Source: Solwaraspora sp. WMMD406 (GTDB lineage Bacteria > Actinomycetota > Actinomycetes > Mycobacteriales > Micromonosporaceae). Taken from it: 64,000 nucleotides of DNA. Where the stretch lies: assembly GCF_029626025.1 (NCBI RefSeq), contig NZ_JARUBF010000001.1, forward strand, positions 6,108,001 to 6,172,000, read 5' to 3'. Below, in pieces: positions 1-64,000 of the stretch (position 1 is its first letter; each line of letters starts with the position of its first letter). Position numbers and translations under genes: made by a program. Below the pieces are notes generated by a model. It saw only the letters and a list, made by a program, of their open reading frames with translations, had not been told where the DNA came from and searched no databases.

Positions 1-117
1 CGGGTCCATCCGTGGACCGGCCGTCCACCCATGGACCGGCCGGGACGACCACTGACTTCGCGCTGAGCGGAACGCGCCCACCAGCGACAGGGCCACAGGT
101 CCGCGTACCGTTGGGGC

Positions 118-1365
118 GTGCCTGATATCCCGTTCGGCTTCCAGATCCCCGGTGGCCAGCCGCCGGACCCCAACGACCCGAATCAGATGCAGCAGTTCAT
201 GGTGCAGCTGCAGCAGATGCTCGCCGCCCCGGGTAGCGGGCCGGTCAACTGGGACCTGGCCCGGCAGGTCGCCGCCAGTCAACTCGCCGCCGAGGGTGAC
301 CCAGCGGTCAACCCGCACGAGTGGCACACCGTCGAAGAGGCGCTGCGGGTGGCCGACCTGTGGCTGGAGTCGTCCTCATCGTTGCCGTCGGGGATCCGTA
401 CCTCGGTGGCGTGGAACCGCAACGAGTGGATCTATCGGACGTTGGACGTCTGGCGCAAGCTGTGCGACCCGGTGGCGGGGCGGATGGTGGGTGCCATGGG
501 TGACCTGGTCCCACCGGAGGCGCGCAGCCAGCTGGGTCCGATGCACGCGATGATGACCACCCTCGGTGGTGCGTTGTTCGGCGGGCAGCTCGGCCAGGCG
601 CTCGGCTCGTTGGCCACCGAGGTTCTCTCGGCCGGCGACATCGGGCTACCGCTGGGACCGGCGGGCACGGCCGCGCTGGTGCCGGCGAACATCCGGGCGT
701 ACGGCTCGGGCCTGGAACTGCCCGAGGAGGAGGTCCGCCTCTACGTGGCGCTTCGGGAGGCCGCCCACCAGCGGCTCTTCGAGCACGTGCCGTGGCTGCG
801 GGGACATGTGTTAACAGCGGTGGAGACCTACGCCGCCGGGATCACCGTCAACCGCGAGGCGATCGAGGAGGCGTTGGGTCGGGTCGACCCGATGAACCCG
901 GAGTCAATGCAGGAGATCGCCCTGGAGGGGATCTTCACGCCGGAGGACACCCCGGCGCAGAAGTCGTCGCTGGCCCGGTTGGAGACCGCGTTGGCGCTGA
1001 TCGAGGGCTGGGTGTGCCACGTGGTGGACAGCGCCTCGGCTGACCGGCTGCCGAACGGGCTCAAACTCGCCGAGGCGTTCCGGCGGCGGCGGGCGGCCGG
1101 CGGGCCGGCGGAGCAGACCTTCGCCGCGTTGGTCGGGCTGGAGCTGCGACCCCGGCGGCTGCGGGAGGCGGCGGCGCTGTGGACCGCGCTCACCACACAC
1201 CGGGGGGTGGAGGGCCGGGACGCGCTCTGGAGTCACCCGGATCTACTTCCCTCGGACGAAGACTTCGCCGATCCGGACGCGTTCGCCCGCGCGCGGGACG
1301 ACTTCGACCTCGGCGACATCGACTTCGACGACCCGCCGACCACGCCCGACCCGCCGACCAGCTGA
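118..1365 (+). CDS. Zinc-dependent metalloprotease-family protein (TIGR03624/DUF2342)
   Basis: A 415-residue protein starting at GTG. Its proline/glutamine-rich N-terminus (PFGFQIPGGQ) and central all-helical region match the actinobacterial family annotated as zinc-dependent metalloproteases, equivalent to mycobacterial Rv3195. I see no canonical HEXXH motif. The segment AHQRLFEHVPWL near residues 215-227 is the most conserved part I recognise and could carry metal ligands, but that is inference. The C-terminus is strongly acidic and ends in a proline/threonine tail. There is no signal peptide, so it is probably cytoplasmic. In mycobacteria it also sits next to the ThiF-like, ABC1-kinase, whiB7 and uvrD2 genes, as here. 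The substrate is unknown. Confidence 0.85.
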   Translation: MPDIPFGFQIPGGQPPDPNDPNQMQQFMVQLQQMLAAPGSGPVNWDLARQVAASQLAAEGDPAVNPHEWHTVEEALRVADLWLESSSSLPSGIRTSVAWNRNEWIYRTLDVWRKLCDPVAGRMVGAMGDLVPPEARSQLGPMHAMMTTLGGALFGGQLGQALGSLATEVLSAGDIGLPLGPAGTAALVPANIRAYGSGLELPEEEVRLYVALREAAHQRLFEHVPWLRGHVLTAVETYAAGITVNREAIEEALGRVDPMNPESMQEIALEGIFTPEDTPAQKSSLARLETALALIEGWVCHVVDSASADRLPNGLKLAEAFRRRRAAGGPAEQTFAALVGLELRPRRLREAAALWTALTTHRGVEGRDALWSHPDLLPSDEDFADPDAFARARDDFDLGDIDFDDPPTTPDPPTS

Positions 1366-1453
1366 GTCCGGCGCCGCCTGGTCCGGTGCGCTGGTGCGCC
1401 CTGGTTCGGCACGGGCTGGTCCCTTCGACGCCGCGACCGGCGGGCTGGTCCCG

Positions 1454-2050
1454 TCAGACGCCGCTCAGCAGGGCACGGGTGGTGTCCCAGCCTTCGACCG
1501 CCGGGTCGAGGGTCGACAGGTCGGCCGGTCCGCGGATCCGCCGCCAGGCGGGGGTGAGTGCGACCGCGCCCCGGCGGGGGGCCGCCGACTGGACCGTGTG
1601 CGCGTCGGCCTCCAGGTCCAGCGCCGGGAGCCATTCGGGTGCCGGCAGCCGGGCGGCGACGCCCAACAGGCCCGTACCGGGTGGGCCGGCCGGTGCCACC
1701 GCCAGCGGCCGGGTGGTCAACGGCCGCAGCAGTTTGCCCACCAGCAGTCCGGGCAGGTCCGGGGCGTCGGCGGCCAGCACAGCGGCCTGGTCGAAGCCCT
1801 CGGCGTGGGCGGCGTCGAGCGCGGCGTTGACCGAGAGCTCCGGCAGCTGGTAGATCGGCATGCCCGGCCAGGCGACCGACCGGCCCAGCGGCAGGTCCGG
1901 TGCGATCCCGGCGAGCGCCGGTTCGATCTGGTTGAGGGTGGCCAGCAGGTCGACCAGGTCCTCGGCGAGCGCGGCCCGCCAGGTCGGCAGCGGGGTGCCG
2001 GGTGGTGCCCAGTCGACCGGGTTGAGCAGGATCACCACCGCACGTCGCAT
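1454..2050 (-). CDS. Nucleotidyltransferase-like protein (GT-A/DUF2064-type fold)
   Basis: A 198-residue protein starting at ATG. It opens with a hydrophobic strand (AVVILLNPVD). A later segment, VLAADAPDLPG, has the aspartate-containing DxP arrangement used for metal and nucleotide binding in GT-A enzymes such as MobA, CofC and DUF2064 proteins. The N-terminal glycine-rich loop of MobA is not obvious, so the donor nucleotide cannot be assigned. It is convergent with the metalloprotease-family gene and lies about 35 bases downstream of the YgjP-type metallopeptidase gene on the same strand. The two may be co-transcribed. Family membership is moderately supported; the function is unknown. Confidence 0.6.
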   Translation of the reverse strand: MRRAVVILLNPVDWAPPGTPLPTWRAALAEDLVDLLATLNQIEPALAGIAPDLPLGRSVAWPGMPIYQLPELSVNAALDAAHAEGFDQAAVLAADAPDLPGLLVGKLLRPLTTRPLAVAPAGPPGTGLLGVAARLPAPEWLPALDLEADAHTVQSAAPRRGAVALTPAWRRIRGPADLSTLDPAVEGWDTTRALLSGV

Positions 2051-2084
2051 CCGCCCGACTCTAGTGCAGCGGCGTGCTGCTCCG

Positions 2085-2615
2085 TCAGTCGGCGAGGACG
2101 AATCCGGTGGCCGCCGCGACCCCTTCCAGATAGCCTCGGGCCCGCTCGGCCTTGGGGTAGCGGCCGACGAGTTCCCAGAACCGGGCGTTGTGGCTCGGCA
2201 CGATCAGGTGCGCCAACTCGTGCAGCAGTACGTAGTCGATCACCCAGTCCGGCATCTCCTGCATGCGGTGCGAGATCCGGATCGTCCGGTCGGCCGGCGT
2301 GCACGACCCCCAGCGACTGTTCTGGTTGGTGACCCACCGTACGCTGGCCGGCACCGCGACCCGGCCGTGTTCCGGCAGGTAGCGGTCGATCAGGCGCTTG
2401 GCCCGGCCGACGAGCTCGCTGTCGGAGCGGCGGAGGCGTTCCTCGCGGGCGGCCAGCCGGGCGAGCATCCGGTCGACCCACTCGCTCTCCTCGGCCCGGG
2501 AGAACTGGTCCGGGATGAGGATGACGACCCGCTCGCCCTCGCGATAGGCGGACACCGTCCGGCGTCGGCGCTGGCTGCGCCGCACCTCGACGACTGGCTT
2601 GCGCGCCCCGGCCAT
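2085..2615 (-). CDS. YgjP-like M48-type metallopeptidase (DUF45)
   Basis: A 176-residue protein taken from the ATG at 2615; upstream in-frame sequence lacks family similarity. It contains the zinc-peptidase motif HELAH, followed ten residues on by SHNARFW, whose histidine is the usual third ligand. The preceding block NSRWGSC is the hallmark of the YgjP/WLM-related family. The N-terminal half is basic (RRSQRRRRT), as is usual for these small cytoplasmic proteins. The size is shorter than E. coli YgjP but normal for actinobacterial members. Proteolytic activity is inferred from the motif; no substrate is known. Confidence 0.85.
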   Translation of the reverse strand: MAGARKPVVEVRRSQRRRRTVSAYREGERVVILIPDQFSRAEESEWVDRMLARLAAREERLRRSDSELVGRAKRLIDRYLPEHGRVAVPASVRWVTNQNSRWGSCTPADRTIRISHRMQEMPDWVIDYVLLHELAHLIVPSHNARFWELVGRYPKAERARGYLEGVAAATGFVLAD

Positions 2616-3095
2616 TAGTGGCCCGCGCAGCCCCGGGTTTCGCTCACGATGGCACGCTAATGCGTACTGACCAGGGGAACGCAAGAGGCAACACCGGACA
2701 GCCCGCCCGAATCGCCCTTTTTGGGGCCTGATGTCGGGAAAAAAATCACCGCTCAGCCGCGATCCACCGCGCCCGAGTCGTCCTCGATCACCGTAGGCGA
2801 TCACGAAGAACTTTTCATCTTCGATCCACCCCGAGGGGCGACCTGGGGATCTTCTACCGGCGTGTCACTGCGAATCTGACTTATCCGACGTATTCCGGCA
2901 TGCACACTCTCGACGTCGACTTACTCACAGTGTCGACGAATTGTTGACATGGAACCGCCCAGTCCTGGGTAGGGTCCGCGGACCGGCGGTCAACAAGTGG
3001 CCGCGGAGAAAATCCCAGCGCGCGGCGCGACGGCGACCGCGACGCCGGTGCGCGCCGGGACGAAACCGCCCGGCGCGGGAGACGAGGAGGGCACC
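2616..3095. other. Intergenic region between divergent genes, with a candidate promoter
   Basis: About 480 bases with lower GC than the flanking genes and no convincing ORF. A TTGACA at 2944-2949 is followed after 20 bases by TAGGGT at 2970-2975. This is a plausible but over-spaced promoter for the DUF5679 gene. An A-rich stretch near 2738-2748 could belong to the promoter of the leftward metallopeptidase gene. Nothing else was recognised. Confidence 0.4.
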
Positions 3096-3263
3096 GTGGC
3101 CGACCAGGCCCAGACCTACAACGGTTACTGCGTGAAGTGCAAGGAGAAGCGGGATTTCGAGGGCACCGTCGAGGTGTCGAAGACCGGCATGAACATGGCC
3201 AAGGGCAAGTGCCCAGTCTGCGGCACAACAGTGAACCGGATCTTGGGCAAGGCCAAGGTCTGA
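3096..3263 (+). CDS. DUF5679 zinc-ribbon protein
   Basis: A 55-residue protein. The GTG start is preceded by a strong ribosome site (GAGGAGG at 3084-3090); an upstream in-frame ATG at 2997 has none and would add a non-conserved leader. Two CxxC pairs (CVKCKEKR and CPVCGTT) form a zinc ribbon with lysine-rich strands between them, matching DUF5679, a small domain common in actinobacteria. The family has no established role; nucleic-acid binding is a guess from the fold. The gene stands alone and is closed by a strong terminator. Confidence 0.85.
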   Translation: MADQAQTYNGYCVKCKEKRDFEGTVEVSKTGMNMAKGKCPVCGTTVNRILGKAKV

Positions 3264-3272
3264 CCCCGACGA

Positions 3273-3308
3273 CGCGGGAAGGGGCGGCTCCGGCCGCCCC
3301 TTCCCGCG
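3273..3308 (+). terminator. Intrinsic terminator of the DUF5679 gene
   Basis: A perfect 15-bp inverted repeat (3273-3287 with 3294-3308) around a six-base loop, ten bases past the stop codon. There is no U-tract, which is common in high-GC actinobacteria. Confidence 0.8.
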
Positions 3309-3319
3309 TCCGGGAAGGC

Positions 3320-3369
3320 GCCCGGCCGACGCACACCTCGCCACGCCCGGCCGACGCACACCTCGCCAC
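3320..3369. repeat. 25-bp perfect tandem duplication
   Basis: Two adjacent identical 25-base units (3320-3344 and 3345-3369) in intergenic sequence just before the DnaA-box cluster. One of many short tandem duplications in the window. Confidence 0.9.
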
Positions 3370-3409
3370 GCTCGGTCATGTCCTGGGCCCGACAGAGTTA
3401 CCCGCCGGT

Positions 3410-3471
3410 TGTGGATAACTCACCGAGTTCTGTGGATAACCCAGCGGAGACGGCATCGTAGCTGTGGATAA
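3410..3471 (-). promoter_or_regulatory. Cluster of three exact DnaA boxes
   Basis: The nine-base DnaA box TTATCCACA occurs three times on the minus strand at 3410-3418, 3431-3439 and 3463-3471. All are in the same orientation, with start-to-start distances of 21 and 32 bases, roughly two and three helical turns. The cluster ends 41 bases before the ThiF-like gene. No dnaA, dnaN or gyrB lies nearby, so this is unlikely to be oriC. It may be a DnaA titration or regulatory site. Confidence 0.65.
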
Positions 3472-3512
3472 CGAGCCAAACACGGTTTCGATACGGTGAC
3501 AGTCTGTCACTC

Positions 3513-4568
3513 ATGACTAGGAATCCGCTGCTCCGGCCCACTCTCCTGCCCGGCGTACCTCGGCTCTGGCGAGACCCGCACACGCTCCAGCTCGGTGCCG
3601 ACCCGGCGCACGCCGTACTGCTGGAAGTCGCCGATCCGGCGATCACGCGACTGCTCGACCTGCTCGACGGCAGCCGCCCCCGCCGCGCGGTCCTCGACCA
3701 GGCCGCCCGGCTCGGCGTCCCCCAAGGCCAGGCCGAGCAACTGCTCGACACCTTGCAGGACAGCGGACTGATCGTCGGTGCGCACACCCTGCTCCCGGCC
3801 AACCTTCCGGAACCGGCCCGGCTACGGCTGAGCACCGAGGCCGCCGCGCTGGCCCTGCGCGGCCGGGAGACCGGCGCCACCCCGGCCCAGATCCTGCGCC
3901 GACGCGCCGCCGCCCGGATCGTGCTGACCGGCCGGGGTCGACTCGCCCGACCGCTCGCCGTGACCGTCGCCGAGGCCGGCGTCGGCCATGTCGGCCTCGC
4001 CATGGACGACCCGCCGGTCGACCGGGCCGCGATCGCCCAGGCGGTCGCCGTGGCCGCGCCCGGGACGGCGACCGGACCGGTACGGCGAGGTCAGGCGACC
4101 CTGGTCGTCCTCCTCGGCGCGGACCGACCGGCCAATCTGATCGCGGCGAGCTACGCCCAGCACCGACAGGCTCACATCATGATCGACATCCGGGGCCGGA
4201 CACCGGTCGTCGGACCCCTCGTACCGGCCAACGGCACGCCCTGCCTCAACTGTCTCGACCTGCACAGACGTGACCGCGACCCCGGTTGGCCACAGCTTGC
4301 CGCCCAACTGTCGACGATCGGCCCGGCGGTCACCTGCGACGCGGCCACCCTGTTGGCGGCGGCGAGCATCGCGGCAGCCGAGATCCTCACCTTCGTCGAC
4401 GGCGGGAGCCCGGAGACGATCGGATCGGCGGTCGAGGTGCGCGCACCGGCCCAGCTGCGTCGGCGGGCCTGGTCGGCCCATCCCGACTGCCGCTGCCGCC
4501 GAAGGCGAAACCCGCAGCGTGGTATGAGCCACCCTCAGGGAGGGGTCACCGTACGCGATCGTCGGTAA
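3513..4568 (+). CDS. ThiF/cyclodehydratase-like protein (TOMM leader-binding type)
   Basis: A 351-residue protein with ATG start. It resembles the N-terminal ThiF-like half of bacteriocin cyclodehydratases (TIGR03882): an N-terminal winged-helix-like region that in TOMM systems binds the leader peptide, a Rossmann-like middle, and a zinc-binding set of cysteines (PCLNCLDLHRRDRDP around residue 240 and CRC near the C-terminus). There is no YcaO partner and no precursor peptide nearby, so a role in peptide heterocyclisation is not supported. The same gene type is found next to ABC1 kinases in related actinobacteria, where its function is unknown. It ends 11 bases before the kinase gene, so they probably form an operon. 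Three DnaA boxes lie directly upstream. Confidence 0.65.
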   Translation: MTRNPLLRPTLLPGVPRLWRDPHTLQLGADPAHAVLLEVADPAITRLLDLLDGSRPRRAVLDQAARLGVPQGQAEQLLDTLQDSGLIVGAHTLLPANLPEPARLRLSTEAAALALRGRETGATPAQILRRRAAARIVLTGRGRLARPLAVTVAEAGVGHVGLAMDDPPVDRAAIAQAVAVAAPGTATGPVRRGQATLVVLLGADRPANLIAASYAQHRQAHIMIDIRGRTPVVGPLVPANGTPCLNCLDLHRRDRDPGWPQLAAQLSTIGPAVTCDAATLLAAASIAAAEILTFVDGGSPETIGSAVEVRAPAQLRRRAWSAHPDCRCRRRRNPQRGMSHPQGGVTVRDRR

Positions 4569-4578
4569 CAATGGCCGA

Positions 4579-5907
4579 GTGACCGATATCCCGCGCTGGG
4601 CCGTGTCCAGGACCGCCAAGCTCGCCGCGTTGCCACTCGGCTTCGCCGGCCGTACCGTCCTGGGCCTGGGTAAGCGGGTCACCGGACTCGCTTCCGACGT
4701 CATCTCCACCGAGATCCAGGAACGCACCGCCGAGCAGCTGTTCAGCGTGCTCGGCCAGCTCAAGGGCGGTGCGATGAAGGCCGGGCAGGCGCTGTCGGTG
4801 TTCGAGGCGGCCCTGCCGGACGAGCTGGCCGCCCCGTACCGGCAGGCGTTGACCAAGCTGCAGGAGGCGGCACCGCCGCTGCCCGCCGGCAGCGTGCACA
4901 AGGTGCTCGCCGACCAGCTCGGGGAGCGGTGGCGGGACACGTTCGTCGAGTTCGACGACCATCCGGCCGCCGCCGCCAGCATCGGACAGGTGCACAAGGC
5001 GGTCTGGCGGGACGAGTCCGGCGCGGGCCGCGACGTCGCCGTCAAGGTGCAGTATCCCGGTGCCGGCGAGGCGCTGCTGGCCGATCTCAAGCAACTGGCC
5101 CGGCTCAGCACGATGTTCCGGGCGATCCAGCCCGGCCTGGACATCAAGCCGCTCCTCGCCGAGCTGCGGGACCGGCTCGCCGAGGAGCTCGACTACGAAC
5201 TGGAGGCGCGGTCACAGCGGGCCTTCGCCACGGCGTACGCAGACGACGAGCAGATCCGGGTGCCGGCGGTGCTGGCCTCGGCGCCCCGGGTGCTGGTCAC
5301 CGAATGGCTCGACGGCGTCCCCCTTTCCAAGATCATCAACGATGGTACGGCTGACGACCGGAACCGGGCCGGCGAGCTGATGGCCGTCCTGCACTTCTCC
5401 GCGCCGGCCCGCGCCGGGCTGCTGCACGCCGACCCGCATCCGGGCAACTTCCGGCTGCTCCCCGACGGCCGCCTCGGGGTGGTCGACTTCGGGGCGGTGG
5501 CCCGGCTGCCCGACGGGCACCCCGAGCCGATCGGCCGGCTGGTCCGGCTGGCCTTGGCGGGCGACGCCGACGCGGTCGTCACCGGGCTCCGTGACGAGGG
5601 CTTCATCAAGCCGGACGATCCGATCGACGCGCCGGCGGTGCTCGACTTCCTGCTGCCGATGCTGGAGCCGTTGGCGGTGGAGGAGTTCCAGTTCAGCCGC
5701 AAGTGGCTGCGCGACGAGGCGACCCGGCTGGCCAGCCCGAAATCCCCGGCCTACCAGCTGAGCCGCCAGCTCAACCTGCCGCCGTCGTACCTGCTGATCC
5801 ATCGGGTCACCCTCGGCTCGATCGGGGTACTGAGCCAGCTGGAGGCCCGGGCCCCGTACCGGCGGATCGTGCAACGCTGGCTGCCCGGGTTCGTCCCGGC
5901 CGGCTGA
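4579..5907 (+). CDS. ABC1/UbiB-family atypical kinase
   Basis: A 442-residue protein starting at GTG. It has the family-specific KxGQ motif (MKAGQALS near residue 72), the alanine-rich nucleotide loop (AAASIGQVHKA), the lysine-containing strand VAVKVQYPG, and the kinase catalytic and metal motifs HADPHPGNF and VVDFG. These are all hallmarks of ABC1 (AarF/UbiB/COQ8) proteins. No transmembrane segment is evident. It is the probable counterpart of mycobacterial Rv3197, next to whiB7 there too, where the neighbourhood is linked to intrinsic antibiotic resistance. Substrates are unknown; in other bacteria the family supports quinone biosynthesis. Confidence 0.9.
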   Translation: MTDIPRWAVSRTAKLAALPLGFAGRTVLGLGKRVTGLASDVISTEIQERTAEQLFSVLGQLKGGAMKAGQALSVFEAALPDELAAPYRQALTKLQEAAPPLPAGSVHKVLADQLGERWRDTFVEFDDHPAAAASIGQVHKAVWRDESGAGRDVAVKVQYPGAGEALLADLKQLARLSTMFRAIQPGLDIKPLLAELRDRLAEELDYELEARSQRAFATAYADDEQIRVPAVLASAPRVLVTEWLDGVPLSKIINDGTADDRNRAGELMAVLHFSAPARAGLLHADPHPGNFRLLPDGRLGVVDFGAVARLPDGHPEPIGRLVRLALAGDADAVVTGLRDEGFIKPDDPIDAPAVLDFLLPMLEPLAVEEFQFSRKWLRDEATRLASPKSPAYQLSRQLNLPPSYLLIHRVTLGSIGVLSQLEARAPYRRIVQRWLPGFVPAG

Positions 5908-5976
5908 CCGCCGGGTCGATCCGGCCGGGGCTGGCCGCGACCTCGTCCCGTACCACCGCCGTTGCACAGCGACGGC

Positions 5977-6031
5977 GACAGCGGCGCGGGCCGCAGGGGC
6001 GATGTCTGCCCCTGCGGCCCGCGCCGCTGTC
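5977..6031. terminator. Bidirectional terminator between convergent genes
   Basis: A perfect 24-bp inverted repeat (5977-6000 with 6008-6031) around a seven-base loop, between the ABC1-kinase gene and the leftward small gene after whiB7. It would serve both transcripts. Confidence 0.9.
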
Positions 6032-6104
6032 AGTAGCTGGATGGTCGAAGGGATGGATGGTCAGGTGAACGCTGACGGTCCGGCGGGTGGCCGGGATCCG
6101 TCGG

Positions 6105-6335
6105 TCAGCGCCCGCCCAGCTCACGGGCCCAGCGCTGCCGGGCCTGCATCGCGATGGTACGGGCGGATCGGGTTGCCTCAGTACGCGTGTCGCCGGCCTG
6201 AGGCGATTGCATTCGGACCCGGGACAACGCTTCGTGCAGTAAGTTCATGGCGATTTCTCCGGTAGTGACGGTCTGTGTGGTGATGGTGGTGGTCAGCGCC
6301 GGTACCTGACCGGCGATCGTCGTGGTCGTACGCAT
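6105..6335 (-). CDS. Small protein downstream of whiB7
   Basis: A 76-residue ORF whose ATG lies one base past the whiB7 stop (TGACATG), suggesting translational coupling. An internal ATG at 6248 has its own ribosome site (GGAGA) and would give a 47-residue protein starting MNLLHEALSRVRMQ. This resembles small arginine-rich actinobacterial proteins that begin MNLLHEAL. The N-terminal part of the longer form is threonine-rich and may not be translated. The function is unknown; position suggests co-expression with WhiB7. Confidence 0.5.
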   Translation of the reverse strand: MRTTTTIAGQVPALTTTITTQTVTTGEIAMNLLHEALSRVRMQSPQAGDTRTEATRSARTIAMQARQRWARELGGR

Positions 6336-6336
6336 G

Positions 6337-6738
6337 TCAGGCCGCCAACCGGACGGCCCGGCGGGTGCCGGCGACGCCGTCGGCCGCCAACCGCGCCTCG
6401 ACCTCGCCCTGCAGGGCGGCGTCGCGCGCGAGGTCCTCCTTACGGGGGCGGCCACGCGGCCGCTTGCGCGGCACCACCGCGCCCCGCTCGAAGATCTCGC
6501 CGCCCCAGACGCCCCAGGGCTCGGCCCGCTCGACCGCGCCGGCCAGGCACTCCACCCGCAGTGGACAGTCCACGCAGAGCGACTTGGCCAGCTCCAACTC
6601 CGTCGGGGAGTCGGAGAACCACAGGTCAGGGTCGAACTTCCGACACGGTAGGTCTGCCACAACCTCCGACTGGCCCGTCGCGGCCGGCCGGCAACCCGGC
6701 TTCCAGACGCGCTCGAGTGTGGCCAACGCCAGACTCAT
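6337..6738 (-). CDS. whiB7: WhiB7-type (WblC) iron-sulfur transcription factor
   Basis: A 133-residue WhiB protein. The four cluster-binding cysteines appear as LPCRKFDP, then the triad in SLCVDCPLRVECLAG. They are followed by the WhiB turn GVWGGE and, near the C-terminus, an AT-hook (RGRPRK), which is the diagnostic feature of WhiB7/WblC. In mycobacteria and Streptomyces this factor partners the principal sigma factor to induce intrinsic antibiotic-resistance genes when ribosomes are inhibited. A ribosome site (AGAGGTGA) precedes the ATG. The neighbours (ABC1 kinase, uvrD2) match the mycobacterial whiB7 locus. Its leader contains an attenuator-like terminator. Confidence 0.92.
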   Translation of the reverse strand: MSLALATLERVWKPGCRPAATGQSEVVADLPCRKFDPDLWFSDSPTELELAKSLCVDCPLRVECLAGAVERAEPWGVWGGEIFERGAVVPRKRPRGRPRKEDLARDAALQGEVEARLAADGVAGTRRAVRLAA

Positions 6739-6805
6739 AGCCCGGTCACCTCTTTCTTTCGCTTCGATCTTGTGGATCGCTTCCGACTTGTTCGTACCTG
6801 TGCGG

Positions 6806-6851
6806 GCGCAAAAACTAAGGCCGCGGATCCCGGTTGCGGGTTCCGCGGCCT
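6806..6851 (-). promoter_or_regulatory. Attenuator (intrinsic terminator) in the whiB7 leader
   Basis: On the minus strand a stem of 14 pairs with a single T/T mismatch (6818-6851, loop GTTG) is followed by TTAGTTTTTGC. This is a textbook Rho-independent terminator located 68 bases upstream of the whiB7 start codon. Two self-complementary CCTCGAGG octamers (6849-6856 and 6890-6897) could pair with each other and invade the base of the terminator stem, giving an antiterminator. Attenuation of whiB7/wblC by translating ribosomes is known in other actinobacteria; its operation here is inferred. Confidence 0.75.
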
Positions 6852-6876
6852 CGAGGTGAGCCGGTTGGTCTGTTGG

Positions 6877-7329
6877 TCAGACCGGCCTTCCTCGAGGTGG
6901 AACACCGCGGGCAGCATCCAGGAACGGCTTCTTGACCGTCGGGATCATCGTGCGGAGGCTGCCCTCAGAGCTGTTGCCGGCGCTGGCCGCCACCACGGCC
7001 ATGCCACGCCGCCGCTGCTGCCATGCCGAGGTCACCGGAGCCTGCCCAGCCGGCGCCGACGACGGGACAGACACGTCTGCCCGCAGTGCGGCGAAGGTGG
7101 GCCGGAGCTGGTGAGTCGGCGCGACCTGGACCTGGTGCGCCCCGGTCGACCCGGCCTGGACCCGAACCTGGTGGGTCCCGGTGGTCGGCTCGGCTGGAAC
7201 CTGGTGCGCCTCGGTCGGCTGGCCGGCGGACACGACGGTGGTCGGCGCGACGGTGACCCGATAGCCACCGACCGTCGGAGCGCAGGCAGCACGCAGCGTC
7301 GACAGCTCTGGAATCGTGTAGATCTCCAT
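6877..7329 (-). CDS. Leader ORF upstream of whiB7 (candidate)
   Basis: A 150-codon ORF starting at the ATG at 7329 with a perfect ribosome site (AGGAGGTG). It is rich in Val, Ala, Thr, Pro and Gln with repeated HQV motifs, and I recognise no domain. Its stop codon lies inside a small hairpin (6867-6883) and 26 bases before the attenuator stem, and its last codons cover the first CCTCGAGG arm. That placement suggests it may be the translated sensor of whiB7 attenuation, although known whiB7 leader ORFs are much shorter. An internal ATG giving a 23-residue peptide (MIPTVKKPF...) is an alternative but lacks a clear ribosome site. Confidence 0.45.
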   Translation of the reverse strand: MEIYTIPELSTLRAACAPTVGGYRVTVAPTTVVSAGQPTEAHQVPAEPTTGTHQVRVQAGSTGAHQVQVAPTHQLRPTFAALRADVSVPSSAPAGQAPVTSAWQQRRRGMAVVAASAGNSSEGSLRTMIPTVKKPFLDAARGVPPRGRPV

Positions 7330-7432
7330 CGTCGACACCTCCTGCCTGAACTCGTCGTGACTCGTCACTAACAACCGTTTCACCCCAGTCGAGCAGCGAG
7401 AACGCCCACTGCCCGCGAGGTGTGACCTGAGG

Positions 7433-9709
7433 CTAAGCCCCGTCGCCGGACGCTGGCAAACCATTTTCCGGGTCGGATTCCGAACTTTTTTTCCAGTCAA
7501 GATCATCTACTGCCGTGCCGTCCACCAACGCGCACACGTCCCGGCCGTAAAGGCCCAGCTTGCGCGGGCCGATCCCGGCGATCGCGAGCAGCTCGGCGTC
7601 GGTCCGTGGCCGCCGTTCGGCGATCGCCACCAGAGTGGCGTCGGTGAAGACCACGTACGCCGGCACCCGCTGATCCCCGGCCAGCCGACCCCGCCAGGTC
7701 CGAAGCCGGTCGAACAGCTCCTCGTCCAGATCCGACGGGCAGGTGGCGCACCGGCCGAGCTTGCGGTCGACCCCGGCGAGCAACGTCGTCCCGCAGACCC
7801 GACACGAGATCGGCTGTCCCCGGCGACGCTGCGCCGCACCACTCGCTGGATCGGTGCCCCCCCTGCCGGTGCCCCCCCTGCCGGTGCCACCGGCTCGTCC
7901 CGCCGCGCCGTCGGAACGGTCCAGCTGAGGCAGGAAACGGCAGGGACGACGGTTACGACCGCCCGGCGAACGAGCGGTGCCGTAGGACAACCAGAGCCAC
8001 TGCCGGGCCCGGGTCACCCCGACGTAGAGCAGCCGACGTTCCTCCTCCAGCTGCTCGGCGCTGCGCGCGTACGGCGTCGGCAACGTGCCGTCGGCGAGGC
8101 CGACCAGGAACACCGCGTCCCACTCCAGCCCCTTGGCCGAGTGCAGCGACGCCAGGGTCACCCCGGACACCGTCGGGACGTGTTGCGCCGCCGCCCGACG
8201 CTGCAACTCGGCGCAGAAATCCGCCAACGACACCGCCCGCTCGCTGACCGCTGCCTCGCCGACCGGCACCAGCAGCGGCTCGGCACCGAACTCCTCGGCC
8301 AGTTGCACCAGCGCGGCCAGCGCCTCCCAACGTTCCCGGACCGCGCCACCGGCCGGTGGCTGGCCGGGAGCCCAACCCACCGCGCCCAGCCCGGCCACCA
8401 CCGCCTCGACCAGCGGGGTCTCCCCCGGCGTCGAACGGACTGCGGCCCGCAACGCCACCATCGCCTGACGAATCTCGGCCCGTTCGAAGAACCGCTCCGC
8501 CCCCTGCACCACGTACGGCACCTCGGCTTCGGCCAACGCCTTCTCGTACGCCTCGGACTGCGCGTTGGTGCGGAACAGCACCGCGATCTCCTGGGCGGGC
8601 GTGCCGGCGGCGATCAGCTCGGCGCACCGGGCCGCGACCGCCGTCGCCTCGGCCGGCTCGTCGGTGAAGATCCGGACCTCCGGCTCCGGACCAGCCGGAC
8701 GTTGTCCGACCAGTTCCAGACGCAACCGCGCCTCGGCCCCCCGGGCCTGCCGGATCACCGCGTTGGCCAAGCCGACCACCTGCGGAGTCGAACGGTAGTC
8801 GCGGACCAGCCGGACCACCACCGAGTCGCGGTGCCGGTGCGGAAAATCGACCAGGTAGGCCGAGGTGGCCCCGGTGAACGAATAGATCGTCTGGCTGGCG
8901 TCGCCGACCACGGTCAGGTCGTCGCGGCCACCCAGCCAGGCGTCGAGCAGGCGCTGCTGCAGCGGGTTGACGTCCTGGTACTCGTCGACCACGAAGTGCC
9001 GGTACTGGGCGCGGACCTGCTCGGCGACGTCGGGGTGGTCTTCGATGCCCCAGATCGCCGCCCGGAGCACGTCCTCGAAATCGATCACCCCGTTGGCCCG
9101 CTTGACCTGCTCGTACGCGGCGAACACCTCGGCGACCCTGGCCGGCTCGTGCGGTGTCTCCCGCATCGCCTTCGCCGCCGCCACCGCGTACTCACCCGGC
9201 TCGACCAGCGACGACTTGGCCCACTCGATCTCGCCGGCGAGGTCGCGGGCGGCGGCCCGATCGGTCCGTACGCCGAGCCGACCGGCGGCAAGGGTGACCA
9301 GTCTGATCTTGCTGTCGAGCAGCTCGGGCATCTCCCGACCGCCGAGCAGTCGGGGCGCGAAGTAGCGGACCTGGCGCAACGCGGCGGCGTGGAACGTGCG
9401 GGCCTGGACCCCCGCCACGCCGAGTTCGCCGAGCCGGGCGCGCAACTGCGCGGCCGCCCGCGCGGTGAAGGTGACCGCCAGGACGTGCCGGGCGACGATC
9501 TGGCCCGACAGGACCCGGTAGGCGATCCGACTGGTGATCGCCCGGGTCTTCCCGGTACCGGCACCGGCCAGGACGCAGACCGGCACCGCGGCCGCGGTGA
9601 CCGCCGTACGCTGCTCCGGGTCGAGCCCAGCGAGCACCCGGGCGATCTCGGTACGCGCTGGGCCTGAGTCCTGGTCTGAGCCTGAGACTGAGCTGATGTC
9701 CGCCGCCAC
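7433..9709 (-). CDS. uvrD2: ATP-dependent DNA helicase UvrD2
   Basis: A 758-residue superfamily 1 helicase. Walker A is GAGTGKT near residue 51; motif II is VVDEYQDVNPLQQ; motif III is VVGDASQTIYSFTGA; motifs V/VI include LHSAKGLEWDAVFLVG and VGVTRARQ. After the motor comes the tetracysteine linker (CRVCGTT...CATCPSD) and a C-terminal HRDC domain (ELLAIAGIGPRKLGLYG), the layout that defines actinobacterial UvrD2. A 15-bp duplication gives a Gly/Thr/Arg repeat in the low-complexity stretch before the cysteine linker. In mycobacteria it is a 3'-to-5' helicase near whiB7 and mrx1, as here, and it is divergent from mrx1. Confidence 0.93.
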   Translation of the reverse strand: MAADISSVSGSDQDSGPARTEIARVLAGLDPEQRTAVTAAAVPVCVLAGAGTGKTRAITSRIAYRVLSGQIVARHVLAVTFTARAAAQLRARLGELGVAGVQARTFHAAALRQVRYFAPRLLGGREMPELLDSKIRLVTLAAGRLGVRTDRAAARDLAGEIEWAKSSLVEPGEYAVAAAKAMRETPHEPARVAEVFAAYEQVKRANGVIDFEDVLRAAIWGIEDHPDVAEQVRAQYRHFVVDEYQDVNPLQQRLLDAWLGGRDDLTVVGDASQTIYSFTGATSAYLVDFPHRHRDSVVVRLVRDYRSTPQVVGLANAVIRQARGAEARLRLELVGQRPAGPEPEVRIFTDEPAEATAVAARCAELIAAGTPAQEIAVLFRTNAQSEAYEKALAEAEVPYVVQGAERFFERAEIRQAMVALRAAVRSTPGETPLVEAVVAGLGAVGWAPGQPPAGGAVRERWEALAALVQLAEEFGAEPLLVPVGEAAVSERAVSLADFCAELQRRAAAQHVPTVSGVTLASLHSAKGLEWDAVFLVGLADGTLPTPYARSAEQLEEERRLLYVGVTRARQWLWLSYGTARSPGGRNRRPCRFLPQLDRSDGAAGRAGGTGRGGTGRGGTDPASGAAQRRRGQPISCRVCGTTLLAGVDRKLGRCATCPSDLDEELFDRLRTWRGRLAGDQRVPAYVVFTDATLVAIAERRPRTDAELLAIAGIGPRKLGLYGRDVCALVDGTAVDDLDWKKSSESDPENGLPASGDGA

Positions 9710-9851
9710 AGCTAGGAATCATCGCAGCCGTGCCGGACGTTGCACCGGCTAGCCCGGCGGCGACGACCGGGCCGTCCGCCGTACCGGCACCGGCGCGACG
9801 GAGCACCCACCCGCACCGCCAGGTGCCCGAGTTCCTGGGAGGACCCAGACG

Positions 9852-10097
9852 ATGTTGACCATGTATTCGACCACGTGGTGCGGTTACTGCCACCGGCTCA
9901 AGTCCCAGTTCGATCGGGAGCAGATTCCGTACGAGGTGATCGACATCGAACGGGACGAGAACGCGGCGGCCTATGTGATGGAGGTCAACGGCGGCAACCA
10001 GACGGTCCCGACAGTACGATTTCCGGACGGTTCGGCATTGACCAACCCGAATATTGCTCAAGTTCGTCAGCGTCTCGCCAGCATCGCCGGTAACTGA
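9852..10097 (+). CDS. mrx1: Mycoredoxin Mrx1 (glutaredoxin-like)
   Basis: An 81-residue thioredoxin-fold protein with the active site WCGYC at residues 9-13, the cis-proline motif TVPTVRF, and a C-terminal helix ending in VRQRLA. CGYC in a short glutaredoxin-like protein beside uvrD2 and nudC is characteristic of mycoredoxin-1, which reduces mycothiol mixed disulfides on proteins. A mycothiol biosynthesis gene (mshB) is also in this window. A GGAGG ribosome site precedes the ATG. Confidence 0.92.
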   Translation: MLTMYSTTWCGYCHRLKSQFDREQIPYEVIDIERDENAAAYVMEVNGGNQTVPTVRFPDGSALTNPNIAQVRQRLASIAGN

Positions 10098-10257
10098 GTC
10101 GCACTCACGGTCCGTCGCGCCGCCACGCGAGGTCGCATTTGGGCAAACACGCCCGGTGCGGGGGCCCCACTGACACGAGATCGGGGCCATACTGTTTCGG
10201 GCCGCGACACACGTCGCCGCTTCCATGGCGGATGCCGACGGATCGGGGGGAGTACCG

Positions 10258-11388
10258 GTGCAGCCCGAGCAGCCCATACCGAGTCCGACTATGCGCCGTC
10301 GCCGCCTCGGCAGTGAGCTGAGGCGGCTACGGGAAAACGCCGGGCTCACCGGCGAGCAGGTGATCGAGCGAGTCAACTGGGCCTCGGCGTCCAAGCTCTC
10401 CCGACTGGAGAACGGACGGAGTCGCCCGGGCGTCGGTGACGTGATGGACCTACTCGATCTGTACGGCGTCAGCGACGAGGTCCGCGACGAACTGGTCGGC
10501 ATCGCCCGGGACGCCGGAAACACCCGGGCATTCCTGCGCTCGTACGCGGTGATGACCAGCCGGCAGCGGGCCTACGCCGAACTTGAGGCCGGTGCCACCG
10601 AAATCCACGAGTACGGCTCGGTGATCATTCCAGGACTTCTGCAGACCCCCGACTACGCCAAGATCCGAATCCTGTCGGCGCTACCGCTGTTCGACCCCAC
10701 CAACGACAAACGGGTACCCGACGATCCCGACACAGAGGTGGCCGCCCGCACGTCGCGCCAGTCCATGCTGATGCGCAGCAACGGGGTCCCCCGCTACACC
10801 GCCGTGCTGGAGGAAACCGCACTCGGGCTACGGTGCGGGCCGCCCGACGTGATGGTCGCCCAGCTCATGCACCTGCGCTCGATGGCCCAGTTGCCGAACG
10901 TCACCCTGCGGGTGTTGCCGCAGACGGCGACCATCGCCTCCTGGTACCTGCCGGAGACCGCGTTCTCGATCTACTCGTTCGCCGATCCGGAGGATCCGAG
11001 CGCCGTGGCGGTAGAGACGCTGGCCGCCGACATGACCGTGAACGAGGGTCCGGTCCTGGACCGCTACCGGCAGGTCTTCGACTGGATGTGCCAGGCCGCC
11101 CGCGACCCCGAGGAGTCGATCGAGTGGCTCACCGAGGCGATCACCCGACACCAGGCGGCCGGCGCCACCGAATTGAGCACGCTCCCCGCACCGGACACCG
11201 CCTCCCCCGGCGGACCCCACGCGGACACCACCCCCGCCGTAGCCACCACACCACCCACCACCCCTGCCCCACTGTCCCCGCCCGCCACCGCGAGCGGGGC
11301 AGGCCCCGGCCGACCGGCCGGGCCGCCCATCCAGCGTGGACCGCACGACGCGACCACGCAGCGGGCCGAGCAGGTGACACCGGACTGA
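10258..11388 (+). CDS. XRE-family regulator with DUF5753 domain
   Basis: Taken from a GTG start with a GGGGGGAG ribosome site six bases upstream (376 residues); an upstream ATG at 10225 has none. Residues 13-70 form a helix-turn-helix (LGSELRRLRENAGLTGEQVI...SKLSRLENG). The rest is the DUF5753 ligand-binding-like domain (EYGSVIIPGLLQTPDYA) typical of actinobacterial regulators paired with DUF397 proteins. The C-terminal 75 residues are a Pro/Thr-rich tail. The next gene encodes the DUF397 partner, so this is a standard regulator pair of the kind often tied to development or natural products. Its target is unknown. Confidence 0.9.
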   Translation: MQPEQPIPSPTMRRRRLGSELRRLRENAGLTGEQVIERVNWASASKLSRLENGRSRPGVGDVMDLLDLYGVSDEVRDELVGIARDAGNTRAFLRSYAVMTSRQRAYAELEAGATEIHEYGSVIIPGLLQTPDYAKIRILSALPLFDPTNDKRVPDDPDTEVAARTSRQSMLMRSNGVPRYTAVLEETALGLRCGPPDVMVAQLMHLRSMAQLPNVTLRVLPQTATIASWYLPETAFSIYSFADPEDPSAVAVETLAADMTVNEGPVLDRYRQVFDWMCQAARDPEESIEWLTEAITRHQAAGATELSTLPAPDTASPGGPHADTTPAVATTPPTTPAPLSPPATASGAGPGRPAGPPIQRGPHDATTQRAEQVTPD

Positions 11389-11433
11389 CCGCACGTCGTC
11401 CAGCCCGGTCCGCCTTACCAGCAAGGAGCAGGA

Positions 11434-11670
11434 ATGAACCCAGCAGATCAGCGCAGCGTGCGCACCGCTGGCGGGAACTCGCCCGCTTGGCGTAAGAGCA
11501 GCCGCAGCCAGAGCACCAACTGTGTCGAGGTCGGACCACTGGCTGGCGACCGGGCGCCGGTGCTGATGCGGGACAGCAAGAACCGTACCGGACCGGTCCT
11601 GTCGTTCGAGCGGACCAACTGGCGCGACTTCATCGACAGCGCGAAGGACGGGGAGTTCGACCTGAGCTGA
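11434..11670 (+). CDS. DUF397 protein
   Basis: A 78-residue protein with ATG start and AAGGAG ribosome site. It contains the DUF397 signature: WRKSSRSQSTNCVEVG, then LMRDSKNRTGPVLSF and WRDFIDSAKDGEFDL. Such proteins are encoded next to XRE/DUF5753 regulators and are thought to act with them. It lies 45 bases downstream of its partner. Confidence 0.93.
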   Translation: MNPADQRSVRTAGGNSPAWRKSSRSQSTNCVEVGPLAGDRAPVLMRDSKNRTGPVLSFERTNWRDFIDSAKDGEFDLS

Positions 11671-11687
11671 CCGTACGCCATGGGTCT

Positions 11688-11725
11688 GATTCATCCGCAC
11701 CGGATCGTTCCGGTGCGGATGAATC
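11688..11725 (+). terminator. Intrinsic terminator after the XRE/DUF397 pair
   Basis: A perfect 16-bp inverted repeat (11688-11703 with 11710-11725) and a six-base loop, 17 bases past the DUF397 stop. Confidence 0.85.
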
Positions 11726-11760
11726 GGGGCGGGAGACCACGTCCGACGCCACGCGTCGTC

Positions 11761-11809
11761 CCGGAGTCCACGCGCCGCCCGGAGTGTCCGGAGTCCACGC
11801 GCCGCCCGG
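11761..11809. repeat. 22-bp direct repeat, period 27
   Basis: Two identical 22-base copies (11761-11782 and 11788-11809) in intergenic sequence separated by five bases. Confidence 0.9.
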
Positions 11810-11983
11810 TGTTCCGCAATCCACCGAACGGACATCTTGTTTCACCCGTTCGGCACGTTTAGCCCATCGCGATCCGGGGTTCTCTCGTGCCGGAGACATC
11901 CGGTGGAATTTCCAAGCAAGCACATTCCGACTGTGGGAACCCGCCGGCCGTCGATCATCGGTCACGGTTCCCCGGAGTCGCAC

Positions 11984-12298
11984 ATGCGATATCTGATCGT
12001 CCGCACGGAAGTCCGCGCGGTGGCCCATGACGAGCTCACCGAGGCCATCGCCAGCGGTCGACGGATCCGCGACGAATGGACCGCCCCCGAGCCTCGCCGG
12101 CAGACCGCCTGCGCCGAGAACCGCGAAGCCGCGATGAGTCTCGCGCGCGGTCCTCGGTCGGCTCGGTCCGCTCCGGCCGACAACGAGTCAAGGTGGTCCA
12201 GGTGCCGGATCCGCACGCGACAGACGTCGACCAACTGTCGGCACCGGCATCGACAACCGACCAGTCCTCGGCATCGGCATCGGTCCGCTGACCGGTGA
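11984..12298 (+). CDS. Small hypothetical protein, possibly frame-disrupted
   Basis: An ORF of 104 codons from an ATG with a weak GGAG site. The first 45 or so codons look coding (MRYLIVRTEVRAVAHDEL, high GC at third positions). Towards the end the reading becomes Arg/His/Cys-rich and unnatural, while another frame reads VKVVQVPDPHATDVDQLS up to a stop at 12291. This looks like a gene with a frameshift between about 12130 and 12180, or a chance ORF. No family was recognised. Confidence 0.3.
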   Translation: MRYLIVRTEVRAVAHDELTEAIASGRRIRDEWTAPEPRRQTACAENREAAMSLARGPRSARSAPADNESRWSRCRIRTRQTSTNCRHRHRQPTSPRHRHRSADR

Positions 12299-12368
12299 CG
12301 GACGACCGTCGCGGCTCGGCCAGCCCCGCCGTACCACCCAGGTGGCCGGCAGCGACGGGCCAGGACCT

Positions 12369-12406
12369 TGGCCCGTGGGCATCGCGGCAACGGCGCCCAC
12401 GGGCCA
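12369..12406 (-). terminator. Terminator of the M16-M16-nudC operon
   Basis: A perfect 12-bp inverted repeat (12369-12380 with 12395-12406) with a 14-base loop, about 30 bases past the nudC stop in the direction of transcription. Confidence 0.65.
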
Positions 12407-12438
12407 GGGTTGGGCCGGCAGCCGGCTCAACCCGGCGG

Positions 12439-13422
12439 TCACCCACGATCGGCGACCCAGTGACCGATCAGGAAAGCCGCGATCGACGCGGGTGGCGCCA
12501 GCCGCACCGTGAACCCGTCACCCGAGTCCACCTGGTCACCGGCCAGCACCGCGCGCACCTCGGCCCGGCTGAACCAGCGAGCCCGGATGATCTCCTCCGG
12601 GTCGATCCGAACTGACTGATCCGGATCGACCCGCCCGAGGTAGCCGAGCATCAGCGTGCCCGGGAACGGCCAGGACTGGCTGCCGAGATAGGACAGCTCC
12701 GACAAGGTCATCCCGACCTCTTCCCGGACCTCCCGGGCCACCGTCGCCTCAGCCGACTCGCCCGGCTCGACGAACCCGGCCAGGCAGGAGTAGAGCCGTC
12801 CCCGCCCGTCACCGCGCCGGGCATGATGGTTGGCGAGCAGGCAGCGCCCCTGCGGGCCGGGCACGCCGTCGTGCGGCAGCACGATCACCGCCGGGTCGGT
12901 GCGCGGCCAGATGCGGACTTCGTCCGGGTCCGTCCGCGACCATCCGCCATCGCTCGGTCGGGTCGGCGACCCGGTGCCCGGCGCGTACGGATGTCGGGCA
13001 TGCCAGCCGAGCAGCGCCGCCGCCGCGGTGAACAGCCCGGCGTCCCGGTCGTCGAGCTGGTGCCCGACCTCCCGCACCGTGGCCGGACGGGCCCCGGGCA
13101 CCACCGGCAACGGCGCGTCCACCGCGAAGATTGGCGTTTCGTCCCGATCGACGCCGAGGAAGACCCGATCGTCCACCGCCGACGGCATCGGGTCGACCAG
13201 CACCAGCGCGACCGCCGCCGGGGAATCGGCCCGTTCGACGTCGTGGACCAGCGCCCGGCCACCAGCGGCCGTGTCCAGCACCAGCACCCGCGACCGGGTC
13301 CACGCCCGCTCCAGCCACCCCGGCTCGGTACGCCGATGCGCCGCCCGGTCCAGCGCGCTACGCGCCAACGGCGGCTGGTCGACGCCAGCCACGGCATCGC
13401 CCGACGGACCGCTACCGCTCAC
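12439..13422 (-). CDS. nudC: NAD(+) diphosphatase NudC (Nudix)
   Basis: A 327-residue protein. The Nudix box is complete (GFVEPGESAEATVAREVREE), followed by the NudC-specific SQSWPFPGTLM, which marks NADH/NAD-cap pyrophosphatases. The zinc-ribbon cysteines of the E. coli enzyme are absent: the usual CPxCG position reads APGTG, as I also recall for mycobacterial NudC, so this is probably a lineage trait. The ATG overlaps the stop of the upstream M16 gene by four bases (ATGA). It hydrolyses NAD(H) to nicotinamide mononucleotide and AMP and may remove NAD caps from RNA. Confidence 0.9.
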   Translation of the reverse strand: MSGSGPSGDAVAGVDQPPLARSALDRAAHRRTEPGWLERAWTRSRVLVLDTAAGGRALVHDVERADSPAAVALVLVDPMPSAVDDRVFLGVDRDETPIFAVDAPLPVVPGARPATVREVGHQLDDRDAGLFTAAAALLGWHARHPYAPGTGSPTRPSDGGWSRTDPDEVRIWPRTDPAVIVLPHDGVPGPQGRCLLANHHARRGDGRGRLYSCLAGFVEPGESAEATVAREVREEVGMTLSELSYLGSQSWPFPGTLMLGYLGRVDPDQSVRIDPEEIIRARWFSRAEVRAVLAGDQVDSGDGFTVRLAPPASIAAFLIGHWVADRG

Positions 13423-14840
13423 GCCGCGTCGCCGCTACGGCCACCACCGCTACGGTCGCCACCGGTACGGTCGCCACCAGGCGGCTCGACCGGGGTCACC
13501 GCCGCGACCGCGTCGGCGATCCGCGACACGTCACCCAGGATCACCCCGAGCGCCTGGGACGGTGCCAGGTAGCGGGCAGCGGCGGCGGCGACCTCCTCCC
13601 GGGTGACCGACGCCAACCGGGCGGCGTGTTCGGCCAGATGGTCGACGGGCAGCCCGAACCCGGCGTAGGTGCTGATCATTCCGGCCAGCCCGGCCTGCGT
13701 CGACATGCCGATCTGCAGGGTGCCGAGCGCGTACTGACGGGCCTGCTCCAGCTCGGCGGCCTCGGGCGGTACGACGGCGAGACGGCCCAACTCGTAGAAG
13801 GTCTCCAGCAGAGCCGGGGCGGTCACCTCGGTGGCGACGTCGGCAGCGAGCAGCAGCACCGATCCGGCGACCGAATGCTCCACCATCGAATGCGGTCCGT
13901 AGCTGTACCCCTTGTCCTCCCGGATGTTCTCCACCCACCGGGACGAGAAGTAGCCACCGAAGATCATGTTCGCCAGCTGCAGCGCCGCGTGATCGGGATG
14001 GTCCCGACTCACGCCCGGCAACGCGATCCGTAGCGACGACTGGACCGACCCCGGCCGGTCGACCAACGCGAGCGGAGCCGGCCGGGGGTCCGGCGCCGGT
14101 GGCAGGACGAGCTGCCGACCAGTCGGACGCCAGCCGCTGAGCGCCTGTTCGGCGGCGTCCAGAGCCCGGTTGGGGGCGATGTCGCCGACGAGCACGAGGT
14201 TCGCTCCGGCCGGATGCAACCGGTCGGTGTGCAACGCGCGCAGCGCCGCCGGCCGGACCGCTCGGATCTGGTCGACCTCGGGCATCTGCACCGCGTACGG
14301 ATGCCGGCCGTAAATCCGGCGGACCAGCGCCGCGCGCGCCACGTGGGCGGGCTGGCTCAGCGCCACCTGGATCCGGTCGGCCAGCCGGTCGCGCTCGATG
14401 GCCACCTCGCCGGCCGGGTACGTCGCCCCGGTGAGCACCTCGTTGAGCAGTTCCAGGATCCGGGGCAGGCCGGAGACCAGCGCGGCGCCGGCGACCAGCA
14501 ACCGGTCCGGGTCCAGGCCGGCGGACAGACCGCCGCCGACCGCCTGCAGCTCGGCCGCCAGTTCGCCGTTGGTCCGGTTGGCGGTGCCCCCGAACAAGGT
14601 CTGCGACAGCACCGTGGCCCGGCCCAGCGGGGCCCGGCCGAACGGAACCCACAGCCGGATCTCGACCAGCGGCACCGAAGGCCGCCGGACAGCGATCACC
14701 CGCAGGCCGTTGTCGAGCGTACGCCGCGCCACCTTGGGCAGCGGCGGAGTGCGGTTGGGCCCGAGCGGGGGCAGCGGCCGGCGGGGCCGGGCCGGGCCGG
14801 GCCGGGTGCTCCCACCGTCCGTGACGGTCGCGCTGGTCAC
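13419..14840 (-). CDS. M16-family peptidase, non-catalytic subunit
   Basis: A 473-residue M16 (pitrilysin/processing-peptidase) fold: LDNGLRVIAVRRPSVPLVEI at the N-terminus and a C-terminal RVENIREDKGYSYG-like segment (WVENIREDKGYSYGPHSM) that supplies the arginine/tyrosine substrate site. The zinc motif HxxEH is missing: the equivalent stretch is VLSQTLFGGTANR. It therefore resembles the structural subunit of a heterodimeric M16 peptidase whose partner is the gene just upstream, with which it overlaps by four bases. Substrates are unknown; bacterial pairs degrade peptides, and some act on PQQ-type precursors. Confidence 0.88.
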   Translation of the reverse strand: MTSATVTDGGSTRPGPARPRRPLPPLGPNRTPPLPKVARRTLDNGLRVIAVRRPSVPLVEIRLWVPFGRAPLGRATVLSQTLFGGTANRTNGELAAELQAVGGGLSAGLDPDRLLVAGAALVSGLPRILELLNEVLTGATYPAGEVAIERDRLADRIQVALSQPAHVARAALVRRIYGRHPYAVQMPEVDQIRAVRPAALRALHTDRLHPAGANLVLVGDIAPNRALDAAEQALSGWRPTGRQLVLPPAPDPRPAPLALVDRPGSVQSSLRIALPGVSRDHPDHAALQLANMIFGGYFSSRWVENIREDKGYSYGPHSMVEHSVAGSVLLLAADVATEVTAPALLETFYELGRLAVVPPEAAELEQARQYALGTLQIGMSTQAGLAGMISTYAGFGLPVDHLAEHAARLASVTREEVAAAAARYLAPSQALGVILGDVSRIADAVAAVTPVEPPGGDRTGGDRSGGGRSGDAA

Positions 14841-16144
14841 TGGGTGCCTCCCGGAACGACTTCAAGCGCCGCGCGGCGCTGCGGGCGCAGGCTCGCGGCA
14901 GCCTCCCGTACCTGTGTCTCGGTGACCGAACCCAGCAGGCGGGGCAGCTGGTTGACCAGTTCCGGATTGCCGCGTTGCTGTTCGAGCACCGCCATCCGCA
15001 GCCCCCGACCGAGCACCGAGTCGGCGTCGCGCAACAGGTGGGTCGCCATCCGGGCCTGCACCCGGGCGAGTTCGCCTCGGCCGAAGCCGCCCGTCGCCAG
15101 CCGGTCCAGCTCCTCGTCGACCGCGACCAGGACCTTGTCGGCGTCGCCCCCGGGCGGCAGGTGGGCCTGCAGCACCAGAACCGACGGATCCCGTACATCG
15201 AACGGCTCGCCCTCGAAGCTGAGGTAGCCACCGAGGCTGGTCACCGTCCGGTCCCGCCGGACCAGCCGCTCCACCAGCCGGGCCGCGTCCCCGTCGGTGA
15301 GCACCTCGGCGAGCACGACGTACGGCAGATAGGCGTCCAGGTCCGCGATCGGGTCGGGGACCCGCCACGCGGCGGCGACGGCCGGCAGCGGGGCGAGCGG
15401 ATCGGTGTGGACCTGCCGGCGTTCGGCGGTCAGCTCGGGTTCGGCGAAGTCCGGGATCGGCGGAGCCGGGCGGGCCGGGACGTCGCCGAAGTGCCGCTCG
15501 ACCAGTTCGGTGGCGGTCGCGACGTCCAGGTCACCGGCGATCGCCAGCACCGCATTGCCGCAGGCGTAGTAGCGGGTGAAGAACTCGGCCGCCTCGGCCA
15601 CCGTCGCGCTCTCCAGGTCGACGAACGATCCGTAGCCGTCGTGCGCGTTGGGGAAGGTGTCGAACATCACCGGCGGCAGGTGCAGCCAGGGAAACCCACC
15701 GTACGGCCGGTTGAGCACGTTGACCCGAATCTCTTCCTTGACCACGTCGACCTGGTTGCGCAGATTCTCCTCGGTCAACTGCGGGGCACGCATCCGGTCT
15801 GCCTCCAGGAACAACGCCCGTTCCAGCGCGTTGCTCGGCAGCACCTGGTAGTAGTCGGTGTAGTCCAAGTGGGTGCTGCCGTTGAAGGTCCCGCCCGAGC
15901 CCTGCACGTGACGGAAGTGCGCCAGCTTCTCCAGGTTCTCCGACCCCTGGAACATCAGGTGCTCGAACAGGTGCGCGAACCCGGTGCGGCCCGGAGGCTC
16001 GGAACGGATCCCGACGTCGTAGACGACGGCGACGCCGACCACCGGAGCACTCCGGTCCGGGGCGAGCACCACCCGTAGGCCATTGGCGAGGGTGAACCGC
16101 TCCACCGGGTAGGTCGTCGCGGGAATCCGAACTGTACGCGCCAC
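14837..16144 (-). CDS. M16-family zinc peptidase, catalytic subunit
   Basis: A 435-residue protein with the inverted zinc motif HLFEHLMFQGS near residue 61 and the downstream glutamate-containing region (ENLRNQVDVVKEEIRVN), the standard M16 active site. It is the first gene of a tightly overlapping operon with the HxxEH-lacking M16 paralogue and nudC. The pair probably forms an obligate heterodimer. There is no signal peptide, so it should act in the cytoplasm. Confidence 0.9.
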   Translation of the reverse strand: MARTVRIPATTYPVERFTLANGLRVVLAPDRSAPVVGVAVVYDVGIRSEPPGRTGFAHLFEHLMFQGSENLEKLAHFRHVQGSGGTFNGSTHLDYTDYYQVLPSNALERALFLEADRMRAPQLTEENLRNQVDVVKEEIRVNVLNRPYGGFPWLHLPPVMFDTFPNAHDGYGSFVDLESATVAEAAEFFTRYYACGNAVLAIAGDLDVATATELVERHFGDVPARPAPPIPDFAEPELTAERRQVHTDPLAPLPAVAAAWRVPDPIADLDAYLPYVVLAEVLTDGDAARLVERLVRRDRTVTSLGGYLSFEGEPFDVRDPSVLVLQAHLPPGGDADKVLVAVDEELDRLATGGFGRGELARVQARMATHLLRDADSVLGRGLRMAVLEQQRGNPELVNQLPRLLGSVTETQVREAAASLRPQRRAALEVVPGGTQ

Positions 16145-16201
16145 CCGCCGACCCTAACCTGTCCCGGTACGCCGGGGAACCAGCGGCCGGACGGCGGCCG
16201 A

Positions 16202-17251
16202 TCAGTCGACCCGGACCGAGGCGTACAGGTCGTCGACGATCCAGTCGTACTGCCGGTGGGTGCCGGGAATCGACACGAACAGCACCGCGGCGGTGGTCCG
16301 ACCCACGTCGATGCAGGCGACCGCGACCAACTCGTCGGTGGCCCGCAGCCCGGGCTGGCTGAAGTGCAGCCGGAACACGGTCAGCCACGCCGGCCGGCCG
16401 TCGAGGACGGTCCGCTCGTCACGGATCGGATCCATCCGATTGGGCTGCGGATAGTACTCGGCACGCACATCGGCGGCGACCTGCCGGCCGACGCACTCCA
16501 GATCGAGGGAGAGCGCGTCGTTGTCGGCCGCCGGCACCGCCGCCGACAGAATGGACGCGTGGTAGTCGCTGAACCCGTTGTAGGCGGGCTCGGTGACGAA
16601 GTGCTGCCCGACCCGGTACGGCACCTGCAGCGAACCGGCGTTCCACTCGGCCCGCCACGGCTGCCACGGCTCGCCGTAGGCGGCGTAGGAGATGCCAGCC
16701 TCCGGGTCGACAGTCCGTGGATCAGACGGGTCAGACGGGTCAGACGGGTCGGACGGGTCGGACGGGTCGGACGGCGCCGCTCGCGGTGGGACCGCCGGCG
16801 ACGGGCTCTGCGGTTGCTCCCCCGGCGCTCCACTGGGCCCGGGACAGAGTTGCGCCAGCGGCGGCCGGACGTCGGCCGGCGGGGCCGGGGCGCGAAACGG
16901 GTCGGCGTTGCCGGTGAGCACCAACGCCAGCACCACGATCAGGCCGGTGGCCAGCAGCCCGCCGGCCACACCGCCGAACCACCACAACCGGCGTACGTCC
17001 TGCCGGCGCCGGTCCTCACCAGCGGAGCCGGCCCGGCCACCACCGCCCGGCCCACCCGGCCCGCCCGGCCCACCCGGCCCGCCCGGCCCGGTCGGCCCGC
17101 CCGGCCCGGGGGCCGGAACACCAGTCAGCGGTGACCCGGTCGGCGGCGGACCCAGTCGGGTCACCGCGCCGGCGGACCAGTCACCGGCGGCACCGGACGG
17201 GTGCCGTGCGGGCGGCGGCGTGGCAGGCATCTTCCCTAGTGAATCACCCAT
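16202..17251 (-). CDS. Proline-rich membrane-anchored protein of unknown function
   Basis: A 349-residue protein. Residues 1-85 are Pro/Gly-rich with a collagen-like GPGGP run encoded by 9-bp repeats. One membrane helix follows (WWFGGVAGGLLATGLIVVLALVL), then a linker with six SDP triplets, also 9-bp repeats (16721-16774). The remaining about 170 residues form a presumably extracellular globular domain with several tryptophans and two or three cysteines (LCPGPS, LECVGRQ, ACIDVG). The cytoplasmic Pro-rich and external-domain layout is common for actinobacterial surface proteins. I do not recognise the domain. It lies 57 bases downstream of the M16 gene. Confidence 0.65.
   Translation of the reverse strand: MGDSLGKMPATPPPARHPSGAAGDWSAGAVTRLGPPPTGSPLTGVPAPGPGGPTGPGGPGGPGGPGGPGGGGRAGSAGEDRRRQDVRRLWWFGGVAGGLLATGLIVVLALVLTGNADPFRAPAPPADVRPPLAQLCPGPSGAPGEQPQSPSPAVPPRAAPSDPSDPSDPSDPSDPSDPRTVDPEAGISYAAYGEPWQPWRAEWNAGSLQVPYRVGQHFVTEPAYNGFSDYHASILSAAVPAADNDALSLDLECVGRQVAADVRAEYYPQPNRMDPIRDERTVLDGRPAWLTVFRLHFSQPGLRATDELVAVACIDVGRTTAAVLFVSIPGTHRQYDWIVDDLYASVRVD
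16721..16774. repeat. 9-bp tandem repeat encoding SDP
   Basis: Six consecutive near-identical 9-base units, three of one variant and three of a single-base variant, inside the proline-rich membrane protein gene. Copy-number change would keep the frame. Confidence 0.85.
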
Positions 17252-17277
17252 GGCCGAAGAATCGGCAGCGCCCCGGC

Positions 17278-17478
17278 TCAGCGTGGGCGCGGCGCGCTGA
17301 GATCGGTGGCCTGCTGCGTCCGTTGCGGGGCGTGCAGTTCCACCACGGGCGCCTGATCGGTCGACGACGAACCGCCGTACCAGGGGGTGATCACGGACAC
17401 CAACGCGATCAGCACACCCACCAGCGCGAATCCGACGACCAGTAGGACTTCACGTACCGCACCGATGTCGGCGGCCAT
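17278..17478 (-). CDS. Small single-pass membrane protein
   Basis: A 66-residue protein from ATG with a GGGAGG site about 13 bases upstream. There is one strong membrane helix (VLLVVGFALVGVLIALVSVI), then a short polar tail (WYGGSSSTDQAPVVEL). No family was recognised. It precedes the larger membrane-anchored protein on the same strand with a gap of 26 bases, so the two are probably co-transcribed. Confidence 0.55.
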   Translation of the reverse strand: MAADIGAVREVLLVVGFALVGVLIALVSVITPWYGGSSSTDQAPVVELHAPQRTQQATDLSAPRPR

Positions 17479-17807
17479 CTCGCCCAGACCTCCCTGCCAA
17501 GGCAGTTCCCGGAGCCCCGTACTCCCCTGCCCCCGACAGGATCCCGGCAGACCCCGCATCCCGCAGTCGCCCATCAGACCGAAAGCGTGGGAAACCCGCT
17601 GTTTCGACCGGCCGGACGACGGTGCGACTCCGCCATCCGGGTCGATCGCTCAGCGACACTGGCGGATCTTGCCGCCGCCACGACCAGACTGATCGGCGGC
17701 GCGAACGAGTCGACCCACGTCGACCCGGGTAGGAGAGCCACACCAGGTGACGGCGAACTCGTCAGTCGACGACCCCGTCCACAGACGTGACCCCCGAGGA
17801 GGTGTCC

Positions 17808-19739
17808 GTGACCGACCAACTGGCGGAAATCACCGCCTGGCCGGTTCCCCAGCTCGACGACGGTTATCCGAGGATCGCCGACCATGGCCTGATCGGAGAC
17901 GGGCAGACCGCCGCCCTGGTCGGGCTGGACGGCACCGTACGGTGGCTGTGTCTGCCCCGTTTCGACGGCCCGGCGCTGTTCGCGGCGCTGCTCGACAGCG
18001 AACGCGGCGGATCGTGGTCCGTCCGACCGGCCGGTCTGCGGGCGGTACGGCAGGAGTACCTGCCCGACACCGCCGTGCTGCGGACCGAACTGCACACCGC
18101 GACCGGCCGGCTGGAGCTGCGAGACGCGCTGGTGGTCGACGGAGCGCGGCGCCCCGACGGCCCGCCCGAACTCGGCAGCGCGGACGGTGAGCTGGCCAGA
18201 CTGGTCACCGTGCTCGACGGCGACGTCGACCTGGAGATCGCCGTCAGCGGACGGGGCGGCATCACGGCCTCCGCGTCGGCCGAGGAGATCCGCATCAGCT
18301 TCCCGGCCGGCGCGGGACCAGCCAGCGCGGGACCAGCCAGCGCGGGACCAGCCAGCGCGGGACCAGCCGCCGGAGCCGCGACCGACAGCCCGTCGACGTT
18401 GCGCCTCACCACGACCAGACCCGTGCCCGGACTGGACCGGCTCACCGGCCGGATCCGGCTCAGCGCCGGACAGCGGCTCGGTCTGGTGCTGCGCTGGGGC
18501 GAGGGCCCCACCCGCCAGCGCAGCGCCGACCAGGTCGCCGCCGCGCTCGACCGGACCGCCGCGGCCTGGCGCTCCTGGAGCCAGGAGATCACTTACACCG
18601 GACCGTACGCCGAACTGGTCCGCCGCAGCGCGATCACCCTGAAGCTCTGCGACCACCACGCCAGCGGCGCGGTCGTCGCCGCCCCGACATCGTCGCTGCC
18701 GGAGGCGATCGGCGGCGAACGCAACTGGGATTACCGCTTCACCTGGGTACGCGACGCGGCGTACACCGTCTACGCGCTCCGCCGGGTCGGGATGACCACC
18801 GAAGCCGACGCGTTCCTGTCCTGGGTCCTCGACGCGTGCACCCGCGACGGCCGACCGCACGTCCTCTACACCCTGGACGGCACCCGGCCTGCGGCCGAAC
18901 GGCTCGATCACGAGCTCGCCGGCTACCGGGGGTCACGCCCGGTACGGTGGGGCAACGCCGCCGCCGACCAGATCCAACACGACGTGTACGGGGAGATCCT
19001 CGACTGTGCCTGGCAGTGGGCCCGGGTCGGAGGGAAGGTCGACGACCGACGCTGGGCGAACCTGACCCAACTGGGCGACCTCGCGGTGGAACACTGGCGG
19101 ACCCCCGATCACGGCATCTGGGAGATCCGGCACGAAGGGCGACCGTTCACCTACTCGGTGGCGATGTGTCAGGTCGCGACCGATCGGATGGCCCGGCTGG
19201 CCACCGCCACCGGCCGCCGCGACCAGGCCGAGCGGTGGCAGCGGGCCGCCGCCGACATCCGTACCACCCTGCTGACCGAGGCGTGGGACGCCGGCGCCGG
19301 CCACTTCACCGAGCATCTCGGGCAGCCGGGCACGGTCGACGCCAGCCTGCTGGCGCTGCCGCTGCGCCGGATCGTCGACGCCGCCGACCCTCGGATGGTC
19401 GCCACCGTCGACGCCGTGCAGCGCCGCCTCGGTGCCGGCGGCGACCTGCTCTACCGCTACCTGCCGGACGAGTCACCCGACGGCCTGGCCGGCGACGAAG
19501 GCGCGTTCCTGCTCTGCTCGTTCTGGTGGGTGGACAACCTGGCCGGCAGCGGTCAACTCGACCGGGCGTACGAACTGTTCGACCAGCTCTGCGGCCGGGT
19601 CAACCACGTCGGGCTGCTCCCCGAGCAGATCGACCCCGGCACCGGCGACTTCCTGGGAAACTTCCCGCAGGCGTTCAGCCACATCGGGTTGATCAGCAGC
19701 GCGGTCAACCTGGCCCGGTACGGAAGGAAACGGCCTTGA
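17808..19739 (+). CDS. Glycoside hydrolase family 15 protein (glucoamylase/trehalase-like)
   Basis: A 643-residue protein. The GTG start at 17808 has GAGGAGG five bases upstream; the in-frame GTG at 17787 has no site. The N-terminal domain (IADHGLIGDGQTAALVGLDGTVRWLCLPRFD) and the (alpha/alpha)6 catalytic domain (GGERNWDYRFTWVRDAAYTVYALR, later LLPEQIDPGTGDFLGNFPQAFSH, with the EQ glutamate) match the actinobacterial GH15 group that includes trehalases and glucoamylase-like enzymes. A tandem AGPAS insertion (15-bp units) sits in the N-terminal domain. There is no signal peptide. Its stop overlaps the start of zwf, linking alpha-glucan or trehalose breakdown to the pentose phosphate pathway. 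Confidence 0.88.
   Translation: MTDQLAEITAWPVPQLDDGYPRIADHGLIGDGQTAALVGLDGTVRWLCLPRFDGPALFAALLDSERGGSWSVRPAGLRAVRQEYLPDTAVLRTELHTATGRLELRDALVVDGARRPDGPPELGSADGELARLVTVLDGDVDLEIAVSGRGGITASASAEEIRISFPAGAGPASAGPASAGPASAGPAAGAATDSPSTLRLTTTRPVPGLDRLTGRIRLSAGQRLGLVLRWGEGPTRQRSADQVAAALDRTAAAWRSWSQEITYTGPYAELVRRSAITLKLCDHHASGAVVAAPTSSLPEAIGGERNWDYRFTWVRDAAYTVYALRRVGMTTEADAFLSWVLDACTRDGRPHVLYTLDGTRPAAERLDHELAGYRGSRPVRWGNAAADQIQHDVYGEILDCAWQWARVGGKVDDRRWANLTQLGDLAVEHWRTPDHGIWEIRHEGRPFTYSVAMCQVATDRMARLATATGRRDQAERWQRAAADIRTTLLTEAWDAGAGHFTEHLGQPGTVDASLLALPLRRIVDAADPRMVATVDAVQRRLGAGGDLLYRYLPDESPDGLAGDEGAFLLCSFWWVDNLAGSGQLDRAYELFDQLCGRVNHVGLLPEQIDPGTGDFLGNFPQAFSHIGLISSAVNLARYGRKRP
18312..18368. repeat. 15-bp tandem repeat (3.8 copies) in the GH15 gene
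   Basis: Three full and one partial copy of a 15-base unit encoding AGPAS. In-frame expansion of a surface loop. Confidence 0.9.
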
Positions 19740-21172
19740 CGGCGAACGTGATCGTGCTCGGTGCCACCGGCGACCTGACCACCCGGTACCTGCTACCCGG
19801 GCTGGCGCAGCTGCGTGAGCTCGGCCGGCCGGCCGGCGGGCTGCGGGTGATCGGCGTGGCCCGCGACGATCTCGACGACGACGGCTTCCGGCAGCGGGTC
19901 GGCGCCGCCCTGGACCGGCACGCGGCGGAGGTCGCTCCCGAGGCGCGGGCGGCGATCGCCGAGAACACCCGCTACATCGGCGGCGACGTGACCGACCCTG
20001 CGGTGCTGACCGCCGCGCTGGCCGCCGCCCGTACCGGCGGACTGGCCAGCACCGGCGGACTGGCCAGCACCGGCGGACTCGCCAGCACCGGCGACGACCC
20101 GGTGGTGGTCTACCTGGCCCTGCCGCACGGACTGTTCGAGCCGGTGGTCGTGGCGCTCGGTCGCTGCGAGCTGCCGCCCGGCGTACGGGTGGTGGTGGAG
20201 AAACCCTTCGGTGAGGACCTGGCCAGCGCCCGCCGGCTCAACGCCGTGCTACACCGGGTGCTCGCCGACGACCGGGTGTTCCGGGTCGACCACTTCCTGG
20301 CCAAGCAGACGGTGCTGAACCTGCTGGGGCTGCGCTTCGCCAACCGGGTGTTGGAGCCGTTGTGGAGCAACACCCATATCACCGGAGTCGACATCGTCTT
20401 CGACGAGACGGTCGACGCCCAGAGCCGGTCCAGCTACTACGACCACGCCGGGGCGCTGCGCGACATGGTGCAGAACCATCTGCTGCAGCTGCTGACCCTG
20501 GTGGCGATGGAGCCGCCACTGACCGTCGACCCGGCCGATCTGGCGGTCCGCAAGCTCGACGTGTTGCGGGCCGTACGCCCGATCACCGCCGACGACGTCG
20601 ACCGGTGTACGGTCCGTGGCCGCTACACCGCCGGTACGGTGCACGGCCGCGCCGGCGAACGTCAGGTGGCCGCCTACGTGGACGCGCCCGGCGTCGACCC
20701 GCGGCGGGGCATCGAGACGTACGCCGAGCTGATCCTGCACATCGACAACTGGCGCTGGTCCGGGGTGCCGTTCCGGTTGCGGACCGGCAAGGCGCTGGAC
20801 CGGGACCGGCGGGAGATCGTGGTCCGGTTCGCCGACGTGCCGCACGCCGCGTTCGCCGGCCGCGACAGCCAGTGCAACGAGCTGCGGCTGCAGCTCGATC
20901 CGGACCGGATGTCGTTGCGACTCAACGTCAACGGGATGGGCAATCCGTTCGATCTGGAGCCGGTCGAGCTGGTCACCGAGCTGGCCCGGCAGGCGCCGAG
21001 TCCGTACGGGCAGCTGCTGCTGGCGATCATCGACGGTGACACCCGGCTGTCCGCCCAGGCCCAGGAGGCGGAGGAAAGCTGGCGGATCATCGAACCGGTG
21101 CTGCGGGCCTGGGCGGCCGGGCACTCGCCGTTGCGTGACTACCCGGCCGGCAGCACCGGCCCGGAGCGCTGA
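19736..21172 (+). CDS. zwf: Glucose-6-phosphate dehydrogenase
   Basis: A 478-residue enzyme starting at TTG, whose last two bases overlap the GH15 stop (TTGA); a GGAAGG site lies just upstream. The N-terminal dinucleotide motif is VIVLGATGDLTTR. The substrate-binding peptide reads RVDHFLAKQTVLNLL (usual form RIDHYLGKE), and VVVEKPFGEDL is conserved. It catalyses the first oxidative pentose-phosphate step, producing NADPH. A threefold 18-bp repeat (20033-20086) inserts TGGLAS units before the VYLALPHG strand, an unusual expansion in a housekeeping enzyme. Confidence 0.92.
   Translation: MTANVIVLGATGDLTTRYLLPGLAQLRELGRPAGGLRVIGVARDDLDDDGFRQRVGAALDRHAAEVAPEARAAIAENTRYIGGDVTDPAVLTAALAAARTGGLASTGGLASTGGLASTGDDPVVVYLALPHGLFEPVVVALGRCELPPGVRVVVEKPFGEDLASARRLNAVLHRVLADDRVFRVDHFLAKQTVLNLLGLRFANRVLEPLWSNTHITGVDIVFDETVDAQSRSSYYDHAGALRDMVQNHLLQLLTLVAMEPPLTVDPADLAVRKLDVLRAVRPITADDVDRCTVRGRYTAGTVHGRAGERQVAAYVDAPGVDPRRGIETYAELILHIDNWRWSGVPFRLRTGKALDRDRREIVVRFADVPHAAFAGRDSQCNELRLQLDPDRMSLRLNVNGMGNPFDLEPVELVTELARQAPSPYGQLLLAIIDGDTRLSAQAQEAEESWRIIEPVLRAWAAGHSPLRDYPAGSTGPER
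20033..20086. repeat. 18-bp tandem repeat (3 copies) in zwf
   Basis: Three adjacent 18-base units, the third with one substitution, encoding TGGLAS three times. Confidence 0.9.
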
Positions 21173-21204
21173 GCGAGCCGCTGACCGGCCCGGCTTCGTA
21201 GTCG

Positions 21205-22539
21205 CTAGCGGGCGGCCGGGCGGCGGCTCGGCCGGCGACGCCCGCCGGGGCGACGGGTCGGCGCGCCACCGGCCCCAGCGGGGCTGGTGGGGCGGGCCGG
21301 CGCGGCGGCCACCGTCACTGGCACACCGGACGGTGTACGGGCTCCGGTGACCCGGGCGAGTTCGGTGTCGCCGGGACGGACCCAGATCGCCTCGGGGCGA
21401 ATCCGGGCCGCGGCCAGCAGCCGGTCCATGTCCCGCCGCTGCTCGGGCAGGACCAGGGTGGCCACCACGCCGGTGGCGCCGGCCCGGGCCGTACGTCCAC
21501 CCCGGTGCAGGTAGTCCTTGTGGTCTGCCGGCGGATCCACGTTGACGACAAGGTCGAGGTCGTCGATGTGAATGCCTCGGGCGGCCACGTCGGTGGCGAC
21601 CAGAGCGGTGATCTGTCCGCTCTTGAACTGCTCCAGGATCCGGTTGCGCTGACCCTGGGATTTGCCGCCGTGCAGCGCGGCGGCCCGCACTCCACTGGCG
21701 AGCAGCTGCCGGGCCAGCCGGTCGGCCCGGTGCTTGGTGCCGATGAACATGATGACCCGGCCGTCGCGGGCCGCGATCGCGGCCGTCGCGGCCGGTTTGT
21801 CGGCCGCGCTGACGTGCAGCACGTGGTGGGTCATCGCGCTGACCGTGGCGGCGGACGGATCCACCTGGTGGGCGACCGGGTTGGTGAGGAACTGCCGGAC
21901 CAGCCGGTCGACGCCACGGTCCAGGGTGGCGGAGAAGAGCATCCGCTGCCCGCCCGGGGCGACCTGACGAAGGATCGTGGTGACCTGGGGCAGGAAGCCC
22001 ATGTCGGCCATCTGGTCGGCCTCGTCGAGCACGGTCACGGTGACCTCCTGCAACTGGCAGGAACCCCGTTCGACCAGGTCGTTGAGGCGGCCGGGGGTGG
22101 CCACGACGACCTCGGCGCCGGAGCGCAGCGCGTCGATCTGCCGCTGCATCGACATTCCACCGACGACGGTGACGCACCGCAGCCGTACCGCACGGGCGTA
22201 CGGCTCCAGCGCCGCGGTCACCTGCTGGGCCAGCTCGCGGGTGGGCACCAGGATCAGTGCCAGCGGCCGACCGGGGCGGGCCCGGCGACCGGCGGTACGC
22301 GACAGCAACGGCAGGCCGAAGGCGAGCGTCTTGCCGGATCCGGTGCGGCCACGGCCGAGAACGTCGCGACCGGCCAACGAGTCGGGCAGGGTGGCGGCCT
22401 GGATGGGGAAGGGTTCGAGGATGCCGTTCGCGGTCAACGCGGCCAGCAGGCTGGCCGGCAGCGGCACGTCCTGGAAGGACGCCGGGCGGACCGGGGTGGC
22501 GGGCGTCGCGGGCGCGACGGAAGTCAGGGTAGGGCTCAT
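21205..22539 (-). CDS. DEAD-box RNA helicase
   Basis: A 444-residue DEAD-box protein: Q-motif (FPIQAATLPDSLAGRDVLGRG), Walker A GRTGSGKT, PTRELAQQV, TPGRLNDLV, VLDEADQMADMGF, SAT, and the second-domain motifs ALVATDVAARGIHI and HRGGRTARAG. The 60-residue C-terminal tail is rich in Arg/Pro/Gly, typical of RhlE-like helicases that remodel RNA or ribosomes, often in the cold. A cold-shock protein gene lies just upstream on the same strand, although a terminator-like hairpin separates them. Confidence 0.92.
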   Translation of the reverse strand: MSPTLTSVAPATPATPVRPASFQDVPLPASLLAALTANGILEPFPIQAATLPDSLAGRDVLGRGRTGSGKTLAFGLPLLSRTAGRRARPGRPLALILVPTRELAQQVTAALEPYARAVRLRCVTVVGGMSMQRQIDALRSGAEVVVATPGRLNDLVERGSCQLQEVTVTVLDEADQMADMGFLPQVTTILRQVAPGGQRMLFSATLDRGVDRLVRQFLTNPVAHQVDPSAATVSAMTHHVLHVSAADKPAATAAIAARDGRVIMFIGTKHRADRLARQLLASGVRAAALHGGKSQGQRNRILEQFKSGQITALVATDVAARGIHIDDLDLVVNVDPPADHKDYLHRGGRTARAGATGVVATLVLPEQRRDMDRLLAAARIRPEAIWVRPGDTELARVTGARTPSGVPVTVAAAPARPTSPAGAGGAPTRRPGGRRRPSRRPAAR

Positions 22540-22758
22540 GATCAGGCGGGCCTTCCGCTAGCGGCACGTAGCGAGGAAGGCGCCGGACGGACGAAACCGT
22601 CAGCGGTCACAAGCACGAACCATTGGGTGTGCGGTGCATGAGTACGAACCGGGGTGTGCGGTGCGTAGGCACCGACCGGGTGTTCGAGCGTGCACGAGCG
22701 CGAACCAGAGGTGCGCCAGCGCACGAGCACCGGGAAAGGGACTACGGTGGCGGCCCGA

Positions 22759-22782
22759 CCCGCGCCACCGGTGTGGCGCGGG
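22759..22782 (-). terminator. Terminator of the cold-shock gene
   Basis: A perfect 10-bp inverted repeat (22759-22768 with 22773-22782) with a four-base loop, 18 bases past the cold-shock stop. Confidence 0.65.
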
Positions 22783-22799
22783 CCGGATCGACGCGTGGT

Positions 22800-23003
22800 T
22801 CAGAGCGGGCGGATGTTCTCCGCCTGCGGGCCCTTCTGGCCCTGGGTGACCTCGAACTCCACCCGCTGGTTCTCGTCCAGGCTGCGGTAGCCGGAGGTCT
22901 GGATGGCGGAGAAGTGGGCGAAGACGTCAGCGCCACCCCCGTCCGGGGTGATGAAACCGAAGCCCTTGTCCGCGTTGAACCACTTGACGGTGCCAACTGC
23001 CAT
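22800..23003 (-). CDS. Cold-shock protein
   Basis: A 67-residue cold-shock domain from the ATG at 23003 with a GAGGAGA site. Both nucleic-acid motifs are present: KGFGFI (RNP1) and VFAHFSAI (RNP2-type VFVHF). The N-terminus [14 protein letters not shown] is diagnostic. It acts as a single-strand RNA/DNA chaperone. The family is usually controlled post-transcriptionally through a structured leader. Confidence 0.95.
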
Positions 23004-23120
23004 GTAACTCGTCTCCTCGACGGAACGATCGGTCCCGAGACTGCCTACGGGCCGAAATGAGATCCCCGCTGGTGCGTGGATCGGCGTCGCGGTACTGATC
23101 GCCCCATCCGGTGCTGAGCC

Positions 23121-23164
23121 CGAACACAACAAAGAGCGCCTGGGCCGCAATCCCGCAGGCGCTC
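23121..23164 (-). terminator. Terminator between adnB and the cold-shock gene
   Basis: On the minus strand a 9-bp stem (23156-23164 with 23134-23142) is followed by TTTGTTGTGTT. It lies about 90 bases past the adnB stop and 118 bases before the cold-shock start. It could end the adnAB transcript, or act as an attenuator if the cold-shock promoter lies further upstream. Confidence 0.7.
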
Positions 23165-23255
23165 GCACTGTCTTAGCGACCGAGTGGGCGGCGCCAGCGG
23201 AGAGCTGACGTCGACCAAGGTCACCGGGAACCAAAACTGCAACCCGGTCAGCCTA

Positions 23256-26200
23256 TCACGACTCCACCGGGTCACCCAGGCGTGGCAGGCCACGGATCAA
23301 CGCCGCCAGGCCGTCGTGGTCCAGCAGATCGGCCGGCCGTACGGTGACACCCTCGCCGACGTAGTGGAACGCCGCCCGTACCAGCGCCACCGGCACCCCG
23401 GCCAGTTCCGCCCAGGCCAGCCGGTACGCGGCCAGCTGCACGGCGGCGGCCGACTCGGCGACTCCCGCCGGACGTCGACCGGTCTTCCAGTCGACCACGT
23501 CGTAGCGACCGGCCGGGCCGGCGAAGACCGCGTCCATCCGGCCACGTACCACCACTCCGGCGACCACCGTGGCGAACGGCACCTCCACCTCGACCGGCAC
23601 CCGGTCGGCCCACTCGCTGGCCAGGAAGAGCTCCTGCAACCGCCGCAGTGCCTCGTCGGGCGCGGCGTCCTCGTCAGCCGCGCCCGGCAGTTCGTCGATG
23701 TCAAGCAGCCGGTCCGCGCCGAACCGCTGCTCCAACCAGGCGTGGAACGCGGTGCCCCGCCGGGCGTACGGGTCCGGCCGGGCCGGCAGCGGACGACGCA
23801 GCTGGCGGGCCAGCGCGAACCGGTCCCGACGCAACGCGACCAGTTGCGACACGGACATCTGCTCCGGCAGCGGTACGTCGACCGGACCGACACCGTTGGC
23901 CAACTGTTCGCGTTCGGCGAGCAGGATCTCCGCCTCGCGCCACCAGCGGCGCGCCGGCTGGTCCCGTCCCGACACCTCGGGGTCGTCGCCTGCCGGCCGA
24001 TCGTCCCCGCTCGGCAGATCGACGGGATCTTCGGCATCGCCAGGGCTGGTCGGCGGTGGTCCCGGCACCGCCCGGTCCATCGCCCTCCGGACCAGCCCCG
24101 CCGCCTCCGCGATCCGGGTCCGGCCGGCACCGAGCGGATCCGCCGGCCAGTCCGCCCGTACCGTCACCTCGTCGATCGGGTTCGTCGCCTCAGCCGTCGG
24201 CTCCGGCGCCCAGTGGTCCACCAGACCCGCCCCGGCCAGGCAGTCGTCGTGGATCTCCCGCAGGAACACCGACGGGCCGCGATGCCGCTTCACCCCGGCA
24301 CCCCACCAGTAACCGGAGCAGAGCAGCAGCCGCCGGGGACGGGTGATCGCCACGTACGCCAGCCGCCGCTCCTCCCGCTCGTCATGGTCGCGCCACAGCT
24401 GCCCGAACTCGGTCACCGCCCGGGCCAGCGCCCGCTGGTCGGCGACCTCGTCGAGCGCCAGCCGGGGCAAGCCGTCGGCGTCGCCGCGCAACGGGAACGG
24501 CAGCACCCCGAGGCCGTACAGGAAATGGTCCGACCCCCGTACCGGGCCGGGCCAGACCTCCCGGGTCAGGCCGGCCACCGCCACCACGTCCCACTCCAGG
24601 CCCTTCGCGGCGTGCGCGGTCAGGATCTGCACCGCGCCCTCCACCACGTCGACCTCGCCGGGCGCCAGACCGCGTTCCTCGTCCTCGGCGGCGGCCAGGA
24701 ACGCCAGAAACGCCGACAGGGTCGCGGTGTCCGACTCGCCGGCGAACCGGGCGGCCACGTCACCGAGCGCGTCCAGATGCCCCTGGGCCAGACCGGCGTC
24801 ACCACCGCTGCCGGCGGTACCGGCCCGGACCGCCACCTCCACGTCCAAGCCGGTGGTCCGCTCCACGTCGGCGATCAGATCCGGCAACGGCTGGTCCATC
24901 CGCTGCCGCAACAGGGCGAGTTCCCGGCCGTACGCCCGCAGCCGGGCGTAACCCTCCGCCGAGTAGAGCTGCGCCGGGCCCAGATCCGCCAACGCCTCCA
25001 CCAGGCTCGCCTCGTCGAGCCCGTCCACCGCGATCTCCGGTTCGTCACCATCGGCGGCCCGGGGCAACTCCCGGCGGGCGGCGGCGATCGCCTTGGCCCG
25101 CCGGTGCAGGGCCACCAGGTCACGGGGACCAATCCGCCAGCGGGCACCGGTCAGCAGGCGCAGCAGGGCGGGACCGTCGGTCGGGTCGGCCAGCACCCGC
25201 AACGTGCTCACCACGTCCCGTACCTCGGGGGTGTCCAGCAGGCCGCCCAGACCGACCACCTCGACCGGCAGGCCCCGGGCCCGCAACGCCGCCTCGATCG
25301 CCGGGATCTGGCTACGCACCCGGACCAGGACCGCGCTGGTCGGCCGGGCGTCCACCGGGATCTCGTCGCCCCGGGCCGGATCGCCGCCGGCCGCCCCGCG
25401 CCAGGCGGCCAGCATGCTCTCGGCGACCCACTCGGCCTCGTCCAGCACCGTGCCCAGCAGGGCACAGTGCACGGTCGCGGCCGGCAGGCCACCCGCGCTG
25501 CGACCGGGAATCGGCGCGGCCACCTTGGCCGCCGCCGCCAGCGCGGCGACCTTCGCACCGGCGGCCCGCAGCGGACCGGAGAGCCGGTTGGCCACGCTGA
25601 GAATCTCCGGCCGGTTGCGCCAACTCGTGGTCAAGGTGAGCGTGCGGGCCGGCCGGCCGTCGACGCGGGCGAACTCGCCGACGAACCGGTCCAGCGTGCC
25701 GGCGCTCGCCCCCCGCCAGCCGTAGATCGACTGGCACGGGTCGCCGACCGCCACCACCGGATGCCCGCCGCCGAACAGCGACCGCAGCATCACCACCTGG
25801 GCGTGGCTGGTGTCCTGGTATTCGTCGAGCAGCACCACCCGGTAGCGTTCCCGCTCGATGTCGCCGACCGCCGGATGGTCCCGGGCCACCTGGGCGGCCC
25901 GCGACATCTGATCGGCGAAGTCCATCGCCTCGAAGTCCGCCTTGCGCTGCTGATAGGCCCGGACCAGCGGAAGCAGCCGCAGCCGGATCTGCTGGATGGT
26001 CAGCGCCCGCCGGACGTCGGCGTACATCCGGCCCGGATGCGACTGCACCTCGGCGAAGAACCGGCCGGTCCAGGCCGCCAGGTCGTCCGGGGTGACCAGG
26101 TGCTCGGCCAACTCGCCGGCGAGCGCCAGGACGGCGTCGGTGACCGTACCCGGCGCCCGCTCCACCTCGGACATGTCCCCGTCGTAGTTGCGGACCAGGA

Positions 26201-26705
26201 AGTCGACGATCTGCCAGCGGGACGCCTCGGTCAGGAGCCGGGCGGACGGTTCGAACCCGGCGCGCAGGCCGTGTTCGGTGACCACCCGGGCCGCGTACGA
26301 GTGGTAGGTGGCCACCATCGGCTCGCCGGAGAGCGGATCCTCCTCGGTACGGCGGCCTTCCCGGCCGAGTTGCCGGACCAGTTGTCCGAGTCGGATCCGG
26401 ATCCGGTGCGCCAACTCGCCGGCGGCCTTGCGGGTGAAGGTCAGGCCGAGCACCTGCTCCGGGCGTACCTGCCCGTTGGCCACCAGCCAGACCACCCGGG
26501 CCGCCATCGTCTCGGTCTTGCCGGAGCCGGCACCGGCCACGACCAGCAGCGGCTCGACCGGCGCGGCGATGATCGCCGCCTGCTCCGGGGTCGGCGGCGG
26601 CTGCTTCAGCAGCCGGGCCAGTTCGACCGGGGTGTAGCGCGGGCCGGCGTCGGCGCGCCGGCGCGGCGGCGGGGTGACGAACAGCGACTGCTGGGTCATC
26701 GCCAC
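23256..26705 (-). CDS. adnB: AdnB-like helicase-nuclease subunit
   Basis: A 1149-residue protein: UvrD-like motor at the N-terminus (Walker A GAGSGKT near residue 59, VVLLDEYQDTSHAQ, GDPCQSIYGWRGA, HAAKGLEWDVVAVAG, VAITRPRR) and a RecB-family nuclease at the C-terminus (GTAFHAWLEQRFG, then GRMDAVF, VVDWKTGRRP and QLAAYRLAW, giving the H, D, DxK and QxxxY elements). This tandem layout and the paired gene upstream match mycobacterial AdnB, the lead motor of the AdnAB end-resection machine. The ATG start lies 13 bases after adnA. Acting in recombinational repair is inferred from the family. Confidence 0.9.
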   Translation of the reverse strand: MAMTQQSLFVTPPPRRRADAGPRYTPVELARLLKQPPPTPEQAAIIAAPVEPLLVVAGAGSGKTETMAARVVWLVANGQVRPEQVLGLTFTRKAAGELAHRIRIRLGQLVRQLGREGRRTEEDPLSGEPMVATYHSYAARVVTEHGLRAGFEPSARLLTEASRWQIVDFLVRNYDGDMSEVERAPGTVTDAVLALAGELAEHLVTPDDLAAWTGRFFAEVQSHPGRMYADVRRALTIQQIRLRLLPLVRAYQQRKADFEAMDFADQMSRAAQVARDHPAVGDIERERYRVVLLDEYQDTSHAQVVMLRSLFGGGHPVVAVGDPCQSIYGWRGASAGTLDRFVGEFARVDGRPARTLTLTTSWRNRPEILSVANRLSGPLRAAGAKVAALAAAAKVAAPIPGRSAGGLPAATVHCALLGTVLDEAEWVAESMLAAWRGAAGGDPARGDEIPVDARPTSAVLVRVRSQIPAIEAALRARGLPVEVVGLGGLLDTPEVRDVVSTLRVLADPTDGPALLRLLTGARWRIGPRDLVALHRRAKAIAAARRELPRAADGDEPEIAVDGLDEASLVEALADLGPAQLYSAEGYARLRAYGRELALLRQRMDQPLPDLIADVERTTGLDVEVAVRAGTAGSGGDAGLAQGHLDALGDVAARFAGESDTATLSAFLAFLAAAEDEERGLAPGEVDVVEGAVQILTAHAAKGLEWDVVAVAGLTREVWPGPVRGSDHFLYGLGVLPFPLRGDADGLPRLALDEVADQRALARAVTEFGQLWRDHDEREERRLAYVAITRPRRLLLCSGYWWGAGVKRHRGPSVFLREIHDDCLAGAGLVDHWAPEPTAEATNPIDEVTVRADWPADPLGAGRTRIAEAAGLVRRAMDRAVPGPPPTSPGDAEDPVDLPSGDDRPAGDDPEVSGRDQPARRWWREAEILLAEREQLANGVGPVDVPLPEQMSVSQLVALRRDRFALARQLRRPLPARPDPYARRGTAFHAWLEQRFGADRLLDIDELPGAADEDAAPDEALRRLQELFLASEWADRVPVEVEVPFATVVAGVVVRGRMDAVFAGPAGRYDVVDWKTGRRPAGVAESAAAVQLAAYRLAWAELAGVPVALVRAAFHYVGEGVTVRPADLLDHDGLAALIRGLPRLGDPVES

Positions 26706-26718
26706 TCCCGGGGCTGGG

Positions 26719-30306
<3,588 letters not shown>

Positions 30307-30398
30307 TCCGCTATCTCACCATGGTCGTGGGACAGCGGTGCTCATCCGGGGTCACCGAGCGCGCCGGGGACCACGGCCGTCCGATCGGCGGTACGGCC

Positions 30399-30986
30399 TC
30401 AGCCGAGCCGGGCATCGGTCGCGTCGAGCCGGGCTTCGATCGCGTCGAGCCGGGCTTCGATCGTGTCGATGGCCGCCGGCACCGAGTCGGCGACCAGCAG
30501 CAGGTCCCGGGCGCTGTGCCGGACGAACTCGGTGTCGGCCAGCCGGTCCAACCAGTCCAGCAGGCCCTGGTAGAACCCGTCGGCGTTGACCAGGACCACG
30601 GGTTTGCGGTGCATCCCCAGCACCGCCGTGGTCCAGACCTCGAAGAGTTCGTCCAGTGTCCCGAGGCCACCGGGCAGGGTGACGAAGGCGTCGGACTTCT
30701 CGATCATGAGTGTCTTGCGGCTGGCCATGCCGTCGGTGACGACCAACTCGTCGGAGGCGGTGTCGGCCACTTCGAGGTCGACCAGGGGTTGCGGAATCAC
30801 CCCGAGGGTGTACCCACCGCCGGAGCGCGTACCGTCGGCGAGCGCGCCCATCATCCCGACGCATCCGCCGCCGGAGACCAGGGAGTGGCCCCGCGACGCC
30901 AGTTCGTGTCCGGTCGCGGTCGCCAGATCGAGCCACCGCTGATCGAGCGTGCTCGACGAGGCGCAGAAGACGCCTATCGCTGCCAT
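30399..30986 (-). CDS. LOG-family protein (TIGR00730)
   Basis: A 195-residue Rossmann-fold protein. The signatures are VSGGGCVGMMG and PGGLGTLDELFEVWT, the phosphoribohydrolase motif of LOG proteins, with SRKTLMIEKSDAFVTLPGG between. Family members release cytokinin-type bases from nucleoside monophosphates, or act more generally as nucleotide 5'-monophosphate nucleosidases. The C-terminus ends in heptad-like repeats (IEARLDAIEARLDATDARLG) that may form a coiled coil and are encoded by near-duplicated sequence. The gene follows a second LOG paralogue after three bases. Confidence 0.9.
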   Translation of the reverse strand: MAAIGVFCASSSTLDQRWLDLATATGHELASRGHSLVSGGGCVGMMGALADGTRSGGGYTLGVIPQPLVDLEVADTASDELVVTDGMASRKTLMIEKSDAFVTLPGGLGTLDELFEVWTTAVLGMHRKPVVLVNADGFYQGLLDWLDRLADTEFVRHSARDLLLVADSVPAAIDTIEARLDAIEARLDATDARLG

Positions 30987-30989
30987 GGC

Positions 30990-31958
30990 TCAGCCTCCGA
31001 CATTCTCGTCCGCCCCGACGTTCTCGTCCGGTCGATGGTTCTCGGTCGCGCCGTCGGGTGTGTCCCCCGACCCGACCGGGGCTGATGTGTCCCCCGACCC
31101 GTCCGCCTCCGCCGCACGTTCGGCCCGGGTCTGCGCCAAGGCGGTGTCCCGCAGGGCCTCCTGTTCGGCGGCGAGTGCCGCGTCCGCGTCGACGATGTGC
31201 GCGACGGCTTCGGCGACGTCGTCGGTCAGACAGATCAGATCCAGATCGGCGGGACCGATCCTGCCCTGCGCCTGCATCGTGTCCCGGAGCCAGTCGATCA
31301 GCCCGGACCAGTAGGCCACGCCCATCAGCACCACCGGAAACCGGGTGACCTTGCCGGTCTGGACCAGGGTGAGCGACTCGAACAGCTCGTCCATGGTGCC
31401 GAAGCCGCCGGGCAACACGACGAAGGCCTGGGCGTACTTGACGAACATCGTCTTGCGGGCGAAGAAGTACCGGAAATTGATCCCGACGTCGACCCACTCG
31501 TTGATTCCCTGCTCGAACGGCAGCTCGATGCCGAGCCCGACCGAGACACCGCCGGCTTCGGCCGCGCCCCGGTTGGCCGCCTCCATCACGCCCGGACCGC
31601 CACCGGTGATGACCGCGTAACCGGCGGCGGCCAGGGCAGCCCCGAGCCGCTCGGCGAGTTGGCACTCCGGGCTGTCCGGTCCGCTGCGGGCGGAGCCGAA
31701 AACGCTCACCGCCGGCGGAAGGTCGGCCAACGTGTCGAAGCCCTCGACGAACTCCGACAGGATGCGCAACGCCCGCCACGCGTCCTTGGTCTTCCATTCA
31801 CCACGGGTACGGGAATCGAGCAGTCCTTGGTCCGCCGTACCGCGATGAATGGCGTCCCGGCGGAGCGTCACCGCCCCCCGGTGGCGCTCCGGTCCGGGCT
31901 GGTCGGGTTCCGCCGACAGCTGGCCGGGTTCCGCCGGCCGATTGTTCAGTTGCCTCAT
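30990..31958 (-). CDS. LOG-family protein (TIGR00730), longer paralogue
   Basis: A 322-residue protein. The core has VITGGGPGVMEAANRGA and VVLPGGFGTMDELFES, the LOG catalytic signature. The N-terminal 60 residues (with RTRGEWKTKDAWRALRI) and a low-complexity acidic tail flank it, with GSGDT-type repeats near the end. In mycobacteria a LOG protein lies near dapD and dapE, as here. The annotated ATG is only eight bases from the boundary of an IS605-type remnant, so the first residues (MRQLNNRPAEP) may have been changed by the insertion and the true start could be further in. Confidence 0.85.
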   Translation of the reverse strand: MRQLNNRPAEPGQLSAEPDQPGPERHRGAVTLRRDAIHRGTADQGLLDSRTRGEWKTKDAWRALRILSEFVEGFDTLADLPPAVSVFGSARSGPDSPECQLAERLGAALAAAGYAVITGGGPGVMEAANRGAAEAGGVSVGLGIELPFEQGINEWVDVGINFRYFFARKTMFVKYAQAFVVLPGGFGTMDELFESLTLVQTGKVTRFPVVLMGVAYWSGLIDWLRDTMQAQGRIGPADLDLICLTDDVAEAVAHIVDADAALAAEQEALRDTALAQTRAERAAEADGSGDTSAPVGSGDTPDGATENHRPDENVGADENVGG

Positions 31959-31991
31959 CTGGTCAACCTTGACATCCTTCTCGCCCTAAAG

Positions 31992-32640
31992 CTAAAGGAC
32001 GAGGATTCCCTCCACGCTGCGTGTGGAACACGCGGCGTCCGGGTAGGTTACCGCTTCACTGCGCGGTGCCGGGACAAGCCCTGGTCTTACCCGCGCTCGA
32101 CGGTCGTTGAAGTCCGCCTGTCCGGCGGCCTTGATGTTGATGGCGGCGTTGATGTCCCGGTCGTGGTGACTGCCGCACGGGCAGTCCCACTCCCGGACGT
32201 TCAACGCGATCTTCTCGTTGATCCGGCCGCAGTCGGAGCACATCCGGGTGGACGGGAGCCACCGGTCCACCCGGGCGAAGGTGCGCCCGTACCGCTCCGC
32301 CTTGTACTCCAGCATGCGGGTGAAGGCGGCCCAGCCCGCATCGTGCACGGACTTCGCCAGCCGGGTCCGGCCGAGACCAACAACGCACAGGTCCTCGACG
32401 TACACCGCTTGGTTGTCGCGAATGATCGCCGTGGACAGTTTGTGCTGCCAGTCCCGCCGGGTGTCGGCCACCCGCGCATGAGCGCGAGCGACCCGCACGA
32501 TGGCTTTCTCGCGGCGGTTGCTGCCCTTCTGCTTGCGCGCGAGGGCCTGCTGCAACCGTTTGAGTTTGCGGGCCGCCCGGCGCAGAAACCCCGGGGCGGT
32601 GATCTTCGTGCCGTCGGACATGACCGCGAAGTGCCTCAAG
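31992..32640 (-). pseudogene. tnpB: tnpB fragment (RNA-guided nuclease family), 5' truncated
   Basis: Reading from about 32640, the sequence enters TnpB at RHFAVMSDGTKI, just past the first RuvC motif, so the first catalytic aspartate is lost. The remainder is well kept: the helical arginine-rich region (KLKRLQQALARKQKG), the second RuvC motif VYVEDLCVVGL, the zinc ribbon (CSDCG and CPCG) and the third RuvC motif HDRDINAAINI. In-frame sequence continues upstream to an ATG at 32849, but that part is unrelated to TnpB. The stop codon falls inside the element's end hairpin, where the guide RNA scaffold would be encoded in a functional element. Confidence 0.8.
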
Positions 32641-33021
32641 GGCGTCTCCTCGCGCCGCCGCCGGCAGGAGTTCCCCGACCTGGTGCAGCCACTACTACCG
32701 GGCCAACAACTCTGGTCCGGCTCGTACTTCGCCGGTCTGTCGGCGGCGCACCGCTGAGCGTCCCGAGCCAGACGACCCGCGCCGAGCCGGTGATCCTTGC
32801 CGCGGGCGATGAGGAAGCACGACGTCTCGTTGTCGTCCTCGCCCAGCACGACGACGATCGGCTGCTGTCGGCCGTGTAGCAGCCCGAGGAGGAAGTTCCG
32901 GGCGAGGAGCCTCTACTACTCACTCTTCATCAAGCAGTACATCGAGCAGCAGAACCGTCCCGGTCAAGGCACTGCTCGGGCCTGGCGGCCCTCCCAGCGC
33001 GGGCATTCACCCCCGGCCTGA
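32630..33021 (+). pseudogene. tnpA: tnpA (Y1 transposase) C-terminal fragment, frameshifted and interrupted
   Basis: Plus-strand reading gives LKGVSSRRRRQEFPDL and QLWSGSYFAG, the conserved C-terminal part of IS200/IS605 Y1 transposases. One base is then missing, and the next frame reads SVGGAPLSV. After roughly 165 bases of unrelated sequence (about 32764-32927) the family's C-terminal IKQYIEQQNRP resumes. The catalytic HUH and tyrosine region is deleted. The inserted segment has high third-position GC in the minus-strand frame (IVVVLGEDDNETSCFLIARG) but no recognised family. Confidence 0.6.
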
Positions 33022-33030
33022 AGGCCGGAG

Positions 33031-33327
33031 CACTGGCCCGCATTCCGGTAGCGGTCCGGGTCGGGCTGGTGGCGACACTGGTCAGCCGGGTCCAGTGCGG
33101 ACGAAGCCGTGACGTCGACACGATCGGCGACGGTGCCGGCCGAGGGCGCGCGACAGGCGGAGAAGGAGCGCGAGAACGAGCGCGGGTAACGGGTCGGCCG
33201 CAATTCGCGGGGAAGTTAGCCGCAGGTGCAACCAAATCGGGTGCGGGTACGTCTGTGTTGACAGATACTTGGTGCGCCGGGCGGTGGGGAGGACGCCGTC
33301 ACGGCACCTTCGGGGGGAGGAGCAATC
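33031..33327. other. Intergenic region without recognised features
   Basis: About 300 bases between the element remnant and a small gene. A TTGACA at about 33257 may be part of that gene's promoter, but no good -10 partner was found. Confidence 0.3.
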
Positions 33328-33483
33328 ATGATGACACGCAGCGAATTGATGCGGGTTCGGCGGCAGATGCATCGCCGAATCCAAGCCGTGGTGGCCGAAC
33401 GTCGGATGGCCGGGGGGCGGCCCCACTCGACCGAGCCGGTCGCGGACGCCACCACCGATTCAGAGCAGATGCTGGTTGGCTGA
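33328..33483 (+). CDS. Small basic protein of unknown function
   Basis: A 51-residue protein with a strong ribosome site (GGGGGGAGGAG) immediately upstream of the double ATG. The N-terminal half is a basic amphipathic helix (LMRVRRQMHRRIQAVVAERR) and the C-terminal half is acidic/polar. A strong terminator follows 23 bases after the stop, supporting a real transcription unit. No family was recognised. Confidence 0.55.
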   Translation: MMTRSELMRVRRQMHRRIQAVVAERRMAGGRPHSTEPVADATTDSEQMLVG

Positions 33484-33506
33484 TCGGGTGATCAGTTGAT
33501 CGGCGC

Positions 33507-33545
33507 GGTGTACGGCGGAGCCCGGGGGCTCCGCCGTACACCTTT
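33507..33545 (+). terminator. Intrinsic terminator
   Basis: A perfect 16-bp stem (33507-33522 with 33527-33542), four-base loop, followed by TTT. It ends the small basic protein gene and may also serve dapE on the other strand. Confidence 0.85.
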
Positions 33546-33589
33546 CAGTCGGGCACGCCAGTCGGGCCCGCGCCGACGGTGAACGCCGG

Positions 33590-34678
33590 TCAGTCGGGCG
33601 CTCCGGCCAGCCAACGGCGCAGCGTCGCGGTCCCCTGACGGATCTTGTCGATTTCCACGTGTTCGTCGGGCGCGTGGGCCAGGTTGGGATCGCCCGGTCC
33701 GAAGTTGAGCGCGGGAATGCCGAGGGCGGCGAACCGGGCGACGTCGGTCCAGCCGAGCTTGGCGACCGCTGGCCGCGCCACCGCCGCCAGGAATTCCTGA
33801 GCCGGGGCCGAGGTCAGCCCGGGCAGTGCACCGCCGGCGACATCCGCCACGTCGAGGGCGAAGCCGTCGAAGACCTCGCGCACATGCGCCTCGGCCTGCT
33901 TCTCGTCGCGGTCCGGCGCGAACCGGTAGTTCACCTCGACCTCACACCGGTCCGGGATCACGTTGCCGGCCACCCCGCCGTCGATCCGGACCGCGTTGAG
34001 ACCCTCGCGATACTCGCAGCCGTCGATCTTCACGGCACGCGGACGATACTCACCAAGCCGACGCAGCACTTCTCCGGCCGCGTGGATCGCGTTCACTCCC
34101 CGCCACGACCGCGCCGAGTGCGCCCGGCGACCGCTGGTGGTGACCACCGCCCGCATGGTGCCCTGACAGCCCGCTTCGACCACACCGTGGGTCGGCTCCA
34201 GCAGTACGGCGAAGTCGGCCAGCAGCCACTGCGGGTGCGCCTGCGACACCAGCCGCAACCCGTTGTACCGCGAGTCGATCTCCTCGGCCTCGTAGAACAG
34301 ATAGGTGACGTCGTACCTCGGGGCGGCCACGTCGACCGCCAGATGCAGCGCCTGAGCGACCCCCGACTTCATGTCCGACGTACCGCAGCCGTAGATCAGG
34401 TCGCCGACCAGCCGGGACGGGAAATTGTCGGCCAACGGGACGGTGTCCAGATGCCCGGCCAGCACCACCCGCTGCGGCCGGCCCAGCTCGGTGCGCGCCA
34501 TCACGGTGTTGCCGAAACGGGTGGTGGTCAGCCAGGGCACCTCGTCCAGCACCTGCTCGACACAGTCGGCGATGCGCTCCTCGTCGCGCGACACCGACTC
34601 GATGTCCACCAACGCGCGGGTCAACGTCACCGGATCGGCCAACACCTCGGGGCTCAGCGGGTTCACCATGGCTGGCAC
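33590..34678 (-). CDS. dapE: Succinyl-diaminopimelate desuccinylase
   Basis: A 362-residue M20-family zinc hydrolase. The metal-ligand motifs are GHLDTVP near residue 76, GCGTSDMKSG, and the glutamates of FYEAEEID, with CEVEVNYRFAPDRD and NFGPGDPNLAHAPDEHV in the C-terminal part. It removes succinate from N-succinyl-LL-diaminopimelate, the penultimate stage before meso-DAP. It is divergent from dapD (98 bases between starts), and dapC is in the same window. The start may be ATG at 34678 or at 34669. Confidence 0.93.
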   Translation of the reverse strand: MPAMVNPLSPEVLADPVTLTRALVDIESVSRDEERIADCVEQVLDEVPWLTTTRFGNTVMARTELGRPQRVVLAGHLDTVPLADNFPSRLVGDLIYGCGTSDMKSGVAQALHLAVDVAAPRYDVTYLFYEAEEIDSRYNGLRLVSQAHPQWLLADFAVLLEPTHGVVEAGCQGTMRAVVTTSGRRAHSARSWRGVNAIHAAGEVLRRLGEYRPRAVKIDGCEYREGLNAVRIDGGVAGNVIPDRCEVEVNYRFAPDRDEKQAEAHVREVFDGFALDVADVAGGALPGLTSAPAQEFLAAVARPAVAKLGWTDVARFAALGIPALNFGPGDPNLAHAPDEHVEIDKIRQGTATLRRWLAGAPD

Positions 34679-34769
34679 GGTACCGTCTCGACAGGGTCGG
34701 CCCGCCCACCGATGGCCACAATCGCCAGGAGGTCGGCCGGCTCCGACACGTACCCGATCGGGAAGGCGA

Positions 34770-34811
34770 CAGTGCGGTGACGGTTTCGACCAGTGCGGTG
34801 ACGGTTTCGAC
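34770..34811. repeat. 21-bp tandem duplication spanning the dapD start
   Basis: Two perfect 21-base copies (34770-34790 and 34791-34811). Each contains a GTG in the dapD frame, so the start codon itself is duplicated. Confidence 0.9.
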
Positions 34812-35778
34812 GCGGCCCGCGTGGGGCATCGGCCTGGCCACCATCACCGAGCAGGGTCAGGTGCTGGACACCTGGTACCCCGCCGGCCAGCTCGGGCTCG
34901 GCGAACGGCCGGCGCCGGCCGGGGACGGCACGGACGACACGGACAGCACGGACGGGTCGTCCGGTCTGCCGGCGGCGGCACTCGGCCCCCGCGCGCTGCC
35001 CGGACTGCGAACCGAAGCGGTGGTCACCGAGATCGGCTCGCTCGCCGACCCGATCAAGGACACCGCCGACGCGTACCTGCGGCTGCACTTGCTCTCCCAC
35101 CGCCTCGTCCGGCCCAACGAGCTCAACCTCGACGGCATCTTCGGCCAGTTGGCCAACGTGGCCTGGACCTCGGCCGGGCCGTGCCCGCCGGACCGGGTCG
35201 ACGAGCTGCGGATGATCGAACGCGCCGCCGGCCGGCACCTCGCCGTGTACGGGGTCGACAAGTTCCCCCGGATGACCGACTACGTGGTGCCGTCCGGGGT
35301 GCGGATCGCCGACGCCGACCGGGTCCGCCTCGGCGCCCACCTCGCCGCCGGCACCACCGTCATGCACGAAGGGTTCTGCAACTTCAACGCCGGCACCCTC
35401 GGCACCTCCATGGTGGAAGGTCGGATCGTGGCCGGCGTCGTGGTCGGGGACGGCTCCGACGTCGGTGCCGGGGCCTCGATCATGGGTACGCTCTCCGGCG
35501 GCGGTACCGAGAAGATCCGCATCGGGGAGCGCAGCCTGCTCGGTGCCAACGCCGGCATCGGCATCTCGCTCGGCGACGACTGCGTGGTCGAGGCGGGCTG
35601 TTACATCACCGCCGGCGCGAAGGTGACCCTGCCCGACGGCCAGGTGGTCAAGGCCCGGGACCTGTCCGGCGTCGACGGGCTGCTGTTCTGGCGCAACTCG
35701 GTCACCGGGGCGCTGGAGGCCCGTCCCCGCACGGGCGCCGGCATCGCGCTCAACGCCGCCCTGCACGCCAACGACTGA
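34777..35778 (+). CDS. dapD: Tetrahydrodipicolinate N-succinyltransferase
   Basis: A 333-residue acyltransferase of the actinobacterial DapD type: an N-terminal domain, then the left-handed beta-helix built of hexapeptide repeats (VRLGAHLAAGTTVMHEGFCNFNAGTLGTSMVEG, cited as LAAGTTVMHEGFCNFN and GTLGTSMVEGRIVAGVVVG), and a closing helix. It transfers succinyl from succinyl-CoA to tetrahydrodipicolinate, the entry to the succinylase branch. The GTG at 34777 or the duplicated GTG at 34798 could initiate. The first is kept here; its ribosome site GGGAAGG lies about 12 bases upstream. Confidence 0.93.
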   Translation: MTVSTSAVTVSTRPAWGIGLATITEQGQVLDTWYPAGQLGLGERPAPAGDGTDDTDSTDGSSGLPAAALGPRALPGLRTEAVVTEIGSLADPIKDTADAYLRLHLLSHRLVRPNELNLDGIFGQLANVAWTSAGPCPPDRVDELRMIERAAGRHLAVYGVDKFPRMTDYVVPSGVRIADADRVRLGAHLAAGTTVMHEGFCNFNAGTLGTSMVEGRIVAGVVVGDGSDVGAGASIMGTLSGGGTEKIRIGERSLLGANAGIGISLGDDCVVEAGCYITAGAKVTLPDGQVVKARDLSGVDGLLFWRNSVTGALEARPRTGAGIALNAALHAND

Positions 35779-35795
35779 ACCCGCGCGGGTCGTGG

Positions 35796-35827
35796 ACCGC
35801 TCATCAGGGCCGACCCTGATGAGCGGT
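35796..35827. terminator. Terminator between dapD and the S8 protease gene
   Basis: A perfect 14-bp inverted repeat (35796-35809 with 35814-35827) with a four-base loop, between convergent genes. Confidence 0.85.
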
Positions 35828-35864
35828 GCCACGGCCGCGCGGGCATCACCAGCCGGTCACGCGG

Positions 35865-38800
35865 TCAGCGCACCGTGATCCGGTACGCCTGGTGGATCGT
35901 CTGCTCCAGCGTGTTGCCGGCCCGGTCGACGACCGTGGCGCGCAGTGACACGTACCCGTCCTGCTTGGGATGGCGAACTGTGGCGGTCCACCCGGCCTTG
36001 GCCGAGGTGACCTCGGCCCGCTGCCAACTGTCGCCCCCGTCGTAGGAGACCTCGACGGTCGGCTTGCGCACCCCGATGCCGGTCACCCCGGGCTGGTGGG
36101 TGACGGTGAACGGGATATCCACCACCCGGCCCGCCGGGGCGGTGTTGGCCGGGTCCAGCTTCGGCGCGAAGCGCACCGCGAGCACCGGCAGCAGGTCGGT
36201 CCGCTGCCGCGCCACCGGCCCGGACGGAAACGTCCAGATCCCGCTGACCGTGGTCGACAGGTCGCTGACGTCGCGGGTCGCCGACACCTCCAGCCGGTAG
36301 TCGGCGTGTCGCCGGGGCACCTCGAACCACCCGTACCCGGGCTCCTCGGTCTGCCCGACCAGCTTGCCGTCCCGGTAGAGCGCCGTCCGGGCGGTGCTGG
36401 TCAGCGACGTACCCGGGTGGCCGTGTGCGTCGCTGAACATCGGTATGTCGACCGCGATCAGGTTGCCCTGCCGGCTGACCCAGCCGCTCGGCGACGGCGA
36501 CGCCGGGAAGGCCGGACCGTACGGGGCCGCGTTCCAGGTGTCCTGCGTACCTTTGCCCGGCTGGTAGCGCTGCGGCAGTGACACGAGCAGCGCGGTGTAC
36601 TGCGGCCAGTCCTCCCCCTCGACCGGCCGGGAGAACTCGAGGTAGCTGCTCCAGCTCAGCGTCCGGGTGACGTTGTGGTGTTCGACCCGTACCCCGGGCA
36701 ACTCGACCGGTACGACGATCGCCCAGGCACCCGGATCCAGGCCGGTGTGTCCGGGGAAGACGAACCGGTCGGTGCCGCCGCCCGGGTTGGTGCCCCGGAA
36801 CTGGTGCCGTACGGTGGCCAGGTCCCGTGGCCGGTAGGTCCGGGTGAGGCCGGTGGGTAGCCGGTCGGCGAAGAGCTCGCTGAGCCCGTAGAAGTAGGGA
36901 CTGTCGGCGAAACCGCCTTCGTCGTCCGGGCGCAGCCACTGGCTGGCGATCGCGGAGGAGAACTCACCGTCCGGCGGCGGCGTGCCGAACTGCCCGGTGG
37001 TGAGTCCGTCGAAGCTCTCGGTCAGCAGACCGACGCCGGCTCCGCCGTTGTCGCGTTCGAACCGCAGGCTGACGTCCACCAGCGCGGTCCGGGCCGTCTC
37101 CTCGGGGATGCTCATCCGCACCGGTTTGCCGGCACGGGCGTCGAAGGTGACGGTCGCGTCGGCGTCGAGCCGGAAATTGGGTTCCGCCAGTACGGCGGTC
37201 TGCCATTCCCGCTCGCCGACCAGTCGTTCGACGACGCTGGTGAGTCCGTACCGGCCGGCCGGCAGCCGGAGGGTCACCTCGCCGTCCGGGTCGTCGCTCC
37301 AGGGCATCGCGTCCACCGGCTGGTCGAGACCGATGGCGAGGGTCCAGTAGCCGGTGGTCGGCGCGCCGGTCTGGTCGAGGTGACGCAACGTGACCTGATA
37401 GCTCTCCACCTCCTTGTGGATCCCGAACGGGGTGACCACGTCGACGTCGCCACCGGTCGCCACCAGATGCCCGGAGTACACGCCGTCCGGTCCTTCGACA
37501 CTGGTGTCGGTGGTCACCGTCACGTCGGCGGTGCCGCCGGCCGGGACGGTCACCTCGGTGGCGTCGTGGGTGAACATGCCGGGCGGGGCGGGCGCACCGG
37601 TCGGGTCGACGGCCCCGAGCGACAGCGTCAGCGTCAGCGGTTCGGTGCCGCTGTTGCGGTAGGTGACCGTCTTGGCCACCGGCTCGTCGTCGTGGTGTGG
37701 CCAGGCGCTGCGCCCGAACGAGACGCTGGCCGGCTGGGTGGTCACCGGCTGGGTGACGGCTCGGGCCACGTCGACCCGGCCGGCACCCTGCTGGTACGCG
37801 GTGGCCCCGGCGGACGGTGCGGCCGACGCCATCAGCGCCGCCTTGAGCTGGCCGGCCGCCCAGTCGGGTCGCCGCTGGGCGAGCAGCGCCGCGGCGGCGG
37901 CCACGTGCGGCGTCGACATCGACGTGCCGGAAGCGGCGACGTAGTGTTCGCCGACCGGCTCGTCGAGCGTGGTGCCGGCGGCGCGGGCGGCGACGATCCC
38001 GACGCCGGGCGCGGTCAGGTCCGGCTTGACCGCGTCGTCGCCGGTGCGCGGGCCTCGGCTGGAGAAGTCGGCCAGGGTGTCGTCGCGGTCCACCGCGCCG
38101 ACGGTCAGGGCGGCGTCGGCGCTGCCCGGTGAGGCGACGGTCCGCTCCTGGCCGGAGTTGCCGGCGGCGATCACGAACAGCGCTCCGGTCCGCGCGGTCA
38201 GGGTCTCGACCGCCTGCTCCAGCGGGTCGATCTCCGGCGAGTCCCAGCCGCCGAGGCTGAGGTTGATCACGCTGGCGTCCTGCCGCTCGGCCGCCCAGTG
38301 CATCCCGGCCAGGATCGCCGACTCGGTGCACCACGACGATTCGCAGACCTTGCCGGAGATCAAGGTGGCGTCCGGTGCCACGCCACGGTTGGCTCCGCCG
38401 GAGGCCGCACCGCTGCCGGCGATGATCGAGGCGACGTGGGTGCCGTGCCCGACCAGGTCGGCCGGATCGGGATCGTCGGTGAAGTTCCGCGACCGCGCCA
38501 CCGTGCCGACGAGGTCGGGATGGGTGGCGTCGATCCCGCTGTCGAGGACGGCCACGGTCACGCCGGCACCGGTCAGACCGGCGGCGTGCGCCGCCGGGGC
38601 ACCGATCTGCGCGGCGCTGCGGTCGAGCAGCAGTCGCCGTTTGCCGTCCAGCCAGATGCGGTACGGCCTGCGGGTCGGGCCCTCGGTGGCGGTAGCCGCG
38701 TTGGTCAGCCCGGCCCAGAACCTGGCGGCGGTCGCTTTGCCGGCGCGGGCCGCCGCGCCGTCGATCGCCGCGAGTTCCTGGGTGATCCGCAGGCCGGCGG

Positions 38801-39230
38801 GCAGCTCGGCCCGGCTGGCGACGCCGTCGGGGTAGGCGACGATCAACGGCAGATCGTCTCGGGCGGCGTCGTGGTAGCCGTACGAGATCAGGTTGGTGAT
38901 GTTGAACAGTTGGCGGTCGAGCACCCCGGCGGCGATCAGCGGCTGCGCGTCCATCGGTACGACGTACTGGCCGTCCGCGCCGTGGCGGGTGATGAACCTC
39001 AGGTGGGACCGACCGGGCGCGGGTCGCACGGCGGTCCCCTCGGCGGTACGGACGACCTGGTCCCCGCTGATCAGTGTGACGGTGTGGGCGGGCTCTGGTT
39101 GGTCGGTGGCGGCGGGTGGTGGTGCCGCCGCTCGGTTGGCGGAGGCGACGCCGGGCTGGGCGAAGCCGATCCCGGTCGCGACGAGGACGGCCGCGAGGGT
39201 GGCGGCCGTGACTGTCCGGACTGAGTGCAT
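35865..39230 (-). CDS. Secreted subtilisin-family (S8) serine protease
   Basis: A 1121-residue precursor. A signal peptide (TVTAATLAAVLVATGIGFAQPGVASA) is followed by a propeptide-like region and the S8 domain with Asp230 (VAVLDSGID), His262 (GHGTHVAS), Asn358 (AAGNSG) and Ser437 (GTSMSTPH), all intact. The long C-terminal part (about residues 490-1121) is beta-rich with fibronectin-like segments and probably aids stability or substrate binding. Large proteases of this layout are common in sporulating actinobacteria. A GGGGAGG ribosome site precedes the ATG, with a promoter about 100-130 bases upstream. Confidence 0.93.
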   Translation of the reverse strand: MHSVRTVTAATLAAVLVATGIGFAQPGVASANRAAAPPPAATDQPEPAHTVTLISGDQVVRTAEGTAVRPAPGRSHLRFITRHGADGQYVVPMDAQPLIAAGVLDRQLFNITNLISYGYHDAARDDLPLIVAYPDGVASRAELPAGLRITQELAAIDGAAARAGKATAARFWAGLTNAATATEGPTRRPYRIWLDGKRRLLLDRSAAQIGAPAAHAAGLTGAGVTVAVLDSGIDATHPDLVGTVARSRNFTDDPDPADLVGHGTHVASIIAGSGAASGGANRGVAPDATLISGKVCESSWCTESAILAGMHWAAERQDASVINLSLGGWDSPEIDPLEQAVETLTARTGALFVIAAGNSGQERTVASPGSADAALTVGAVDRDDTLADFSSRGPRTGDDAVKPDLTAPGVGIVAARAAGTTLDEPVGEHYVAASGTSMSTPHVAAAAALLAQRRPDWAAGQLKAALMASAAPSAGATAYQQGAGRVDVARAVTQPVTTQPASVSFGRSAWPHHDDEPVAKTVTYRNSGTEPLTLTLSLGAVDPTGAPAPPGMFTHDATEVTVPAGGTADVTVTTDTSVEGPDGVYSGHLVATGGDVDVVTPFGIHKEVESYQVTLRHLDQTGAPTTGYWTLAIGLDQPVDAMPWSDDPDGEVTLRLPAGRYGLTSVVERLVGEREWQTAVLAEPNFRLDADATVTFDARAGKPVRMSIPEETARTALVDVSLRFERDNGGAGVGLLTESFDGLTTGQFGTPPPDGEFSSAIASQWLRPDDEGGFADSPYFYGLSELFADRLPTGLTRTYRPRDLATVRHQFRGTNPGGGTDRFVFPGHTGLDPGAWAIVVPVELPGVRVEHHNVTRTLSWSSYLEFSRPVEGEDWPQYTALLVSLPQRYQPGKGTQDTWNAAPYGPAFPASPSPSGWVSRQGNLIAVDIPMFSDAHGHPGTSLTSTARTALYRDGKLVGQTEEPGYGWFEVPRRHADYRLEVSATRDVSDLSTTVSGIWTFPSGPVARQRTDLLPVLAVRFAPKLDPANTAPAGRVVDIPFTVTHQPGVTGIGVRKPTVEVSYDGGDSWQRAEVTSAKAGWTATVRHPKQDGYVSLRATVVDRAGNTLEQTIHQAYRITVR

Positions 39231-39329
39231 GGAACCTCCCCGATCGACGTCGGACGAGACGTCAAGGTCGTGTGCGAGGTCCCAGAGTTACATACCGGAT
39301 ATGCCCTTAGGCACTTCGAAACACGGGGC

Positions 39330-39359
39330 AAAATAGACACTTTGCCGTCGCAAGATCAA
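39330..39359 (-). promoter_or_regulatory. Candidate promoter of the S8 protease gene
   Basis: On the minus strand TTGATC (39359-39354) and TATTTT (39335-39330) are separated by 18 bases, in an AT-rich patch about 100 bases upstream of the start codon. Confidence 0.55.
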
Positions 39360-39362
39360 CAA

Positions 39363-42300
39363 TTAGTGATGCGACGGCGACACGACTGGCTGATGGCCGC
39401 CGAGCCAGGGGACCACGTCGGTGTCACCGAGGGGGTGGGAGAAGAGGAAACCCTGCCCGAACCCGCAGCCCAGATCACCCAGCAGGTTGCGATCGACAAC
39501 CGTCTCGATGCCTTCCGCCACCACATCCAGGTCGAGAGTGTGTGCCAGGCGAATGATCCCGTCCACCAGCGACCGCTGCCGGCGCGAGTCCGCGATCTCG
39601 GCGGTGAACGAACGGTCGATCTTGAGAACGTCGATCGGTAGCTGACGCAGGTAGCCCAGCGCGGAGAAGCCGGTGCCGAAATCGTCGATCGCCATCCGGA
39701 CCCCGAGCTCCCGCAAGCGCGCCAGATCAGCCCAGATGTGATCGTCGGAGCCCAGCAGCAGACTCTCGGTGAGTTCCAACATCACCAGGCTGGGATCCAA
39801 CCGGGCAGCGGCGAGCTCCCGCTGGACCTTCCCGATGAAGCCGGTACCTCGGAACTGCCGGGCCGACACGTTGACACTCACGTACGGCACCCGGCCGGAC
39901 GACGGGCACGCCGGCCAGCGCGTCGCCGCCGCGATCGCCCGACCCAGCACCCAGTCGCCGATCGGCTCGATCAGACCGGTCTCCTCCGCCAGCTCGATGA
40001 ACTGCACCGGCTGCAGCAGCCCCAGCGTCGGATGCCGCCAACGCAGCAGCGCCTCCAGACCGACCGCGTCACCGGTGGCCAGATCGACGATCGGCTGGTA
40101 CTCGATTGCGAAGTCCGTTTCCGGCACCGCCCGCTCCAGCGCGGCCCGCAACTCCATCCGGCGGACCAGGCTGACGTGCAACGCCGGCTGATAGCGCCGC
40201 CACCGCCCCTTGCCGGCCCGCTTCGCCACATACAGCGCCAGGTCGGCGTGGCGGAGCAGTTCCTCGGTGCCGGTCGCGTCGACGGTCGTCGCCACGCCGA
40301 CGGTGACCGCCCCGCCGACCACCCGGTCGGCCAGACGGAACGGCTCGGCGAACGCGGCCACCACCCGCTCGGCGATCCGCTCGACCACCGTCGGGTCGGC
40401 CGCGTCGTCGATCAACGCGGCGAACTCGTCGCCGCCCAGTCGCGCGACGGCGTCGGCCGAGCCCAAGGTGACGGCCAACCGGTTGGCGACGGCGATCAGC
40501 AGCTCGTCACCGGCCGCGTGGCCCATCGTGTCGTTGACCACCTTGAAGTCGTCCAGATCGATGAAGAGCACCCCGACGTCGTGGCTCCCCCGCTGGGCCC
40601 GGACCACCGCCTGCTGGACCCGGTCGTGAAACAACACCCGGTTGGCCAGCCCGGTCAGCGAATCGTGGAACGCCCGATGCGTCAACTCCCGCTCCAGCCG
40701 CCGCCGTTCGGTGACGTCCCGCAACGTGATCACCAGTCCCCGTACGGTCCGGTCGGTGCGCAAGTCCCGACAACGCACCTCGACCTGGACCACGCCGCCG
40801 TCGGCGTGCCGCAACCGCCAGTCCTCCCAGTCACGCGGCTCGCCGGACGAGCGGACCAGGCCGAGCCCTTCGGCGACCCGCTCCCAGTCGTCCGGATCCA
40901 CCAGATCGGCAACGGTCGTCCCGGCCGGTGCCGTACGGCCGAGCACCGTCTCGATCGCGGGACTGGCGTAACCGATCCGGTCGCCGTCGTCGACGATCAG
41001 GATGACGTCGGAACTGTGCTGCACCAGGGTCCGAAAGTACGCCTCGGCGTCCCGTCGGTTGATCTCGTCACCGAGCCGCACCCGTTCCAGGGCCATCGCG
41101 GCCTGACCCGCCAGCACCTCGATCGCGTCGCGCAACACCCCGAGTACGGCAGTCTCCGCCGACACCAGCAGCACACCGGCCCGGGGACCAGCGCCCGGAA
41201 CACCGGAGCCGGCGCCAGCGCCAGCGGCAGGACCGGGCCATCGGCCGACGGCACCCGATCCGGCGTCGGGCAGGGTGCCGCGTCCGGCGCTCAGGCCGTC
41301 GGACACGCCGCGCCCGGCGATCAGGCCGCCGGCCGGTCGGCGACCGTTGACCCGGGCATCGTCGACCGGCGGGCCGGCGGGCCGGCGTTCCGGCAACACC
41401 AGTGGGCAGAGCAGAGCGAACGGGAACGCCCCCAGCTGCCGGGCCAGGACCGGCGCGAGCGCCGGACGCCGCAGCAGACGGGTCCGCCGTACCGCGATCG
41501 TCGACGGGGTCAAGGTGCCGGACGCGGTCGCCGGGACCGCCGGACCCCAGATGCTGCTCGCCAACGCCGGCACCCCGCCGGACCGGTTGAGCACCAGCAC
41601 GATCCGATGCTCGACGCCCTCCGGCATGATCCGCGCCACACCGGCCCGGACGGCCCGATCCACCTCGCCGACGTCGGCAGCGGACACCAACGCCGCGCAC
41701 GCGTCGCGCAGACCCTGCTCCCGCCGTACGGTCTGCCGATGTGCCGCGAGGACGTCGCCGAACCGGCTGAGGACCAACGCGAACACCACAGCAGAGGTGA
41801 TCGCGAGCATGGCACCGTCGCGGACCCGGCCGGTCATCGCCTCGACCAGCAGAATCGCCGGGGCGATCATCGTGGCGAGGATCAGCAGCACCGCCCAGGG
41901 CCGGCTGACCTTGCTCTGTTCCACGTCCAAGGGCTCGGACAGATCCGCCATCGACGGATGCAGGCCGGCCGCTCCCCAGCTCGCGTAGAGCAGCAGCCAG
42001 CCTGATTCGATCGGCCCGCCCGGCTGCCACTGTGCTCCGAGCGTGATCAGTCCGTAGAGGACGTCCGAGACCAACATCCCGGCCGCGCCGGTGATCAGCA
42101 GCAACAGCGCCGGGGTACGGGGGTTCGTCGCGAACAGCCGGATCATCACCGCCAGGATCAGCAGATCGCCGAGGGCGTACGCGGCCAGCAAGGACCGCTG
42201 CGCCTGGCTGAGCCCGGGCGCGGTGATGTACGGCCCGACGAGGAAGATCCAGGCGAGCAACGCGGCGGTGCAGAGGAACGTGAGGACGTCGAGCAGTCGG

Positions 42301-42638
42301 GCTCGGTCACCGATCACGCGTGCGCCCCGGGTGAGGCTGAACAGCCCGACCGCGGCCAGGACGAATACCACCAGATAACAAAGTTCCGTAAAAATCGAAT
42401 CCGGAAATACGGCATACGCCGTGTCACCGGCCGCGAGAGTGACCACTGCGGCGGCCAGGCACCACCAGGCAAGCACCCGCTTCGGCCGGTACCGCCGGAT
42501 GCCGAATACGATGCCGACGCCGCCGAGCACCCCGAGCGCCGGCCAGATGAACGGATGCCAGGCCGGTGCGGCGAACACCCCGGCCGACAGGACGATCATC
42601 ACGATGGCGTACCCGCTGATGCGTTTCCGGACCGACAC
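39363..42638 (-). CDS. Membrane-bound PAS-GGDEF-EAL cyclic-di-GMP protein
   Basis: A 1091-residue protein from a GTG with GAGGGGAGG upstream. The N-terminal third holds about ten membrane helices (for example YAIVMIVLSAGVFAAPAW). It is followed by a GAF-like segment with Ala/Gly-rich inserts, a PAS domain (DVILIVDDGDRIGYASPAIE), a GGDEF domain with the intact motif (RLGGDEFAALIDD), and an EAL domain with LEALLRW, VSVNVSARQF and IDDFGTGFSALGYL intact. Both c-di-GMP synthesis and hydrolysis are therefore possible. The signal and balance of activities are unknown; in actinobacteria c-di-GMP governs development through BldD. Confidence 0.92.
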   Translation of the reverse strand: MSVRKRISGYAIVMIVLSAGVFAAPAWHPFIWPALGVLGGVGIVFGIRRYRPKRVLAWWCLAAAVVTLAAGDTAYAVFPDSIFTELCYLVVFVLAAVGLFSLTRGARVIGDRARLLDVLTFLCTAALLAWIFLVGPYITAPGLSQAQRSLLAAYALGDLLILAVMIRLFATNPRTPALLLLITGAAGMLVSDVLYGLITLGAQWQPGGPIESGWLLLYASWGAAGLHPSMADLSEPLDVEQSKVSRPWAVLLILATMIAPAILLVEAMTGRVRDGAMLAITSAVVFALVLSRFGDVLAAHRQTVRREQGLRDACAALVSAADVGEVDRAVRAGVARIMPEGVEHRIVLVLNRSGGVPALASSIWGPAVPATASGTLTPSTIAVRRTRLLRRPALAPVLARQLGAFPFALLCPLVLPERRPAGPPVDDARVNGRRPAGGLIAGRGVSDGLSAGRGTLPDAGSGAVGRWPGPAAGAGAGSGVPGAGPRAGVLLVSAETAVLGVLRDAIEVLAGQAAMALERVRLGDEINRRDAEAYFRTLVQHSSDVILIVDDGDRIGYASPAIETVLGRTAPAGTTVADLVDPDDWERVAEGLGLVRSSGEPRDWEDWRLRHADGGVVQVEVRCRDLRTDRTVRGLVITLRDVTERRRLERELTHRAFHDSLTGLANRVLFHDRVQQAVVRAQRGSHDVGVLFIDLDDFKVVNDTMGHAAGDELLIAVANRLAVTLGSADAVARLGGDEFAALIDDAADPTVVERIAERVVAAFAEPFRLADRVVGGAVTVGVATTVDATGTEELLRHADLALYVAKRAGKGRWRRYQPALHVSLVRRMELRAALERAVPETDFAIEYQPIVDLATGDAVGLEALLRWRHPTLGLLQPVQFIELAEETGLIEPIGDWVLGRAIAAATRWPACPSSGRVPYVSVNVSARQFRGTGFIGKVQRELAAARLDPSLVMLELTESLLLGSDDHIWADLARLRELGVRMAIDDFGTGFSALGYLRQLPIDVLKIDRSFTAEIADSRRQRSLVDGIIRLAHTLDLDVVAEGIETVVDRNLLGDLGCGFGQGFLFSHPLGDTDVVPWLGGHQPVVSPSHH

Positions 42639-42898
42639 AAGCCTCCCCTCAGGCCACGTGCTGGATGACCGTCGGGCGCGGACGGCACGCCAGGCGGCGT
42701 CCAATCCGCCTACCGACGGAGGACGACACATCCACCGCTCGGTTTACCAGTCGGAGAAGCACTTTGCCATACCTCTGCCGGACAATGGTCACCGACGATG
42801 AGTTGCCGGTGTGGGCGGCAATTGTGGATCGGACCCGCCACGGCGGCCGGACAGTACGGTTCACCAGGGCGGACGAATAGCGCGCCGTCGCCGCCGGG

Positions 42899-43651
42899 TC
42901 AGCGTGTTCCGTCGAGCACCGTCGGCGGGCTGATCGCGAAGCGGGCCTCGACCACGGCGTGCACGGTCTGCACCTGCGGGTCGAGGTCGATCTCGGGAAC
43001 CTCGCCCGGGGCCATCTCCATCGCGCCGAAACCACGGGCTGCACCGCGCAGCATCATCGGCTGGGGAGCGGACATGCCATGGTCGGCGAGCTCGATCAGC
43101 CCGGTCACCTCGGCGCCGAGAGCCAAGGCGTACTCCCGCGCCCGGCTGATCGCTTCGTCGATCGCCGCCCGACGGGCCTGTGCCAGGGCCGGACTGTCCG
43201 GGCGCAACGCCCACCACGGACCGCTGATCCGGGTCTGATCCTGGTCGGCGAGGCGGAGCATCAACTCACCGAGCACAGTGAAGTCGACCACCGTGACGGT
43301 GGTGCCGACGCTGGCGTGGTAGGCGCTGACCCGCTCACTCGAGCGCTTCAGCTCAGGCCGTACCAGCAGGCTGCCGGTCTCCCGGCGCTCGATCGCCGGT
43401 CCGTAACCGTCGATCAGGGACCGAACGGCGTCGCCGCGCTCCGCGAGGCGGGCCAGAGTGCCCGGTCGGTCCTTGCCCCGGGCGGTCACGGTGACGCTGA
43501 ACCGGGCGAGTTCGGGCGGGACCTCGCGGGTCGTCTCACCCCGTACCGCCAGAACGGGGGCGACCTGCGCGCGGCCACCCGGCCGGTCGCTGGACACCGA
43601 CCGGTCACCGGATACCGATTGGTCGCCGCGGCTCACGCTGTCATCCGCCAT
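42899..43651 (-). CDS. SIMPL domain-containing protein (DUF541)
   Basis: About 250 residues from the ATG at 43651. The start is uncertain because no clear ribosome site is visible and 23 further in-frame codons exist. After a low-complexity Ser/Asp-rich leader containing repeated VSxD motifs comes the SIMPL fold (VRGETTREVPPELARFSVTV, later RAREYALALGAEVTGLIELAD). Members of DUF541 are often periplasmic or surface-associated in other bacteria, but no signal peptide is present here. The function is unknown. Confidence 0.8.
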   Translation of the reverse strand: MADDSVSRGDQSVSGDRSVSSDRPGGRAQVAPVLAVRGETTREVPPELARFSVTVTARGKDRPGTLARLAERGDAVRSLIDGYGPAIERRETGSLLVRPELKRSSERVSAYHASVGTTVTVVDFTVLGELMLRLADQDQTRISGPWWALRPDSPALAQARRAAIDEAISRAREYALALGAEVTGLIELADHGMSAPQPMMLRGAARGFGAMEMAPGEVPEIDLDPQVQTVHAVVEARFAISPPTVLDGTR

Positions 43652-43779
43652 GTCAGCCAGCCTACGGCCGGCCGCCGATCCGAGCCATCCCAGCGGACCG
43701 ACCACTGCCGGCCCGACCACGTCGACCCGCCGGTCCCCGTGGCCGGGACCGTGCCACTCGACCGTGCTACGGGACCGGG

Positions 43780-44934
43780 CTATCCGAGCCGCGCGACCGC
43801 AGCCGCGACCCGCTCGTCGCTCGCCGTCAGAGCGACCCGCACCTGGTGTTGACCCGCTGGGCCGTAGAACGATCCAGGAGCGACGAGGATGCCGCGGCTG
43901 GCGAACCAGTCCACCGTCGACCAGCAGTCCTCGTCGCGACCTGTCCAGAGATAGAGGCCGGCGGCGGAGTGGGTGACGGTGAAACCAGCACCGGTCAGGG
44001 CCGCGCGCAGCCGATCTCGCCGGGCGGCGTACCGGGCACGTTGATCCCGTACGTGGTCCTCGTCACCGAGGGCGGCGATCATCGCGGCCTGCACCGGTGC
44101 CGGCACGATCAGCCCCGCGTGCTTCCGGATCGCCAGCAGCTCCCGCACGATCCGCTCGTCACCGGCGACGAACCCGGCCCGGTAGCCGGCCAGGTTGCTG
44201 CGCTTGGAGAGCGAATGCACCGCGATCAGTCCGCTCAGGTCCCCGCCGTTGACCTGGTCGGAGAGGATGGACACCGGCTGTTCCTCCCAGCCGAGGCAGT
44301 GGTAGCACTCGTCACTGGCCACCACCGCGCCCCGCTCCCGGGCCCAGGCGACCACCTTGCGCAGATGCGCGACGGGCAGCACCTGCCCGGTGGGATTGCT
44401 CGGCGAGTTGACCCAGACCAGCCGGACGCGGCTGGTCGGACCGATCGCGGTCAGCGAGTCGGTCCGCACCACGTCGGCACCGGCCAGTCGCGCGCCCACC
44501 TCGTAGGTCGGATAGCAGACCTGCGGAATCACCACGGCGTCGCCGGATCCGAGCCCCAGCAGGGCGGGCAAACCGGCGACGAGTTCCTTGGAGCCGATCG
44601 TCGGGAGTACCCCGAGACCGTCGGTCGGGGCGTCGCACCAGCAGACGCACCAGTCCCGTACGGCCGCCCGCAACTGTGGCGAGCCGGCGGTCATCGGGTA
44701 GCCGGGGGTGTCCGAGGACGCCCGCAACGCCTCCTGGACGGTGGCGGGCACCGGGTCGACCGGGGTACCCACCGAAAGGTCGACGATCCCGTCGGGATGC
44801 CGTGCCGCGAGCGTCTTGGCCGGCTCCAACAGGTCCCACGGGAAATCCGGCAGGTCAGCGGAGCGGGCCCGGCGACGGGACCGGTCGGCTTCGCCGACCG
44901 GACCGACCGCCAGACCCGCTCTACCGGCAGTCAG
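43780..44934 (-). CDS. dapC: N-succinyldiaminopimelate aminotransferase
   Basis: A fold-type I PLP aminotransferase of about 384 residues. The catalytic lysine is in [22 protein letters not shown] and [11 protein letters not shown] bind cofactor; [12 protein letters not shown] is typical for this DapC group. It makes N-succinyl-LL-diaminopimelate with glutamate. The gene directly follows fdxA, as in mycobacteria. There is no ATG, GTG or TTG in frame near the expected start. A CTG at 44934 overlaps the fdxA stop as CTGA with GGAG upstream, and is proposed as the start; a TTG at DLLEPAK would remove part of the N-terminal arm. Confidence 0.88.
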
Positions 44935-45257
44935 TGTGCATCTCCGCGAGGCGGCTGGGCGGCGACGAACGGCGTGTCCTTCTCCACCTTGCCGATCTTG
45001 GAAGCACCGCCGGGGGACCCGAGATCCTCGAAGAACTCGTAGTTGGCGGTGGTGTAGTCCTTCCACTGCTCCGGCACGTCGTCCTCGTAGAAAATCGCCT
45101 CGACCGGACAGACCGGTTCGCAGGCACCGCAGTCGACGCACTCATCGGGGTGGATGTAGAGCATCCGATTGCCCTCGTAGATGCAATCGACCGGGCACTC
45201 CTCGATGCATGCCTTGTCGAGAACATCGACGCACGGCTCGGCGATGATGTAGGTCAC
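44931..45257 (-). CDS. fdxA: Seven-iron ferredoxin FdxA
   Basis: A 108-residue protein from GTG with a GAGAGGAAGG site. The cysteine pattern of a 3Fe-4S/4Fe-4S ferredoxin is clear: [21 protein letters not shown] for the first cluster region and [17 protein letters not shown] for the second. It transfers electrons, for example to cytochromes P450 or other reductases. It is the first gene of an fdxA-dapC operon with overlapping stop and start. Confidence 0.95.
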
Positions 45258-45336
45258 TGGCCTTCCTCTCCGCACGACATGCCGCGATCGCCCGCGGCAG
45301 TTCGAGCCTAGTATCTCGCCGGAGAGGGGGTGGATC

Positions 45337-46446
45337 GTGCTCCGGCCACAGGATGTGGGACGCCGCGTGGTAGTCCGCAAGATTATAGGTGTCGGCGCGG
45401 GCCGTCCGCGCTACACCGATCATCTCGGCCTGCTCGCCGAGATGACCGAGACAGAGCTCACGGTCCTGACCCGGCACGGCCCGCGCCAGGTGCCGTTGAC
45501 CGAGGTGCACCGCAGCAAGATCGTGCCCGCCTCGGCCAGCACCTCGGCCCGCCAGGCCGCCAGCCGGGACGCCGCCCGGGTCACCCGGTTGGAGCTGGTG
45601 GCCAACGAAGCGTGGCCCGCGCCGGAACAGCACCGCCTCGGCGACTGGCTACTGCGGGCGGCGGACGGGTGGACCGGACGGGCCAACTCGGCGCTGCCGC
45701 TCGGCGACCCCGGCCGACCGTTGCCGGCCGCGATCGACGCGGTCCGGACCTGGTACGCCGAGCGCGGGCTCCCACCGCAGTTCAACGTACCGCTGCCGGC
45801 CGCCGCGCCGGTCGCCGAGGAACTCGCCCGTGGCGGCGGGTGGCGGACCCGGCCGCTGGTGCTGGTGCAGACGGCGCCGCTGGCCGAATTGGTGGCCCGC
45901 GCCACCGAACGACCCGACCTGCCGGCGGTACGGCTCGACCCGCGACCATCGGCGGGATGGCTCGCTCTGGCCACCGCCAGCAAGTCCCCCACCCGGCCCG
46001 ACGCCGCCACCCCGGCTGCCGCCGGCCCGGCCGGCACCACCTCCACCGGCACTACCGGTGGCACCGGTGCCACCGGAGACTCGGTCACGCTGCCGGCGGC
46101 GGCACGCCATCTGCTCACGACAGGCAACTCGGTGCGGTTCGCACACCTGGCCGACGGCGACGACCTGCTGGCCATCGCCCGTGCCTCGCTCAGCGCCGAC
46201 GGCCACTGGTGCGCGGTGCTCCTGGTGGAGGTGGTGCCGTCGGCACGTCGTCGCGGCCTGGCGACGCACCTACTGCGGGCGATCGCGCACTGGGCCGGAC
46301 ACGAGATGGGTGCCCGGACCGCGTTTCTGCAGGTCGAGCAGCGCAACCCGGCGACCGAGCTCTACCGTCGGCTCGGCTTCACCACGCACCACGCGTACCT
46401 GCCCTGGCAGGCGGTCAGCGACGGACCACTCGACGCGGCTTGCTGA
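45337..46446 (+). CDS. GNAT-family N-acetyltransferase
   Basis: A 369-residue protein from GTG. The C-terminal GNAT domain shows the acetyl-CoA motif ([22 protein letters not shown]) and the closing strand [22 protein letters not shown]. The N-terminal 60 residues form a small beta-domain ([25 protein letters not shown]), and a Thr/Gly-rich linker precedes the GNAT core. It is divergent from fdxA. The acceptor is unknown. It should not be read as MshD, since two full GNAT domains are not evident. Confidence 0.85.
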
Positions 46447-46879
46447 GTTTGGTCTCCGCGTACCGCTTCAGCGACTGCGACCGGTAGTCCCAGCCGAGCG
46501 CGGTGAGCAGCAGATAGCCGATCACGATCCCGCCCAGCGAGAAACCGAGATAGAGCCATACCTGGGAGAAGAACGCCCCGGCCCCGTTGGAAAACGCGTG
46601 GTCACCGCTGACGAACGGCCCGACGAAGATCGTCAACACCAGCGCGGCGAGCACCGTCGCGGCGAGGTCGCCGCTCCACCGGTCGACCGGGCTACGCCGG
46701 CCCCAGACGAACGCGACCGAACCGAGAACGACCGCGATGACGGCGAACATCGCCAACGAGAGCCGATCCTGCACCTCGCTGTCCGTATCGAACGCGAACC
46801 GGGTGATCAGCCTCGCCACCACGTTGACCGCGAACAGTGCCACCGCGAGCACACCGACCGGCAGCCATCGCTGCCTCAT
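46415..46879 (-). CDS. Four-helix membrane protein
   Basis: A 154-residue protein with four membrane helices: VGVLAVALFAVNVVARLI, LAMFAVIAVVLGSVAFVWG, LAATVLAALVLTIFVGPFV, and VWLYLGFSLGGIVIGYLLL, with a basic C-terminal tail. Its 3' end overlaps the convergent acetyltransferase gene by 32 bases. No family was recognised. Confidence 0.75.
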   Translation of the reverse strand: MRQRWLPVGVLAVALFAVNVVARLITRFAFDTDSEVQDRLSLAMFAVIAVVLGSVAFVWGRRSPVDRWSGDLAATVLAALVLTIFVGPFVSGDHAFSNGAGAFFSQVWLYLGFSLGGIVIGYLLLTALGWDYRSQSLKRYAETKLSKPRRVVRR

Positions 46880-46982
46880 CGCTACCTCCGATCAGATGCA
46901 CACCGAAAGACCGCACAGACTCACACCGAGAACGTCGATCGGTTCGACGTACCGAAATTCTAGGGAGTCAACGACGGTCGCG

Positions 46983-47525
46983 TCAGCTCCCACCGGTCGG
47001 TCCGATCCCACCGGTCGGTCCGATCCCGCCGTCCGATCCGGGCGGTGACGGCGGCGTACGCCGAGCCGCCGCCGGCTGGGACAGGATCATGCGGAACGCG
47101 ATCACGGCGTAGGCGATCGCCCCCGCGAAGATCACCGCGAACCCGACCCAGTTGTTCCCCGCCAGCAGGATGTCCCCCTCGGTGGTCCCACCGGCCGCCA
47201 GCACCATCACCGCGAACCAGGCCGCCGCCGGCAACGCCAACGCCCACCGGGCACCGACCACCCGGACCGCGAACCAGCTGAGCCCCACGTTGGTGACCAC
47301 CGCGATCAGGACCGAGACTCCCACCAGGTGTCCACCGACCCGTACGGTGGCCAGCAGCAACTCCAGGACGGCGGCGAGCAACGCCGCGACGGTGGCGAGC
47401 ACGCCGCCGACGGTGCGCAGCCCCAGATCGACGAACCGGCGCCAGCGGGCCGGCGCCGACGGCTCGGCCACCGGCACCATGTCCTCCACCGCCGTCAGCT
47501 GGTCGGACGTCCCAGGCCAGGTCAC
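46983..47525 (-). CDS. Membrane protein encoded after mshB
   Basis: A 180-residue protein with four membrane helices ([83 protein letters not shown]). It ends in a GGIGPT repeat encoded by two perfect 18-base units (46989-47024). Its ATG overlaps the mshB stop by four bases, so it is translationally coupled to mycothiol synthesis. The function is unknown. Confidence 0.78.
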
Positions 47526-48469
47526 CGAAGCGGCGCTCCAGCGACCGACGGGCCGGAACCCGGCGGACCGACGAGGGGTACGCCAGCGAACAGGTCGCTT
47601 TCCCAGCCGTACGGCCCGGCGCCCGGCCCACGGTCGCCGTAACCGAGGGTGAAGTATTCCACGCCCATGAACTCGCCGCCGAAGTTACCGGCGATCGAGT
47701 AGAGCCAGGAGCTGTCCGGGATCTGCGTGGCATGCGCGCGCATCGCGGCGACCTTCGCGGCGTACTCTTCGGTGCCGTCGATCCGCGCGGCGATTTCCGG
47801 GTCGGGCGTCCCGAACGGCAGGTCGTCGGCCGTCTCGACACCGGCGAACGGGTTGTTGGCGGCCCCCCGGAACGCGTCGATGCCGGCGGCGAGAACGCTC
47901 TTGGGCATCGCCGTCCAATAGATCTTGGCAGGTCCGAACCCGGCTGCGGCGGCCAGTTCAGCGGCCCGCATGGTCACCCGGTGCGCCTGGATGTGGTCCG
48001 GGTGCCCGTAGAACCCGTTGTCGTCGTAGGTGATCACCACCTGGGGCTGGAGCTCTCGCATCACGTCGAGCAGGTATCCGGCCGCTTCGTCGAGATCGGC
48101 CTGCCAGAACGCCCGAGGATGGTCGTTGGTGGGCAGCCCCATCATGCCGGAGTCCCGGTAACGGCCGGCCTCGCCCAGGAACCGGTGGTCGGCCACGCCA
48201 AGCGCCGCGCAGGCCGCCGCCAGCTCGGCGATCCGGTAGCCGCCCAACTGGTCGGCCTGCCCGGCGGCGATCCCGGCCAACGCCGGGACGTGCACCTCGC
48301 CCTCCTCACCGAGGGTGCAGGTGACCAGGGTGACGTGGGCACCGGCGGCGGCGTAACGGGCCATCGTGGCACCGGTACCGATCACCTCATCGTCAGGATG
48401 TGCGTGCACCAGCAGAAGCCGTCGAGCGGCGAGGTCGGTCACCCGGGCAACTTTACGCCGGATGGGCAT
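47522..48469 (-). CDS. mshB: Mycothiol biosynthesis deacetylase MshB
   Basis: A 315-residue LmbE-family metallohydrolase. The zinc motif [15 protein letters not shown] is near residue 23 and the second ligand motif GHPDHIQAH follows in the middle; [11 protein letters not shown] is typical for MshB. It removes the acetyl group from GlcNAc-Ins in mycothiol synthesis. Mycoredoxin in this window fits the same redox system. An alternative GTG start at 48442 is possible; neither start has a strong ribosome site. It is divergent from the S9-family gene with 51 bases between them. Confidence 0.92.
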
Positions 48470-48520
48470 CCACTCGAATTACCGGTCCCATCGCTGAACA
48501 GCCGGTTCTACGATCCGGGA

Positions 48521-50704
48521 GTGGAGTTTCCGGAGCTAGCCGCTCGTACCAGTGGATTCACCCGTGGCGCGCCACGGGCGGTGACGGTCGGCACCGACGG
48601 CGCGCGAGTGGTGTTCCTCCGTTCCGGCGGGCCGCAGGATCCCGCCGACCGACTGTGGTCGCTTGACACCCGTACCGGCGAGGAACGCCAGATCGCCGAC
48701 CCGGCCCGGCTGCTCGCCGGCCGGGACCACCGCTCCGCGGCACCGCACACCGGCGTGGGGATCGACCGGTACGCCACCGACGCGGCCGCCCGGGTCGCCA
48801 GTTTCACCCTGGCCGGCCGACTGTTCCAGGCGGATCTGATCAACGGTGACGTGGTCGAGGTATCGGCGGTCGGCACCGTCACCGACCCTCGGCCGGACCC
48901 GACCGGCCGACGGATCGCGTACGTGTCGAACAGTTCGGACCTCCCGGACCGGTCGCCCGCATCGGACCGGTCGCACACCGTGGACCGGTCGCACACCGTG
49001 GACCGTGCCGTGCCCGCCGGGGACCCGTGGGGTGATCCGGCACCCGGACGGCTGCGGGTGGTGCACCCCGACGGCACCGACACGCTGCTCGCCGGCGAGG
49101 ACGGCGACATCGTCTGGGCGGTGGCCGACCCGGTGGCCCGGCAGTTCGGTCGTGACCGGGGCTACTGGTGGTCCCCGGACGGCGCGAGCATCCTCGCCAC
49201 CCGGGTGGACCAGTCCCGACTGCCGCGGTGGCACCTCGACGACCCGGCCAGCCCGCGACGGGCACCGCGAAACCGGGCGTACCCCTTCTGCGGTGGCCCG
49301 AACGCCGAGGTCACCCTGCACCTGCTCGACCTCGACGGCGGCTGGGTCGACGTGCACTGGGACCGGGAAACCTATCCCTATCTGGTGTCGGTCGACTGGT
49401 CCGACAACGGGCCGTTGATCACCGTACTGCGCCGGCTGCAACAGCACGGCCTGGTGCTCTCCATCGACCCGCGCACCGGCGAGACGCAGGTACACGCCGA
49501 ACTGGCCGACCCCCGATGGGTGGAGCCGATCCCCGGCACCCCCTGCTATCTGCCCGACGGCCGGGTGCTGGTCGGCGGCGAACTCGCCCACGACGGGTAC
49601 GACGCCCGCTGCCTGTTCGCCGACGGCACCCTGCTCACCCCGGCCGCGCTGTACGTACGCCGGGTCGTCGGTCGGCTACCCGGCCGGCACACCACCCCAG
49701 ACCTCCTGGTCGAGGCGAGCGAGGGCGAACCGAGCGAGCAGCATCTCTACCGGGTCCGCACCGCCGCCGGTTCCAGCGGACTGGACGCCACCCGGATCAC
49801 CACCAATCCCGGTTGGCACCACGGCGCCGTCGGCGGCGACGTGCTCGCGGTGGGTGCCGCCGCGCTCGACCACCACGGCGTGCGCTGGACCACTTGGCGG
49901 GACGGCACCGAGATCGGCGTCCTCAGGTCGCTGGCCGCCGCCCCGACGGTCACCCCGCGACCGGCGTTGGAGCGGGTCACCGACCGGCGGCTGCCCAGCG
50001 CCGTGCTGTATCCGCAGACGCACGTCGCCGGTCGACGGCTGCCGGTGCTGCTGGAGACGCACGGCGGGCCGGGCCACCAGCAGGTCCGCGCGGAGCAAAC
50101 CAGTTGGCTGGCCCGACAGTGGTGGGCCGATGCCGGGTTCGCGGTGGTCTGCGTCGACAACCGGGGTACGCCGGGAGTGGCACCCAGCTTCGAGAAGGTG
50201 GTGCACCGGCGGCTCGCCGACGTACTGCTGGCCGATCAGGTGGACGCGTTGACCGCGCTCGCCGAGAAGCACCCGGATCTGGATCTCGGTCGGGTGGTGG
50301 TCCGTGGTCGTGGCTTCGGCGGCTGGCTCGCCACGCTGGCCGTGCTGCGCCGCCCGGAACTGTTCCGGGCGGCCGTGGCGGAAAGCCCGATCGCCGACTG
50401 GGAGTTGGCGGCCACCGCGTACGCCGAGCGTTACCTGGGTCTGCCCGAGGAGGGCGGGGAGATCTACCCGCACCACAGCCTGGTCGAATCGGCGACGGAG
50501 CCGGTGTCCGGCCCGCACCGGCCGCTGCTGCTGGTGCACCAACTCCTCGATCAGCAGACGCCGGCGGCGCACACCCTGCGGTTGTCGGCGGCGCTGCTGG
50601 CCGCCGGCCGGCCGCACGGGGTGCTACCGCTGGCCACCGGCGTCGGTCCGGACGCCGCCGAGGTCCTCCGGCTCGAGTTGGAGTTCCTTCAGCTCGCGTC
50701 GTGA
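48521..50704 (+). CDS. S9-family prolyl oligopeptidase-like protein, catalytic serine and histidine lost
   Basis: A 727-residue protein from GTG, with an N-terminal DPP-IV-like propeller (residues 1 to about 470) and a C-terminal alpha/beta-hydrolase domain. The fold is well kept (LETHGGPGHQQ, NRGTPGVAPSFE, FGGWLATLAVLRRPELF). The nucleophile elbow normally written GWSFGG reads GRGFGG, placing Gly598 where the serine should be. The C-terminal motif normally GVTHM reads GVGPD, so the histidine is lost too; the aspartate position appears kept. This is probably a non-catalytic pseudo-enzyme rather than a decaying gene, because the reading frame is intact. A duplicated 18-base unit lies at 48965-49000. 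Confidence 0.82.
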   Translation: MEFPELAARTSGFTRGAPRAVTVGTDGARVVFLRSGGPQDPADRLWSLDTRTGEERQIADPARLLAGRDHRSAAPHTGVGIDRYATDAAARVASFTLAGRLFQADLINGDVVEVSAVGTVTDPRPDPTGRRIAYVSNSSDLPDRSPASDRSHTVDRSHTVDRAVPAGDPWGDPAPGRLRVVHPDGTDTLLAGEDGDIVWAVADPVARQFGRDRGYWWSPDGASILATRVDQSRLPRWHLDDPASPRRAPRNRAYPFCGGPNAEVTLHLLDLDGGWVDVHWDRETYPYLVSVDWSDNGPLITVLRRLQQHGLVLSIDPRTGETQVHAELADPRWVEPIPGTPCYLPDGRVLVGGELAHDGYDARCLFADGTLLTPAALYVRRVVGRLPGRHTTPDLLVEASEGEPSEQHLYRVRTAAGSSGLDATRITTNPGWHHGAVGGDVLAVGAAALDHHGVRWTTWRDGTEIGVLRSLAAAPTVTPRPALERVTDRRLPSAVLYPQTHVAGRRLPVLLETHGGPGHQQVRAEQTSWLARQWWADAGFAVVCVDNRGTPGVAPSFEKVVHRRLADVLLADQVDALTALAEKHPDLDLGRVVVRGRGFGGWLATLAVLRRPELFRAAVAESPIADWELAATAYAERYLGLPEEGGEIYPHHSLVESATEPVSGPHRPLLLVHQLLDQQTPAAHTLRLSAALLAAGRPHGVLPLATGVGPDAAEVLRLELEFLQLAS

Positions 50705-50807
50705 CGAGCTCGCGTCGTGACGGCCGGTTCCGCCGCGCCTGGCTGACCGGATTTGGCCCAGATCGACGGCTGCGACTCGTGAGGTGGCGTCGCATAGGGT
50801 CGAGCCC

Positions 50808-52244
50808 ATGACGCACTTCGAGGTGGCCACCGCCGCGGTGCAGGCGGCCCTGGACGCGGGGGCGCGCTACGCGGATGCCCGGGTGATGCACCGCCGCTAC
50901 GAGTCGATGACCGCCCGTAACGGCGAGATCGAAGCACTGGTGCAGCACACCGACGCCGGGCTGGGTGTACGGGCACTGGTCGGATCGAGCTGGGGCTTCT
51001 ACGCCGTACCCGATCTGTCGGGGCCGGCCGCCCGGGCGGCCGGTGGCCGGGCCGCGAAGATCGCCGCGGCGAGCGCACAGGTGCCGGGTCCGCCGATCGA
51101 TTTGGTGCCGACCGGCGCGGGTACCGCGAGCTGGGAAAGCATCTGCCTGGTCGATCCGCTGTCGGTGCCGCTGTCGGACAAGGGCGACCTGCTGGTCGGC
51201 GCCACCCGCACGATGTGCGAGCACGGCGCGGACATCGCCGAGGGGCTGTATCAGATCTGGGACACCAGCAAGTGGCTGGTGTCGAGTGCCGGACACCGGA
51301 TCGACCAGCGGATCCGGGAGTGCGGGGCGGGGTTGTCCGCAACCGTGATCGGCGACGGAGAGACCCAACGGCGGTCCTATCCGAGTTATCGCGGCCAGTA
51401 CGGCACCCGTGGCTGGGAGTTGGTCGACGAGCTGGACCTGCCGGCGCACGCGGCGCGGATCGCCGAGGAGGCGCGGGCCCTGCTCACCGCGCCGCCCTGC
51501 CCGGCCGGGGAGACCACGCTGATCCTCGGCAGCGAGCAGATGGCGCTGCAGATCCACGAATCGGTCGGACACGCGATCGAGCTCGACCGGATCCTGGGCT
51601 GGGAGGCCGCGTTCGCCGGCACCTCCTGGCTGGATCTGGCCCAGCTGGGCAGCCTGCGATACGGGTCCGAGCTGATGAACATCACGATCGATCCGACCAT
51701 CCCGGGCGCGTTGGGCAGCTTCGGGTTCGACGACGAGGGATCGCCGGCGGTCAAGCGGGACGCGGTCCGCGAGGGACGCTGGGTGGGCGTGCTCGCCGGG
51801 CGGGACTCGGCCGCCGTCGCGGGCCTGGACTACGGCGGCAGCGTACGGGCGGACGGCTGGTCCCGGCTGCCGATGGTCCGGATGACCAACGTCGGTCTGG
51901 AGCCGGGGCCGCACTCCCTGGAGGAGATGATCGCCGCCACCGACAACGGGGTGTTGATGGACATCAACCGATCATGGTCGATCGACGACAAGCGGTTGAA
52001 CTTCCAGTTCGGGTGCGAGATCGGTTGGGAGATCCGCGACGGCCGGTTGGGGCGGATGCTGCGCAACCCGACCTACACCGGGATCGGGCCGGTCTTCTGG
52101 CGCTCGATGGACATGCTCGCCGGCGACACCGTCGCCTGGGGCACCCCGAACTGCGGCAAGGGCCAGCCGGGTCAGGTCGGACACACCGGTCATCCGGCGG
52201 CCGCCGCGCGGTTCACCGGGGTACGAGTCGGAGTACGAGGTTGA
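50808..52244 (+). CDS. tldD: TldD-family metalloprotease subunit
   Basis: A 478-residue protein from the ATG at 50808. The zinc motif HESVGHAIELDR (HExxxH) near residue 250 and the C-terminal region (GTPNCGKGQPGQ) match TldD, the catalytic subunit of the TldD/TldE protease that trims peptides such as microcin B17 and unfolded helices. The downstream gene encodes the TldE partner. No precursor peptide is seen nearby. Confidence 0.9.
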   Translation: MTHFEVATAAVQAALDAGARYADARVMHRRYESMTARNGEIEALVQHTDAGLGVRALVGSSWGFYAVPDLSGPAARAAGGRAAKIAAASAQVPGPPIDLVPTGAGTASWESICLVDPLSVPLSDKGDLLVGATRTMCEHGADIAEGLYQIWDTSKWLVSSAGHRIDQRIRECGAGLSATVIGDGETQRRSYPSYRGQYGTRGWELVDELDLPAHAARIAEEARALLTAPPCPAGETTLILGSEQMALQIHESVGHAIELDRILGWEAAFAGTSWLDLAQLGSLRYGSELMNITIDPTIPGALGSFGFDDEGSPAVKRDAVREGRWVGVLAGRDSAAVAGLDYGGSVRADGWSRLPMVRMTNVGLEPGPHSLEEMIAATDNGVLMDINRSWSIDDKRLNFQFGCEIGWEIRDGRLGRMLRNPTYTGIGPVFWRSMDMLAGDTVAWGTPNCGKGQPGQVGHTGHPAAAARFTGVRVGVRG

Positions 52245-52264
52245 GCACCAACGGAGAATCGGCC

Positions 52265-53758
52265 ATGACAGCACAGGCGAGGGCCGGGACGGCACAGGCG
52301 GCGGCCGGGACGGTACGGGCGGCGGCGGAGACCGAGCTCGCCGGGCGGGTGGTGGAGCTGGTCCGCCGGGCGGCCGGGGCGGCCGTCGAGGCGGAGGCGT
52401 TCGTCGATCATCGCGCGCTGGCGTTGACCCGGTTCGCCAATTCGTTCATCCACCAGAACGTCGCCGACGCGACCAGCACGGTGTGGCTGCGGCTGCACGT
52501 CGACGGCCGTACGGCGATCGGGTCGACCACGATCACCGACGCCGACGGGCTCGTCGACCTGGTGGAGCGGACACTGACGGCGGCCCGGCTCTGTCCGCCC
52601 GATCCGGGCTGGCCGGGGTTGACCTCGCCGTCGGCGCTGCTGATCGGGGACGGGTGGGACGAGGCGACGGCACAGGCCGGGCCGGCGCAGCGCGCCGCCC
52701 TGGTCCGGGACTTCGTCGCCGCGGCCGAGGGCGAGGAGTGTGCCGGCTACTGCCGTACCGCCCACCGGTCGGCCGGGTTCGCCAACAGCGCCGGCCAGCA
52801 GGCGGGTGGCCGGGCGGCCGAGGCGGCGATGGACGGGGTGGTCCGCGCGGGCGGCGTCGACGGGGTGGCCCGTCTGGCCGCCGCGCGGCTGGTCGACGTC
52901 GACGGGACAGTGCTGGGGTCGCGGGCGGCGGTGAAGGCGCGCGCCGGACGGCATCCGGTGGACCTCGCCCCCGGGCGGTATCCGGTGGTGCTGGAGCCGA
53001 CGGCGGTGGTGGACCTGCTGCAGATGCTGGCCCGTAACGGGTTCGCCGGCAAGGCCCACTACGAACGGCGGTCCTTCGTCGAGCTCGGTGCGGCGCAGTT
53101 CGATTCGGCGATCACCCTGGTCGACGACCCGTTGTCGGGGTGCGGGATGCCGTTCGACGCCGAGGGCACGCCGACTGCCCCTACGGTGCTGGTGGACTCC
53201 GGGGTCACCGTGGCGGTCACCCATGACCGGCGTACGGCGGCCCAGGCCGGCGCCGTCTCCACCGGACACGCCGCGCCGGGCAACGTGTCGTGGGGCCCGG
53301 TCGCTCAACATCTGCGTCTGCTGCCCGGCGACCAGATACCGCCGGGCGAGCAGCCACCGGCCGGCGAGCAGCCACCGCCGGGCGACGCCGTCCGGCCCGG
53401 CCCTGGCGGGGAGGTGCCGGGGCCGGCGGCCGACGTGGACAGCGCGGCCCTGGTCGCGTCGATGAAGCGGGGTCTGCTGGTCACCGATCTCTGGTACACC
53501 CGGGTGCTCGACCCCCGCAGTCTGGTGGTGACCGGGCTGACCCGTAACGGGGTGTGGCTGGTCGAGGAGGGCGAGATCGTCGCGGCGCTGCGGAACCTAC
53601 GGTTCACCCAGTCGTACCCGGCCGCCCTGGCACCGGGCGCGGTGTCGGGCATCGGCGGCCGGGCCGCACGGTTGCCTGACGCGTGGGACAACACGTCCTG
53701 GCAGGCCCCCGCGCTACGACTGGCGAGTTGGCAGATCACCGGCGGGGCCACCGGCTGA
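52265..53758 (+). CDS. tldE: TldE/PmbA-family protease partner
   Basis: A 497-residue protein from ATG with GGAGA upstream; a TTG overlapping the tldD stop is an alternative. It has the TldD/E fold but no HExxxH motif: the equivalent region is VDLLQMLARNGFAGKAH. The C-terminal part (MKRGLLVTDLWYTRVLDPRSLVVTGLTRNGVWLVEEGE) is characteristic of TldE. A proline-rich insert with repeated GEQPP motifs lies before it. It forms a heterodimer with TldD in the family. Confidence 0.9.
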   Translation: MTAQARAGTAQAAAGTVRAAAETELAGRVVELVRRAAGAAVEAEAFVDHRALALTRFANSFIHQNVADATSTVWLRLHVDGRTAIGSTTITDADGLVDLVERTLTAARLCPPDPGWPGLTSPSALLIGDGWDEATAQAGPAQRAALVRDFVAAAEGEECAGYCRTAHRSAGFANSAGQQAGGRAAEAAMDGVVRAGGVDGVARLAAARLVDVDGTVLGSRAAVKARAGRHPVDLAPGRYPVVLEPTAVVDLLQMLARNGFAGKAHYERRSFVELGAAQFDSAITLVDDPLSGCGMPFDAEGTPTAPTVLVDSGVTVAVTHDRRTAAQAGAVSTGHAAPGNVSWGPVAQHLRLLPGDQIPPGEQPPAGEQPPPGDAVRPGPGGEVPGPAADVDSAALVASMKRGLLVTDLWYTRVLDPRSLVVTGLTRNGVWLVEEGEIVAALRNLRFTQSYPAALAPGAVSGIGGRAARLPDAWDNTSWQAPALRLASWQITGGATG

Positions 53759-53772
53759 CCCTGGTTTGGGTA

Positions 53773-53813
53773 TTGACGCCGACCAGCCTGGAATTTAGGT
53801 TAGGCATACCTCA
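53773..53813 (+). promoter_or_regulatory. Promoter overlapped by an IdeR/DtxR iron box
   Basis: TTGACG (53773-53778) and TAGGTT (53796-53801) are spaced by 17 bases. The -10 lies inside TTAGGTTAGGCATACCTCA (53795-53813), which matches 16 of 19 positions of the actinobacterial iron box TTAGGTTAGGCTAACCTAA. Repression by Fe-loaded IdeR/DmdR through occlusion of the -10 is the expected mode. The first gene downstream on the same strand is sdhC. Confidence 0.7.
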
Positions 53814-53873
53814 CTTCTGGTGGGTCCGCTGGCGGGTGGTGCAGGCTGGTCGACTGCGCCGCCCGCCGACCGC

Positions 53874-53921
53874 GACCGGCCGATCCCACCGAGCCGTGAC
53901 CGGCCGATCCCACCGAGCCGT
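53874..53921. repeat. 24-bp perfect tandem duplication
   Basis: Two adjacent identical 24-base units (53874-53897 and 53898-53921) downstream of the iron-box promoter. Confidence 0.9.
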
Positions 53922-54226
53922 CGCCGGCTGATCCCCCCTGATCTGTGACCGGCGCCGCTGCCAACTCAGTGAGCTTCTGCACATCCACGCCCCGACGGGC
54001 AGGCCGGGCTTTCGTAACCGACGCGATACCGGCAAGACTCCCTTGCGCATACGTCCACCGGTACGCGGCGTAACGTGTGCACCGAACTGCGCCGACCCCA
54101 CCGTGGGCACGGCGCAGGCTGGAGCACGCGGTCGCACGGCAGCACGGGCTCTGCCCCGCTCGCCACGGACCGGCCGAAGATATCCGGGTCCGCCTTCTGC
54201 GGGTCGGGCCCCGTCAGGGAGACAGG

Positions 54227-55033
54227 ATGACGACTACGGCAACGATGCCGGGGCAGGCGCGGGCGCGCGCCGCCATCACGGCGAAGACGTTGCGCACCGA
54301 CCGGTGGTGGCTGCCCCCGCTGATCACCGTCATCGGACTCGGTGCCTGGGTCACCTACGCCACCGTCCGGGTATTCATGCACGACTTCTACTGGGTCCAG
54401 GAGCACCACTACCTGACCCCGTTCTATTCACCCTGCGTCACGGAACGGTGTGTTCCCGAAGCGGCGCACTTCGGCCGGTTCCTACCCGGCTGGTGGATCA
54501 TCCCGGACGCGGCGCTGACCCTGCCGTTCCTGCTGCTGTTCCGGCTGACCTGCTACTACTACCGCAAGGCCTACTACCGGGCGTTCTGGCTGAGCCCGCC
54601 AGCCTGCGCGGTGCCGGACGGCCACCAGCGCTACACCGGCGAGACCCGCTTCCCGCTGGTCTTCCAGAACGTGCACCGCTACGCCTTCTACGCCGCCGCG
54701 ATCATCTCGCTGATCAACACCTGGGACGCGGTCCTCGCCTTCGACGGCGAGAACGGCTTCGGCGTCGGCCTGGGCAACGTCATCCTGCTCGGCAACGTGA
54801 TCATGCTGTGGGCGTACACGCTGTCCTGCCACTCCTGCCGGCACATCGCCGGCGGCCGGCTGAAGCACTTCTCCAAGCACCCGGTGCGCTACCGGGCCTG
54901 GACGTTCATCTCCAAGCTCAACGTCCGGCACATGCAGCTGGCCTGGATCACCCTCGGCACGCTGGCGCTGACCGACTTCTACGTGATGGCGCTGTCCGCC
55001 GGCTGGTTCGGCGACCTGCGGTTCTTCAACTAA
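54227..55033 (+). CDS. sdhC: Succinate dehydrogenase membrane/cytochrome b subunit
   Basis: A 268-residue membrane protein from an ATG with AGGGAGACAGG upstream. It has about five membrane helices (WWLPPLITVIGLGAWVTYATV, WWIIPDAALTLPFLLLFRL, YAFYAAAIISLINTWDAV, NVILLGNVIMLWAYTLS, AWITLGTLALTDFYVMAL). Several conserved histidines (NVHRY, CHSCRH, VRHMQ) are suitable haem ligands. The CHSCRH segment and length fit the single-anchor succinate dehydrogenase type of actinobacteria (Sdh1). It is the first gene of sdhCAB. Confidence 0.88.
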   Translation: MTTTATMPGQARARAAITAKTLRTDRWWLPPLITVIGLGAWVTYATVRVFMHDFYWVQEHHYLTPFYSPCVTERCVPEAAHFGRFLPGWWIIPDAALTLPFLLLFRLTCYYYRKAYYRAFWLSPPACAVPDGHQRYTGETRFPLVFQNVHRYAFYAAAIISLINTWDAVLAFDGENGFGVGLGNVILLGNVIMLWAYTLSCHSCRHIAGGRLKHFSKHPVRYRAWTFISKLNVRHMQLAWITLGTLALTDFYVMALSAGWFGDLRFFN

Positions 55034-55046
55034 GGGCTTGGACGAT

Positions 55047-56984
55047 ATGACTACCCGAATCGAACGACACCACTACGACGTCGTGGTCATCGGTGCCGGT
55101 GGCGCCGGGCTGCGGGCGGCGATCGAGGCCCGGCTGGCCGGCAAACGTACCGCGATCATCTCCAAGTCGCTGTTCGGCAAGGCGCACACGGTGATGGCCG
55201 AGGGCGGCGCGGCGGCGGCGATGGGCAACGTCAACAGCCGCGACAACTGGCAGGTGCATTTCCGCGACACCATGCGCGGCGGCAAGTTCCTCAACAACTT
55301 CCGGATGGCCGAGCTGCACGCCAAGGAGTCACCGCAGCGGATCTGGGAGCTGGAGACGTACGGCGCGCTGTTCGACCGTACGAAGGACGGCAAGATCTCG
55401 CAGCGCAACTTCGGCGGTCACGAGTATCCGCGACTTGCCCACGTCGGTGACCGCACCGGCCTGGAGCTGATCCGTACCCTGCAGCAGAAGATCGTCTCGC
55501 TGCAACAGGAAGACAAGCGGGAGTACGGCGTCCACGACGCCCGGATCAAGGTCTTCGCCGAGACCACCATCACCGAGCTGATGCTGGAGGACGGGCCGGA
55601 CGGCCCCCGGGTCGCCGGCGCGTTCGGCTACTACCGGGAGAGCGGAGAGTTCGTGCTCTTCGAGGCGCCGGCCGTGGTGCTGGCCACCGGCGGGGTCGGC
55701 AAGTCGTACAAGGTGACCTCCAACTCGTGGGAGTACACCGGCGACGGGCACGCGCTCGCCCTGCGGGCCGGCGCGACCCTGATCAACATGGAGTTCCTGC
55801 AGTTCCACCCGACCGGCATGGTCTGGCCGCCGTCGGTCAAGGGCATCCTGGTCACCGAATCGGTCCGGGGCGACGGCGGCGTGCTGCGCAACACCGACGG
55901 CAAACGGTTCATGTTCGACTACGTCCCCGACGTGTTCCGCAAGCAGTACGCGGAGACCGAGGAGGAAGCCGACCGCTGGTACACCGACCCGGACAACAAC
56001 CGGCGTCCGCCGGAGCTGCTGCCCCGCGACGAGGTCGCCCGGGCGATCAACAGCGAGGTCAAGGCCGGCCGGGGTACGGAATCCGGCGGCGTGCTGCTGG
56101 ACATCGCCAGCCGGCTACCGGCCGAGGAGATCCGCCGCCGGCTGCCGTCGATGTACCACCAGTTCAAGGAGCTGGCCGACGTCGACATCACCAAGCAGCC
56201 GATGGAGGTCGGACCGACCTGCCACTACGTGATGGGTGGCGTCGAGGTCGACCCGGACACCGCCGCTGCGGCCGGTCGGATCAGTGGCCTGTTCGCCGCC
56301 GGTGAGGTCTCCGGTGGCATGCACGGCTCCAACCGGCTCGGCGGCAACTCCCTGTCCGACCTGCTGGTCTTCGGCAAGCGGGCCGGCGAGCACGCTGCGG
56401 CGTACGTCGGCGAACTGGACCGGCGGCCCAAGGTGGCACCGGCCGACGTCGAGGAAGCGGTGGACCAGGCCCTGGCCCCGCTGTCGCGCGACACCGGGGA
56501 GAACCCGTACACCCTGCAGCAGGATCTGCAGGCGGTGATGGGCGACCTGGTCGGCATCATCCGGCGCGAGGGCGAGCTGGCGGAGTCGCTGGTCAAGCTG
56601 ACCGAGCTGCGCGAACGGGTGGCCAAGGTGAGCGCGGCCGGCGGCCGACGCTACAACCCGGGCTGGCACCTGGCGCTGGATCTGCGCAACATGCTGGTGG
56701 TGTCGGAGTGCACCGCCAAGGCGGCGCTGGAGCGTACCGAGTCACGCGGCGGGCACACCCGCGAGGACCACCCGACGATGGCGCCGCAGTGGCGCACGGT
56801 CAACCTGGTCTGCGCGCTTGACGGCGACACGGTGACACTCGAACGCAAGCCGTTGCCCACGATGCGCCCCGAGCTGATCCAGCTCTTCGACCGGGCGGAG
56901 CTCGCCAAGTATCTGACCGACGAGGAACTCGTGGAGTTCGACGCGCTGGCACAGGACGCGCTCGCTGAGGAGGCGGACAACTGA
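55047..56984 (+). CDS. sdhA: Succinate dehydrogenase flavoprotein subunit
   Basis: A 645-residue flavoprotein. FAD-binding motif VVVIGAGGAGLRAAIEA at the N-terminus, the covalent-FAD region SKSLFGKAHTVMAEGGAAAA, and active-site segments (LINMEFLQFHPTGM, GDGGVLRNTDGKRF, CHYVMGGVEVD, GSNRLGGNSLSDLLVFG) are all present. It oxidises succinate to fumarate and feeds electrons to SdhB. The start is taken at ATG 55047; a TTG nine bases upstream is possible. It lies 13 bases from sdhC and overlaps sdhB by one base. Confidence 0.96.
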   Translation: MTTRIERHHYDVVVIGAGGAGLRAAIEARLAGKRTAIISKSLFGKAHTVMAEGGAAAAMGNVNSRDNWQVHFRDTMRGGKFLNNFRMAELHAKESPQRIWELETYGALFDRTKDGKISQRNFGGHEYPRLAHVGDRTGLELIRTLQQKIVSLQQEDKREYGVHDARIKVFAETTITELMLEDGPDGPRVAGAFGYYRESGEFVLFEAPAVVLATGGVGKSYKVTSNSWEYTGDGHALALRAGATLINMEFLQFHPTGMVWPPSVKGILVTESVRGDGGVLRNTDGKRFMFDYVPDVFRKQYAETEEEADRWYTDPDNNRRPPELLPRDEVARAINSEVKAGRGTESGGVLLDIASRLPAEEIRRRLPSMYHQFKELADVDITKQPMEVGPTCHYVMGGVEVDPDTAAAAGRISGLFAAGEVSGGMHGSNRLGGNSLSDLLVFGKRAGEHAAAYVGELDRRPKVAPADVEEAVDQALAPLSRDTGENPYTLQQDLQAVMGDLVGIIRREGELAESLVKLTELRERVAKVSAAGGRRYNPGWHLALDLRNMLVVSECTAKAALERTESRGGHTREDHPTMAPQWRTVNLVCALDGDTVTLERKPLPTMRPELIQLFDRAELAKYLTDEELVEFDALAQDALAEEADN

Positions 56985-58039
56985 TGGGGACCAAGCGCCA
57001 CTTCAAGGTGTGGCGGGGCGACGAGACCGGCGGCGAGCTGCAGGACTACCAGGTCGAGGTGAACGAGGGCGAGGTCGTCCTCGACGTCATCCACCGGCTG
57101 CAGGCGACCGAGGCTCCGGACCTGGCCTGCCGGTGGAACTGCAAGGCCGGCAAGTGCGGCTCCTGCTCGATGGAGATCAACGGCATGCCCCGGCTGGGGT
57201 GCATGACCCGGATGTCGACCTTCGAGGAGAACGAGACGATCAGCGTCACCCCGCTGCGGACCTTCCCGGTGATCCGGGACCTGGTGACCGACGTGTCGTT
57301 CAACTACCAGAAGTCGCTGGAGACGCCGGCGTTCAGCCCGCCGGAGGATCTGGCGCCGGGCGAATACCGGATGCAACAGGTCGACGTGGAACGCTCCCAG
57401 GAGTTCCGCAAGTGCATCGAGTGCTTCCTGTGTCAGAACACCTGCCACGTCGTGCGTGATCACGACGACAACAAGAAGGCGTTCTCCGGGCCACGGGTGT
57501 TCATCCGTACCGCCGAGCTGGACATGCACCCGTTGGACACCAGGACCGACCGCAAGGAGTACGCCCAGGCGTCGCAGGGTCTGGGCTACTGCAACATCAC
57601 CAAGTGCTGCACCGAGGTCTGCCCGGAACACATCAAGATCACCGACAACGCGATCATCCCGATGAAGGAACGGGTCGTCGACCGGCGGTACGATCCCCTG
57701 GTGTGGCTCGGTAGCAAGATCTTCCGTCGTGGACACAACGGTGCCGCCGACGACGGGTCGACGCTCGGCAAGTCCGGCCTCGACCAGCCGGCTACCGTCG
57801 CGGCGGCCGGTCGGCCGGCCGACGGCGACCACAGTGCCACGGCCGACGCCGCGCGCGGAGTGAACTGGCACCGCCAGGTACCCCGGCCGCAGGCCGCCGC
57901 CGTGGACGAGAAGGGGCACCTGCCGATCAGCGAGTTGGCGTTCGACAAGCCGGCCGCGCCGTCGCCGTTCGGCGAGGACGTCACCTTCCCGCTGCCGGAC
58001 AAGTCGCTCAACTACCACCACCCCGACCAGGACCGCTGA
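56984..58039 (+). CDS. sdhB: Succinate dehydrogenase iron-sulfur subunit, C-terminally extended
   Basis: A 351-residue protein overlapping the sdhA stop by one base (TGATG). The 2Fe-2S domain (CKAGKCGSCSMEING, preceded by CRWNC) and the second domain for 4Fe-4S and 3Fe-4S clusters (CIECFLCQNTCH, CNITKCCTEVCP) are complete by about residue 225. About 100 further residues follow: a low-complexity linker and a segment HLPISELAFDKPAAPSPFG, roughly 40% longer than the typical 250-residue subunit. I believe related actinobacteria carry a similar tail, but its role is unknown. A 30-base near-duplication spans the stop codon. Confidence 0.95.
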   Translation: MGTKRHFKVWRGDETGGELQDYQVEVNEGEVVLDVIHRLQATEAPDLACRWNCKAGKCGSCSMEINGMPRLGCMTRMSTFEENETISVTPLRTFPVIRDLVTDVSFNYQKSLETPAFSPPEDLAPGEYRMQQVDVERSQEFRKCIECFLCQNTCHVVRDHDDNKKAFSGPRVFIRTAELDMHPLDTRTDRKEYAQASQGLGYCNITKCCTEVCPEHIKITDNAIIPMKERVVDRRYDPLVWLGSKIFRRGHNGAADDGSTLGKSGLDQPATVAAAGRPADGDHSATADAARGVNWHRQVPRPQAAAVDEKGHLPISELAFDKPAAPSPFGEDVTFPLPDKSLNYHHPDQDR

Positions 58040-58083
58040 CGCGGCCAGCACCCGACGCAGGACCGCTGACGCGGCCAGCACCC
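58028..58083. repeat. 26-bp direct repeat, period 30, at the sdhB stop
   Basis: Identical 26-base copies at 58028-58053 and 58058-58083. The first contains the sdhB stop codon, the second lies beyond it. Confidence 0.9.
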
Positions 58084-58093
58084 CCGGCACAGC

Positions 58094-58141
58094 CGACGAT
58101 CGCCCCACCCGGTGCTTGGAGTACCAGGTGGGCGATCGTCG
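58094..58141 (+). terminator. Terminator of sdhCAB
   Basis: A 15-bp inverted repeat with one bulged base (58094-58109 with 58127-58141), 55 bases past the sdhB stop. Confidence 0.8.
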
Positions 58142-58291
58142 TAGGGTTGCCGGCACAGATCGACAGTCGTAACATCCTTCGCGGAGCCGGGAGCTGATCT
58201 CACCGATCGTCCCGTCGTGGGCGGTGTCGGGCCGCCGAGCCCACGGCATCAGTCCGCCTCGCGGGCTGCCCGCCAAAGGAGCTCCACGACC

Positions 58292-59068
58292 ATGCCATCG
58301 CTGCGGCGCTACCGCCTGCCTTCGATAATCCTCGCCACAGCCATCGCCCTCGGCGTCACCGTCGTCTGGCTCGCACCGAACGCGGACGCCAGCGAACTCT
58401 GCGGCCGGACCGACGCGATCGACATCGCCGGCAAACGACACGTGGTGATGAACAACGTCTGGGGTGCTGACACCGCGCAGTGTCTGACGGTCGACCAGGA
58501 CGGCGGATTCACCGTCAGCCACTCCGAACACGACAAGCGCACCGGATCGGCGGCCGCGTACCCGACGATCTATCAAGGCTGCCACTGGGGCAACTGCACC
58601 CTCGACAGCGGTCTGCCGATCAAGGTACGCGACATCCGGGCCGCCCGGTCGAGCTGGCGGATCGACACCGCCGACGCCGACGGTCGCTGGAACGCGACGT
58701 ACGACCTGTGGTTCCACACCAGCGCCGACGTGCGCCGCTCCCCCGACGGCGCCGAACTGATGGTGTGGCTCGACCGGGCCGGCGGAGCCCGACCAGCCGG
58801 CACCCTGGTCGCCCGCGACGTGGCGCTGGCCGGGGCGGTCTGGGACGTCTACTACGCCGACTGGCACTGGAACTACATCGCATACGTGCGGGTCGACCCG
58901 ACCGACCGGGTCGACGACGTCGAGCTGGCCGCGTTCACCCGCGACGCGATCGGCCGAGGCTACCTCGACCGTGACTGGTACCTCAGCGGTGTCGAAGCCG
59001 GCTTCGAGATCTGGCGCAACGGCACCGGGCTGGCCTCGAACTCCTTCCGGGTCGAGGTCACCAGCTGA
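58292..59068 (+). CDS. Secreted glycoside hydrolase family 12 endoglucanase
   Basis: A 258-residue precursor from an ATG with AAGGAGC upstream. The signal peptide (LPSIILATAIALGVTVVWLAPNADA) is followed by a mature GH12 jelly-roll: MNNVWGADTAQCLTV, AAYPTIYQGCHWGNCT, the nucleophile glutamate in GAELMVWLD, and the acid/base glutamate in VEAGFEIWRNGTG. Both catalytic residues are present. GH12 enzymes cut beta-1,4-glucan or xyloglucan outside the cell. There is no carbohydrate-binding module. Confidence 0.9.
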   Translation: MPSLRRYRLPSIILATAIALGVTVVWLAPNADASELCGRTDAIDIAGKRHVVMNNVWGADTAQCLTVDQDGGFTVSHSEHDKRTGSAAAYPTIYQGCHWGNCTLDSGLPIKVRDIRAARSSWRIDTADADGRWNATYDLWFHTSADVRRSPDGAELMVWLDRAGGARPAGTLVARDVALAGAVWDVYYADWHWNYIAYVRVDPTDRVDDVELAAFTRDAIGRGYLDRDWYLSGVEAGFEIWRNGTGLASNSFRVEVTS

Positions 59069-59093
59069 GCCCTTTCAGCTCGATGTCGCCAGC

Positions 59094-59507
59094 TCACGAG
59101 TCGGCGAGCAGTGGCCGCAGGGCGGCCACGATCGGTACGTCGGCGGGCAGCCAGGTCACGTCGTCGAGCTCGTCGGCGGACAGCCAGCGCAGGGCGGCGT
59201 GCTCGAACGCCTGCGGCCGCCCGTCGCCACGCAGCCGGGCCTGATACACCCGCAGCACCGACCAGCCACGAGCCAGCGGTACGTCCGCACCGACTCGGTC
59301 ACCGACAGCGACGGTAACGCCCAGTTCCTCCCGGCATTCACGGATCAGCGCTTCGTGCTCCGATTCACCGTCCTCTACCTTTCCGCCCGGAAACTCCCAC
59401 TTGCCGGCGACCTCCGGCGGATGGGAGCGCGCGCAGGCCAGGACCCGGCCATCGAGCAGGATGGCGGCGCCGACCACCACCCGCTGCCTGCCTCGTTGCG
59501 TTCGCAC
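59094..59507 (-). CDS. MutT-type Nudix hydrolase (8-oxo-dGTP diphosphatase-like)
   Basis: A 137-residue Nudix protein. The box reads GGKVEDGESEHEALIRECREELG, shown as GKVEDGES and RECREELG, and is preceded by GKWEFPGG, a combination typical of MutT and CTP/8-oxo-dGTP pyrophosphohydrolases. It would sanitise oxidised nucleotides. It is convergent with the GH12 gene and divergent from the pterin dehydratase-like gene. Confidence 0.88.
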   Translation of the reverse strand: MRTQRGRQRVVVGAAILLDGRVLACARSHPPEVAGKWEFPGGKVEDGESEHEALIRECREELGVTVAVGDRVGADVPLARGWSVLRVYQARLRGDGRPQAFEHAALRWLSADELDDVTWLPADVPIVAALRPLLADS

Positions 59508-59691
59508 AGCGAGTCAGCCTGCCAGATCAATCAGCAATTCGGGTAACCCTGCTGTCTGCTAGGACAGCAGATGCCGGAAAGGTGGACGTGGACACCCGGC
59601 CACTTAGAGGTAAGACTGAGGACCACCAATCAAGACACAGGACGGCGACAATTTGGCCACAAGCCGGCAACGACGCCTGGGAGGGGTGGCT

Positions 59692-60003
59692 TTGCGAGCG
59701 CTCTGGACCGGCCGGGCCGGCCGCGACTACCTTAGCGACGCGTTGACTCAGCTGGCGGGCTGGCGGCAGGACGGGCAGCAGATCCACCGCACTCTCGATC
59801 TTGACGACAGCCAGCACGCCGAGCTCACCGAGCGGATCAAGGTGGCGGCCGATGCCCTGCACCTTCGGCCCGACGTACGCCGAGCCGACGGACAGACCGA
59901 GATCATCCTCGGCTCCCTCAACGGCGACAAGATCACCGAAGGCGACGTGGCGCTCGCCGCCCGGATCGAGGAGGCCTACCGGATCATCGTCGGCACCAGC
60001 TGA
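59692..60003 (+). CDS. Pterin-4a-carbinolamine dehydratase-like protein
   Basis: About 103 residues. The TTG at 59692 has a GGGAGGGG site; a TTG at 59653 is an alternative giving 116 residues. The fold pattern matches PCD proteins (LAGWRQDGQQIHRTLDL, then ITEGDVALAARIEEAYR). The catalytic HHP motif of true dehydratases is altered to HLRPD, so the enzyme may not act on carbinolamines. Such degenerate PCD domains are common in actinobacteria. The PH-domain gene follows 40 bases later. Confidence 0.65.
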   Translation: MRALWTGRAGRDYLSDALTQLAGWRQDGQQIHRTLDLDDSQHAELTERIKVAADALHLRPDVRRADGQTEIILGSLNGDKITEGDVALAARIEEAYRIIVGTS

Positions 60004-60043
60004 CCACGATCCGTGGTTGCCGGACCTGCCTACCCTTGCCTCC

Positions 60044-60406
60044 ATGGCGAACGTGACGTACGACCGGCGCGAGCAGCTTCAGCAGATCCAGAGCGGCCTG
60101 CTCGACGGGGAACAGGTGATCGCGGTCTACGACGCGATCGGCACCGGCACCGGCTTCATCGGCCTGACCGACCGACGCGTGATCATCCAGGACAAGTCCT
60201 TCGTCGGCAAGAAGTTCGCCATCACCAGCATCCCGTACTCCAAGGTGACCAGCGTGAGCGTGGTCAGCAACAAGTCGTGGGGCGGCTCGTTCTTCTCCAC
60301 CGGGGCGATCGCCATCCACGTCGGCACCCACACCTACGAGGTCGAGTTCCGGGGCGACCAGAAGGCCCACCACGTCCACAACGTGATCCTGCACTACATC
60401 TCGTAA
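60044..60406 (+). CDS. PH-domain (bPH) protein
   Basis: A 120-residue protein with a single bacterial PH-like domain: LLDGEQVIAVYDAIGTG, IGLTDRRVIIQDKSFVGKK, ITSIPYSKVTSVSVV, followed by the C-terminal helix AHHVHNVILHYI. There is no membrane segment. The bacterial PH family is found in general stress and envelope contexts, but its molecular role is unclear. Confidence 0.88.
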   Translation: MANVTYDRREQLQQIQSGLLDGEQVIAVYDAIGTGTGFIGLTDRRVIIQDKSFVGKKFAITSIPYSKVTSVSVVSNKSWGGSFFSTGAIAIHVGTHTYEVEFRGDQKAHHVHNVILHYIS

Positions 60407-61012
60407 CCGACCATTCGCCGATTGTGGTCGTTTTGCGCGAGAAGACCCGGCTGGACCCTGGTTGTAACGCCGAGCTGTCTGCTCCACCCTTCGGATCAGC
60501 TGTCCCGTACGTCGCAGCGCCAGTGCGTGTCCGCATCGCGCCGGGTCTCAGCCTCACATCGTGCGGTGTCCGGTCCGGTCCGGTCCGAGCCGCTCCGCCC
60601 GCCGGGTTGGTGCGGCGCCAAGCGCGGCAGCCGGCCGCCGGATGGGTGGGGAATCGTCGACGGGGCGGGGTCGTTACACATGGTCGAGCCACGCACCCCC
60701 GCCCTACCGCGAGGCGCGCGGCGTCAGGCCCGTGAGCGGGCCGTCGGGACTGTGCAGACGCGCCGACGGCCCGCGAGCCGCCCGGGGGAATGACCGACCG
60801 GCCCGCGTGGTTGTACATGGTCACGACGCGCAGCAGCAAGCGCCCGGCACCGGACAGGCACCCGGTGCGTCCGGGCCTCCGCGTACGTGATGCGACACGA
60901 TCCCGCGCATATCGCGCACCTGAAAATCACCCCGTACCACCCGGATGACCGTTTACCGCGCACCCGCCCGCACCGAGGTGCGCAACCCCCGGAAACGGAA
61001 GGTGGACCCCCC
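60407..61012. other. 600-base region with no recognised gene
   Basis: ORFs on both strands here are arginine/proline-rich and have no ribosome sites or familiar motifs. The right part probably holds the promoter and leader of the secreted lytic-type protein. I looked for c-di-AMP riboswitch (ydaO) elements, which often precede cell-wall hydrolase genes in actinobacteria, and could not recognise them. Confidence 0.4.
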
Positions 61013-61624
61013 ATGACCACGATCATCAGCCGCACCCTGCGTACCAGCCTGCGCACCACCGCCCTCGGCATCGCCGGCCTCACGCTTGCCGGCGGCGCGA
61101 TCGCCGGCCCCGCGCTGGCCGCCGACCACGCCCCCACCAGCCTCGCCGCCCCGGCGTCGGCCGCTGCCGCCAGCGGGGTCGACACCAGCAAGCTCATCCC
61201 GCACGGTGTGCAGGGCCAGCAGTCCCGAATCGACCTGACCGCCGAACAGACCGACAACGCCAAGGGCATCATCGCCGCCACCAAGAAGGCCGGCATGGAC
61301 GAACGCGCCGCCGTCGTCGCCATCGCCACCGCCCTGCAGGAATCCAAGCTGGAGAACCTCGGCCACCTCGGCGAGCGCAACGACCACGACTCGCAGGGCC
61401 TGTTCCAGCAGCGCCCCTCCTCCGGCTGGGGCACCGTCGAGCAGATCACCGACGTCGAGTACTCCACCACCGCGTTCCTCAACGGCCTCAAGGGAGTCGA
61501 CGGCTGGCAGGACATGCCGCTGACCGACGCCGCGCAGAAGGTCCAGGTGTCGGCGTACCCGTTCCACTATGCCCAGTGGGAGACCCAGGCCGCCGAGATC
61601 GTCGCCGCCCACTGGAACAGCTGA
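61013..61624 (+). CDS. Secreted lytic transglycosylase-like protein
   Basis: A 203-residue precursor. The signal peptide runs through LGIAGLTLAGGAIAGPALA. The mature part has a helical domain with ATALQESKLENLGHLGERN, HDSQGLFQQRPSSGWGTVEQ and VDGWQDMPLTDAAQKVQVS, the pattern of the actinobacterial lysozyme-like domain often appended to M23 peptidases. The glutamate in ALQES is the likely catalytic residue. A role in peptidoglycan turnover is inferred. Confidence 0.82.
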   Translation: MTTIISRTLRTSLRTTALGIAGLTLAGGAIAGPALAADHAPTSLAAPASAAAASGVDTSKLIPHGVQGQQSRIDLTAEQTDNAKGIIAATKKAGMDERAAVVAIATALQESKLENLGHLGERNDHDSQGLFQQRPSSGWGTVEQITDVEYSTTAFLNGLKGVDGWQDMPLTDAAQKVQVSAYPFHYAQWETQAAEIVAAHWNS

Positions 61625-61640
61625 CCACCACCAGCCAGGA

Positions 61641-61680
61641 CCGAAGGGCCGGACCCCGTACCCGGGGTCCGGCCCTTCGG
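61641..61680 (+). terminator. Intrinsic terminator
   Basis: A perfect 18-bp stem (61641-61658 with 61663-61680) and four-base loop, 17 bases past the stop of the secreted protein; it also faces the end of the convergent GntR gene. Confidence 0.9.
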
Positions 61681-61692
61681 CGCGTGCTTACC

Positions 61693-61932
61693 TCAGGATT
61701 GCTTGTCCGGGGTGACGAATGTGCCGCGCCCGGTGAAGGTGACCACCCGGCCTCCCTCGCGGAGCACGTCCAGCGCGGCGCGCACGGTGCCGCGCGCCAC
61801 GCCGTACGTCTGCGCCAGCGTCACCTCGCCGGGCAGCTTGTGCCCGGGCGGCCACTCGCCGCTGTCGATCCTCGCCTTCAGGGCGTCGGCCACCTGCTCG
61901 GCGAACGAACGCGGCGACCAAGGGTCGATCAT
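61693..61932 (-). CDS. Short GntR-family regulator
   Basis: A 79-residue protein consisting only of a GntR winged helix-turn-helix (SFAEQVADALKARIDSGEWPPGHKLPGEVTLAQTYGVARGTVRAALDVL, here cited as LPGEVTLAQTYGVARGTVRA, and the wing GRGTFVTP). It has no effector domain. Truncated GntR regulators of this kind are frequent on actinobacterial integrative elements and plasmids. It is divergent from the small gene at 62098. Confidence 0.88.
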   Translation of the reverse strand: MIDPWSPRSFAEQVADALKARIDSGEWPPGHKLPGEVTLAQTYGVARGTVRAALDVLREGGRVVTFTGRGTFVTPDKQS

Positions 61933-61971
61933 GCCTAACAGGCTGCCACCTGTATAGCCACGCCCAGCTGT

Positions 61972-62017
61972 CTATCTCATCCGTTCTATGGACATGCTGA
62001 ACAGGCTGTACTAGCGT
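61972..62017 (+). promoter_or_regulatory. Divergent control region of the GntR gene
   Basis: TGGACA (61989-61994) and TAGCGT (62012-62017), spaced by 17 bases, make a good rightward promoter. An imperfect dyad, TGTCTAT about 61970-61976 with ATGGACA 61988-61994, overlaps the -35 and is a candidate GntR operator. Confidence 0.5.
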
Positions 62018-62097
62018 CGACGCCACTCATACAGAGCGGCCCTCGGCTCGCGTAGCAGCGCTTGCCGAGGGCCTTGACGCGAAGCGAGGTCGCGCCC

Positions 62098-62397
62098 GTG
62101 AGCATTCTGCCCGAAACACCCCCGCCTATCAGCGATCCCAAGGCTCCACCCGCACTGCCAGCGACCAAGGGGAACGCTCCCGGCGATGGGCCTACCAGCC
62201 AGAAAAGGGGGATCCTGGTCGCCGGGCCGAGAGAGTTGCCGGCGTACGGGACGGTGCGGATCTGGGTGGACGCCGGCTCAGGTGGGACCGGCGAGCGGGC
62301 AGACGTCGCCGTCGACCGACTCCGGCTGGCGGAGATCGACAGCGGCGAAGGGGCCACCGCCCTCTACCGACTGGCGACGTCCCACCACCAAGGCTGA
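62098..62397 (+). CDS. Small hypothetical protein divergent from gntR
   Basis: A 99-residue ORF from GTG with GAGGT nine bases upstream. The N-terminal 45 residues are Pro-rich (LPETPPPISDPKAPPALP) and the rest alternates charged and hydrophobic residues (YGTVRIWVDAGS, ADVAVDRLRLAEIDSG). No family was recognised. Its placement suggests control by the GntR protein. Confidence 0.5.
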   Translation: MSILPETPPPISDPKAPPALPATKGNAPGDGPTSQKRGILVAGPRELPAYGTVRIWVDAGSGGTGERADVAVDRLRLAEIDSGEGATALYRLATSHHQG

Positions 62398-62466
62398 CCG
62401 GACGTCGGCACCCCGCTACGTCATCGAGGTGAGGCCCGTCCACGTCACCTGGCGATCGTAGGGTGG

Positions 62467-63015
62467 ATGAGCCTCACCTCGATTCGGCGACAGTACGCAG
62501 CCGGGACGCTGCCTGTTCCCACCTACCGGATCGGTCGACTGATCATGGTCGGTGAGCCGGTCACCGGCACGTCGGCCGAGACGGGGCAGACCGTGGTGTA
62601 CGCCCGGGTGTCCTCAGCCGATCAGAAACCCGACCTGGACCGGCAAGTCGCCCGGGTCACCGTGTGGGCCACCGGGCAGAAACTCGGCGTCGACCGGGTG
62701 GTGACCGAGGTTGGATCCGCGTTGAACGGGCACCGCAAGAAGTTCCTCGCGCTGCTGCGCGACCCGAAGGTGGCAACGATCGTGGTTGAGCATCGGGACC
62801 GGTTCGCCCGGTTCGGGGCCGAGTACGTTGAGGCGGCGCTGGCCGCGCAGGGCCGCCGACTGCTGGTGGTCGACCCGGCTGAGGTCGACGATGATCTGGT
62901 CCGCGACGTGACGGAGATCCTGACGTCGTTGTGCGCCCGCCTGTACGGGCGTCGCGCTGCCGCGAACCGTGCCCGCCGGGCGGTCGAAGCCGCCACCGAG
63001 AGTGGCCCGGCGTGA
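62467..63015 (+). CDS. tnpA: IS607-family serine transposase
   Basis: A 182-residue serine recombinase. VVYARVSSADQKPDLDRQ contains the catalytic serine, and ALLRDPKVATIVVEHRDRFARFG the active-site arginines. The C-terminal helix with YGRRAAANRARRAVEAA is typical of IS607 TnpA. The N-terminal MerR-like helix-turn-helix is short: the protein starts close to the recognition helix (SIRRQYAAGTLPVPTYRIGR), so the first helix may be missing, although upstream sequence offers no longer start. It overlaps tnpB by four bases (GTGA). Confidence 0.88.
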   Translation: MSLTSIRRQYAAGTLPVPTYRIGRLIMVGEPVTGTSAETGQTVVYARVSSADQKPDLDRQVARVTVWATGQKLGVDRVVTEVGSALNGHRKKFLALLRDPKVATIVVEHRDRFARFGAEYVEAALAAQGRRLLVVDPAEVDDDLVRDVTEILTSLCARLYGRRAAANRARRAVEAATESGPA

Positions 63016-64000
63016 AAACGATCCAGGCGTACCGGTTCGCCCTCGACCTCACCTCGCGCCAGGAACGCGACGTCCTTGCACACGCTGGGGCCGCCCGGCT
63101 CGCCCACAACTGGGCGCTCGCGAAGGTCAAGGCGGTCATGGACCAGCGCATCGCCGAACGCTCCTACGGCGTACCAGACGAGTTGCTAACGCCATCACTG
63201 TCCTGGTCGCTGGCCGGTCTTCGGAAGGCCTGGAACGCCGCGAAGCCCGACGTCGCGCCGTGGTGGGGTGAGGTGTCGAAGGAGGCGTTCAACACCGGCC
63301 TCGACGCGCTCGCTCGCGGGTTGAAGAACTGGACTGACTCCCGCAGCGGGAAACGCGCCGGTCGGCCGTCGGGTTTCCCCCGGTTCAAGTCCCGCCGCCG
63401 TACCACGCCCAGCGTGCGGTTCACCACCGGGGCGATCCGGGTCGAACCGGACAAGATGCACGTGGTGCTACCCCGGCTGGGCCGGTTGAAGTTGCACGAG
63501 TCCGCCCGCAAGCTCGCCCGCCGTATTGAAGCCGGCACCGCCCGGATCATGTCCGCGACAGTGCGTCGTGATGGCGGACGGTGGCATGTGTCGTTCACCG
63601 TCGAGGTCGAACGCGCCGAACGCAGCCCGGCCCGACCCGGCTCGGTGGTTGGTGTGGACGTCGGTATCCGGCATCTCGCGGTGCTGTCCACCGGCGAGTT
63701 GGTCGACAACCCGCGCCACCTCGTGGCCGCGCGGCAACGGATGCATGCGCTCGGCCGGACGCTGTCGCGCAAGCAGGGCCCGGACCGGCGTACCGGACGA
63801 CGTCCCTCGAAGCGGTGGGAACGGGCCGCGAGCCGGCTCGGTCGCGCTCACGCCCGGGTCGCTCATCTGCGCCGTGACGGGCTGCACAAGCTCACCACCC
63901 GACTCGCCACGACGTACGGCACCGTTGTGGTGGAAGACCTCAACGTCACCGGCATGCTGCGCAACCGGCGGTTGGCTCGGCACGTCGCCGACGCCGGATT
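63012..64000 (+). CDS. tnpB: TnpB RNA-guided nuclease (IS607-associated), cut by window end
   Basis: At least 329 residues from a GTG overlapping the tnpA stop; the frame is open to the window edge. Features are the N-terminal beta-barrel and helical lobe (MKTIQAYRFALDLTSRQ, RLAHNWALAKVKAVMDQR), FPRFKSRRRTTPSVRFTT, the first RuvC motif VVGVDVGIRHLAVLS with the catalytic Asp, the arginine-rich bridge region (LSRKQGPDRRTGRR), and the second RuvC motif TVVVEDLNVTGM with the catalytic Glu. The zinc ribbon and third RuvC aspartate lie beyond the window. No disruption is seen in the visible part. Confidence 0.9.
   Translation, partial: MKTIQAYRFALDLTSRQERDVLAHAGAARLAHNWALAKVKAVMDQRIAERSYGVPDELLTPSLSWSLAGLRKAWNAAKPDVAPWWGEVSKEAFNTGLDALARGLKNWTDSRSGKRAGRPSGFPRFKSRRRTTPSVRFTTGAIRVEPDKMHVVLPRLGRLKLHESARKLARRIEAGTARIMSATVRRDGGRWHVSFTVEVERAERSPARPGSVVGVDVGIRHLAVLSTGELVDNPRHLVAARQRMHALGRTLSRKQGPDRRTGRRPSKRWERAASRLGRAHARVAHLRRDGLHKLTTRLATTYGTVVVEDLNVTGMLRNRRLARHVADAG

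Follow-up and report, generated by a model that had tools for sequence, protein, structure and literature searches.

A probable ribosome-mediated transcription attenuator of whiB7 with a frame-conserved uORF and a Micromonosporaceae-type antiterminator

Intrinsic resistance to many ribosome-targeting drugs is under whiB7 control. Attenuation of whiB7/wblC through a uORF is described in the accessible portions of three papers (PMC10727445, PMC9618640 and PMC11550727). As far as the available text of the sources goes, the attenuator of Streptomyces and Mycobacterium (Lee, Lee and Roe 2022; Burian and Thompson 2018) has an autoregulated promoter, a uORF with a Shine-Dalgarno (SD) sequence, a Rho-independent terminator between the uORF and whiB7, and an antiterminator formed from overlapping uORF and terminator sequences; the locus analysed here is alike in all of these. 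In that system, ribosome-targeting drugs or a shortage of amino acids induce read-through. The present locus differs in its 150-codon uORF (49-51 codons in the four Mycobacterium leaders with a call) and in its Micromonosporaceae-type antiterminator, a CCTCGAGG octamer pair enclosing a stop-codon hairpin. A conserved whiB7 uORF and terminator are also reported for two mycobacteria in the part of PMC4128351 at hand, and no paper on a Micromonospora whiB7 leader was found among the literature matches listed. The attenuator system is thus already known and the present locus adds another example; it is possible that the range of uORF lengths or the weak peptide constraint described below has also been published, for example in Lee 2022, Poulton 2024 or Burian 2012.

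Three other systems are comparable, according to the accessible parts of their descriptions. The leaders of the ABCF genes tiaA and are5sc (PMC12421871) share a proposed ribosome-mediated terminator/antiterminator switch in the 5' leader, but their uORFs are very short (MLV and MVGDDDISG) and the drugs stall at the start codon. The toiL uORF of E. coli topAI (PMC12121999) resembles the whiB7 uORF in that a single uORF senses several classes of ribosome-targeting drugs; it differs in host and target, and stalls at specific codons. The same text states that stalling within the whiB7 uORF is untested. In the amino-acid attenuator of M. tuberculosis ilvB1 (PMC13236596), as is proposed here, the antiterminator is hidden by a ribosome that has arrived at the stop codon, so that the terminator forms, but its uORF is short and carries clustered regulatory codons (LVVI).

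The window is the whole 64-kb stretch of DNA that was analysed. The switch elements and whiB7 were all found on its minus strand, in the following layout.

9709-7433, minus strand: ORF of a UvrD-type helicase (Pfam UvrD-helicase and HRDC), its 3' end overlapping the whiB7 promoter
7468-7430, minus strand: promoter with the WhiB7 autoregulation site (GAAAAT 7468-7463, N3, TTGCCA 7459-7454, 18 nt, TAGCCT 7435-7430)
7343-7338, minus strand: SD sequence AGGAGG of the uORF, read from the sequence
7329-6877, minus strand: uORF of 150 codons (ATG 7329-7327, TGA 6879-6877)
6852-6810, minus strand: intrinsic terminator (stem-loop 6852-6817, U5 tract 6814-6810)
6738-6337, minus strand: whiB7 coding sequence, 133 aa

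The encoded protein contains WGVWGGE and an RGRP stretch, which we take to be WhiB7/WblC-type motifs. It matches Pfam Whib (PF02467) with an E value of 3.2e-13, and this model has five further matches in the genome, all of them poor (none better than E 1e-9); no match to NCBIfam was obtained with the WhiB7 protein. The gene is present in 246 of the 250 genomes of the family that were searched. When the genome was scanned for a second copy of the attenuator (150 scored among 12040 first-look candidates), none was found: the whiB7 leader scored 131 bits, its own reverse strand 28 bits, and the next candidate 18 bits (E 0.03).

Some observations concern the surroundings of the gene. WhiB7 of the window's genus is about 12 residues longer near the N terminus than that of Micromonospora (window 6700-6738, minus strand) and has an extra Cys (...PGCRPAATGQ). 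Just downstream of whiB7, at 6105-6248 on the minus strand, there is a possible 47-codon ORF (MNLLHEALSRVRMQ...) with GGAG upstream, which is part of a longer frame. A search of window positions 5000-9000 against Rfam returned nine matches, all to miRNA families and all under the gathering score. Such sub-threshold matches occur on both strands at 5966-6039, between whiB7 (ending at 6337) and the convergent ABC1-kinase gene (ending at 5907). A strong hairpin therefore probably forms there, and it may be a two-way terminator.

The promoter fits the WblC site of S. coelicolor, GAAAWY placed three nucleotides upstream of the -35 element (PMC7157823, in its available part), and it is located upstream of the uORF as in the known whiB7/wblC systems. 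Of 171 distinct leaders, 29 have the strict form of this promoter upstream of their uORF. A relaxed form, [AT]AAWY-N3-TTG-N19-22-TANNNT, chosen after the sequences had been inspected, was observed there in 156 of the 171 and in 0 mononucleotide shuffles. The distance from the end of the -10 box to the uORF start is 100 nt in the window (median 87 nt in the leaders). An earlier note on this DNA had named a transcription start downstream of 6851 as one finding that would speak against attenuation; the location of the promoter pattern 5' of the uORF counts against such a start. A simple pattern scan of 6300-7600 reported neither promoter nor terminator, presumably because it looks for promoters of the E. 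coli type and for unbroken stems whose loops do not exceed 8.

The U-tailed terminator ahead of whiB7, which the earlier note had pointed out, is indeed there. The 65-nt stretch holding its hairpin folds with -35.0 kcal/mol (z = -4.3), and the fold of the 108-nt switch region has z = -6.0 relative to shuffles. The stem is kept in 57 aligned leaders; one of its pairs shows two-sided changes in 6 rows, and another in 1 row. A Rho-independent terminator stands between uORF and whiB7 here as in the published attenuator. The ORF reported upstream of it also bore out the earlier description: it is well initiated, judging from its SD and ATG, and its stop lies 26 nt ahead of the GGCCGCGG of the terminator, the folded stem starting two bases earlier. 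With this SD, this ATG and a conserved frame, the uORF appears translatable. A homologous uORF was matched in all 6 other genomes of the genus (250 genomes searched).

The length of 150 codons had been considered unusual for whiB7 or wblC leaders, and the survey corrected this. We collected 208 actinobacterial whiB7 leaders (window and relatives) and called uORFs by a simple SD rule, with at least 40 codons and an end beside the terminator. uORFs were called in 180 leaders (172 distinct; 28 without a call), and they span 43-181 codons with a median of 88. This range rules out 150 codons as an exceptional length, and a long uORF is ordinary at whiB7; 6 of the 180, that of the window among them, have 150 codons or more. 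The 111 uORFs from Micromonosporaceae, some of which are present in more than one collection, range from 79 to 181 codons with a median of 92. In seven leaders of f19, a family of large genomes that is probably Streptomycetaceae, the uORF has 90-109 codons; in the four named Mycobacterium leaders with a call, it is just 49-51 codons long. The uORFs of the six congeners are 108-130 codons long and lack, in the alignment, an insertion that overlaps a degenerate repeat.

7233-7150, minus strand: 28-codon insertion, uORF codons 33-60
7115-7148, 7151-7184, 7184-7217 and, weaker, 7241-7274, minus strand: copies of the degenerate 34-nt repeat (spacings 36, 33 and 57)

From the last uORF codons through the terminator, the leader is highly conserved across the family. 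This region holds the elements of the putative antiterminator.

6910-6905, minus strand: CCGCGG, predicted by folding as the outer segment of the antiterminator 5' arm (uORF codons Ala-Arg-Gly)
6897-6890, minus strand: octamer 1, CCTCGAGG, within the last uORF codons
6887-6859, minus strand: hairpin within the octamer helix, its 5' arm holding the uORF stop codon (from the fold, and seen in the alignment; left out of the covariation count)
6856-6849, minus strand: octamer 2, CCTCGAGG, extending into the base of the terminator 5' arm
6848-6843, minus strand: second CCGCGG hexamer, from the sequence

This octamer pair, at a spacing of 28-45 nt, is found at a single place in the 64 kb and is absent from all 100 shuffles. 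For the covariation test, 57 leaders were picked from 115 segments for genus spread, octamer 1 was taken from alignment columns, and one misaligned composite (L155, 1 of 39) was dropped. In the 38 distinct composite rows, the octamer helix is paired in all 304 of 304 cells. Two-sided changes were found in 10 cells of the structure, counted per row irrespective of kinship, and 0 of 500 shuffles scored as high; when the whole structure was slid to other registers, 30-49% of the cells were paired. Two of the five measures stayed within the shuffles, the number of pairs with a two-sided change (2; 207/500) and further pair types (394/500), as few pairs vary. Among the 115 segments, 95 carry CCTCGAGG/CCTCGAGG, and the two octamers change together to CCTCGAAG/CTTCGAGG in four, CCTCGAGA/TCTCGAGG in three and CCTCGAAA/TTTCGAGG in one. 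All eight positions pair in 112 of the 115 if G-U is allowed, in a search that picks the best complement and so favours pairing; two rows of this set are not true octamer leaders (L096, a reverse strand, and L123). The compensatory changes in the alignment thus support pairing of the octamers.

The outer part of the antiterminator is less certain. Two candidate pairings were obtained, CCGCGG with CCGCGG in the predicted fold, and GCGG plus GUUCC with GGAAC plus CCGC in the best terminator-free fold. The hexamers are paired in 87.7% of cells. Their GCGG/CCGC core holds in 37 or more of the 38 rows, and one of the outer two pairs is unpaired in 11 rows and the other in 16; no two-sided change was found in the hexamer pairing among these 38 rows. 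By eye, the GTTCC linker is not retained in Actinoplanes-type and some other leaders, and we therefore do not call the GUUCC/GGAAC helix conserved. Also by eye, the final uORF codons of other lineages (L108-L130 and L189-L194) appear to carry a different sequence complementary to the terminator 5' arm; a Pseudonocardia example sets GTGTCCGC against GCGGAC.

According to the earlier note, the two octamers can pair and thereby disrupt the terminator. The pairing is upheld by the compensatory changes; disruption by the octamers alone is not, because the minimum-energy fold of the full-length leader contains the terminator together with six of the eight octamer pairs. In these models, disruption would also need the adjoining uORF bases paired with the terminator 5' arm. 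The covarying octamer helix thus indicates an antiterminator that draws on overlapping parts of the uORF and the terminator, the outer pairing that would break the terminator being predicted from folds.

We folded the leader with the 3' edge of a ribosome of assumed footprint size at 18 successive positions. When the terminator 3' arm was left out, 69-71% of the 5' arm was paired upstream with the edge at or upstream of 6911, and this fraction fell to 42% at 6905, 14% at 6900 and 7% at 6896; with the edge from 6888 to 6862 it was about 25%. The folds suggest that a ribosome at the last codons frees the 5' arm, and that one which stalls or lags short of about codon 135 leaves the antiterminator available. 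The yardstick leaders of Mycobacterium and f19 showed the same trend, weaker in some (19 of 20 leaders gave a result, L126 being the exception). As the edge was moved from 60 nt before the stop to the stop itself, the paired fraction dropped from 0.75 to 0.15 in L165, from 0.65 to 0.25 in L128, from 0.86 to 0.37 in L190 and from 0.98 to 0.63 in L189. With the complete leader, each of the 18 ribosome positions gave a minimum-energy fold that includes the terminator, at least 11 kcal/mol ahead of the best alternative in the window, and the terminator wins at equilibrium by at least 6 kcal/mol in the yardstick leaders. Equilibrium folding, which favours the terminator throughout, is thus unusable as proof of a switch, and antitermination would have to be kinetic.

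The architecture matches the published whiB7/wblC system, it is conserved in the family, and the octamer helix carries compensatory changes. We consider it highly probable that the locus is a ribosome-mediated transcription attenuator of whiB7, as the earlier note had proposed. Transcription would begin at the WhiB7-type promoter, which lies some 100 nt upstream of the uORF. When the uORF is translated at normal speed, the leading ribosome would reach the last codons (ARGVPPRG) and cover the 5' arm of the antiterminator; the terminator 5' arm would then be free, the terminator would form and whiB7 would be off. If the ribosome stalls or lags before about codon 135, the tail of the uORF could pair with octamer 2 and next with the terminator 5' arm, which would be captured through CCGCGG or GGAAC-CCGC ahead of the synthesis of the 3' arm. 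The antiterminated polymerase would read through, in a drug-dependent way, and WhiB7 would then activate its own promoter. The peptide would be mostly a translated spacer, so that the signal would be translation itself and not a specific arrest sequence. The mechanism looks like the known whiB7/wblC scheme with a lineage-specific antiterminator.

The last part of this proposal was examined through the variation in the uORF. Of 181 pairs drawn, 144 with at least 60% identity were kept (pairs share sequences). Gaps in multiples of three make up 302 of 317 in the uORF body, compared to 33 of 281 in the 150-nt 5' flank. In the family comparison that had been suggested for the leader and ORF, both the terminator stem, in the 57 leaders, and the uORF frame are thus kept. 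dN/dS was estimated from MAFFT alignments, which have a variable middle. For 47 distinct uORFs of 79-99 codons (mostly from Micromonospora, with a few from Phytohabitans, Plantactinospora, Salinispora and other related genera), dN was 0.327 and dS 0.335 in the body, a ratio of 0.98, whereas WhiB7 of the same genomes gave 0.18. In the window's genus, the ratios were 0.90 for the uORF body and 0.23 for WhiB7. Restricting the estimate to close pairs gave 0.72 (252 pairs) and 0.77 (2 pairs). The three codon positions of the body vary alike (0.24, 0.27 and 0.24), so that no frame on either strand looks strongly selected as protein.

When the uORFs were divided into blocks of 12 codons, pN/pS was 0.07 in the last block of the larger set and 0.80-1.24 in the other blocks. 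In the window's genus, it was 0.27 in the last block, 0.40 and 0.56 in earlier blocks, and 0.66-2.04 in the rest. The last 12 codons are the RNA elements of the antiterminator. The close-pair ratio of 0.72 and the 0.40 block in the window's genus indicate that some peptide or RNA constraint persists in the body. With the frame kept and the peptide body little constrained, the signal is most likely translation itself and not a specific arrest peptide. The earlier suggestion that the length hints at a different sensor peptide or mechanism accordingly lost its footing, as long uORFs are common.

A motif recurs in the middle of uORFs outside the family. The in-frame GG-ACC-GGT-NTG-TCC (QGTG[MVL]S), derived from these same sequences, matches 16 of 69 uORFs at 12 or more of 14 positions; in codon shuffles (n = 50) the mean was 0.28 and the largest count 2. 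Seven of the 16 come from one family, and the carriers include L167, L184, L189-L194, L215, L223, L227 and L228. In Micromonospora uORFs, a related GGGACCAGTGGCTTCACGGG lies some 30 codons ahead of the stop, and its synonymous sites are conserved. The recurring motif is perhaps a small hairpin or a pause site.

Several readings of the uORF have to be weighed. The first refines the proposed sensing of translation and is not opposed to it: the leading ribosome must keep pace with RNA polymerase along the uORF, and lag accumulates with length, so that a longer uORF responds to a smaller slowdown. That the frame is kept while the sequence drifts is what is expected if translation speed is measured along a track, and the length of the uORF varies through in-frame insertion. 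A kinematic estimate put the needed ratio of ribosome to polymerase speed at 0.66 for 50 codons, 0.79 for 84 and 0.88 for 150, which is arithmetic on an assumed tolerance of 98 nt and an assumed initial lag of 40 nt, and not evidence. However, pausing or coupling of the polymerase could reset the race; in the tlrB leader, according to the available text of PMC12288461, polymerase pausing allows time for translation of the leader peptide. The shortness of the four Mycobacterium uORFs also speaks against it. We regard this reading as possible, and hold it tentatively.

Alternatively, the uORF could be an attenuator responding to amino-acid starvation, with a bank of regulatory codons, chiefly for Ala. 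The accessible part of PMC10727445 cites a need for WhiB7 in mycobacteria starved of alanine, and Ala makes up 17.3% of 180 pooled uORF bodies from many organisms compared to 13.8% of 29 window genes from one organism. The uORF of the window itself, however, has 15.3% Ala, near that gene average, and Ser, Thr, Gln, Val and others are likewise enriched, which makes this reading unlikely.

A particular nascent peptide could instead stall drug-bound ribosomes at one site, the length of the uORF serving to carry that peptide. Consistent with this, AACAPTVGGY is kept near the N terminus of the uORF in the window's genus (pN 0.034, pS 0.052), the block with pN/pS 0.40 lies there before the last 24 codons, HQVQVQAEL and EGTSGFTG are conserved in the Micromonospora-type set, and the in-frame QGTG[MVL]S motif is found in 16 of 69 other uORFs. 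Several of the conserved stretches are also kept at synonymous sites and may thus reflect RNA or DNA constraint, and the peptide pattern of the survey matched 0 uORFs of the window's genus. The purifying selection that marks the arrest site of erm-type leaders was not seen in the body, where dN/dS is 0.90-0.98 (close pairs 0.72) against about 0.2 for WhiB7. We consider an arrest peptide improbable.

It is most improbable that the uORF is open merely by chance in GC-rich sequence, or that it encodes a genuine protein with no part in whiB7 control: its codon adaptation is low (2nd percentile among 227 overlapping segments of window genes, with 29 long ORFs of the window as the baseline) and it has no Pfam or NCBIfam match, but a chance or unrelated frame is countered by the strong SD, the conserved position, the near-exclusive gaps in multiples of three and the stop fused to the antiterminator, and the similar variation of all three codon positions speaks against strong conservation as protein, whichever of the six frames is considered.

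The conservation of the frame together with the weak constraint on the peptide favours the sensing of translation as such by the whiB7 attenuator. More speculatively, and with slightly less assurance than the pacing of ribosome and polymerase itself, the whiB7 uORF might be a sequence-independent speed comparator, in which selection acts on frame and length and lineages tune their drug sensitivity by the length of the track. If this were true, the 150-codon, insertion-lengthened uORF of this genome would be a sensitive setting.
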